Shown: positions 1-34,065 of the stretch, one piece after another
Position numbering within the stretch: the first letter of the stretch is position 1
Layout: every line of letters starts with the position of its first letter
DNA from: a virus
DNA: 34,065 nt
Reading direction: 5' to 3' (one strand)
IMG/VR virus record: IMGVR_UViG_3300030107_001482
Span: 1 to 34,065 of that record
Program-made: the position numbers and the translations under genes
The notes under the pieces: model-generated
Database searches by the model: none
The model's input: only the letters and a program-made list of their open reading frames with translations
What the model was told of the DNA's origin: nothing

Positions 1-98
1 TAATAAGAACAAAGGTAGAAGAAAACAAAACCTAGCAAGGAAGAAACTAAGAATACCTGATACAAAGTTTAGAAGCCAAATGGGTAACGAAGAATCTT
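1..98. repeat. Terminal direct repeat, left copy
   Basis: Bases 1-98 match 33968-34065 except at two positions (49 A/T and 88 C/T in left-copy numbering). Both differences fall on third codon positions of the gene that spans the junction and are synonymous (Leu and Asn). This is the signature of a circular or circularly permuted genome whose two ends were read from slightly different molecules, rather than of a functional terminal repeat. Confidence 0.9.
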
Positions 99-325
99 GG
101 CAAGGAGAAGTCAGAGTAGAAGTCAAAGCAGGTAAGCAAGTACAAACCTTATGGACTAAATATCAAAAAGCCAAAGAACAATCTGACACTAATACAAGGA
201 TTGGAGATACAAGACCATTTATGTTTGTTGCTATGCCTGACGGAACTTCTAATGGATTAGTTGTAGTAGAGCTTGATAAGTTAGATGAAGTTGTATTTGC
301 TTTACTTGAAACTTGGGAACAATAA
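1..325 (+). CDS. Nuclease-like protein, 3' part (5' part at right end of window)
   Basis: The frame is open from base 2 and joins in frame with the ORF that begins at 33831, giving a 153-aa protein once the ends are circularised. The first half is strongly basic (many Lys/Arg; DNA binding is plausible). The second half carries E-V-R-V-E-V-K followed by a beta-rich, hydrophobic C-terminus. The ExK pair is the weak hallmark of PD-(D/E)XK nucleases, and small actinophage resolvases look broadly similar. The family assignment is inference. It follows the methyltransferase gene with a 14-bp overlap at its start, so it belongs to the nuclease-methyltransferase operon. An apparent internal ATG at base 80 is not the real start. 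Confidence 0.6.
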   Translation, partial: NKNKGRRKQNLARKKLRIPDTKFRSQMGNEESWQGEVRVEVKAGKQVQTLWTKYQKAKEQSDTNTRIGDTRPFMFVAMPDGTSNGLVVVELDKLDEVVFALLETWEQ

Positions 326-331
326 AAAAAC

Positions 332-351
332 CCACCTACCGAAGCAAGTGG
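332..351 (-). terminator. Intrinsic terminator of the minus-strand unit 406-798
   Basis: Read on the minus strand, an 8-bp stem (CCACTTGC / GTAGGTGG, two wobble pairs) closes a TTCG tetraloop and is followed by GTTTTTTT (complement of 324-331). It sits just beyond the minus-strand gene and just after the stop of the plus-strand gene, so it may serve both directions. The plus-strand U tract is poor. Confidence 0.75.
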
Positions 352-405
352 ATTTAATTAAATTTATTCATAAATTTCTTTAAGTAATTCTTGCCAAGTT
401 TGAGT

Positions 406-798
406 TTAGACATCTTTAGTTTCGACATCGTAGCTTTTGAGTAGTTTAACTGTCCAAATATCTACAAATCCGTCAAAACCAAAAACTGTTCTACCTGTAT
501 TGTTAGGTGCGATAGTTTTACAATAAGCATTTTTGTAATTACCACCCCTTGAAGTTCTTGTATTATAGTTTTGATGACTAAATGTTAAATGCCTTGCATT
601 AACATTATGGTAATAGTTTTGGTCTTCTTCATCTAAACCTGTTGAATCTTTTACTGCTTCTATTAGTTTTGGAAATACTCCAATTAATCTTTTAAGTATT
701 TCTATACAATCTGAGTGGCTACCATACCAACCTGTGCTTTTACCATTTACCTTAATTTCATAAGTGAAATCAGGTAATGTTTCTTTATCTATTTTCAT
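406..798 (-). CDS. Hypothetical protein, lone minus-strand unit
   Basis: A 130-aa soluble protein with no family I recognise. It is rich in Asn, Tyr and Lys, with no signal peptide or membrane segment. The ATG at 798 is chosen because GGGAG lies 9 bp upstream; the longer reading from 840 would begin inside the -10 box. The gene stands alone against the surrounding transcription, has its own promoter (836-863) and its own terminator (332-351), and so forms a self-contained moron-like cassette. Its function is unknown. Confidence 0.65.
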   Translation of the reverse strand: MKIDKETLPDFTYEIKVNGKSTGWYGSHSDCIEILKRLIGVFPKLIEAVKDSTGLDEEDQNYYHNVNARHLTFSHQNYNTRTSRGGNYKNAYCKTIAPNNTGRTVFGFDGFVDIWTVKLLKSYDVETKDV

Positions 799-835
799 TG
801 AAATCAACTCCCTTCTTTTTTCATTCTTTGTTAAT

Positions 836-863
836 TTCATAATCTAAGATTACTACTTTGTAA
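836..863 (-). promoter_or_regulatory. Promoter with AATCnnnGATT operator for 406-798
   Basis: On the minus strand TTACAA (863-858), a 16-bp spacer, then TATGAA (841-836). The palindromic motif AATCTAAGATTA (plus-strand reading, 841-852) fills the spacer next to the -10 box. This is the same arrangement as at 2523, 3452, 6261, 13939, 19450 and 31099. Confidence 0.65.
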
Positions 864-906
864 TACATATACAAATATTTCTTAAGATTTCTCAAATAAA
901 ATACCC

Positions 907-918
907 AATGTTTATAGG
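907..918 (-). repeat. Conserved cassette-boundary block, copy 1
   Basis: CCTATAAACATT (minus strand) is followed by GGG and a T-rich tract. The same 12-mer occurs on the plus strand at 6217-6228 and 19406-19417, each time 40-60 bp upstream of an AATCnnnGATTA promoter. It therefore looks like part of a mobile cassette border or of a shared upstream element. The rest of 841-1020 holds no convincing gene. Confidence 0.5.
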
Positions 919-988
919 CTTTTAGACATTCCCAAAAAAAAACTTTGAATAATTCCCTAGAAATACCCTTAAAGTCGCACTTAGACTT

Positions 989-994
989 TATAAT
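989..994 (+). promoter_or_regulatory. Possible -10 box for gene 1021
   Basis: A perfect TATAAT lies 27 bp before the ATG at 1021. No good -35 hexamer is seen at the usual distance, so this is a tentative promoter call. Confidence 0.35.
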
Positions 995-1020
995 TTGAGT
1001 AAGCAAAAGACAGGACGCAA

Positions 1021-1260
1021 ATGGCACTTAAAGAATATCTTGAGAACTATAAACCACCAAGAATCAAGCGTGGTTATTTCTATGGTACAGAGAAGCGTGA
1101 AGCTGAGTGGGAACAAGTTTTAAAAGCTCTCGAAGAAGGTTACAAAGACACAACTGCATTAGTTAATTGGTTGATTGATGAATGTGGTTGGGACGGAGTA
1201 ACTCCGAAATCTATAACAAATAGAATCAATGAGCAAAAAAAACGAATCCAAAAATCTTAA
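1021..1260 (+). CDS. Small hypothetical protein upstream of phosphoesterase
   Basis: A 79-aa charged protein with no membrane segment; the central part (DTTALVNWLIDECGWDGVTPKSITNRI) could form a small helical DNA-binding fold, but no family is recognised. AGGA lies 5 bp before the ATG. It overlaps the start of the metallophosphoesterase gene by 32 bp, which implies translational coupling and a shared role, perhaps in DNA processing. Confidence 0.6.
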   Translation: MALKEYLENYKPPRIKRGYFYGTEKREAEWEQVLKALEEGYKDTTALVNWLIDECGWDGVTPKSITNRINEQKKRIQKS

Positions 1261-2461
1261 TCAGTTTCTTACTCGCTATGACGATAAGAAACATAATGAA
1301 GCTCTAGCAAAAGAAAAATATCCTGTTGGTTGGCAACCCCACGCTGAGTATGACCCAAAGACTAATAAAGGTACATTAGTTTCTCGTGGCACAAAAGAAC
1401 AAGAGCCTGAGTTTGCAACACTACTAAGCGAATGGGGATTCGACCCAAAGGAATATGAGATAGTCGGCAACCTACAAGTCAGAACTTGGGATATGAATAT
1501 GGGTAATGGTAATGTCCAACAGGCTTGGTATTACAAAGCTGACATCAGAAAAAAAGTTCCTGACTTTGATACAGACTTTGCAAAACTATTAAAAGAAATA
1601 AAGAGCTACAAAGTTAAAACACAACCAATACAAAAAGGTAATACTGCTTTTATGTACTATGTTGCAGATTGGCAAATGGGTAAGCGAGACGGAAAAGGTA
1701 GCGAAGAAATTGTAAGCAAGGTTTTAGAATCACTTGAGTCTGCCAACGCAAGACTAAAAGAATTAAAGAAGGCAGGTCATACGATTGATGAAGTGTATGT
1801 CTTGGGGCTTGGGGATATTTGTGAAAACTGCGATATATCAGGTTGGTACTCATCTCAGATTTGGAATGTTGACCTGCACCTGCGAGACCAAATAACAGTT
1901 GCAAGAAGATTGCTTTGGAAGATTGTAAAGAACTTTGCAGACCAAAACTACAAGGTAGTTCTATCAGGTGTTACATCTAATCACGGACAGAACAGAAGTG
2001 GTAAGCAGAGCTTGGCAACAGAAGAACTAGACAACCTTGACTTGCAGATACTAGAACAGGTTGGAGACTTGGTATATGAATCTAAATATAAAAATATAAA
2101 AGTCATTGTGCCTGAATCTCCACATCTCTTACTTGATGTCAAAGGTTATCTAATGGGTTTTACTCACGGACATCTAACTTCAGGTGGTGGAACTCCTGCA
2201 AAGAAGATAGAAAATTGGTGGAAGGGTCAGATGTTTGGATTAAATGAAGCAGGAGATAATCCTGTTGGGTTAGCGAGAATGATTGTACACGGACATTATC
2301 ATCACTTTACGGCAGTAACACAAGGTGGCAGAACAATAATGGGAGTTCCTGCTATGAGTCCTTCTACTGACTTCCAAACTAGAACAGGTTACTCAACATC
2401 AACAGGTGTAGTAACAATGACAGTTACTAAAGACGGTTGGGATAATCTAAAAATACTGTAG
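1229..2461 (+). CDS. Calcineurin-like metallophosphoesterase
   Basis: A 410-aa protein whose C-terminal two thirds carries the metallophosphoesterase metal-ligand series in order: D147 in VADWQMG, G-D at 195-196, N-H at 251-252, HGH at 313-315 and GHYHH at 355-359. This superfamily includes SbcD/MRE11 nucleases and many phage proteins of uncertain substrate. The first 140 residues form a separate N-terminal region of unknown function. Because it lies beside nuclease and methyltransferase genes across the genome junction, a role in DNA processing is plausible but not shown. The gene ends just upstream of the long non-coding region. Confidence 0.8.
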   Translation: MSKKNESKNLNQFLTRYDDKKHNEALAKEKYPVGWQPHAEYDPKTNKGTLVSRGTKEQEPEFATLLSEWGFDPKEYEIVGNLQVRTWDMNMGNGNVQQAWYYKADIRKKVPDFDTDFAKLLKEIKSYKVKTQPIQKGNTAFMYYVADWQMGKRDGKGSEEIVSKVLESLESANARLKELKKAGHTIDEVYVLGLGDICENCDISGWYSSQIWNVDLHLRDQITVARRLLWKIVKNFADQNYKVVLSGVTSNHGQNRSGKQSLATEELDNLDLQILEQVGDLVYESKYKNIKVIVPESPHLLLDVKGYLMGFTHGHLTSGGGTPAKKIENWWKGQMFGLNEAGDNPVGLARMIVHGHYHHFTAVTQGGRTIMGVPAMSPSTDFQTRTGYSTSTGVVTMTVTKDGWDNLKIL

Positions 2462-2491
2462 TTGCCCTATACCATAATCTCAGATTATGTG
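2462..2491 (+). promoter_or_regulatory. Perfect palindromic operator copy, weak promoter-like
   Basis: CATAATCTCAGATTATG (2473-2489) is a palindrome with 8-bp arms around one base and contains AATCTCAGATTA. A poor -35 (TTGCCC) and -10 (TATGTG) flank it at 18-bp spacing. It lies 46 bp upstream of the stronger promoter at 2523, giving tandem operators in front of the non-coding RNA. Confidence 0.45.
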
Positions 2492-2522
2492 TAGTGTTTT
2501 TTAAAAAAGTATAAAATTAAAA

Positions 2523-2550
2523 TTGCAAATGTAATCAAAGATTGTATTGT
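2523..2550 (+). promoter_or_regulatory. Promoter with operator for the non-coding RNA
   Basis: TTGCAA (2523-2528), 16-bp spacer, TATTGT (2545-2550). The motif AATCAAAGATTG (2533-2544) fills the spacer. Transcription should start near 2557, just before the first hairpin of the non-coding region. Confidence 0.6.
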
Positions 2551-3430
2551 TATGTACATAGGCAAGTGTTAATCGCAAGATTAAATTACTCCCTTAGGAC
2601 TCTTTAGAGAAACCTAGACGACACAGTTTGTGGGAATTAGGAGAACGACAGAGACCGATAACTCAAAAGCAGAGAGCTTTATAGAAGATATTAGTTAGAT
2701 GTGAAAACGAAACTTAGGGAAGTAATTAGCCCACTTAGTTAAGTAAGTAAAGTAAGGAGTAGGAAGTACAATAGGCGTATCAACTACAGGATTGAGAATT
2801 TCCATTAAAAAATAATTTAAAGTAGGATTGGTATAAATCTTAACTAGCCTTAATGCAACTGTATCTTCTACAAAGTTCTTTGTAACTGAGTTCTTATGGA
2901 TATGAGTAGTTGTTTGGTTTTCTATTTATACCTGCTCTTTAGTAGGATTCGAGGAAGATGTCAGGTCAATTAATAGTAATAAAACATATATTGATTCGAA
3001 GCAATATGAACTACTTAAATATGTTGGAAGTAATGCCTTTGGCGAGTATGTAAGACTCACGGATATTCCGTTGTAATAGAGCAAAGGTTGAGAAGAATAC
3101 CATTAAATGCAATCAACTTGGACTTGATTGGCATATTTAGTAAGCAAACATAAACGCTCATATCCGTAAGGACTTAGTTGATTTGAGAATACTTTTGTGA
3201 AGCTCGACAAAGTCGATAGATGTAAAAATCTACACACGAAATCCTGACGAGTTGCTTTTAACAGAGGACAGATAACCCTGTGGGGTTAGGTTTTAGAGCT
3301 GATACCAATAACAAACAGAACAAACTTACTATTTAATGAAAAACGAATAGGGGTTTAGCAATGGGAAGTACGAATACCCTAAATCATAAGGGGAGTAGGA
3401 ACTAGCTAGATGTGGCTTCGCAAAAGTATT
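2551..3430 (+). ncRNA. Candidate giant structured non-coding RNA (about 0.9 kb)
   Basis: No convincing ORF exists on either strand for about 900 bp, in a genome whose genes otherwise nearly all touch. Many short helices can be drawn: a GNRA hairpin at 2569-2584 (loop GCAA); a long-range helix 2584-2593 with 2717-2727; hairpins at 2600-2609, 2666-2680, 2870-2883, 2931-2946, 2990-3005 (inside helix 2983-2989/3019-3025), 3035-3043, 3044-3058, 3059-3071, 3107-3134 (about 10 bp, one bulge), 3163-3172 (loop GTAA), 3204-3216, 3217-3232 and 3273-3288. AGTAGGA occurs four times (2758, 2821, 2941, 3394). Length, phage setting and dense structure recall the GOLLD and ROOL giant RNA classes, but I cannot confirm membership; it could be a new class. 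The 3' end is uncertain. Confidence 0.7.
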
Positions 3431-3451
3431 TTTAAAGTTTTAATTTAAGAT

Positions 3452-3479
3452 TTGCATAAAACAAATCAGAGATTAATAT
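3452..3479 (+). promoter_or_regulatory. Promoter with operator for the 3507 operon
   Basis: TTGCAT (3452-3457), 16-bp spacer, TAATAT (3474-3479), with AATCAGAGATTA at 3464-3475. A hairpin (GATTTG/CAAATC, 3449-3467) overlaps the -35 region and may end the upstream RNA. Confidence 0.6.
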
Positions 3480-3506
3480 AAGTAATGTATTGAAATAGGA
3501 GTTGAT

Positions 3507-3926
3507 ATGTATAAAGGAGATTGCTACGAAGCAAACCTTAAAAAATATCTTGATAGTGTAAATAAGAATACTGTTCTTGTTCACGCTATGAGAGAGATTG
3601 TAACTGAGTATTGGGGTGGACACGCTTTTTTACTCGACAAGAAAAGAAACAGAGTTTTTGACTTTTCTAATGGTAAATCTCAACAATGGAATAAAGACGA
3701 GATATTTGAAAAATGGAATATCCAAGTTCAAGGTCGAGATATGTACTTTGAATATACAAGAGAACAAGCCCTGCAAAAAGTTTTAGAACATAAAACTTTT
3801 GGCTCTTGGGATTTAACTTTTGAAAATTGGAATGATGAAAACTATTTGGAATATATAAGAGATTATTTTATTCCTAAATTCCAACCTGTATATTTTTCTA
3901 TGATAAGAGAAGAAGTAAGGAGTTGA
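3507..3926 (+). CDS. Hypothetical protein, possible cysteine-peptidase-like fold
   Basis: A 139-aa soluble protein. AGGAG lies 5 bp before the ATG. The pattern GDCYEAN near the N-terminus, LVHA around residue 24, WGGHAFLLD around residue 36 and VFDFSNG around residue 50 gives an ordered Cys, His, Asp set. It resembles a family of small phage proteins (GDCYEA...LVHG...HAW...D.SNG) thought to have a papain/transglutaminase-like arrangement. Activity is inference only. First gene of a run of tightly packed small genes. Confidence 0.6.
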   Translation: MYKGDCYEANLKKYLDSVNKNTVLVHAMREIVTEYWGGHAFLLDKKRNRVFDFSNGKSQQWNKDEIFEKWNIQVQGRDMYFEYTREQALQKVLEHKTFGSWDLTFENWNDENYLEYIRDYFIPKFQPVYFSMIREEVRS

Positions 3927-3927
3927 T

Positions 3928-4098
3928 ATGCCAAGTGAAATAATAATTAATGAAGAAGATAACACATATACTGAAATAATTTATTGTGTTAAAGCTGAAC
4001 GAACGTTTGAATTAGGTACAGGTAATCTTTTACATAAAAGATTTTATCTTGGTGGTACAGATAAAGAATATGATTTTACTAATAAAGAAGGAAGCTGA
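3928..4098 (+). CDS. Small hypothetical protein (56 aa)
   Basis: Starts one base after the preceding stop, with AAGGAG 6 bp before the ATG, and ends one base before the next gene. Acidic N-terminus and a basic, aromatic C-terminal half; no motif recognised. Spacing and ribosome site are the main evidence that it is a gene. Confidence 0.55.
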   Translation: MPSEIIINEEDNTYTEIIYCVKAERTFELGTGNLLHKRFYLGGTDKEYDFTNKEGS

Positions 4099-4099
4099 T

Positions 4100-4396
4100 A
4101 TGGAAGAAGGAATAACACTTACAGGTTTTGTTCAAGGACGAGTAGATATTGTCGTTGAACAAACTTATGCTAAGGAATACAAGGCAGTTGGTTGGATAAA
4201 CTTACAACCTGTATTCTCTTATCAGAGACCTGCTGAGATATTAAAGAAGGTGGCAGATTTAAACAGGGATAAGTTCCCACAGTTTAAGTTTCAAATAAGT
4301 ATGAGAGCCGTGCCTGTTGTGAATGAAGATGACGAGCTTCTGACAATACACGACTTTGATACAGAGTTTGAAGAAATAAAAGGAGAAGAAGAATGA
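4100..4396 (+). CDS. Hypothetical protein (98 aa)
   Basis: The ATG at 4100 is preferred over an in-frame ATG at 4049, because AAGGAAG lies 5 bp upstream and the longer form would overlap the previous gene. The protein is predicted mixed alpha/beta with an acidic tail (FDTEFEEIKGEEE) and has no recognised family. It overlaps the next gene by 4 bp (ATGA). Confidence 0.6.
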   Translation: MEEGITLTGFVQGRVDIVVEQTYAKEYKAVGWINLQPVFSYQRPAEILKKVADLNRDKFPQFKFQISMRAVPVVNEDDELLTIHDFDTEFEEIKGEEE

Positions 4397-4611
4397 GTGA
4401 ACAAGACTTTTATTGGTTTATGACTTGGATATTCGGTGGATTCGCAGTTGTAAGTTTGATACTTATGATTATCGAAGAAACACTTTTAAGATTATATCCA
4501 CACAAATATTGGAGAGAAGAATCCTTAAGTAAGGAATTGGACTTACTATATTTGGAATTACAAAAAGGTAAAGAAATAAATATTGCAGAATACATAAAGG
4601 AGAATAAATGA
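4393..4611 (+). CDS. Small single-pass membrane protein
   Basis: A 72-aa protein with one clear hydrophobic segment (about residues 8-28: FMTWIFGGFAVVSLILMII) followed by a charged, helical tail. The topology suggests an inner-membrane protein expressed early with the replication-type genes; superinfection exclusion or membrane anchoring are possibilities but nothing identifies either. Overlaps both neighbours by 4 bp. Confidence 0.6.
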   Translation: MSEQDFYWFMTWIFGGFAVVSLILMIIEETLLRLYPHKYWREESLSKELDLLYLELQKGKEINIAEYIKENK

Positions 4612-4826
4612 CGCAAGAAATTATGGGAACTGCTGAGATTGGAAATTGGCTCGGAGTTAAACGCCAAGAGGTTGCACAATGGAAATTTCAAGGGAAATTA
4701 CCTGAGCCTGATTACCAATTAAAAGCAACACCTGTTTGGAAACAAAGCACATTACTTGAGTGGAGAGAAGCTAACACTTGGGTAGAGAATAGAGTTAATA
4801 GCTCTAAGGAGTTAGTCAATGGATAA
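4608..4826 (+). CDS. Helix-turn-helix DNA-binding protein, MerR/excisionase-like
   Basis: A 72-aa protein. GTAEIGNWLGVKRQEVAQWKFQGKLPEPDYQLKATPVWKQSTLLEWRE fits the small MerR-like winged helix-turn-helix of AlpA/excisionase proteins: first helix, turn, recognition helix VKRQEVAQWK, and a wing ending in the W...LLEW motif. With no integrase in the genome, a transcriptional role is more likely than excision. It is one of few candidates for the protein that binds the repeated AATCnnnGATTA operators. Confidence 0.65.
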   Translation: MTQEIMGTAEIGNWLGVKRQEVAQWKFQGKLPEPDYQLKATPVWKQSTLLEWREANTWVENRVNSSKELVNG

Positions 4827-5295
4827 CAAAGACAAACTCATATCAAGACAAGTAGCTTTAAAAGGTGCAATCGAATTAGCAAGTCATTCAGATATGCTTT
4901 TCGAAAACATTAATGAAGTCTTAGCAACTGCAGAGATAATACAGAATTGGATTCTGAGTCCGTTTTCTCAAGTCGCTGAGAATACTGTTGTTACCACACC
5001 TATAACGCAACCAAGCCCAACAATTCGTGAAACATCACAAAGCCCTGTGGGTCAAACAGAGTTTAAATGTCCTGTTTGTGCGTCTAAGGTGTGGGACAAC
5101 AGACTTGACAAAAAGAATAAACAAAGCCCAAACTTTAAATGTGGGAATAAACAATGTACAGGTGGTAACAATGGTTATCCTTATGCAAGTTGGTCTGACG
5201 AGCCACCTGCAGAGATTATGGTGGGGTTTACTCCACCTGACTTAGTTCAACCTAAGTCGCTTGACAATATATCAGAAACAGAAGCTCCCTTCTAA
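4819..5295 (+). CDS. Zinc-ribbon protein of the early region
   Basis: A 158-aa protein. The N-terminal half is helical and followed by a Pro/Thr-rich linker. A zinc ribbon sits near residues 88-120: CPVC, then CGNKQC after about 20 residues, with the surrounding pattern FKCPVCASKVWDNR...KKNKQSPNFKCGNK. This ribbon type is common at the ends of phage replication and recombination proteins, where it probably binds DNA. A single-strand-binding or recombination accessory role is possible. Overlaps the previous gene by 8 bp. Confidence 0.6.
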   Translation: MDNKDKLISRQVALKGAIELASHSDMLFENINEVLATAEIIQNWILSPFSQVAENTVVTTPITQPSPTIRETSQSPVGQTEFKCPVCASKVWDNRLDKKNKQSPNFKCGNKQCTGGNNGYPYASWSDEPPAEIMVGFTPPDLVQPKSLDNISETEAPF

Positions 5296-5316
5296 TTCGG
5301 TATAGTACGGTGCTGA

Positions 5317-5342
5317 GTGAGTATCTGACGCAAGGTACTCAC
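5317..5342 (+). other. Intergenic hairpin before the winged-helix gene
   Basis: GTGAGTA (5317-5323) and TACTCAC (5336-5342) form a 7-bp stem around a 12-base loop, 20 bp upstream of the ATG at 5363. There is no U tract, so it may regulate translation or stabilise the mRNA rather than end transcription. Confidence 0.45.
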
Positions 5343-5362
5343 TTCGGCATAGATAGGACATT

Positions 5363-6181
5363 ATGAAGATAGAAGCAGATAATTACTTTGCAATAATACC
5401 TGAGTGGATATTGGACGCAGACATTAGCCCAAGAGCAAAGAACTTGTATTGTATTTTGTGGACTTATGCTGATAGAAAAGACGGCTCTTGTTATCCAAGC
5501 GTTACCACTTTGGCAAAGCGAGTAGGTGTAAGTAGAGCTAATACACACAAGCTAATCAATGAGTTGATTGATATTAGTGCAATAGAAAAGAAAAACAGAT
5601 TCAAAGACAATGCAAAGCAAACCAATATGTATTATCTAAAAACAAGTAACCCATATATTAAATCTGATACCACTACATCTAGTAGTACTGTAGATGATAC
5701 AGGGGGTAGTATTGCAGACGATACAAGGGTAGTATCGGAGACAGTACATAGAACTATAACCAATGAACTAAAACCAATAGATGTGGACAAGCCACAACCA
5801 AAGAAGATTGATGAAGAAGTATTACGAAATAGAAAAGCTCTTTACCAAGTGTTCTGTGATGAGCTTGGCTACACACCTAGAACTCAAGGCGAGAAGTCAG
5901 GTTGGTTTAAAGTTTGCAAGGAGTTAGTAGAAGCAGGAGTAACAACTGATATGCTTACAGGCTCAATACAAGCCTATAAGAAGCATTGGAACAAGATTGA
6001 TGTAACACCTTACGCAATCAACAAATGGTTTGGTAAGTTTGAAGCTCTAGGTCAGGACGAAGTACGCAAACAAAAAATGCTAGAGAATCCTGCTCTTATC
6101 TGCGAAGAACAAGGTTGCAACTTCATAGACTACGAGTTCTTTATGTACTGTGTTAGGTGCAAAAAAGAGCAAAAAAAGTAA
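5363..6181 (+). CDS. Winged-helix replication initiator/organizer-like protein
   Basis: A 272-aa protein. Residues about 5-90 form a winged helix-turn-helix of the phage replisome-organizer/RepA-N type (SPRAKNLYCILWTYADRKDGSCYPSVTTLAKRVGVSRANTHKLINELI). A Thr/Ser/Asp-rich linker follows (about 95-150). The C-terminal part is helical and ends in a Cys pattern, CEEQGC...CVRC, that could bind zinc. It is the only gene with a replication-initiator look, so it probably recruits host replication enzymes to the phage origin. AGGA is 4 bp before the ATG. Confidence 0.7.
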   Translation: MKIEADNYFAIIPEWILDADISPRAKNLYCILWTYADRKDGSCYPSVTTLAKRVGVSRANTHKLINELIDISAIEKKNRFKDNAKQTNMYYLKTSNPYIKSDTTTSSSTVDDTGGSIADDTRVVSETVHRTITNELKPIDVDKPQPKKIDEEVLRNRKALYQVFCDELGYTPRTQGEKSGWFKVCKELVEAGVTTDMLTGSIQAYKKHWNKIDVTPYAINKWFGKFEALGQDEVRKQKMLENPALICEEQGCNFIDYEFFMYCVRCKKEQKK

Positions 6182-6216
6182 ATTTTTACAAAAAAATATA
6201 AAAAAAATTATAAAAG

Positions 6217-6228
6217 CCTATAAACATT
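6217..6228 (+). repeat. Conserved cassette-boundary block, copy 2
   Basis: CCTATAAACATT followed by AGGGTTTTTT. Here CCTA/TAGG can pair across the block and precede a U tract, so it may act as a weak terminator for the replication gene. The same 12-mer occurs at 19406 and on the minus strand at 907-918. Confidence 0.5.
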
Positions 6229-6260
6229 AGGGTTTTTTGTACTTAAATTATAGATAAAAG

Positions 6261-6290
6261 TTGTGATTATTTATAATCTTTGATTATACT
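6261..6290 (+). promoter_or_regulatory. Promoter with operator for unit 6297-6515
   Basis: TTGTGA (6261-6266), 18-bp spacer, TATACT (6285-6290); AATCTTTGATTA at 6275-6286 overlaps the -10 box. An ATG follows 6 bp after the -10 box, so the transcript should begin at or next to ATGAATGAAAC, a start sequence shared with the gene at 19485. Confidence 0.65.
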
Positions 6291-6365
6291 GTACTTATGA
6301 ATGAAACAAGAAATACCGAATCTCAAATCTCAAAAAGAGGTTTAGATTCTGAAATGGAGAAAAAA

Positions 6366-6515
6366 ATGAGAGTAAAGCATAACGAAGGATATGACAGAGG
6401 AATCACAATTACACACAATGGTGGAAAAATTGTTTTAGATAATGTTGATGAAATAATTAAGCTACTTGAAAAGATTGAAGTGTCTTGTTGGGGTAGTTCA
6501 AGCTATACCGACTAA
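6366..6515 (+). CDS. Small hypothetical protein, moron-like unit
   Basis: A 49-aa protein if translation begins at ATG 6366, which has GGAG 6 bp upstream. A longer in-frame reading from ATG 6297 (72 aa, MNETRN...) would be a leaderless start 6 bp after the -10 box, and both may be used. The region ITITHNGGKIVLDNVDEIIKLLEKI suggests a short beta hairpin and an amphipathic helix. No family recognised. It has its own promoter and terminator and interrupts the plus-strand genes between the replication and packaging blocks. Confidence 0.6.
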   Translation: MRVKHNEGYDRGITITHNGGKIVLDNVDEIIKLLEKIEVSCWGSSSYTD

Positions 6516-6535
6516 GCAAAACTTAACTCAAAGAA

Positions 6536-6559
6536 GCCACCTACACAGGTGGCTTTTTT
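6536..6559 (+). terminator. Strong intrinsic terminator after unit 6297-6515
   Basis: A perfect 7-bp GC-rich stem, GCCACCT (6536-6542) with AGGTGGC (6547-6553), and a 4-base loop, followed by six T. Confidence 0.9.
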
Positions 6560-6562
6560 GTT

Positions 6563-6588
6563 AGTCGGTTTCTTTTGAGACCGACTTT
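6563..6588 (+). terminator. Second hairpin downstream, possible tandem terminator
   Basis: AGTCGGTTTC (6563-6572) pairs with GAGACCGACT (6577-6586) around TTTT, giving a 10-bp stem followed by only two further T. It lies between the strong terminator and the extended -10 box of the terminase operon and would insulate the packaging genes from upstream reading. Confidence 0.5.
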
Positions 6589-6596
6589 GCTATTAT
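6588..6596 (+). promoter_or_regulatory. Extended -10 promoter of the terminase operon
   Basis: TGCTATTAT fits an extended -10 (TGnTATAAT). The terminase ATG is 9 bp further on, so the mRNA would have almost no leader. Similar TGnTAnnnT boxes precede 15745 and 19858, the other two places where structural genes resume. Confidence 0.55.
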
Positions 6597-6605
6597 GGGT
6601 GGATA

Positions 6606-7031
6606 ATGCCAAAGCAAACTTTAGCTCATAATGAACAGTTAGTAGAAGCACTTTGTGATTCTATTGCTTCAGGAATGTATGTTAATCTTGCGTGTCAATC
6701 CGTAGGAATAAGCACATCAGCTTTATCTGAATGGAAGATAAAAGGTAAGAAGGGCATACACCCTTACGATAAAGTTTGGCAAAGAATACAAGTAGCTGAA
6801 GCAAAAGCTATTGAACGAAGAATTAAAAGAATTGAAGAAGCAGGAGAGAATGGCTCTTGGCAGGCAGACGCTTGGTACTTAGAGAGAAGATACCCACATC
6901 TGTTCGGTAAGAGAGATACAGTTGCCATTGAAAACCAAGACAATCCAAAAGTAAGATTGCGTTGGGCAGACGGCAACCTGCTTGAAGGACAACAAGAATA
7001 CTTAGAAGGCGAAGTGGTAGAAGATGAATGA
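6606..7031 (+). CDS. terS: Terminase small subunit
   Basis: A 141-aa protein. The N-terminus holds a helix-turn-helix typical of small terminases (VNLACQSVGISTSALSEWKIKGKK). It is followed by a helical segment, KAIERRIKRIEEAGENGSWQADAWYLERRYPHLFGKRD, a pattern very common in phage TerS proteins. It recognises the packaging site and guides the large subunit. It is the first gene after the extended -10 box and overlaps the next gene by 8 bp. Confidence 0.85.
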   Translation: MPKQTLAHNEQLVEALCDSIASGMYVNLACQSVGISTSALSEWKIKGKKGIHPYDKVWQRIQVAEAKAIERRIKRIEEAGENGSWQADAWYLERRYPHLFGKRDTVAIENQDNPKVRLRWADGNLLEGQQEYLEGEVVEDE

Positions 7032-7251
7032 AGATGAAATTAATAATATATTTGCTGACATAACAAGTTCTCTTGATATGAGAGAGATTGAAGATGAGAT
7101 ATTAGATGAAATAGTTATCGACATCAATGAACTTCCTGCCATAGTTTTTATGCCAATTCTTACAGACTTTGGTCTCGTATATAATTCTTTTAACTTGCCA
7201 ACTAAACACATTGACGAATTTTTAGCTTGGCTTAATTCTCAACAGGAGTAG
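7024..7251 (+). CDS. Small acidic protein between terminase subunits
   Basis: A 75-aa, very acidic N-terminal half (many Glu/Asp/Ile) and a more hydrophobic C-terminal half. No family recognised. It is held tightly between the small and large terminase genes (8-bp overlap upstream, 2-bp gap downstream), so a packaging-related role is plausible. Confidence 0.6.
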   Translation: MNEDEINNIFADITSSLDMREIEDEILDEIVIDINELPAIVFMPILTDFGLVYNSFNLPTKHIDEFLAWLNSQQE

Positions 7252-7253
7252 TT

Positions 7254-8522
7254 ATGCAATCATCATTGGACGCAAATGTCAGCTCAGGCTTAGACATTGA
7301 GCTTCCACCATTACATTCTGCACAAATGGAAGTAGTAAACAATATGAAAAGGTTTACTGTTCTTAGTGCAGGAAGGCGTTGGGGTAAGACCAAACTAGGT
7401 GTTTGGCTTTGCCTAAAATACGCTTGGGAAGGCAAAAGAGCTTGGTGGATTGCACCTTCTTACTCTATGACGAATGAAGCGTGGGCAGATTTAAGAAGCA
7501 TTGGCATTGAATATGGAGTAAAAGTAAAAGAAGCTGAGAGAACTATTATCACAACTACAGGTGGCTCAGTTCAAGTAAGGTCAGCAGATGACCCAATGAA
7601 GTTAAGAGGTGCAGGACTTGACTTTGTTGTTTTAGACGAGTGTGCCTTTATGAAGCCACAGACTTGGGCAGAAGTAATTAGACCTGCATTAACAGAGAAA
7701 AAAGGTAGTGCATTATTTATCAGCACACCAAAAGGATATAATTTTTTTGAAAAGCTCTACTCAGAAGCTAACTTATTAGAAGATTGGGTTAGATTTACTT
7801 ACCCAACACACACAAATCCAATCATAGACCACAAAGAATTAGAATCAGCAAAGCAAGAGATAGGAAGTTTCTTGTTTGCTCAAGAATACGAAGCTCAGTT
7901 TATTGAAGCCACAGGTGGCTTATTTAAAGCAGATTGGTTTGAGCATTACTCCATAGAAGAACGAATAACAATCGATAAGGAGACAAAAGATGAATATTTG
8001 GAAGTTTATTATAAATATAAAGACAAAGAGTGTAAGTTGGAAGATTGCCGTAGATACGCAACTGTCGATTTGGCAACATCAACTAAAGAGAGTGCTGACT
8101 TCACGGTTATCACATCGGTGGCAATCACACCTGAAGGCAAGATTCTCGTATTGGACATTGACAGACGAAGATTGGAAGCACCTGATTTATTGCCATTACT
8201 ACAAAGAAAAGTTCAGCAGTTTGACCTTGCTTATGTCGGAATTGAGAGAGCAGGTTATCAGTTGGCGTTTATTCAAATGGCTAAGAGAGAAGGATTAATA
8301 GTTAAATCATTAAAAGCAGATAGAGATAAAGTATCAAGAGCTTATCCACTTATAGCAAGAATGGAAGCAGGAGATATATTCTTCCCTAAGAACTCTGCTT
8401 GGTTTGGAGATGTACAAACGGAACTGCTAAGATTCCCTGAAGCAGAACACGATGACATTGTTGATAGTCTCGCATATAGCGTGATAGAATCAAAAGTGCG
8501 TAAAAGTATAAAAGTTTTCTAA
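7254..8522 (+). CDS. terL: Terminase large subunit
   Basis: A 422-aa packaging motor. The N-terminal ATPase has Walker A AGRRWGKT (39-46) and Walker B VVLDE (125-129), followed by the coupling region (SALFISTPKG). The C-terminal RNase H-like nuclease shows TVDLATS near residue 268 and an acidic EHDD cluster near 398. It translocates DNA into the prohead and cuts the concatemer. Length is usual for the family. GGAG precedes the ATG. Confidence 0.95.
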   Translation: MQSSLDANVSSGLDIELPPLHSAQMEVVNNMKRFTVLSAGRRWGKTKLGVWLCLKYAWEGKRAWWIAPSYSMTNEAWADLRSIGIEYGVKVKEAERTIITTTGGSVQVRSADDPMKLRGAGLDFVVLDECAFMKPQTWAEVIRPALTEKKGSALFISTPKGYNFFEKLYSEANLLEDWVRFTYPTHTNPIIDHKELESAKQEIGSFLFAQEYEAQFIEATGGLFKADWFEHYSIEERITIDKETKDEYLEVYYKYKDKECKLEDCRRYATVDLATSTKESADFTVITSVAITPEGKILVLDIDRRRLEAPDLLPLLQRKVQQFDLAYVGIERAGYQLAFIQMAKREGLIVKSLKADRDKVSRAYPLIARMEAGDIFFPKNSAWFGDVQTELLRFPEAEHDDIVDSLAYSVIESKVRKSIKVF

Positions 8523-8536
8523 TATAATGTAAGATT

Positions 8537-8591
8537 AGAGCAGAGTGGAGTAGTGCCGATAAGGGTTGCGTCCATTACTTCACAAAGCTCT
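8537..8591 (+). other. Interrupted hairpin between terminase and portal genes
   Basis: AGAGC/GCTCT (8537-8541, 8587-8591) and GTGGAGTA/TACTTCAC (8545-8552, 8576-8583) form two stacked stems separated by a 3x3 internal loop. The structure lies in one of few real gaps in the head operon, immediately before the portal ribosome site. It could control portal translation or mark a packaging-related site. Confidence 0.5.
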
Positions 8592-8603
8592 ACAAGGAGA
8601 ATA

Positions 8604-10277
8604 ATGGCAGAGAGAAGAAGTTTCAGAGAAGTAGTCTTTGGTAACTCAGAACAAAAAAGAAGCACAGGTTATAACTTTTTTAGACAAGGTGCAGACTTAA
8701 ACAATACAAGTTTTATACAAGGTTATCAATCATCAGCAGGTCAATTTAATGTACAAGGCTTAGGAAATGGTGCGTCAAACTCAGCAGTAGTATCTTGCTT
8801 ACAGGTTTTAGGTACATCATTCGCAGAAGCAGAATTAAAAGTTTATCAACTTAACGAAGTAGGAGAATATGATGTTGTACCTAATCATCAACTCTCAATG
8901 CTATTTAAAAGACCTAATCCTTATATGTCAGGAGATGTCGTACAAAACTATTTAGTACAATCAATGCACATATCAGGAGACGCTTATTTACTAAAACAAA
9001 AGAATGAAGCAGGACAATTAGTCGCTTTATATCCTTTAATGCCTGAGAATGTAACTCCAAAAGGTAGTGATGAGACTTTAATTGAATACTACGAGTACCA
9101 AGTTAAGAATCAAAAGATTAACTTAGATAGAGATATGGTTGCTCACTTTAGGCTTGGTCTTGACCCTGAAAACCACAGACAAGGTTTCTCGCCTGTTAAA
9201 ACATTACTTAGAGAGATTTATGGAGATGAGAGTGCAGGACAAATGGCTACATCAATCCTTGCCAATATGGGAGTTCCTAGCTTTATGATTACACCTAAAG
9301 ATGAATATGGCTTAACAGAAGAAGAAGGAGAATCAATCTCCAAAGCATTCCAAAGAAGAACAGGTGGTCAGAATCGTGGTAAGCCTTTAGTACTATCAGG
9401 TGGCGTAAATGTTGAGAGACTTGCCTTTAGTCCTAAAGACTTAGAGATAGGAGACTTGAGAGAATCCTTTGAAGCTAGAGTATCTGCCGTAATTGGTGTG
9501 CCTTCTATCCTTGCAGGAATGGAAGTTGGACTTAAATACGCTACTTACTCCAACGCTAAAACCCTGCGAGAGTTCTTTACAGAACAAAAGCTCATTCCTT
9601 TATGGGATATGGTTGCACAAGAGATAACACATCAGATACTTAAAGTAGATTACCCTGATTCAAATAACTTAGAAGCTAGATATGACTATACAGATGTAAG
9701 AGCCTTGCAAACAGATACTAATGAGATTTACGAGAGAATGAACTTAGCAGTACAAGGTGGTTGGGTAACAGTAGCAGAAGCAAGACAGAGCGTTGGATTA
9801 CCTACTACAACAGAACAAGATGTGTATTTACTTCCTGCTGAGAAGGTATCTGTACCTGCCAATATGCTTAGAGACTATCAACCTGCGTCAATACAACAGG
9901 AAGAACAAACAGATGAAGTACCTGAAGCTATCTCAGAAGCAGGGTTTGATGAAGCAGAGTTTAAAGTAGTTAAAGAGATAGACGGAGAATACTGCGTTAT
10001 TACAGAGACAGGCAGGAATATGGGTTGCTATCCAACTAAAGAACTCGCAGAGATAAGACTTAGACAGATAGAGAGATACAAAGATACAACTAAAGATGTT
10101 ATTGCTACTGACCAATTTACAACGCAAGAAGAAGCTGAAGCAAGAGCTAAAGAGTTAGGTTGTGAAGGAAGTCATAGTATGGATATGAATGGTAATACAA
10201 TATATATGCCTTGTGCAACACACGAAGTGTATGAAGGTCTAATTGATAACAATGAATCCTATGACTCAGAAGGATAA
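8604..10277 (+). CDS. Portal protein with C-terminal extension
   Basis: A 557-aa protein. The ATG at 8604 has AAGGAG 5 bp upstream; a GTG at 8553 in the same frame lacks a good site. The first 400 residues fit HK97-family portals (NSAVVSCLQVLGTSFAEAELKVY, LLKQ, FRLGLDPENHRQGFSPVKTL, GGVNVERL, GVPSILAGM). The last 120 residues add two Cys-containing segments, EYCVITETGRNMGCYPTKELAEIRLRQI and ELGCEGSHSMDMNGNTIYMPC, that other phage head proteins also carry but whose role is not known. The dodecameric portal is the DNA entry ring. It overlaps the next gene by 35 bp. Confidence 0.9.
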   Translation: MAERRSFREVVFGNSEQKRSTGYNFFRQGADLNNTSFIQGYQSSAGQFNVQGLGNGASNSAVVSCLQVLGTSFAEAELKVYQLNEVGEYDVVPNHQLSMLFKRPNPYMSGDVVQNYLVQSMHISGDAYLLKQKNEAGQLVALYPLMPENVTPKGSDETLIEYYEYQVKNQKINLDRDMVAHFRLGLDPENHRQGFSPVKTLLREIYGDESAGQMATSILANMGVPSFMITPKDEYGLTEEEGESISKAFQRRTGGQNRGKPLVLSGGVNVERLAFSPKDLEIGDLRESFEARVSAVIGVPSILAGMEVGLKYATYSNAKTLREFFTEQKLIPLWDMVAQEITHQILKVDYPDSNNLEARYDYTDVRALQTDTNEIYERMNLAVQGGWVTVAEARQSVGLPTTTEQDVYLLPAEKVSVPANMLRDYQPASIQQEEQTDEVPEAISEAGFDEAEFKVVKEIDGEYCVITETGRNMGCYPTKELAEIRLRQIERYKDTTKDVIATDQFTTQEEAEARAKELGCEGSHSMDMNGNTIYMPCATHEVYEGLIDNNESYDSEG

Positions 10278-11859
10278 AAACCTCGCAATAAATTCTTCCC
10301 CTACTGCTAATACGGTAGATAGTCATATAGAGAGTAATAAGGATAGTAATAGTTCTAGTAGTGTTTCGGATATAAGACAGTTTGTCTTTAATACAGAGAT
10401 AGATATAGAGGAGTTTGTTGTTGGTCGAAATGGGGACACAGGCGTAAGTGGAAGTAATAAAAAAGGAAGATACGATGACTTGGATTTCTCGATACCTAAA
10501 GGAGTTAAGGCACAAGCCGAGCAAGGACTACGACTTCGTTCTGAGTTTGGTCGAGGTGGTACATCGGTTGGTATCGGTACTGCTAGGTATCTCGTTGCCA
10601 ATACAACTGCCTCGCCTGAGAAGGTACGACACATCGCTAAGTACTTCCCACGCCACGAAGTAGATTTACAAACACAAGACTCACGAGACTTCCTCGCAGG
10701 GAGAACTGACCGAGCTACGAATGGAGTTATTGCTTGGAAGCTATGGGGTGGCAACGCAGGACAAAGGTGGAGTAGTAAGTTAGTACGAGCTATGAACAAG
10801 AGAGACGAAGTAGAGAAGTCAGCGTCAGAGTTAGTACGGAGACATAAGCTCAGGGAACAAGCAGACAGAGAGTACAGAACAAACCGACTTACATCTACGG
10901 AAGTGAAGCAAGGTATCTATCGGAACTATACGGCTATGCTTCGGAATTGGGAACTGTGGTATACGGATTACTATGTCGGTCTGTTGCGTAGTCAGTTAAA
11001 AAAAATCACGAGAAGTATGGTGCGTGGAAAAGACAACCCTGCGTACAAAAATTTTGTTTTGAATGGAGAATCTCCGATTCTAAATAATATCATAGATGAG
11101 ACTACGCTTGAATGGAAACTTGACTTGTATGATATTTACTTATCAACTGTTTATGACTTTGAGTTATTCCAATTTGGTATTCTCTTACCTGAATCACTTA
11201 AAGGATATTCTGAGTTGGAAGATACAGATTTATATACTTATAAGAACAGAAGGAAAACAGAACGACAAGTTGTCAATGAAGGATTCTATCCGATACGAGT
11301 GCGTGGTGGTGGAACAATTAATCCTACTTCTGTTTCTCCAATTCCAAGAAGTAGATACAACCGACAAGCCGTAGCTTTTGTAAATGATATGTTGGACAAG
11401 TCAATGCCTGAGTTGGCTAAGACTACCAAAGCTACTTTGAACAGGACACTTAGGAAAAGTCTTGATGAAGCTATTGAACTTGGTTTAACAGGAGACGCAG
11501 TTTATGAATACATTACAGGACAAGTGGAGAATGTCTTACCTAAGAAGTTTCTAGGTAGAGCTTCAAGGATTGCTAGAACTGAAGGTGGAGGATTGGCTCA
11601 GTTTGGATTACAAGACGCTTCGGACAAATCAGGATTAATAACAGTTAAGGAATGGATTACTACATTTGATAATTCAAGAGATACTCATATTGCATTACAC
11701 GGAACTGTTATACCTGACGCTGATAATTTTAATATCGGTGGCTACTCTGCACCATTTCCTAAAGACCCAAGCCTTCCTGCTCAAGAGAGATGTGAATGTA
11801 AATGCTCTTTAATCAGGAGAGAGCCAAGACCTGACGAAATCATTACTCCTTCTATTTGA
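10243..11859 (+). CDS. MuF-type minor head protein with N-terminal extension
   Basis: A 538-aa protein. TTG 10243 is favoured as start (AAGG 5 bp upstream); ATG 10252 is an alternative. After a Ser/Asn-rich leader, residues about 85-190 hold the motif RSEFGRGGTSVGIGTARYLVAN...VRHIAKYFPRHEVD...WKLWGGNAGQRW, found in many actinophage and marine phage head proteins. The C-terminal domain is the SPP1 gp7/MuF fold (ARTEGGGLAQFG, WITTFDNSRDTHIALHGTVI, CECKC). It probably binds portal and DNA inside the capsid. A minus-strand terminator follows. Confidence 0.8.
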   Translation: MITMNPMTQKDKNLAINSSPTANTVDSHIESNKDSNSSSSVSDIRQFVFNTEIDIEEFVVGRNGDTGVSGSNKKGRYDDLDFSIPKGVKAQAEQGLRLRSEFGRGGTSVGIGTARYLVANTTASPEKVRHIAKYFPRHEVDLQTQDSRDFLAGRTDRATNGVIAWKLWGGNAGQRWSSKLVRAMNKRDEVEKSASELVRRHKLREQADREYRTNRLTSTEVKQGIYRNYTAMLRNWELWYTDYYVGLLRSQLKKITRSMVRGKDNPAYKNFVLNGESPILNNIIDETTLEWKLDLYDIYLSTVYDFELFQFGILLPESLKGYSELEDTDLYTYKNRRKTERQVVNEGFYPIRVRGGGTINPTSVSPIPRSRYNRQAVAFVNDMLDKSMPELAKTTKATLNRTLRKSLDEAIELGLTGDAVYEYITGQVENVLPKKFLGRASRIARTEGGGLAQFGLQDASDKSGLITVKEWITTFDNSRDTHIALHGTVIPDADNFNIGGYSAPFPKDPSLPAQERCECKCSLIRREPRPDEIITPSI

Positions 11860-11891
11860 CGGTAAGCAAAAAAATTTTTTAAACGACAAAC

Positions 11892-11916
11892 AAAAACCCA
11901 CCGAATGAACGGTGGG
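11892..11916 (-). terminator. Terminator of the minus-strand accessory operon
   Basis: A perfect 7-bp stem, CCCACCG/CGGTGGG (11897-11903, 11910-11916), followed on the minus strand by TTTTT (complement of 11892-11896). The converging plus-strand head operon ends just before it. Confidence 0.85.
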
Positions 11917-11936
11917 CTTCCGATAAAGTTAGAATA

Positions 11937-12134
11937 TTATTTAGGTTGATAAGGTCTAGTATTTGAAAAATCAAATCTCCCTTCATCAGTATATCCTATA
12001 ATAACTTCTTCACGATTCTCAACAATATAGTCTAAATTGTCTGTAAGTTCTTTTACGAACTCCATTCGTTGTTTATTCCAAGTTGTATCGAAACCGTGTT
12101 TATTAAGCAAAGCTATAATATAACTAGCTGACAT
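11937..12134 (-). CDS. Small hypothetical protein, last gene of minus operon
   Basis: A 65-aa mixed-charge protein with no motif recognised; it ends 21 bp before the operon terminator. Its ATG abuts the stop of the preceding zinc microprotein, so the two are translationally coupled. Confidence 0.6.
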   Translation of the reverse strand: MSASYIIALLNKHGFDTTWNKQRMEFVKELTDNLDYIVENREEVIIGYTDEGRFDFSNTRPYQPK

Positions 12135-12281
12135 CTAAGCACCCCCCTTCAATTCCCAACAACCGTCTATGCCATTTGAACATAGACCTGACATTGTTAC
12201 TTCTGCGTACTCTGAGTTTGGGTCAAAAGCAAATGGAGAGTATCTAATCTCTTTATTGCAATCAACACAATTACTTTTCAT
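12135..12281 (-). CDS. 48-aa zinc-finger microprotein
   Basis: Begins MKSNCVDCNKEIRY and ends near GLCSNGIDGCWELKGGA. CxxC and CxxxxxxC pairs, 27 residues apart, form a probable zinc site. GGAG lies 7 bp before the ATG. One of several tiny Cys-rich proteins in this genome; function unknown. Confidence 0.65.
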   Translation of the reverse strand: MKSNCVDCNKEIRYSPFAFDPNSEYAEVTMSGLCSNGIDGCWELKGGA

Positions 12282-12293
12282 TCTTCTTCTCCT

Positions 12294-13418
12294 TTAATAT
12301 CTTCTACTAGCTACTCTATTACGAGACTTAAAGTTTTGGTGCATTGTGCTTTTAAGGGTTGCACATCTTTTCTTGCCTTTGGCTCTTTTAAGTGCAACTT
12401 CATTTGTGATACCACAATCTCTTAAGCAATCTTCACTATGGAAAAATATGCCGTCCCAATCTACGCCTTCTTGTCTATAACTATTTTCTAATTCTATCTG
12501 AGCCTTATGACCCATAAATGTTCCGACAAGCATTAACATTTGACTTGTAAAGTTTCTGTCGTGATTACCATTACAACCTTCACCTTGATGTGCTAACTCG
12601 TGAAGAACAGTTTTATCACAAGCCCACTTCTTAATGACGATATGATTGTCCCACCACTTGTAGTAGCTATTACCTTCGTATGAGTTTGGCATTTCAAAAG
12701 TAATATCAGTATCAAAGTAATTTTTATAAAAGCTATTTCTGAACACAATACTTTTAACATTTTTAATTAATTGTTCTTCAAGTTGTTCTGTTGTTTGATA
12801 ATTTGGATTTGGTACTTCAGCAATAAAACTTCTAGCTGAATCTAATTCTTTATTCCAACTTGCTTTTCTCTGAACAACATTTGAAATTTCTATTGATATG
12901 TAAACTTGCTCGACAACAAATCTTCTGTTGTCTTTTTTATAACTTCTTCTATTCCATTGGACAGAATCCATATCAATAGATTTAGTATATTGTGTGCCTT
13001 CATACTTTTCAGATACATATACCATATAGTCCCACGCTTCTTGTAAAACCTTCTGAGCTTTTTTAGAATCCTTAAACTCGTCATAAAGAATAGGACTACC
13101 CATTCCATTTCTTTTGTTGGAAGGAGTATCGTCAAAAACCCTTATGTCATAAGTAAATTGTTTTTCTTCAATTCCAATTTGGATTTCTTCTCCTTCATCA
13201 GACAAGTAATCATCAAGAGTTAAAGTAGTGTCTTTGTATTTACCGATTGTTACAGATTCAATGACACCATTAAGACCAACATTAAAAACTGTTGGCTTAT
13301 ATTTTTTTACTCTAAGTTTTTTTGCATTTAGCTTACGAACATCAGGCATTATTTTATGTGAGCCTTTTATCCGATTTTCAGCAGAATAAACTTTTTGTGC
13401 TTGACTCTCTGTACTCAT
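12294..13418 (-). CDS. HExxH zinc metalloprotease-like protein
   Basis: A 374-aa protein. HELAH at residues 273-277, followed by NHDRNF with His 286 at the distance of a third zinc ligand, matches gluzincin/SprT-like phage peptidases (HExxH, then H-D). Residues 1-200 lack a known domain and are beta-rich. No signal peptide, so it would act in the cytoplasm, perhaps on host or phage proteins. It is the largest product of the minus-strand accessory operon that splits the head genes. Upstream ribosome site AAGGGGG. Confidence 0.7.
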   Translation of the reverse strand: MSTESQAQKVYSAENRIKGSHKIMPDVRKLNAKKLRVKKYKPTVFNVGLNGVIESVTIGKYKDTTLTLDDYLSDEGEEIQIGIEEKQFTYDIRVFDDTPSNKRNGMGSPILYDEFKDSKKAQKVLQEAWDYMVYVSEKYEGTQYTKSIDMDSVQWNRRSYKKDNRRFVVEQVYISIEISNVVQRKASWNKELDSARSFIAEVPNPNYQTTEQLEEQLIKNVKSIVFRNSFYKNYFDTDITFEMPNSYEGNSYYKWWDNHIVIKKWACDKTVLHELAHQGEGCNGNHDRNFTSQMLMLVGTFMGHKAQIELENSYRQEGVDWDGIFFHSEDCLRDCGITNEVALKRAKGKKRCATLKSTMHQNFKSRNRVASRRY

Positions 13419-13433
13419 TCTTCTTCCCCCTTC

Positions 13434-13604
13434 TTACTTACAATATTCTTCGTCATTGTAAAATTCTCGCCACATAATGTGTTTATCATACGATTTATAA
13501 TTTGTGTATTTGACACCACAAACATCACATTCATAAACAGTTTTATTTTGGTTTTTGACATAATCATTTAATCCTTTACGAATCTGCCAACCTAAATCAA
13601 TCAT
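13434..13604 (-). CDS. 56-aa C2H2-like zinc-finger microprotein
   Basis: CDVCGVKYTNYKSYDKHI (from residue 26) is a near-classical zinc-finger half: CxxC, aromatic, and a His about 13 residues on; the second His of a C2H2 finger is not obvious, and a distal Cys could replace it. ATG overlaps the preceding stop (ATGA). A DNA-binding role is possible. Confidence 0.65.
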   Translation of the reverse strand: MIDLGWQIRKGLNDYVKNQNKTVYECDVCGVKYTNYKSYDKHIMWREFYNDEEYCK

Positions 13605-13840
13605 TCTTCTTCTCCCTTCAAAGTAACAATGTATGAATACAATGTTGTATATGGATTTTTTTTGTTTAAGTTACGAGCTTCTCTGATTCTCCAAGCCCAA
13701 AACACTTCTAGTGGATTGTGATAGCCTGAGCAATCGAGAGTTATAGTATCTTCCAAAACTAGCTCAGCGTCTCGGAAGTTTTCTAAGTCTGTGTAATCTT
13801 GCTTAAAAGATTTTAAGACTTGATAAGTAAATTTTTTCAA
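13601..13840 (-). CDS. Small hypothetical protein, first gene of minus operon
   Basis: A 79-aa protein from TTG 13840, which has GAAGGAG 5 bp upstream; an in-frame ATG at 13864 would give 87 aa without a ribosome site. No family recognised; contains an acidic middle part and WAWRIREARN. Transcribed from the promoter at 13874-13902. The leader is built like that of the divergent operon at 13973 (ATGAATGAAA..., then AAGGAGTRAAA before the start codon). Confidence 0.6.
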   Translation of the reverse strand: MKKFTYQVLKSFKQDYTDLENFRDAELVLEDTITLDCSGYHNPLEVFWAWRIREARNLNKKNPYTTLYSYIVTLKGEEE

Positions 13841-13873
13841 TTTCACTCCTTCTATATTTTTCATTCATTATGA

Positions 13874-13902
13874 ATCATAATCGAAGATGATAAATTTGTC
13901 AA
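13874..13902 (-). promoter_or_regulatory. Minus promoter with operators, divergent hub
   Basis: On the minus strand TTGACA (13902-13897), 17-bp spacer and TATGAT (13879-13874): a near-consensus sigma70-type promoter. Operator-like AATCGAAGATGA (13879-13890) fills the spacer and AATCGAAGATTT (13902-13913) abuts the -35 box. Confidence 0.75.
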
Positions 13903-13938
13903 ATCGAAGATTTTATGTAATATCTAAAAATCTCTGAT

Positions 13939-13967
13939 TTGCAATCTTAGATTAGTTGTGGTATAAT
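13939..13967 (+). promoter_or_regulatory. Plus promoter with operators, divergent hub
   Basis: TTGCAA (13939-13944), 17-bp spacer, TATAAT (13962-13967). AATCTTAGATTA (13943-13954) overlaps the -35 box and AATCTCTGATTT (13929-13940) lies just before it. With the minus-strand promoter, four operator copies lie within 76 bp. Confidence 0.75.
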
Positions 13968-13999
13968 GAATTATGAATGAAATTACAAAAGGAGTAAAA

Positions 14000-14140
14000 A
14001 TGAATTCAGAATTGAATCTAACACCTGAAGAACAAGCAATAGCTGACGCTTGGCTTGAAGAACAATTATCAAGACCACCACTACCAAAAGGTTATGTTGA
14101 TAATTTAATTGCTATAAAAATTAGAAGGGATAGTAAATGA
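14000..14140 (+). CDS. 46-aa hypothetical protein, first gene of plus accessory operon
   Basis: ATG 14000 has AAGGAG 5 bp upstream; an in-frame ATG at 13973, 5 bp after the -10 box, would be a leaderless alternative adding nine residues. The product is helical at the N-terminus (LTPEEQAIADAWLEEQL) and basic at the C-terminus. Overlaps the next ATG (ATGA). Confidence 0.6.
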   Translation: MNSELNLTPEEQAIADAWLEEQLSRPPLPKGYVDNLIAIKIRRDSK

Positions 14141-14373
14141 AAAATAGAAAACCTTGTAAAGATTGTAATCGCCCTTATAGTCAACACATTAAAGGCAAAC
14201 CATATTGTATTCTTCATTTACGAGAAATGGGAATTTTGAAATACCCAAGAAAAAGAATTTCCAAAGAAGGAAAAGAATTGTATATCTTTTACCCAAGATT
14301 TATGTGGGAAGAAAAAATTAGATACACTCATAAATTAGTAAAAGATACTATGAGAGAAATGGAGAATCAATAA
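14137..14373 (+). CDS. 78-aa zinc-binding protein
   Basis: CKDCNRPYSQHIKGKPYCILH near the N-terminus gives a CxxC plus C-x-x-H zinc site, followed by a basic C-terminal part. It resembles single zinc-finger phage proteins; no HNH catalytic core is seen. It overlaps the previous gene by 4 bp and the next by one base. Confidence 0.6.
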   Translation: MKNRKPCKDCNRPYSQHIKGKPYCILHLREMGILKYPRKRISKEGKELYIFYPRFMWEEKIRYTHKLVKDTMREMENQ

Positions 14374-14681
14374 TGCAATATAATAAAAAAGGTAAGGGAG
14401 AAGCTAAGCACAATGCTAGGGGATTCCATAATCTTGAAGCAGGTAGCTTAATATCTTTTTGCTTTGAATACGATAGCACTAAAGATGAAGTTGCTGATGA
14501 CCCTTTGTTTATATTAATTAATGATAAAGTCAATGCACAATTTAGGCAGATGAATCAGTATAAACATTTGACTACAAAGCTAGTTACTTATCAGAAGATT
14601 GGTAGCAAATTAGAAAACGCTTATGAATCTAGTTTGATTGTAAATTTAGAGAGTGAAAAAATACATAAAGGAGTTGGATAA
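14373..14681 (+). CDS. Hypothetical protein with possible OB-like core
   Basis: A 102-aa protein. AGSLISFCFEYDSTKDEVADDPLFILIN followed by a hydrophobic, alternating strand pattern recalls small phage proteins placed near structural or DNA-binding genes, but I cannot name the family. Packed end to end with its neighbours. Confidence 0.6.
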   Translation: MQYNKKGKGEAKHNARGFHNLEAGSLISFCFEYDSTKDEVADDPLFILINDKVNAQFRQMNQYKHLTTKLVTYQKIGSKLENAYESSLIVNLESEKIHKGVG

Positions 14682-14794
14682 TGTCATTACAAATAATTTA
14701 TGACGAGATAAAAAAATTGGATAGAAAATTAAATTCTATGCAGAACGATTTAAATATATTGAAGAAGGAGATAAAGAATGAAACTAAAAATTAG
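14681..14794 (+). CDS. 37-aa coiled-coil microprotein
   Basis: MSLQIIYDEIKKLDRKLNS... shows heptad spacing of Ile/Leu over its whole length, so a short parallel coiled coil is likely. ATG lies at the previous stop, GGAG is upstream, and its 3' end overlaps the next gene by 17 bp. Confidence 0.55.
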   Translation: MSLQIIYDEIKKLDRKLNSMQNDLNILKKEIKNETKN

Positions 14795-15161
14795 TTATCA
14801 CACTTGGTCTATTCCTTATGATGAAGAGTTATATTTTATAAATCTAGAAGAAGATATAGATGATAACTTAATTGATGTATCTAAAAAAGATGTTGATACT
14901 TTTTTTAATAAGCGGGAAATTAATTGGAATATTCAAGATTATTGGAAACCTGATAAGTATTGCATTTTTAACATTGACAATACAAAAGACAAATTAATTA
15001 TGGAGTTTATATTCAAAGAGATTGAATATGGAATTGACAGAGATTGGTACGATTATGTTACCTGTTGGAGAGAACACGAAGAACAAGAATATAAAGAGAT
15101 TTTAAAGGTAGGTAAAAAAGAAATAAAAGCAGTTAGTAAAAAATTAAAGGAGTTTAAATGA
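14778..15161 (+). CDS. Hypothetical acidic protein (127 aa)
   Basis: Rich in Asp, Glu, Trp and Tyr in its first 100 residues (EEDIDDNLID, WYDYVTCWREHEEQEYKEI), then Lys-rich at the end. No family recognised. GGAG lies 8 bp before the ATG inside the preceding gene. The composition could suit a small inhibitor or nucleic-acid mimic, but this is only inference. Confidence 0.6.
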   Translation: MKLKISYHTWSIPYDEELYFINLEEDIDDNLIDVSKKDVDTFFNKREINWNIQDYWKPDKYCIFNIDNTKDKLIMEFIFKEIEYGIDRDWYDYVTCWREHEEQEYKEILKVGKKEIKAVSKKLKEFK

Positions 15162-15292
15162 CAATCTTTGAAAACCTAGAACAGATTTACAATCACTTAG
15201 AATCAAAAGAACAGATTGAGTTAGCTGAGAGATTGTTACTAAAAAGAAAACTAGAAATTGGATTAATTGAGAGAGAAAAAAATGATAATTGA
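15158..15292 (+). CDS. 44-aa helical microprotein
   Basis: MTIFENLEQIYNHLESKEQ followed by ELAERLLLKRKLEI: two amphipathic helices. AAAGGAG lies 6 bp before the ATG. Overlaps the previous stop by 4 bp and the next gene by 11 bp. Confidence 0.55.
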   Translation: MTIFENLEQIYNHLESKEQIELAERLLLKRKLEIGLIEREKNDN

Positions 15293-15605
15293 TTGCAACT
15301 GCCCAAAAGAAAAAAACTGTGCAGGACACATTACCATTCAGAATGCCAAGCACTTGTTTAGTAATTATAAATATATGAACAGAGATGTCCTTGATGACAT
15401 TGTTACAGTTCCAACCAACAGATGTTTTATGTGTGGAGAAGAAGGCACAGTAGAAGTCATTAGAAAAGATTGGCACGAGTATATGTGGGACAATCCTAGA
15501 AAAACTGTGCAAGAATACTTCCCTTACCTTGACGCTTCAATTAGAGAACAAATTATCTCAGGCTCACACCCTAAATGTTTTGATACTTTAGTAGAAGAAG
15601 AATAG
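15282..15605 (+). CDS. Zinc-binding protein ending the plus accessory operon
   Basis: A 107-aa protein. DCNCPKEKNC near the N-terminus and CFMCGEEG around residue 48 give two Cys clusters able to bind zinc; a later His-Pro-Lys-Cys may add a ligand. No known family. ATG 15282 is preferred over ATG 15267. The operon ends here, just before a large inverted repeat. Confidence 0.6.
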   Translation: MIIDCNCPKEKNCAGHITIQNAKHLFSNYKYMNRDVLDDIVTVPTNRCFMCGEEGTVEVIRKDWHEYMWDNPRKTVQEYFPYLDASIREQIISGSHPKCFDTLVEEE

Positions 15606-15654
15606 TGCTAAGATTAAAGAGTTCGATAATCCAATTCCCTGTTTAATTGAACAC

Positions 15655-15720
15655 GCAGATAAGAAGCTGACCCTTTGTTTCATTCATTCAGCAATCAACT
15701 CCGAAGGGTCAGCTATCTGC
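15655..15720. repeat. Long inverted repeat closing the accessory island
   Basis: GCAGATA (15655-15661) and GCTGACCCTT (15666-15675) pair with AAGGGTCAGC (15704-15713) and TATCTGC (15714-15720): 17 perfect pairs with a 4-base bulge and a 28-base loop. No U tract follows. It could end transcription, protect mRNA ends or mark the island's recombination border. The loop contains, on the minus strand, ATGAATGAAACA, the start sequence of two cassettes. Confidence 0.75.
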
Positions 15721-15728
15721 TAAAAGTT

Positions 15729-15737
15729 TGTTATAGT
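15729..15737 (+). promoter_or_regulatory. Extended -10 promoter of the protease-capsid block
   Basis: TGTTATAGT, 7 bp before the ATG at 15745, with no ribosome site between, so the mRNA is probably leaderless. The same layout occurs at 19843. Confidence 0.55.
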
Positions 15738-15744
15738 AATACCT

Positions 15745-16152
15745 ATGGCAAGTTTATCTAGCATAAGAGAAGGATTAAAAACACGATTAGCAACAATATC
15801 AGGATTAAGTATTTTTTCTTTTGTACCTGATTCTATTGAGCCACCTACGGCAGTTGTTGGTGTTATGAGTTCACTTGAATATGATTCAACAATGGCTCGT
15901 GGCTCAGACACATACAACATTCCAATCTATATGTATGTTTCAAGAGTGGACGCAGAACTCTCGCAGGATTCTTTAGATTCTTATTTAGACGGAAGTGGTA
16001 GTACAAGTGTAAAATCAGCTATTGAAGGAGATACAACTTTAGGTGGAGTGGTAAGTTCTGCTAGAGTTGTTGAAGCGTCTAATTATGGTGTTTATACTGT
16101 GAATAGTATTGATTACTTAGGCGTAGAATTTAGCGTGGAGATAATTACATAA
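15745..16152 (+). CDS. Tail-terminator/tail-completion-like protein
   Basis: A 135-aa protein resembling the phage tail-terminator family (SIREGLKTRLATI.GL, PPTAVVGVMSSLEYDSTMARGSDTY, VSRVDAELSQDSLDSYLDGSGSTSVKSAIEGDTTLGG). In related phages this protein caps the tail tube and joins it to the head. Its position upstream of the protease, rather than after the neck genes, is unusual. No ribosome site precedes the ATG; the start lies 7 bp from a -10 box. Confidence 0.65.
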   Translation: MASLSSIREGLKTRLATISGLSIFSFVPDSIEPPTAVVGVMSSLEYDSTMARGSDTYNIPIYMYVSRVDAELSQDSLDSYLDGSGSTSVKSAIEGDTTLGGVVSSARVVEASNYGVYTVNSIDYLGVEFSVEIIT

Positions 16153-16412
16153 TGTATGAAGTGATGAACGGAATAACTGTCAAAGATAAATACTTTGCCG
16201 AAGGCGAGTTTATTGACGGCAAAGGTATTCCACAAAAAAGTATTAAATGGTTAATTGAACAAGGTACGCTTGTTAAAATTACTAAAGCCGAAAAAGAAAA
16301 AAAATTACAAGAATCTACTAAAGTAAGGGCAAGGAATGACAAAGGTCATTTTATTGCAGACGACCCAAACACAGAAGAAAACGAAGCGTGGGTAGAAAAG
16401 GAAGAAGAATAA
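16152..16412 (+). CDS. Small structural-region protein (86 aa)
   Basis: Ends in VRARNDKGHFIADDPNTEENEAWVEKEEE, a tail seen on small phage proteins near capsid genes (RxRxxxGxxxxDDPxTxxxEAW). It starts on the last base of the previous stop and touches the protease start, so it is co-translated with the head genes. Role unknown; it could be a head-tail connector accessory or an anchor. Confidence 0.6.
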   Translation: MYEVMNGITVKDKYFAEGEFIDGKGIPQKSIKWLIEQGTLVKITKAEKEKKLQESTKVRARNDKGHFIADDPNTEENEAWVEKEEE

Positions 16413-17221
16413 TGGACAAAGAGTTTAAATCAATAGACTTTGCATTAGATACCGAAGCAGAAGGCAAAGTTGAAGCAGTTTTCTCTGTATTTAACAATGT
16501 AGATTCTGACGGAGATGTAGTTTTACCAAACTCACTAAAATCATTTAAAGGTTTAGAAGGCGAAGTACCAATGGTATGGTCGCACAAATGGGAGAATCCT
16601 ATTGGAAAAGGTCGCATAGTACAAGATGATGACAAGGCAACATTCAAAGGCGAGTTTATTATGTCGTCTGAGAGTGGCAAAGAAGCCTATGAGATTGTCA
16701 AAGCTATGGGAGATTTACAACAATGGTCTTTTGGATTTCAAGTAGATGACGCTGAACAAGGTCAATTCCAAAAGGACGGACAATCAGAAGAAGTCAGGTA
16801 TATTAAATCTGCTACAGTTTTTGAAGTCTCTCCTGTTCTTGTTGGTGCAAACCAATCAACTTACACAGTTGCAGTAAAAGAACAAAAAGAAAAAGATGTA
16901 AAAGATGTTGAATCAGGTCTTAGATTCACAGATGAAGCTGATAATGTGCTTATCACAATTAACAACTTCATAGACAGAGCAAAAGAACTTACTTCTTTAC
17001 GCTTAGATAAAGGCAAAACATTGTCAAAGTCTGCTCAAGAATCTCTTATGCAGATTCAAGACCGAATCCAAGAAGTCTATAACGATTTAGACAACATTCT
17101 TGGACTTGGAGAAGAAGAAGCAGAGCAACCTAAAGATAGTATTGACGCACTTTGGCTAAATACACAAGAAGTCTTGGCAAGAAGTCAAGGCGTAGTTAAT
17201 GAAGGAGATAAAGTTGAGTAA
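16412..17221 (+). CDS. Prohead maturation protease (HK97/S78 type)
   Basis: A 269-aa protein. The catalytic pattern is present: His58 in WSHKW, Ser106 in QWSFGF and Glu138 in FEVSPV, as in herpesvirus-type HK97 prohead proteases. GDVVLPNSLKSF at the start is also typical. It cleaves the capsid and scaffold during maturation. The C-terminal 80 residues are helical and acidic and could act as scaffold. ATG 16412 is preferred; ATG 16388 lies inside the previous gene. Confidence 0.85.
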   Translation: MDKEFKSIDFALDTEAEGKVEAVFSVFNNVDSDGDVVLPNSLKSFKGLEGEVPMVWSHKWENPIGKGRIVQDDDKATFKGEFIMSSESGKEAYEIVKAMGDLQQWSFGFQVDDAEQGQFQKDGQSEEVRYIKSATVFEVSPVLVGANQSTYTVAVKEQKEKDVKDVESGLRFTDEADNVLITINNFIDRAKELTSLRLDKGKTLSKSAQESLMQIQDRIQEVYNDLDNILGLGEEEAEQPKDSIDALWLNTQEVLARSQGVVNEGDKVE

Positions 17222-18479
17222 ATTAAACGAACTCACACAGGAACTCCACTCATTAAGACAAACTCAATTTGACGCAGTTAAAGAAATGAAGGACACCTTT
17301 GAAGGTGGCTCTGAAATCTCTGTGGAGAAAAAACAAGCTATCGAAGATAGAAATGTTGAAATTGAGAAACTTAATGAAAAAGTTAATGAATTAAATGCTC
17401 TCGAAACTCAAGAAGCAAGACTTGAAGAAGCATTAGAAAAAGGTAAAGAAGTAAAATCAATGCCTATTCACAATGAGAAGGAAGAAGTTGCTAGAAAAAC
17501 TCTAGGCGACCAACTCATTGACTCTAGTGCTTACAAAAGTTTTATGGATAATGGGCAAAAGAACATTAATTCAGAACTTAAGTGGAATCCAAAAGTCGAA
17601 TTAAAAACAACATTAACAGAATCAGGTTATCCACCTGCAGTAACAAGAAGCGATTTAGTCGTTCCTACTGCAACAAGAAACCCACAAACTGTTATTGATT
17701 TAATCGACACAATTACAACAGATACTTACCAATACAAGTATCTCGAAGAATCCACATTTACTAACAACTCTAGTGCAACTGCAGAAGGCTCAGCATTGGG
17801 CGAGAACGCACTTGCTTTTACAGAAAAAACAGAGAATATCCGTAAAATCGGCTCATTCTTACCTGTAACAGAAGAATTGTTAGCAGATGTATCAGCAGTA
17901 AGTGGTTATCTTGACTCAAGATTACGAACAATGGTTAATCTTGCAGTTGGAGACCAAATACTTGCAGGTGGTGGGTCAGGTGCTAACTTAACAGGTCTCT
18001 TGAATGTATCAGGAATCAATACTTTTGATTTCTCATCATTCTCAGGAAACCTTAAGAGAGTTGGACAAATTTATGAAGCAATCACAGAAATACAAAAAGA
18101 TAGCTTCTTAAGTCCTGACGCAATTATTATGCACCCTTCAGATTGGTATCAAGTAGTTACTGAAGTTAACGCAGTTACAACAAGTGGTAGCTTGAATCCA
18201 TTATTTGTTGGTGCAGGACAGTTCGGTGGTGCAGTTGGACAAACACTATGGGGATTACCTGTAGTATTAGATACAACTAGACCTGCAGGAACTTGTATTG
18301 TTGGAGTGTTCGGTGGTGGACAAGCGTGTCATATTGTCGCAAGACAAGGTATGGAAGTCGCTATGTCTGATTCCCACGATGAAAACTTCGTAAAAGATAT
18401 TATGGTTATGAAGGCAACCGTTAGATTAGGATTCCCTGTCTATCGACCAACTGCTTTTTGTACTATTACTAACTTTTAA
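17214..18479 (+). CDS. Major capsid protein (HK97 fold), TTG start
   Basis: A 421-aa protein. TTG 17214 is chosen because GGAG sits exactly 6 bp upstream, and the product then starts MSKLNELTQEL as HK97-type capsids do; an ATG at 17199 has no ribosome site. Residues about 1-100 are a helical delta domain (scaffold). From about 130 the HK97 fold follows (VPTATRNPQTVIDLIDTI, GSFLPVTEELLADV, DQILAGGGSGANLTGLLN, HPSDWYQV, GVFGGGQACHIVARQGMEVAMSD). Overlaps the protease gene by 8 bp. A hairpin follows the stop codon. Confidence 0.9.
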   Translation: MSKLNELTQELHSLRQTQFDAVKEMKDTFEGGSEISVEKKQAIEDRNVEIEKLNEKVNELNALETQEARLEEALEKGKEVKSMPIHNEKEEVARKTLGDQLIDSSAYKSFMDNGQKNINSELKWNPKVELKTTLTESGYPPAVTRSDLVVPTATRNPQTVIDLIDTITTDTYQYKYLEESTFTNNSSATAEGSALGENALAFTEKTENIRKIGSFLPVTEELLADVSAVSGYLDSRLRTMVNLAVGDQILAGGGSGANLTGLLNVSGINTFDFSSFSGNLKRVGQIYEAITEIQKDSFLSPDAIIMHPSDWYQVVTEVNAVTTSGSLNPLFVGAGQFGGAVGQTLWGLPVVLDTTRPAGTCIVGVFGGGQACHIVARQGMEVAMSDSHDENFVKDIMVMKATVRLGFPVYRPTAFCTITNF

Positions 18480-18495
18480 TAGTTAATATGGCTTT

Positions 18496-18528
18496 GATGT
18501 CCCATTCGTCTTATGAGAGTGGGACATC
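18496..18528 (+). other. Hairpin just after the capsid gene
   Basis: GATGTCCCA (18496-18504) pairs perfectly with TGGGACATC (18520-18528), 9 bp around a 15-base loop, beginning 16 bp after the capsid stop. No U tract follows. It probably stabilises or processes the abundant capsid mRNA, or partly lowers reading into the connector genes. Confidence 0.6.
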
Positions 18529-18544
18529 TAGCAAGAAGGAAATT

Positions 18545-18736
18545 ATGAAAATTAAAAAAGATATTTATATGAATGAAGAAGGAATTTGTAAAGAGTCTGC
18601 TGACGGTATGCCTAAAGGTTGGCGTAAAGCAAAACTCGTAGCAAGAGCAGGTTGGGAAATGCCTGACGCTGAATACAAAGCTCTTAAGTTCGTAGAAGCA
18701 AAAGCAAAACAACCAAAAGAAAACAAATCTAAGTAG
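18545..18736 (+). CDS. Small basic protein after the capsid gene (63 aa)
   Basis: Contains MPKGWRKAKLVARAGWEMPDAEYKAL and a Lys-rich tail. AAGGAAAT precedes the ATG at 18545; the longer frame from 18488 would run through the hairpin. Similar short proteins often follow phage capsid genes and may be head decoration or connector accessories, but the role is unknown. Confidence 0.6.
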   Translation: MKIKKDIYMNEEGICKESADGMPKGWRKAKLVARAGWEMPDAEYKALKFVEAKAKQPKENKSK

Positions 18737-18743
18737 GTCTTAA

Positions 18744-19382
18744 ATGGCACAGTATGTTGATAAGGACGATTTTAAGACATACATTGGTCTATCAGGCTCA
18801 GCTCAAGATACCAATATTGATACTGCTATAGACTCTGCTTGTAGATTAATAGACGCAATCACAGGTAGAAGGTTTAACCAAGATAGTTCTGCAAACGCAA
18901 AAGTATTTACACCAAAGTCTAGTCTTTATCTTGATGTGCCTGACATAAGTACAACAACAGGTCTTATTGTTAAAACAGATGACAATGATGACGGTACTTA
19001 TGAAACTACTTTAACAATCAACACAGATTTTATAGTTGAGCCAAGCAATCCTAGAATAATTAAAATTACAGGTGGCACAACTTACTATGAGCCTTACAAC
19101 AAGATTACAATTCTTGACACTAGAAGCTCAGAGAGATTCGACCCAACAATAAAAAACAATGTTCAGATAACTGCAAAGTGGGGTTACTCAATAGTTCCTG
19201 AAGATATTAAAACTGCAACATTGATACAAGCTCTAAGATATTTTAAAAGAAAAGATACTCCATTTAATACTTATGGAGATGTAAATACAGGAGTCAGCGA
19301 GTTATTCTCCAAGCTAGACCCTGATGTTAAAACACTACTTAAAGCACACAAAAAGCTCACTTTAAGTGGCACAATTCTATAA
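18744..19382 (+). CDS. Head-tail connector protein (gp6-like)
   Basis: A 212-aa protein. The N-terminal helical bundle (YVDKDDFKTYIGL...DTNIDTAIDSACRLIDAITGRRF) is the usual head-tail adaptor signature; a beta-rich insertion and a C-terminal helical part (DIKTATLIQALRYFKRKDTPF) follow. It binds under the portal and starts the neck. It is the last gene before the interrupting cassette at 19.4 kb. Confidence 0.8.
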   Translation: MAQYVDKDDFKTYIGLSGSAQDTNIDTAIDSACRLIDAITGRRFNQDSSANAKVFTPKSSLYLDVPDISTTTGLIVKTDDNDDGTYETTLTINTDFIVEPSNPRIIKITGGTTYYEPYNKITILDTRSSERFDPTIKNNVQITAKWGYSIVPEDIKTATLIQALRYFKRKDTPFNTYGDVNTGVSELFSKLDPDVKTLLKAHKKLTLSGTIL

Positions 19383-19405
19383 TTTTTTTAATTTTTTTCT
19401 AAAAC

Positions 19406-19417
19406 CCTATAAACATT
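19406..19417 (+). repeat. Conserved cassette-boundary block, copy 3
   Basis: CCTATAAACATT followed by a T-rich tract, as at 6217 (plus) and 907-918 (minus). It lies at the junction between the connector gene and the inserted unit. Confidence 0.5.
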
Positions 19418-19449
19418 GACCTTTTTTTTGTATATTTCTTTCTAAATAG

Positions 19450-19478
19450 TTGCAATATAATCAAAGATTATATAATAT
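19450..19478 (+). promoter_or_regulatory. Promoter with operator for unit 19485-19814
   Basis: TTGCAA (19450-19455), 17-bp spacer, TAATAT (19473-19478) (or TATAAT at 19471 with 15 bp). AATCAAAGATTA occupies 19459-19470. The ATG lies 6 bp after the -10 box. Confidence 0.7.
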
Positions 19479-19484
19479 ATTCTT

Positions 19485-19814
19485 ATGAATGAAACAAGAA
19501 AAAATTACAAAGACCTTTTCGGACATACTTATATGACTAGAAATTATAATACTCCTAAAGTTCTCGAAGAAGATAACTTTGACGGTTGGTCTGAATGTGA
19601 TACTTGTGGTAGAAAACTAGAGCAATATGATACTGTTTTTACTCATTGGCACACAGTTTATTCAGTTTATTACACAGAATCTAAAACTCCTTATTCAAAA
19701 GAAGATTTGAAGTTTATGAGAGATTACGATAGATTGCCAAAAATGGTTAAAGATTATGACAATTATTCTTATGTTACTTGTTCAAAAAGATGTTCAATGA
19801 AACATAATTCTTAG
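19485..19814 (+). CDS. Zinc-site protein, moron-like unit, leaderless
   Basis: A 109-aa protein. CDTCGRK around residue 39 and CSKRC near the C-terminus, with several His between, suggest one zinc site. No family recognised. The first codons (MNETRK) and the DNA around them repeat those at 6297, and the ATG is 6 bp from the -10 box with no ribosome site, so translation is probably leaderless. It interrupts the connector and neck genes. Confidence 0.65.
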   Translation: MNETRKNYKDLFGHTYMTRNYNTPKVLEEDNFDGWSECDTCGRKLEQYDTVFTHWHTVYSVYYTESKTPYSKEDLKFMRDYDRLPKMVKDYDNYSYVTCSKRCSMKHNS

Positions 19815-19842
19815 GATTAAAAAAATATATTATTAACTAATT

Positions 19843-19851
19843 TGTTAGTAT
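19843..19851 (+). promoter_or_regulatory. Extended -10 promoter of the tail operon
   Basis: TGTTAGTAT, 6 bp before the ATG at 19858, in TTTGTTA context like 15729. A short palindrome (CTAA/TTAG) overlaps it. Confidence 0.5.
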
Positions 19852-19857
19852 GTCTTT

Positions 19858-20412
19858 ATGGCAACTAATAGAAACTTCCAATTTGAAGGAATGACTCAAA
19901 TAAAAAGAAAACTTACCAATGCAGGTTTTACATTGATTCCTTTGCGTCATCTTATGAATGAACACGCAGAAGTAATTACAAAAGAAGCTAAGAAGGTTGC
20001 ACCAAAAGATACAGGTGCATTAGCCAACTCTATTGACTTCAAACAAGTTGCTATGGTAGGTAGATTGCCAAAAAAGATTCAAGTTGAAGCTACTGCACCA
20101 CACTCAGAGTTTGTACACGGAAGATTTAGAAGATTACCTAGTGGATATAAACCACCACCACTTAAGAGAAGGAAGAATTGGGGTAATGCTAATTGGAGAA
20201 CTAGACCACATTATCCACCAATTCAACCTATACAAGATTGGGCTACAAAAAGAGACTTGAACACTTGGGGTGTGGTAAACTCAATCAATGAGCGTGGAAC
20301 TCCATTAGTTCCATTCTTACTATTAGCCGAAAAGAATACGAGAAAAGCAAGACGCAAAATCACTCGCAAGGTTTCAGCAGAAATCTCTTTGGCTTGGAAA
20401 TTGAAAAGATAA
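19858..20412 (+). CDS. HK97 gp10-like neck/tail protein
   Basis: A 184-aa basic protein. KEAKKVAPKDTGALANSI is the core motif of the HK97-gp10 family (head closure or tail completion), and PHSEFVHGRFRR matches the typical A..Y..yVE/H..T segment. A lengthened middle part (LKRRKNWGNANWRTRPHYPP) is rich in Arg and Pro. The start follows a -10 box by 6 bp with no ribosome site. Confidence 0.75.
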   Translation: MATNRNFQFEGMTQIKRKLTNAGFTLIPLRHLMNEHAEVITKEAKKVAPKDTGALANSIDFKQVAMVGRLPKKIQVEATAPHSEFVHGRFRRLPSGYKPPPLKRRKNWGNANWRTRPHYPPIQPIQDWATKRDLNTWGVVNSINERGTPLVPFLLLAEKNTRKARRKITRKVSAEISLAWKLKR

Positions 20413-20431
20413 GTGTATTATAAGGAGTGAT

Positions 20432-20515
20432 ATGCCAAAAGGATATGGATATGGTGGCTCAGGGTCATCAGGTAGAAGAAATAGAAGAAGAAGAAACACA
20501 AGAGGTAAAAAATAA
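20432..20515 (+). CDS. 27-aa Gly/Arg-rich microprotein
   Basis: MPKGYGYGGSGSSGRRNRRRRNTRGKK: flexible Gly/Ser half and a strongly basic half. A clear AAGGAG lies 6 bp before the ATG. Short proteins of this style (MPKGYGY or MPxGKGK...) occur in the structural regions of marine phages. Role unknown; it may bind DNA or the acidic tail tube. Its stop overlaps the next ATG (TAATG). Confidence 0.6.
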   Translation: MPKGYGYGGSGSSGRRNRRRRNTRGKK

Positions 20516-20556
20516 TGGATTGTTGTGGTAACGGTTGTTGCACAGGTGGTAAGTAA
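20515..20556 (+). CDS. 13-aa Cys-rich microORF (CCxxxCC)
   Basis: MDCCGNGCCTGGK. Start and stop each overlap the neighbouring gene in TAATG form, so it is locked into the translation chain between the basic microprotein and the tail tube. Four of 13 residues are Cys in a CC-x3-CC layout, which could bind metal. It may instead be only a translational coupler. The evidence is the exact junctions. Confidence 0.45.
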   Translation: MDCCGNGCCTGGK

Positions 20557-21266
20557 TGGCATTTATACACGGTAAAGACACCAAAGTAATTATAAATTCA
20601 ACAGACTTGAGTGCTTATCTTAATAGTGCAGAGCCTTCAAGAACTGCTGATATAGGAGAGACTACAACTTTTGGTAGCTCTAACAAAAGCTATATTGCAG
20701 GAGAAAAGGACGCTACAGTTTCTTTTGGTGGATTCTTTGACGCAACGGCAGACAATATTATTCAAGGTTTAGTCGGAACTAATGACAAAGTCGCAGTTAT
20801 TGGTTTTGACGGTGTGGACGCAACAGACGATTGTATGTTTGGTAAAGGTGTAACAACTAACTATGGGATTTCAAGTCCTGTAGGAGATACAGTTGCAGTA
20901 ACCTTTGACCTTCAAGCAAGTGGTTTCTTTAGTGGTAGTGTACTTGAAAACGCAACAGTAACGGCTTCAGGTAACGGAACTGCTAGAGATAATGGAAGCT
21001 CTACTGCCAATGGTGGTGGTGCTTTTATAGTCGCAACAACAGTATCAGGAACAAGTACGCCTACATTAACTGCTAAGATTACACATTCAGCAGATAATGT
21101 AACTTATGCAGACTTAGTAACATTTACTGCTTTGACTTCAGCAGGTGCAGAAGTAAAAGAAATTGCAAGTGGTACAACAATAAACAGGTATTTAAAAGTT
21201 GTTTATACTGTATCAGGAACAAACCCAAGTTTCGCTGTTATAGTTGGACTTGGTAGAAATAATTAA
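20556..21266 (+). CDS. Major tail tube protein, long paralogue
   Basis: A 236-aa protein. The N-terminal 130 residues (MAFIHGKDTKVIINSTDLSAYLN, ETTTFGSSNKSYIAGEKDATVSFGGFFDATAD, GISSPVGDTVAVTFDLQASG) form a tail-tube fold. A Gly/Ser/Thr-rich hinge (140-155) and a second small beta domain resembling an added surface domain follow. It polymerises around the tape measure. Its sister gene follows immediately. Confidence 0.8.
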   Translation: MAFIHGKDTKVIINSTDLSAYLNSAEPSRTADIGETTTFGSSNKSYIAGEKDATVSFGGFFDATADNIIQGLVGTNDKVAVIGFDGVDATDDCMFGKGVTTNYGISSPVGDTVAVTFDLQASGFFSGSVLENATVTASGNGTARDNGSSTANGGGAFIVATTVSGTSTPTLTAKITHSADNVTYADLVTFTALTSAGAEVKEIASGTTINRYLKVVYTVSGTNPSFAVIVGLGRNN

Positions 21267-21277
21267 AGGAGAAATTT

Positions 21278-21688
21278 ATGGCATTTACACACGGTAAGGA
21301 TTCAGTTTTCAAACTTGATAACGCTTCAGGCTCATTAACTGATATTTCAACTTATGTAAATAATGTGGACTTCCCTGAATCAGCAGATGTATCTGAAACT
21401 ACAACACTAGGTGCAGATAATAAAACTTATATAGCAGGTCTAAAGGACGCTACCATTTCATTGGCAGGTCTTTGGGACGCTACTGCTGACGCTATATTTG
21501 GTGCAGTTGTTGGACAATCAGCAACTTTATCTTATGAATATAGCCCTGAAGGAACTGCAAGTGGCAAGATTAAATATACAGGAGAAGCAATATTAACTTC
21601 TTATAGTATTTCTAGTCCTGTTGGAGACGCAGTTGGCTATTCAGCAGACCTTCAAGTTTCAGGTGCAGTTACTCGTGGTACACACTAA
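21278..21688 (+). CDS. Tail tube protein, short paralogue
   Basis: A 136-aa protein clearly related to the preceding one (MAFTHGKDSVFKL, ETTTLGADNKTYIAGLKDATISLAGLWDATADAI, SISSPVGDAVGYSADLQVSG) but lacking its C-terminal domain. Either can be the main tube protein; the long form may be a minor decorated version. AAAGGAG precedes the ATG. Confidence 0.8.
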   Translation: MAFTHGKDSVFKLDNASGSLTDISTYVNNVDFPESADVSETTTLGADNKTYIAGLKDATISLAGLWDATADAIFGAVVGQSATLSYEYSPEGTASGKIKYTGEAILTSYSISSPVGDAVGYSADLQVSGAVTRGTH

Positions 21689-21712
21689 GTAAGATAAAGG
21701 AGAGCTAGGCGT

Positions 21713-22063
21713 ATGGCTAAAATTTTAAACTTAGATGACATCAAGTCATTACCTGATGTGCCGACTAAAACTATTGATATTCCACAATGGAATGTCTCTA
21801 TAAAAGTCAAAGGCATATCTAAAAAAATGCAAATAGAACTTGGTAGATTAATCAATGGAGAAACAACAGACGCTTTTGATTATCAAAAAGCATTATTAAA
21901 GGCAAGTGTTGTTGAGCCTGAACTATCAGATGAAGCAATAGATGAGTTGTATGAAAAAGACGCAACCGTCATTGACTTAATATTTGCTGAACTAAATACT
22001 CTTAATGGAGTAGGAAGTGAGATAGAATCTGCATTAGCAGAAGATTTCAAAAGCGAATCCTGA
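21713..22063 (+). CDS. Tail assembly chaperone, short form
   Basis: A 116-aa protein between tail tube and tape measure, the position of lambda gpG-like chaperones. It has a beta-rich start and an acidic helical end (SVVEPELSDEAIDELYEKD...LTNLNGVGSE-like). It ends at TGA in the context TCC TGA T, the probable +1 frameshift site into 22062-22241. The chaperone binds the tape measure before tube assembly. Confidence 0.75.
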   Translation: MAKILNLDDIKSLPDVPTKTIDIPQWNVSIKVKGISKKMQIELGRLINGETTDAFDYQKALLKASVVEPELSDEAIDELYEKDATVIDLIFAELNTLNGVGSEIESALAEDFKSES

Positions 22064-22241
22064 TTTAGTTTTTCAATTCAGATTAGCTCGAGACCTAAGA
22101 ATGACAGTTGGCGAATTGCGAACTAAAATGTCATCATTAGAGTATTCACAATGGGCTACATTTTATTATGTAGAACAACAAGAGAGAGATAAACAACGAG
22201 CTATGGCAGAAGCAGAAGCTAAGAAGAAGAAGATGAGATAA
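22062..22241 (+). CDS. Tail assembly chaperone, frameshift extension
   Basis: Reading from GAT 22062 in the +1 frame adds 59 residues (DLVFQFRLARDLRMTVGELRTKMSSLEYSQWATFYYVEQQERDKQ...), which match the gpT-type C-terminal part of phage chaperones (MTVxELR..MS..E...W..YY..E). The two frames overlap only from about 22038 to 22063. The UCC UGA U site is that of antizyme-type +1 shifts; Listeria phage PSA uses CCC UGA similarly. The stop overlaps the tape-measure ATG (TAATG). The full fusion would be 175 aa. Confidence 0.75.
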   Translation, partial: DLVFQFRLARDLRMTVGELRTKMSSLEYSQWATFYYVEQQERDKQRAMAEAEAKKKKMR

Positions 22242-24646
22242 TGGGAAGTTCAAACATTCTCATCAAACTTGTATTAGAAGGTTTTAATAAAGCTAAAGCC
22301 CAAATGAATACTTTGGGCAAAAAAACTGACGAGTCAGGTGGCAAGTTAAGTAAGTTCGGTACTGTTGCCAAGATTGGTGCAGTTGCAGTTGGAACAGTTC
22401 TTGTAAAAGCATTATCACAAGCTACAAGACAATTTATAGAGTTTGAAGATAAACTCAACCAATCTCTTGCAATTATGCAGACAACTGAAGAACAACAGAG
22501 AGCTATGGCTCAGGCTTCTCGTCAAGTTGCAATAGAGTCTCGTGTATCTGCAAGTGAATCAGCAGAAGCATTTTTCTTCTTAGCGTCAGCAGGTTTAGAC
22601 GCTGAACAATCTATCTCAGCACTTCCACAAGTTACCAAGTTTGCTCAAGCAGGTATGTTTGATATGGCACTTGCTACTGACTTGGCTACTGACTCACAAT
22701 CTGCATTAGGTCTTACAGTTAAAGACGCAGAACAAAACTTAACAAATCTTACAAGAGTTACTGATGTCTTAGTAAAAGCAAACACATTAGCAAACGCTTC
22801 TGTACAACAGTTTGCAGAAGCACTTACAACAAAGTCAGGCTCGGCATTAAAGGTTACAAACAAATCAATCGAGGAAGGTGTTGCAGTTCTCTCAGCATTT
22901 GCAGATAGAGGTGTTAAAGGTGCTGAAGCAGGAGAGAAACTTAACCAATTACTTAGAGATACAACAAGAGCAGTAGGTAAAAACTCAGAAGTATTTAAGA
23001 GATACAATATCAATGTTGTTGATAACGAAGGTAACTTAAAAAACTTAGCAAGTGTTATTGACGAATTAGACAATGGTATGGCAGGTTTGTCAGACCAACA
23101 AAAAGCAGTTTTATTAGACCAATTAGGACTTAATCGTGGTGTTGCAGACGCAGTAAAGATATTGTCAGGTGCAGGAGACCAAATACGAGAATATCAATCT
23201 GCATTGGAGAACGCAGGTGGTGTTACTGATGAAGTTGCTAATAAACAAGTTGAATCATTACAAGGTCAAATAGAGATACTCAGTTCTAAATTTACAGAAG
23301 TAGGACTAATAATTGTGGACGCTCTAGCACCTGCTTTAGAAGGTGCAATAGGGTTATTGGACGGAATGTTAAATTCTATACTTGGTGTTGATGAAGGACA
23401 AGATGAAGTTATAGACTCAACAGAGAGATTTGCTGAAGCTCTTGGAACAACAACTAAGCAATCATTCTCTACTAACTCAGCACTAAATGACCAACTTACT
23501 TCTGAAAAACAACTTAGAGATGAGACAGAGAACATAATTGATACTTATCGAACTCTTACAGACGGACTTAGATTTCAAGAAGCAATACAAAAAGACTTAA
23601 TTAATAACACTCACGAATTAGATAGAGAAACAGGAACTCTTAATAGTACAAAAGAAGAATCAGTTGAAATCACAGAAGAAGAAATAGAAGCAGAGAAGAA
23701 ACTTGCTAAAGATAGAGCAACGGCAGGACTTGACGCTCTTAGAAGTCTTAATGACGCATATCAAAACCTAAAAGATATAGAACAAGATAGATTAGACCTT
23801 ATAGACAAAGAATTTGAAGCTCTTAGTAAAGTAACTGCACAAGAAGAAGAATTAGCTAAAGCAAATGACAAAGTTACAAAGGCAAAAGAAGAATTTGAAA
23901 AAGTATCAGGTCTTGGTGCAAAGTTAACTAATGAAGAAGCCTTAGCTATTGCAAGACAAAAAGAAGAAATAGCAAAACTAGAAGCAGAAGAAGAAAAATC
24001 AGAAATACAGAAACTACAACTAGCAGTAGCAAGAGAGAAATTAATACAACTTGAAGAACAATCTATTGCTATATCAAGAGAAGAAGAACAAGCATTAAGA
24101 AATATTGAACGAGCTGAAGAAGATGTTATTAGGCAGACAGAAAAATTAGCTCAAGTAGAAAAAGAATTAGAAAAAGCACAAAAAGAATTAGCTGAAGCTA
24201 CTGCAAACTCAACAGAAAACATTTTAGAACAGGCTATTGCAAAGCAACAACTTGATGAAGCATTATCAGATTTAAGTGGTGCAACAAAATTCAAAGACGG
24301 TATTGCAGAGATAGTTAGACTTATTGGTGGAGATTTAGATGAGATGAGTAATAAATTTCAAGCTATATTTAATCTCTCAGGTAGAGCTATGCGTAATCAA
24401 GGTATCTCAACAGACTTACCAACTACTACTGCAACTCCAACAAGATTCGGAACTCTTGGGGAAATAAGTTCAGACTTTGTTGCAAATCAATCATTAGCAA
24501 CAGGTGGAAATGTTGGAAGGGGTGCAGGTAGTACAGTAATTACAGTTAATACAGGTGCTTTACTTGGTACAGATGAAACCGTACAACTTGCAGTTGCCGA
24601 AGCAATTAAACAAGCTCAGAGAAAAGGTATTGAAGTAGCGTTGTAA
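22241..24646 (+). CDS. Tape measure protein
   Basis: An 801-aa protein. An N-terminal hydrophobic, Gly-rich part (KIGAVAVGTVLVKAL) leads into the phage minor-tail/TP901 core (FIEFEDKLNQSLAIMQTT, ASRQVAIESRVSASESAEAFFFLASAGLDAEQSISALPQVTKFAQAG). A long coiled coil (about 500-660, Glu/Lys-rich) and a short C-terminal domain follow. Its length sets the tail length, about 120 nm by the usual 1.5 Angstrom per residue rule (established relation, approximate). Confidence 0.9.
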   Translation: MGSSNILIKLVLEGFNKAKAQMNTLGKKTDESGGKLSKFGTVAKIGAVAVGTVLVKALSQATRQFIEFEDKLNQSLAIMQTTEEQQRAMAQASRQVAIESRVSASESAEAFFFLASAGLDAEQSISALPQVTKFAQAGMFDMALATDLATDSQSALGLTVKDAEQNLTNLTRVTDVLVKANTLANASVQQFAEALTTKSGSALKVTNKSIEEGVAVLSAFADRGVKGAEAGEKLNQLLRDTTRAVGKNSEVFKRYNINVVDNEGNLKNLASVIDELDNGMAGLSDQQKAVLLDQLGLNRGVADAVKILSGAGDQIREYQSALENAGGVTDEVANKQVESLQGQIEILSSKFTEVGLIIVDALAPALEGAIGLLDGMLNSILGVDEGQDEVIDSTERFAEALGTTTKQSFSTNSALNDQLTSEKQLRDETENIIDTYRTLTDGLRFQEAIQKDLINNTHELDRETGTLNSTKEESVEITEEEIEAEKKLAKDRATAGLDALRSLNDAYQNLKDIEQDRLDLIDKEFEALSKVTAQEEELAKANDKVTKAKEEFEKVSGLGAKLTNEEALAIARQKEEIAKLEAEEEKSEIQKLQLAVAREKLIQLEEQSIAISREEEQALRNIERAEEDVIRQTEKLAQVEKELEKAQKELAEATANSTENILEQAIAKQQLDEALSDLSGATKFKDGIAEIVRLIGGDLDEMSNKFQAIFNLSGRAMRNQGISTDLPTTTATPTRFGTLGEISSDFVANQSLATGGNVGRGAGSTVITVNTGALLGTDETVQLAVAEAIKQAQRKGIEVAL

Positions 24647-25911
24647 TGAGTGCAGACTTTGATTCCAATGTATCGCTAACTTTACAAGTTGGTTTTGATT
24701 CAGAGCCTTTTGATGAGACACAATCATATACAGATATAACATCTTATTTAAGAGCATTTACAACTAGGCGTGGTAGAGCTAATGAGTTAGGAGACTTTGT
24801 TGCAGGTACAATGAGTTTTTCTGTATCTAATGCTGACAATAGATTTAATCCTAACAATACTTCTAGTCCTTACTATGACTCAGGTAATGCAATAACAAAA
24901 ATACAACCACTTAAAAGAGTTAGAATGTCTGCTACTTATGACTCAAGCACTTATGTTATCTTTGAAGGTTTCTTACAATCTATTCCTGTAAAGTTTATTT
25001 CTGAAGGTGCAGACTCCATTGTTACCTTTACTTGTGTGGACGCATTTAAAATATTTCAATCATTTAGGTTAGACGGTGTAGGTTGGAGACTAGGACTTGC
25101 AGGATTCTCAGAACTTGGACAATCTACTTCACTTAGCTATGAAGATGTACAAGAATTAAGTTCTGCAAGAATATCAAGAATATTAGATACAATACAATTC
25201 CCTTCTAATAGACGAGATATATTAACAGGTACTAAGCAAGTTATATCACAAGCAATTACAACAAATGTATTAACAGGATTACGAGAATGTGAAACTGCTG
25301 AGAATGGACAGTTCTTTATTTCTAAAGACGGTAAAGCTACCTTTAGAAATAGAGATTATAAATTATCAAATACCAATGCAATTAATGTACAAGGTATATT
25401 TAGTAATGACGGTAGCAACTTACCTTATACAAATGTCTCTACTTCCTTTGATGACAATGAAATAGTTAATGTTTATGAATGGCAGAGAAGTGGTGGCTCA
25501 ATACAATATAAAGCTGACGCTGACTCTGTACTTAGATATAGAGCAAAAGAATCTAATAAAACTACTATAAATGTATCAGACGGAGATGTTTTGTCTATAA
25601 TCGAACAGAAGATAGCAGAGACATCTTTACCTATTTTAAGAATTGACGCTTTAACTGTTAATCCGAGAGAGAATACATCTCTTTGGGAACAAGTTTTAGG
25701 TAGAGAGTTTGGAGACAGAATATCTGTTAAGATTGTCAATGTGGACGGCAGTAGCTTCACAGATGAGCTATGGATTGAATCTATAACTCATAATGTTAAT
25801 GCTTCAAGTCAAAGTTGGACTTGGACGGCTACACTTAGTCCTGCAGGAAGTTCGGCTTGGATATTAGGTCAAGCTAAACTTGGAGAAGGAACAAGACTTG
25901 TTTATGCTTAA
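24646..25911 (+). CDS. Minor tail protein (distal tail)
   Basis: A 421-aa protein. The first 130 residues (YTDITSYLRAFTTRRGRANELGDFVAGTMSFSVSNADNRFNPNN) match the distal-tail or minor-tail proteins placed right after the tape measure in actinophages; the rest is beta-rich and probably forms the hub of the tail tip. The ATG overlaps the tape-measure stop. Confidence 0.75.
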   Translation: MSADFDSNVSLTLQVGFDSEPFDETQSYTDITSYLRAFTTRRGRANELGDFVAGTMSFSVSNADNRFNPNNTSSPYYDSGNAITKIQPLKRVRMSATYDSSTYVIFEGFLQSIPVKFISEGADSIVTFTCVDAFKIFQSFRLDGVGWRLGLAGFSELGQSTSLSYEDVQELSSARISRILDTIQFPSNRRDILTGTKQVISQAITTNVLTGLRECETAENGQFFISKDGKATFRNRDYKLSNTNAINVQGIFSNDGSNLPYTNVSTSFDDNEIVNVYEWQRSGGSIQYKADADSVLRYRAKESNKTTINVSDGDVLSIIEQKIAETSLPILRIDALTVNPRENTSLWEQVLGREFGDRISVKIVNVDGSSFTDELWIESITHNVNASSQSWTWTATLSPAGSSAWILGQAKLGEGTRLVYA

Positions 25912-25930
25912 GAAAAAGGAGAATAATTAA

Positions 25931-26830
25931 ATGGGTGCAGGTTTTAAAGTATGGAGTACAGGCGACTTAGTTAATGCGTCTGATTTTAATAATTATTTAC
26001 AAGAGCAAGTCATTATGGTATTTGCTGACGCTTCAGCTAGAAACTCAGCGATAAGCTCTGCTGAAGAAGGTATGTTTGCTTTTCTAAAAGATACAAATGT
26101 TTTAACTTTTTATGACGGCTCTAGTTGGTCTAGTTTTATAGGAGAAGGAGACATAACAGGAGTAACAATTACTACAAACGCAACAGGTGGTTTATCAGGT
26201 GGTGCAACTGCTACATCAGGTGCTTTTACTTCAACTTTAACTTTTACACCTAATGGATTAACTGCAGGTACAATTAATGTAGCAAACGATAGTTTTGTTA
26301 TAATAGACGCTGATGATAGCAATAACCCTAAAAAAGAATCTATTGCAGATTTCGTTAGTGGAATTGCAGGAACAAATTTAACTGCTTCAAGTGGTGTTTT
26401 AAATGCAAGTGGTGGTAAAATATTACAAGTTGTAACAGGAACTTCAAATACTGATACATCTGTAACTTCAACAAGTTATACAGATTCAACTTTAAGTGCA
26501 AGTATTACCCCTAGTGCAACATCAAGTAAAATACTTATTTTGGTATCACAGACTGTAAGTGTGTCAAGAGATAGTGGAAATGCTATAGGTGCTATAAATA
26601 TTATGAGAGCTACAACACAAATATGGGAAGGATATGTTGGTAATACTAATAATGTATTGAATCAGCAATCTGTAATGTATTTGGATAGTCCTAGTACGAC
26701 TTCTGCTACAACTTATAAAACACAGGGAAAAACAGATACAACTTCTGATAGTGCAAAAATAAGATTTCAACAAGACTCAGGTCTATCGGATAGAAATTCA
26801 AGTATTCATTTAATAGAGATAGGTGCATAA
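25931..26830 (+). CDS. Tail fibre or tip protein
   Basis: A 299-aa protein. The start (GAGFKVWSTGDLVNASDFNNYLQEQVIMVFADASARNSAI) is common in phage minor tail proteins that carry fibres. GEGDITGVTITTNATGGLSGGATATSGAFTSTL is a triple-stranded-fibre-like repeat. The C-terminal part (LSASITPSATSSKILILVSQTV...) is a beta domain seen in marine phage fibres, likely to contact the host. AAGGAG precedes the ATG. Confidence 0.7.
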   Translation: MGAGFKVWSTGDLVNASDFNNYLQEQVIMVFADASARNSAISSAEEGMFAFLKDTNVLTFYDGSSWSSFIGEGDITGVTITTNATGGLSGGATATSGAFTSTLTFTPNGLTAGTINVANDSFVIIDADDSNNPKKESIADFVSGIAGTNLTASSGVLNASGGKILQVVTGTSNTDTSVTSTSYTDSTLSASITPSATSSKILILVSQTVSVSRDSGNAIGAINIMRATTQIWEGYVGNTNNVLNQQSVMYLDSPSTTSATTYKTQGKTDTTSDSAKIRFQQDSGLSDRNSSIHLIEIGA

Positions 26831-26831
26831 T

Positions 26832-27110
26832 ATGGACGCAATAGATATAAAATCATCAGCAATATCACAACTTGGTGGTACACAATTTCAAATTATGGCA
26901 GATTTATCTGTAATTTATTTAGACGGTAATGAAACAGAGCCAAGTGATAGTGATATTACAAATAAGATTGCAGAGATAGAAGTACAAGTAGCTAGAAAAA
27001 ATGCTTACCCCCCAATTGCAGACCAACTTGATGAAATTTACCATAACGGAATAGATGCTTGGAAGGTAATTATTAAAAAAGTTAAAGACGATAATCCTAA
27101 ACCTAGCTAA
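26832..27110 (+). CDS. Small tail-associated protein (92 aa)
   Basis: The C-terminal part (YPPIADQLDEIYHNGIDAWKVIIKKVKDDNPKP) is a motif often found in marine phage tail-fibre or tail-assembly proteins. ATG 26832 follows the previous stop by one base. Probably a fibre assembly protein or small tip subunit. Confidence 0.65.
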   Translation: MDAIDIKSSAISQLGGTQFQIMADLSVIYLDGNETEPSDSDITNKIAEIEVQVARKNAYPPIADQLDEIYHNGIDAWKVIIKKVKDDNPKPS

Positions 27111-27196
27111 TGCAAAGAAGAAGATTCCGTAAAGAACAACACGAATGGACTTACGAAGTTACTTACAATGGGAAGGTAAAGAGATATGAAACTTGA
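27110..27196 (+). CDS. 28-aa basic microprotein
   Basis: MQRRRFRKEQHEWTYEVTYNGKVKRYET. Basic N-terminus and a short beta-hairpin-like end. It starts at the previous stop (TAATG) and overlaps the DUF5675-like gene by 11 bp, so it is part of the operon. Role unknown. Confidence 0.5.
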   Translation: MQRRRFRKEQHEWTYEVTYNGKVKRYET

Positions 27197-27800
27197 TGTA
27201 CTGAGATTTCAATATGGAATAGACGCAACAAATAGTCTTTTGTTTGTGGATTCTGTATTTGAATGTTACGGTCTCGAAGATGAAATCAGATTAGAAAAAA
27301 AAATAATGTCTGAAACTGCTATCCCTGAAGGCGAATACGAAATAAAATTTAGAACTGTTGGTGGCTATCATACACGAGAAAAAGCAAGGTATGATAAGAA
27401 GTTTGGTGTAGGTTGGCATAAGGGTATGTTGGAACTACAAGATGTAGAGAATGATAAAATGTCCTTCAAGTATGTGTTAATTCATTCAGGGAATACAGAT
27501 GAAAATACGAGTGCGTGTTATTTGGTGGGTCAAACTCAACAAGATTTAGATATGAGTAAAGACGGATTTATCGGCTCGTCAAGATTGGCGTATGAATCAC
27601 TCTATCCAAAAGTGCGAGACGCATTACTTAATGGAGAAAAAGTAACAATGAAATTTCAGAATGTAAATTTAGGAACAGAGATTTCTAACAAACAAAGCCC
27701 TGATATGATTAGCCCTTCATTACTCAAAGAAGATATATCTGAGATTAAAGGAATGCTCATACAACTTATTGCTAAACTAGAAGGCAGAAACATAACCTAA
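27186..27800 (+). CDS. DUF5675-like protein of the lysis region
   Basis: A 204-aa protein. AIPEGEYEI, FGVGWHKGMLELQDV, YVLIHSGNTDENTSACYLVG, DGFIGSSRLAYESLYPKVRDALLNGEKV fit the DUF5675 family in order. The biochemical activity is not established; its His/Ser/Cys pattern (IHSGN...T..CYLVG) resembles L,D-transpeptidase-like folds, and it often occurs near phage lysis genes. The last 40 residues form a helix that may oligomerise. Cell-wall action is inference. Confidence 0.65.
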   Translation: MKLDVLRFQYGIDATNSLLFVDSVFECYGLEDEIRLEKKIMSETAIPEGEYEIKFRTVGGYHTREKARYDKKFGVGWHKGMLELQDVENDKMSFKYVLIHSGNTDENTSACYLVGQTQQDLDMSKDGFIGSSRLAYESLYPKVRDALLNGEKVTMKFQNVNLGTEISNKQSPDMISPSLLKEDISEIKGMLIQLIAKLEGRNIT

Positions 27801-27812
27801 CCAAAGGATAAC

Positions 27813-27944
27813 TTGCATTTAATATGTCATTTATGCAACCACCCCACCAAACTTGATAAAGTAGGATATAAGTGTGTCTCCAAAAAATGCACAATGTATG
27901 GTAAAGTACTACTTAGCAACCCACAAATTAAGGAAGAAGAATAG
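27813..27944 (+). CDS. 43-aa zinc-ribbon microprotein, TTG start
   Basis: Reads MHLICHLCNHPTKLDKVGYKCVSKKCTM...: CxxC and CxxxxC pairs make a complete four-Cys zinc ribbon. GGA lies 4 bp before TTG 27813. Its stop overlaps the next start (TAGTG). The exact fit between two genes supports expression. Confidence 0.6.
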   Translation: MHLICHLCNHPTKLDKVGYKCVSKKCTMYGKVLLSNPQIKEEE

Positions 27945-28156
27945 TGAAAAATAAAGAATATTGGAAATTTATTTTGTCTAAGGCTTTTAGAACAGGGTTG
28001 CAATCTGCAATCTCTTTGTATCTAGCAAACTCATCAGGAATCATTGACGCAAATATGATTGAATTATTGCTTGTGGCGTTTTTGAGTTCGGGATTGTCTG
28101 TCCTTCAGAATGGCTTAGAACAATATAAACCAAAGCAAACATTTGATAATAAATAA
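27944..28156 (+). CDS. Holin-like membrane protein, GTG start
   Basis: A 70-aa protein. A charged N-terminus (KNKEYWKFILSKAFRTGLQ) and hydrophobic segments around residues 18-28 and 37-54 resemble small phage holins of the actinophage type (LQS...LL..FLSSGLSVLQN). It would oligomerise in the inner membrane and time lysis. Co-translated with the zinc microprotein. Confidence 0.6.
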   Translation: MKNKEYWKFILSKAFRTGLQSAISLYLANSSGIIDANMIELLLVAFLSSGLSVLQNGLEQYKPKQTFDNK

Positions 28157-28159
28157 AGG

Positions 28160-30328
28160 GTGCTTAACCTAAAGAAGTTAGTTTGTATTGCTTCTGTATG
28201 CTTTATTGCAGTTCCAATACCTGCTTTTGCAGATGAAGTTACTGTTACAGAGACTTTTAACAATCAAGAAATTAACGAAGATATACAATTTTTGTATGGT
28301 GGTAATGATACAACTGTATCTGCAAGTACAACTCAAGACCCTGAATGTGCTAGTACAACCAATGCAGGAACAATAGGCATTGAAGATTTAGATTGCTTTG
28401 GTAGTATTTACTTTGGTACAGATAGATTCCAACTTGGTATAAGAGCTAGTGCAGACACTCTTACTATTGCATTCCCAAATTCAGATAGTAAAGCAATTAC
28501 AGAAGTTGGTTTTGTTTACAATGCAAGAGAAACAACAGGCACAGGTACAGTTTATTTTGCTAACAATGAAACTCAAACAATTAATTTTATAGACCAACAA
28601 AGTGAAACTAATCAATCTAATACAGTAACTATTACTGCACCAACAGGCACAACAATCAATGAAATACAAATTGCAGGAGTTACTTCAGGGACAGATTGGT
28701 GGCTAATTGATAGTGTATATTATAAGTATGATAATATTTCTACTACAACGACATCTAGTTCGACAACAACTACGACAACAACAAGTACAACAACCACAAC
28801 AACCACAACAGTTCCACCGACAACTACTACAACAACTGTGCCACCTACTACGACTACAAGTACAACTACGACTACAACAACTACAACAATTAATCCACTT
28901 GATGTCGAGAGAAATAATAATCAAGCAGAAACAGGGCTTAGGGAAACTAATCAAGAACGCCAAGATAGAGAAGATAGAGAGTTTGAAGAATGGTTGGCTA
29001 ATGAAGAAGCTAAAAGACAAGCTGAGAGAGAAGCAGAAGAAGAACGACTTAGATTAGAAGAAGAAGCTCGTATTGAAGCAGAGCTTGAAGCTCAAAGATT
29101 ATATGAAGAAGAACAAGAAATTCTTAGGTTAGAAGAAGAAGAACGCCTAAGAATAGAAGAAGAAGAACGCATACAAGCTGAGTTGGAAGAACTTATGCGT
29201 ATCGAAGCAGAAGAAGAAGCTGAAATATTACTTGAACTTGAAGAAGCAATTGACTTAGAACAAATAGGATTAGAAATAATAGTTGAATGTCCTGAAGAAG
29301 AAGTTGATTGTGTTGAGCCAACAGAAGAAGAAATAGAACTTATTAAAGCAGAACTACAAGAGTTTATAGATGTCATTCAAGAATTAGAAGAACTTGATTT
29401 AGAAGAAGAATATTATATTGAAGAAGAAATAATAGAGATAGAAATTATTGAATTAGATATAGAAGATATAATTATTATTGTAGAAGAAGAAGTAACACTT
29501 CCAATAATAGAAGTGTTTGATGAAGAAGAAATATTAGAAGATGAGTTGGACAAAGAGATACTTGGAGATGACACCGATACAACGGAAGAAATTCAAGAAG
29601 AAGATGAATTACTTGAAGAAGAAGAATTAGAATTTGTAGAAGTAGAGCTTACTAAAGAAGAAATACAAGTTGAAATAGAAGAACTTACTGAAGTCATTGA
29701 AGAAATAGTCGTAATAGATATACCTGAAATTACTGAAGAAGAACTAGAAGAATTAAGCGAAGAAGAACTAGAAGAATACGAAGAAGCAAAGGAAGAAGCC
29801 ATTGAAGAATTTGTGGAAGAACTTGAGACAGAAGAAGTTATTGAAATACTTGAAGAAGTTAATGACGCAGGATTGGAAAACCTTGACGAAGTTAGCGAAG
29901 ATGTACTTGAAGTTGTAGCTCAGGTTGTCGAAGAAGTAATAGAGATAGCACAAGAAGAAGAACTAACTGAAGAACAAGTAGAAGTTGTTGCAGAAGTTCT
30001 AGGCTTTGAAGAAACAGATGATGTCGAAGTCTTAGCTGAAGCAATTAAAGAAGATAAAACTGTTGAAAAGGCAGTAGAAGAATTTGTAGATAGAGCAGTT
30101 GAGAACGCTGATGTAGAAAACTACACACTTGCAGACGCTACAACAGAAATTGCTTTTGAATCTTTAGTAGCAGGAGACTTTAGTGTTATTATAGATGTTG
30201 ATTTAGACGCAATAGATTTGACAAACATATCAAATGATATGACACAAGATACTAAGGAAAAGGCTCAAGAAGTTTTAGTTCCAACAGTTATCGTAAATAT
30301 CATATCGTTTGTAAGGAGATTTAATTGA
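28160..30328 (+). CDS. Large secreted acidic protein with Thr-rich linker
   Basis: A 722-aa protein with a probable signal peptide (cut after AFA, residue 24). A beta-sandwich-like domain (25-190), a Thr/Ser/Pro linker (about 194-248, TTTTVPPTTTT), a Glu/Arg coiled coil (about 265-350) and then about 330 residues with very many Glu, Asp, Ile and Leu. The last 15 residues are hydrophobic, with RR at the end. Such Thr/Pro linkers are typical of secreted proteins of Acidimicrobiia-like actinobacteria, so a host origin is likely. Possible roles: cell-surface change, superinfection exclusion, virion appendage. The GTG start at 28160 has a poor ribosome site. Confidence 0.65.
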   Translation: MLNLKKLVCIASVCFIAVPIPAFADEVTVTETFNNQEINEDIQFLYGGNDTTVSASTTQDPECASTTNAGTIGIEDLDCFGSIYFGTDRFQLGIRASADTLTIAFPNSDSKAITEVGFVYNARETTGTGTVYFANNETQTINFIDQQSETNQSNTVTITAPTGTTINEIQIAGVTSGTDWWLIDSVYYKYDNISTTTTSSSTTTTTTTSTTTTTTTTVPPTTTTTTVPPTTTTSTTTTTTTTTINPLDVERNNNQAETGLRETNQERQDREDREFEEWLANEEAKRQAEREAEEERLRLEEEARIEAELEAQRLYEEEQEILRLEEEERLRIEEEERIQAELEELMRIEAEEEAEILLELEEAIDLEQIGLEIIVECPEEEVDCVEPTEEEIELIKAELQEFIDVIQELEELDLEEEYYIEEEIIEIEIIELDIEDIIIIVEEEVTLPIIEVFDEEEILEDELDKEILGDDTDTTEEIQEEDELLEEEELEFVEVELTKEEIQVEIEELTEVIEEIVVIDIPEITEEELEELSEEELEEYEEAKEEAIEEFVEELETEEVIEILEEVNDAGLENLDEVSEDVLEVVAQVVEEVIEIAQEEELTEEQVEVVAEVLGFEETDDVEVLAEAIKEDKTVEKAVEEFVDRAVENADVENYTLADATTEIAFESLVAGDFSVIIDVDLDAIDLTNISNDMTQDTKEKAQEVLVPTVIVNIISFVRRFN

Positions 30329-30507
30329 TAAAGAAATTGTGGTCTTGGTTTATAGAAGCCATAAAAGAAACACTTAACCTTGCGTGGACTTTATCAGGTT
30401 TGGCGATTGCTACCCTGACTTTAACAGGACAAGCTCAGGTAATAACTTTTTACGCAACAGTAATAACTCTTGTGATTTGGTTGATTACAATAAGATTTAG
30501 GAAGTAA
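30325..30507 (+). CDS. Two-helix membrane protein, possible holin
   Basis: A 60-aa protein. Amphipathic start (IKKLWSWFIEAIKETLNLA), then two hydrophobic segments (about 18-35 and 41-56) and a basic end (IRFRK). AAGGAG lies 7 bp before TTG 30325. Topology fits a class II holin or antiholin. Confidence 0.6.
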   Translation: MIKKLWSWFIEAIKETLNLAWTLSGLAIATLTLTGQAQVITFYATVITLVIWLITIRFRK

Positions 30508-30510
30508 TTT

Positions 30511-30723
30511 ATGGAAGCAAAAGTTAATTTAAACCAAATTCTGCAAGGTGGCTTAGCTATGTTAGTTGGTTGGCTATTTAAAACAGTTAATGATTTACAA
30601 CAAGAAGTAGCAACATTAAAAGCACAAGTTATAGCTTATCAAGAATCAATAGCAGGATTTAATCAAAATCTAATAGTAATAGAAGAAGTTATTAGAGAAA
30701 TATTATTTAAAGTTGGTGGATAA
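30511..30723 (+). CDS. Small membrane/coiled-coil protein
   Basis: A 70-aa protein. One hydrophobic segment (ILQGGLAMLVGWLF, about 10-23) followed by a heptad-rich coiled coil (VNDLQQEVATLKAQVIAYQESI). Resembles small phage lysis-region membrane proteins. It lies 3 bp after the preceding gene. Confidence 0.55.
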   Translation: MEAKVNLNQILQGGLAMLVGWLFKTVNDLQQEVATLKAQVIAYQESIAGFNQNLIVIEEVIREILFKVGG

Positions 30724-30809
30724 TGTGCTTAGTTAATACTAAAGATGATGGCTCTTTTGTGCAGATATGTAACTGCAAACACGGAAGCTATCATTGTAAG
30801 GAGAACTAA
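30723..30809 (+). CDS. 28-aa Cys/His-rich microprotein
   Basis: MCLVNTKDDGSFVQICNCKHGSYHCKEN. CNCKHGSYHC gives a dense Cys/His metal site. Both ends overlap neighbours in TAATG form, so it is fixed in the translation chain. Confidence 0.55.
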   Translation: MCLVNTKDDGSFVQICNCKHGSYHCKEN

Positions 30810-30994
30810 TGGCAGATAGTGGAATGACTAATAAAGAGATGTTAATGCTTGTTTTAGAAGGACAAGATAAGATAAATTCTCGCATTGATGAGCTTCACGA
30901 GAAGGTAAATACAAAGATTTCTAGGTCAGAACTAATGGCTACTGCAACCTTTATTGTTCTACTAATCGGTGGAATTATCCAATATTCTATGTAA
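30809..30994 (+). CDS. XhlA-like lysis-region membrane protein
   Basis: A 61-aa protein. An N-terminal coiled coil (MLVLEGQDKINSRIDELHEKVNTKISRSE) followed by a C-terminal membrane segment (ATATFIVLLIGGIIQYS) is the layout of the haemolysin XhlA family that helps holin function. AAGGAG is upstream. Confidence 0.6.
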   Translation: MADSGMTNKEMLMLVLEGQDKINSRIDELHEKVNTKISRSELMATATFIVLLIGGIIQYSM

Positions 30995-31098
30995 ATTCGC
31001 CACTTAGAGCCGTTTTAAGACCCTATTTGTGCCATTCAGGTATAACTTACCACCCTAAAATAACTACAAAAAAAACTTATAAATTTCGTGTTTTTGTG

Positions 31099-31126
31099 TT
31101 GCATTTATAATCTTTGATTATATAAT
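31099..31126 (+). promoter_or_regulatory. Promoter with operator for gene 31133
   Basis: TTGCAT (31099-31104), 16-bp spacer, TATAAT (31121-31126). AATCTTTGATTA (31109-31120) fills the spacer. ATG follows 6 bp after the -10 box. The preceding stretch 30995-31098 holds no gene. Confidence 0.75.
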
Positions 31127-31132
31127 TAGAGT

Positions 31133-31915
31133 ATGAAAAACAAAATTTACAAGTCAGAAATTTTAAACCAAGAGTTTGATGTAATTGAATCAGCAGACGG
31201 AACTGAAGTAGTGGTAATAGATTGCACTAGATGTTATGGCTCAGGACACTTTGGACAATTAGGTGTTTGTTGGAGATGTATGGGTAAAGCTAAAGAAACA
31301 AGAACAATGGGAACAGTTAAACATTGGGAGAGACAAGTAAAACAAGTTATCAATGAAACTGAAGAAGATGAAAAAAATAGAGATGAGTTGATAGAAGCTA
31401 TTAGAGAATTTGGTATTAATGAGCCTGAGATTGCACAAATGGGAGAGTTTCTATCATCAATAAATGTAATTTATAAAGAAGAATTTAGTAAAATTAAGTA
31501 CAATTATGGTGCTGAATTTGTTGAAGGATTAAGAAAATATACTTTAGAAACTTGGGAAGCAGAAGTTAATAGTATCATCATAGATACAAGACTTGCTAAT
31601 AGAGTTCAACTTGAGAATGGATTACAAGAAATAACTGCAAAAGTAGAAAAAGTTTATACTGCTGAAACTCAATGGGGTTATCAAAGAAGATTAATCCTAG
31701 ATGTCAATGCTAATACTTTATTTGTAAATATTACAAAAGCACTAGAAGAAGTAAATGAAGGCGATACTATCACAATAGAATTAGAAGTATCAATGTTTGA
31801 AACTGCAAAGTATGGAGAAGAAATAGAAGTTTCAGAAACAAACCCTAACGGTCATAGCTTTACAGGAATGGGTAAAGCAGGTAGAAGAAAACTAATCAAT
31901 CATATCAAAGCATAA
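31133..31915 (+). CDS. Zinc-finger and OB-like protein, moron-like unit
   Basis: A 260-aa protein. CTRCYGSGHFGQLGVCWRCMG (from residue 31) is a DnaJ-type zinc finger (CxxCxGxG...CxxCxG). A helical middle follows, then a beta-rich C-terminal part (about 165-235) that may be an OB-like fold for single-stranded nucleic acid. Function unknown; DNA or RNA binding is likely. Own promoter with operator and own strong terminator, so it is an independent unit. No ribosome site, so leaderless translation is likely. Confidence 0.65.
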   Translation: MKNKIYKSEILNQEFDVIESADGTEVVVIDCTRCYGSGHFGQLGVCWRCMGKAKETRTMGTVKHWERQVKQVINETEEDEKNRDELIEAIREFGINEPEIAQMGEFLSSINVIYKEEFSKIKYNYGAEFVEGLRKYTLETWEAEVNSIIIDTRLANRVQLENGLQEITAKVEKVYTAETQWGYQRRLILDVNANTLFVNITKALEEVNEGDTITIELEVSMFETAKYGEEIEVSETNPNGHSFTGMGKAGRRKLINHIKA

Positions 31916-31920
31916 TTCAA

Positions 31921-31962
31921 AAGACCTTAGAAGCTATTGCTAGTATCTAAGGTCTTTTTTTT
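31921..31962 (+). terminator. Strong intrinsic terminator after gene 31133
   Basis: AAGACCTTAGA (31921-31931) pairs with TCTAAGGTCTT (31946-31956): an 11-bp stem, 14-base loop and a run of eight T. Confidence 0.95.
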
Positions 31963-31969
31963 ATTTATA

Positions 31970-32001
31970 AATCACAGATTCGTCAATTTATGATTTATAA
32001 T
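31970..32001 (+). promoter_or_regulatory. Promoter with operator for gene 32009
   Basis: AATCACAGATTC (31970-31981) covers the place of the -35 box; TATAAT is at 31996-32001. GTG follows 7 bp later. The -35 hexamer itself is poor. Confidence 0.55.
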
Positions 32002-32008
32002 ACTTATT

Positions 32009-32146
32009 GTGAATAAAGTAAAGAACACAAGTTGTATGTTCTGTGGAAAACATCTTACCACGATTCGTGGTGCTTTGTTTTGCAACGACATAAATTGTTT
32101 GAATTTTAAGATGATACAAACAAAACTTGAAGATATAAAAACTTAA
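32009..32146 (+). CDS. 45-aa zinc-finger microprotein, leaderless GTG start
   Basis: Translates as (M)NKVKNTSCMFCGKHLTTIR.. with a second pair CNDINC. CxxC and CxxxxC, 11 residues apart, form a compact zinc finger. GTG 32009 lies 7 bp after TATAAT with no room for a ribosome site. It precedes the lysozyme gene by 12 bp and may be transcribed with it. Confidence 0.6.
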   Translation: MNKVKNTSCMFCGKHLTTIRGALFCNDINCLNFKMIQTKLEDIKT

Positions 32147-32158
32147 TAAAGGAGATAT

Positions 32159-32581
32159 ATGCCTTCATTAATTATTGAAGGTGTGATTGCGTGTCTCTTA
32201 ACTATGCCACCAACGGCAAGTGATATGGACACTTACTTAAATTGCAGGGAACAATATAAAAAGGTTGAAGTTGTACAACAATGGATTCCTATATTGCAGA
32301 CACACTTTGAAGAAGAAGATGTTTTACAAGCTAGTCTTATGATTTATTGTGAATCATCAGGCAGACCAAAGGCAACTAATACAAATACAAATATGACACA
32401 GGACATAGGTCTCTTTGCTTTTAATGATAAGACTTGGTCTTGGTTGCAGGACAAACTTAACTTTACAGGAGATAGGAAAAACCCAATCCTAAATATCAAG
32501 ATAGCTTCTTGGCTCTTTTATAATGACGGCAGGGGAAAACATTGGTATAGTAGCAAACATTGTTGGGACTATGATTTTTGA
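32159..32581 (+). CDS. Lysozyme/transglycosylase-like endolysin
   Basis: A 140-aa protein. The pattern CESSGRPKATN...QDIGLFAFNDKTWSWL...NI..ASWLFYNDGRGKHW fits small lytic transglycosylases of the SLT/Rpf group, with Glu65 in ESSG as the probable catalytic acid. An N-terminal hydrophobic stretch (LIIEGVIACLLTMP) may act as a signal peptide or signal-anchor, so export without a holin is possible. AAAGGAG lies 5 bp before the ATG. It would cut peptidoglycan at lysis. Confidence 0.75.
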   Translation: MPSLIIEGVIACLLTMPPTASDMDTYLNCREQYKKVEVVQQWIPILQTHFEEEDVLQASLMIYCESSGRPKATNTNTNMTQDIGLFAFNDKTWSWLQDKLNFTGDRKNPILNIKIASWLFYNDGRGKHWYSSKHCWDYDF

Positions 32582-32616
32582 TACACCATTATTAGATGAC
32601 ATAGACGAGGAGTTGA

Positions 32617-33177
32617 GTGATAAAGAAATACAACTTTACAGAACAAGACAAGATAGGGAAGCTCGGAGAGAAGTTAATACTTAACCATTACAACTCTATT
32701 ACAGATGAGAATGGGAATAAGTATCACGCAAGAGCTACAAGATTAGATGAACAACTACAAGGTGCTGACCTTATGGTATTCAATCAGACCCTTAAAACTA
32801 ACTATATAGAAGTTAAAACAGATACTCAGATAGAAGAAACTAATAATGTTGCTTTGGAATATTTGATTGAGCAAGAGAATGGCAACTTGCAGATTGGTTG
32901 TCAGATGAAAACCTTTGCAGACTTTATGATGTATTGGAGTTACCCAACTAACTTTGTGAGGTATTGGAATCCTACAAAGCTACAACCATACATTGTTACT
33001 TGGATTAGAGATAGTAAATACAAAACAGTAAAAGTAATTAATGAGAATCAACAGGGAGACAAATGGTTTGCTCATTGTTTGCTTGTACCGACTTATGAAT
33101 TTGATAAACTAAAACAAGTAAATAGTTTTTTAGTTAGCCTAAATGTATTGCAAGGAGTTTTGAATGAAGCTGATTAA
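32617..33177 (+). CDS. PD-(D/E)XK-family nuclease-like protein
   Basis: A 186-aa protein. GKLGEKLILNHY (Glu18), GADLMVF (Asp51) and YIEVKTD (Glu65, Lys67) give the full E...D...ExK pattern of this nuclease fold. GTG 32617 has GGAG 4 bp upstream. It overlaps the methyltransferase by 14 bp. It could be a recombination or resolvase nuclease or the restriction half of a small modification pair; the sequence does not decide. Confidence 0.7.
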   Translation: MIKKYNFTEQDKIGKLGEKLILNHYNSITDENGNKYHARATRLDEQLQGADLMVFNQTLKTNYIEVKTDTQIEETNNVALEYLIEQENGNLQIGCQMKTFADFMMYWSYPTNFVRYWNPTKLQPYIVTWIRDSKYKTVKVINENQQGDKWFAHCLLVPTYEFDKLKQVNSFLVSLNVLQGVLNEAD

Positions 33178-33844
33178 TGGCGATTGCTTAAAAGTATTAA
33201 AAGAAATTAATAGTGAAATTATTGACATTACAATTACAAGCCCACCTTACAATTTAGGAAACAAACATCATACAGGAAGTAATTATCATCAAGCGTATGA
33301 CGATAATTTACCTGAAAAAGAATATCAAGAACAACAGATAAATGTTCTTAATGAAATATATAGAGTTACAAAAGAAACAGGTAGTTTATTTTATAATCAT
33401 AAAAACAGAATAAAAAATGGTGTGCAAATAACACCTTACGAATGGCTTTTAAAAACTAATTGGATAATTAAGCAAGAATTAGTTTGGTTTAACAGAAGTC
33501 AAAACTTTGATAAAATAAGATTTTATCCAATGACAGAGAGAGTATATTGGCTAGTTAAAAGTCCAAAAACAAAACTTTACAATGCAATAAATCATCACGA
33601 TTTATTTGATACTAAAGATTGGAAACCTGTTGGCACAAAAGGTAATCATACAAGAGCTTATCCTGAAAAACTTGTTGAAGATATATTAATGTGTTTTGAA
33701 GATAGCGAGATTGTTTTAGATACTTATATGGGAAGTGGAACAACAGGTGTAGTAGCACAAAGAATGAATAAAGAGTTTATAGGAATAGAATTAAATAAAG
33801 AGTATTACAATATTGCAAAGGATAGAATTTATGAGCAAGATTGA
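33164..33844 (+). CDS. DNA methyltransferase (amino group, beta-type order)
   Basis: A 226-aa protein. Catalytic motif IV TSPPYN (25-30) comes before the AdoMet-binding motif I DTYMGSGTTG (186-195), so the order is that of beta-class N6-adenine or N4-cytosine enzymes. SPPY is frequent in N4-cytosine and some N6-adenine enzymes; the base cannot be told. AdoMet is the donor. It probably protects phage DNA from host enzymes or marks it during packaging. AGGAG lies upstream. Overlaps both neighbours by 14 bp. Confidence 0.9.
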   Translation: MKLINGDCLKVLKEINSEIIDITITSPPYNLGNKHHTGSNYHQAYDDNLPEKEYQEQQINVLNEIYRVTKETGSLFYNHKNRIKNGVQITPYEWLLKTNWIIKQELVWFNRSQNFDKIRFYPMTERVYWLVKSPKTKLYNAINHHDLFDTKDWKPVGTKGNHTRAYPEKLVEDILMCFEDSEIVLDTYMGSGTTGVVAQRMNKEFIGIELNKEYYNIAKDRIYEQD

Positions 33845-34065
33845 GTGGCGAGAAGATGAAACCTTTAGCGAATACAAGATGAGAAAACACGAAGGTATGC
33901 AAGGTATGGGTCAAAAGACAGTTAAGAAAAGAGAAGGTTGGTCTGACAATCAAAAGCGTGGGCTAACTAATAAGAACAAAGGTAGAAGAAAACAAAACCT
34001 AGCAAGGAAGAAACTTAGAATACCTGATACAAAGTTTAGAAGCCAAATGGGTAATGAAGAATCTT
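33831..34065 (+). CDS. Nuclease-like protein, 5' part (continues at base 99 of window)
   Basis: ATG 33831 lies within the end of the methyltransferase gene. The open frame continues to the end of the window and, after the terminal repeat is merged, into the ORF ending at 325. This part holds the acidic start (WREDETFSEYKMRKHEGM) and the strongly basic segment (KRGLTNKNKGRRKQNLARKK). See the entry at 1-325 for the rest. Confidence 0.7.
   Translation, partial: MSKIEWREDETFSEYKMRKHEGMQGMGQKTVKKREGWSDNQKRGLTNKNKGRRKQNLARKKLRIPDTKFRSQMGNEES
33968..34065. repeat. Terminal direct repeat, right copy
   Basis: Matches bases 1-98 with two synonymous differences; it marks where the linear window closes on itself. 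Confidence 0.9.

Follow-up and report, generated by a model that had tools for sequence, protein, structure and literature searches.

The interval 2557-3430 of a viral contig almost certainly encodes, as judged from its sequence, a phage noncoding RNA composed of a 5' domain followed by three closed domains (beads II, III, and IV-A). The contig is IMG/VR record IMGVR_UViG_3300030107_001482, analyzed over its whole 34,065 nt (hereafter the window), and its terminase, portal, head and tail genes establish its phage origin. A sequence-only reading had proposed a large structured phage RNA at this place. Covariation in several independent helices, conservation, and the pattern of presence and absence among relatives bear this out, with transcription itself inferred, and the claimed extent of 2557-3430 agrees with where the RNA is predicted to start and with the closing helix of its last bead.

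Locus and Noncoding Character

The region 2551-3430 lies between two + strand genes, one for a metallophosphatase/exonuclease of the Mre11/SbcD type (1229-2461; phrog_284) and one for a 139-aa protein of unknown function (3507-3926). The longest + strand open reading frame in this region is at most 31 aa, the same as in shuffled sequences; the earlier remark that no convincing ORF is present therefore stands, and a coding reading was rejected. The minimum free energy of the + strand is -218 kcal/mol (z = -4.5 against shuffles), compared with z = -2.2 for the - strand. Ten family members, tested among the 22 distinct RNAs parsed, all fold below their shuffles (z from -4.0 to -10.7), and the + strand gave the stronger z in five of the six RNAs compared.

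The host is perhaps an actinobacterium, a weak indication that comes from the exonuclease, because its matches among phage records are mostly from actinophages (the best ones at 26-28% identity). Elsewhere in the window, 28160-30328 encodes a 722-aa protein that has no PHROG match; its start is signal-like, and it contains a threonine-rich stretch and long low-complexity sequence rich in glutamate.

Domain Organization of the Window RNA

The unit of construction is the bead, a large branched hairpin with a long closing helix at its base. On the + strand, the 5' domain (2557-2668), whose type occurs in this window alone, is followed by bead II (2669-2883), the two ends of which pair in a closing helix of about 22 bp. 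Bead III (2884-3179) is closed by pairing of 2884-2907 with 3156-3179, in which 22 bp are conserved (2885-2906 with 3157-3178), and contains an inner helix, a left arm of type L6 (2918-2984), a central hairpin (2985-3012) and a right arm of type R2 that reaches 3142. Bead IV-A (3188-3430) is closed by AATACTTTTGTGAAGC (3188-3203) paired with GCTTCGCAAAAGTATT (3415-3430). Most relatives carry a pseudoknotted domain, termed alpha, in place of the 5' domain private to the window.

The sequence-only reading had described more than a dozen helices. It was right that the region is structured, but the loose set of helices gives way to three big closed domains. Its GNRA-type hairpin at 2575-2578 is now placed in the 5' domain confined to this window, and the one at 3166-3169 is put in doubt, since its nucleotides form part of the 3' strand of the helix closing bead III; this 22-bp helix is supported by covariation, and the hairpin therefore competes with a better-supported structure. 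Of 114 predicted hairpins, 6 have a GNRA loop, where two shuffles had 1-2, a number too small to support any argument. Its long-range helix joining 2584-2593 to 2717-2727 is unsupported because the 3' half belongs to bead II and is conserved in relatives that lack the 5' half.

Evidence for Structure at the RNA Level

Compensatory changes, for which a covariation check had been suggested, were found in bead III, bead II, bead IV-B and the 5' pseudoknot. In bead III, 98.8% of cells are paired and eight pairs (16 cells) have changed on both sides, while none of 500 shuffles scored as high; sliding the register gave far lower pairing than the proposed one. Changes on both sides affect 4 of the 22 pairs in the bead II closing helix (0 of 500 shuffles) and 11 of 62 predicted pairs in bead IV-B.

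The alpha domain of the relatives consists of an H-type pseudoknot followed by a hairpin. Its helix P0 appears as AGAGA:UCUCU, GUUAC:GUAAC, GUUGU:ACAAC and UAAGG:CCUUA, and its helix P1 as GAGUC:GACUC, UACUC:GAGUA, UCAGG:CCUGA and UGGUU:AACCG. All 214 of 214 pseudoknot cells are paired, 62 of them changed on both sides, and shuffles reached at most 161 paired, in a hand alignment that favors the proposed pairs. The 5' domain was aligned by hand because the automatic MAFFT alignment misregistered it. In the hairpin that follows, the loop reads AGAGCCA, and its GCC is able to pair to a GGC farther downstream.

Across 50 distinct closing helices there are 98 G.U pairs and 17 A.C mismatches, a count in which some bias toward G.U remains because folding of the + strand was used to find the beads. 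The excess argues that a + strand RNA is under selection, unlike DNA inverted repeats.

Beads as Exchangeable Units

Relatives were gathered from IMG/VR by searches with neighboring genes and with sequence patterns, so that all come from this one viral collection; 22 different RNAs, the window's included, were parsed end to end. The family RNAs measure about 620-1330 nt and, as parsed from individual minimum-energy folds, comprise a 5' domain and then 2-6 beads, which nearly abut (linkers mostly of 0-5 nt, up to 12). The closing helix is exactly 22-24 bp long in 50 of 83 beads, across unrelated bead types, and the remaining ones are mostly 11-21 bp, with a few longer. The closing helix of most beads spans about two A-form turns.

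The number, order and identity of the beads vary. Bead III occurs in tandem in L002, L097, and L044, in two or three copies (three in L044), on a parse from minimum-energy folds in which the tandem beads of L044 and L097 are also pairable in a nested way. In L103 and L104 bead III precedes bead II, opposite to the window order. The last domain may be IV-A, IV-B, IV-C, II or others, which are unrelated types. Bead type V is very large, 450-480 nt (L135, 2341-2820; L136, 12773-13225), with long conserved internal segments, and is almost an RNA within an RNA.

Exchange also extends to parts of beads. In bead III, the commonest one, similarity clustering distinguishes eight left-arm and nine right-arm sequence types, which are mixed around the central hairpin; left arm L1 alone is found with seven right-arm types. 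Sub-hairpins move too, as the window segment 3046-3082 is also present in L002 within a right arm of another type. The hinges and closing helix of bead III are nearly invariant in sequence, and these hinges would serve as recombination sites.

Genomic Settings, Presence and Movement

The 28 IMG/VR contigs in which homologous RNAs were found represent at least four genomic settings. In the clade of the window the RNA follows the exonuclease gene, and L134, L135, L138 and their allies have the same gene order with an exonuclease about 38% identical. The RNA of L088 and L090 is oriented against its neighboring genes, which by their translations look like queC, queD, queE and folE. It lies between tail genes in L103, L104, and L139, and in a further context in L136. 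No partner protein stands out, because the flanking genes vary across settings. The window itself has adjacent similar genes at 20556-21266 and 21278-21688, tail-tube-like by resemblance, and L103 and L139 have the RNA placed between the counterparts of this pair.

Among contigs whose exonuclease is 95-97% identical to that of the window, the RNA is present in L002, L004, and L008 and absent in L005, L009, L010, and L020. In other relatives its position is occupied by protein cassettes. In L012 and L016-L019 small genes of unknown function lie there, downstream of the exonuclease gene (one product of 126 aa, MKLTELKTLKAQD..., and one of 149 aa), and the site is therefore a general accessory slot. 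In addition, L006 (3554-3701), L007 (5685-5832), L015 (5910-6058), and L026 (4372-4519) each carry a solitary bead of 148 nt within the leader of the downstream gene, and the same site has empty alleles in L005, L009, and L013.

RNA stretches of 80-92% identity are common to phages whose proteins are only 30-40% identical. The RNAs of L088 and L044 share 419 nt at 90% identity, with the L088 exonuclease 40% identical to the window's, and those of L104 and L044 share 159 nt at 92%, with L104 virion proteins 30-39% identical to the window's. The modules therefore move horizontally and independently of the remaining genome. A plausible account, which we rate a little short of evenly balanced, is that phages share a pool of RNA domains recombining as units and half-units at conserved hinges into combinatorial multi-domain RNAs, with arms-race selection acting on the exchangeable arms and single beads also moving alone to new sites.

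Searches of other collections gave no homologues: blastn with three family members found no match in 50,697 phage isolate records, nor did one member in 72,556 plasmid records. A 17-base pattern of the family has 28 matches in bacterial genomes, against about 30 expected by chance; blastn of these matches with seven family RNAs gave nothing, and a bead search of the same genomes returned a single 26-nt match, around the pattern itself.

Promoters and Operators

The promoter predicted for the RNA (2523-2550, + strand), as read from the sequence, comprises TTGCAA (2523-2528), a 16-nt spacer and TATTGT (2545-2550), placing the RNA start near 2557. An upstream operator identified by motif count, the perfect palindrome TAATCTCAGATTA, lies at 2475-2487, and a second one, TAATCAAAGATTG (2532-2544), within the spacer. 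The earlier claim of an operator-bearing promoter is strengthened by the relatives, as the predicted promoter and the two operators hardly vary in front of the homologous RNAs; the promoter is also kept in L134, L135, and L138. The downstream gene has a + strand promoter of the same layout at 3452-3479 (TTGCAT, a 16-nt spacer with AATCAGAGATT, and TAATAT), and in relatives without the RNA a promoter block of this type comes directly after the exonuclease gene.

The operator motif has 15 matches in the window, against 1.2 expected. An operator-like palindrome, TAATCTNAGATTR, is found at eight window sites, mostly shortly upstream of genes (840-852, 2475-2487, 2532-2544, 6274-6286, 8525-8537, 13942-13954, 19458-19470, and 31108-31120). 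One phage regulator probably controls many accessory promoters through operators of this type. That the RNA would be transcribed from its own promoter under this operator network we only infer, because a sigma-70 consensus scan did not list the 2523-2550 promoter and a scan for an intrinsic terminator of the RNA detected none. A short T run follows the closing helix of bead IV-A.

Relation to Known Large RNAs

Rfam covariance models, at gathering and at permissive thresholds, gave only chance-level matches in the window and eleven related loci. A comparison with the GOLLD, ROOL, HEARO and OLE models had been suggested: with cutoffs of E 10 for the window region and E 0.5-1 for the eleven related loci, GOLLD has no match, and ROOL, OLE and HEARO have none in the window or these loci. 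Group I and group II introns and the known ribozymes in Rfam gave no catalytic-core match in the window or its relatives, and the window RNA, unlike introns, interrupts no gene. Neither the window nor any of 15 related loci contains a tRNA gene.

GOLLD assembles into a 14-mer RNA cage. It is phage-encoded, about 800 nt or more, elaborately structured and less conserved at one end, and both GOLLD and ROOL form RNA-only cages and often lie by tRNA genes (PMC12286853). The window RNA is likewise phage-encoded, of similar size, elaborate and less conserved at one end; however, its family has no universally present 3' domain, its domains are interchangeable and repeated, and a tRNA neighbor is lacking. 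ROOL is also a large ornate RNA with pseudoknots encoded by phages or prophages, but the present family is a string of closed beads and not one fixed fold, and has no tRNA island. OLE and HEARO resemble it as large structured bacterial RNAs, but beyond the lack of a model match, no associated protein was recognized beside the RNA in an incidental look. Mosaic phage accessory loci and tail-fiber exchange offer another parallel, with modules swapped at conserved sequences and present or absent between close relatives, although here it is the domains of a single noncoding RNA, and even halves of them, that are exchanged.

The suggestion of a divergent GOLLD or ROOL thus fails, as there is no Rfam match at a useful threshold, no tRNA neighbor and a different architecture. 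Among the GOLLD/ROOL features testable here only phage origin is shared, and the family is therefore filed as a new class, perhaps working like GOLLD and ROOL without being one of them. This supports the alternative suggestion of a new giant RNA class, one stranger than was proposed, because its domains are interchangeable beads. To our knowledge no such class has been described, and a literature search found no description of such a modular RNA family.

Possible Functions

The likeliest mechanism, put forward tentatively, is a role in trans, with the RNA serving as scaffold or decoy in the takeover of the host or in counter-defense. The stems would be rigid, uniform spacers in a stable RNA, the exchangeable arms at the bead tips would bind or sequester proteins or RNAs of the host or of rival phages, and recombination at the conserved hinge sequences would change the set of binding modules. 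Tips that vary while the stems stay constant, the frequency of exchange and the accessory nature of the RNA would fit such a role, which is proposed from the exchange pattern and the accessory locus only; a solitary bead in a gene leader, however, could point to a role in cis. Identity and mechanism taken jointly stand at about even, the average of a nearly certain part and a tentative one. No short motif common to unrelated bead types, beyond family homology, was found and GGA motifs are at chance level, so that no common ligand is visible; a CsrA/RsmA sponge was rejected on the same GGA count.

The main rival, which we consider unlikely, is that copies of the RNA self-assemble as in GOLLD and ROOL, forming a large homo-oligomeric cage or particle with intermolecular contacts at the bead tips. 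The RNA has the size, phage origin and ornate structure of those cage-forming RNAs and no obvious protein partner (PMC12286853), and its uniform stems, about two turns long, would be well suited to building a regular particle. A bead number of 2-6 and an order that varies between relatives are nevertheless hard to fit into one closed symmetric shell, and no loop motif common to unrelated beads was found. More doubtful is a polycistronic array of small RNAs, in which host RNase III would cut the 22-24 bp stems and release each bead as a functional RNA. These stems are about as long as a minimal RNase III substrate, beads nearly abut, and solitary beads exist, but some bead types have stems of 12-18 bp, and the near-invariant sequence of the bead III closing helix and hinges exceeds what a processing signal needs.

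The solitary beads in L006, L007, L015, and L026, which adjoin the ribosome-binding site of the downstream gene, are what speaks for a cis-acting leader or attenuator of the downstream operon. This reading is slightly less probable again, as the downstream gene of the window and of most relatives has a separate operator-bearing promoter after the RNA, and the RNA lies upstream of different genes or, in L088, opposite to its neighbors. It is very improbable that the beads are MITE-like mobile elements at the DNA level, with the closing helix as terminal inverted repeats. Beads do move between loci, and the 7-bp direct repeat AGGAGTT that flanks the solitary bead resembles a target-site duplication; against this, compensatory changes and the strong excess of G.U over A.C speak for RNA, beads abut without duplications, and opposite-strand bead matches occur only alongside the RNA itself, as expected of its own inverted repeats.

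We know of no function for giant phage RNAs, the known classes of which have each been described as one conserved architecture. The present family is a case of domain shuffling in a large noncoding RNA, and its uniform two-turn stems suggest a building principle. The duplication, permutation and exchange of domains between phages are natural mix-and-match experiments that could link arms and beads with hosts, ligands or assembly states. A shared pool of RNA domains, if true, would be the RNA counterpart of protein domain shuffling.
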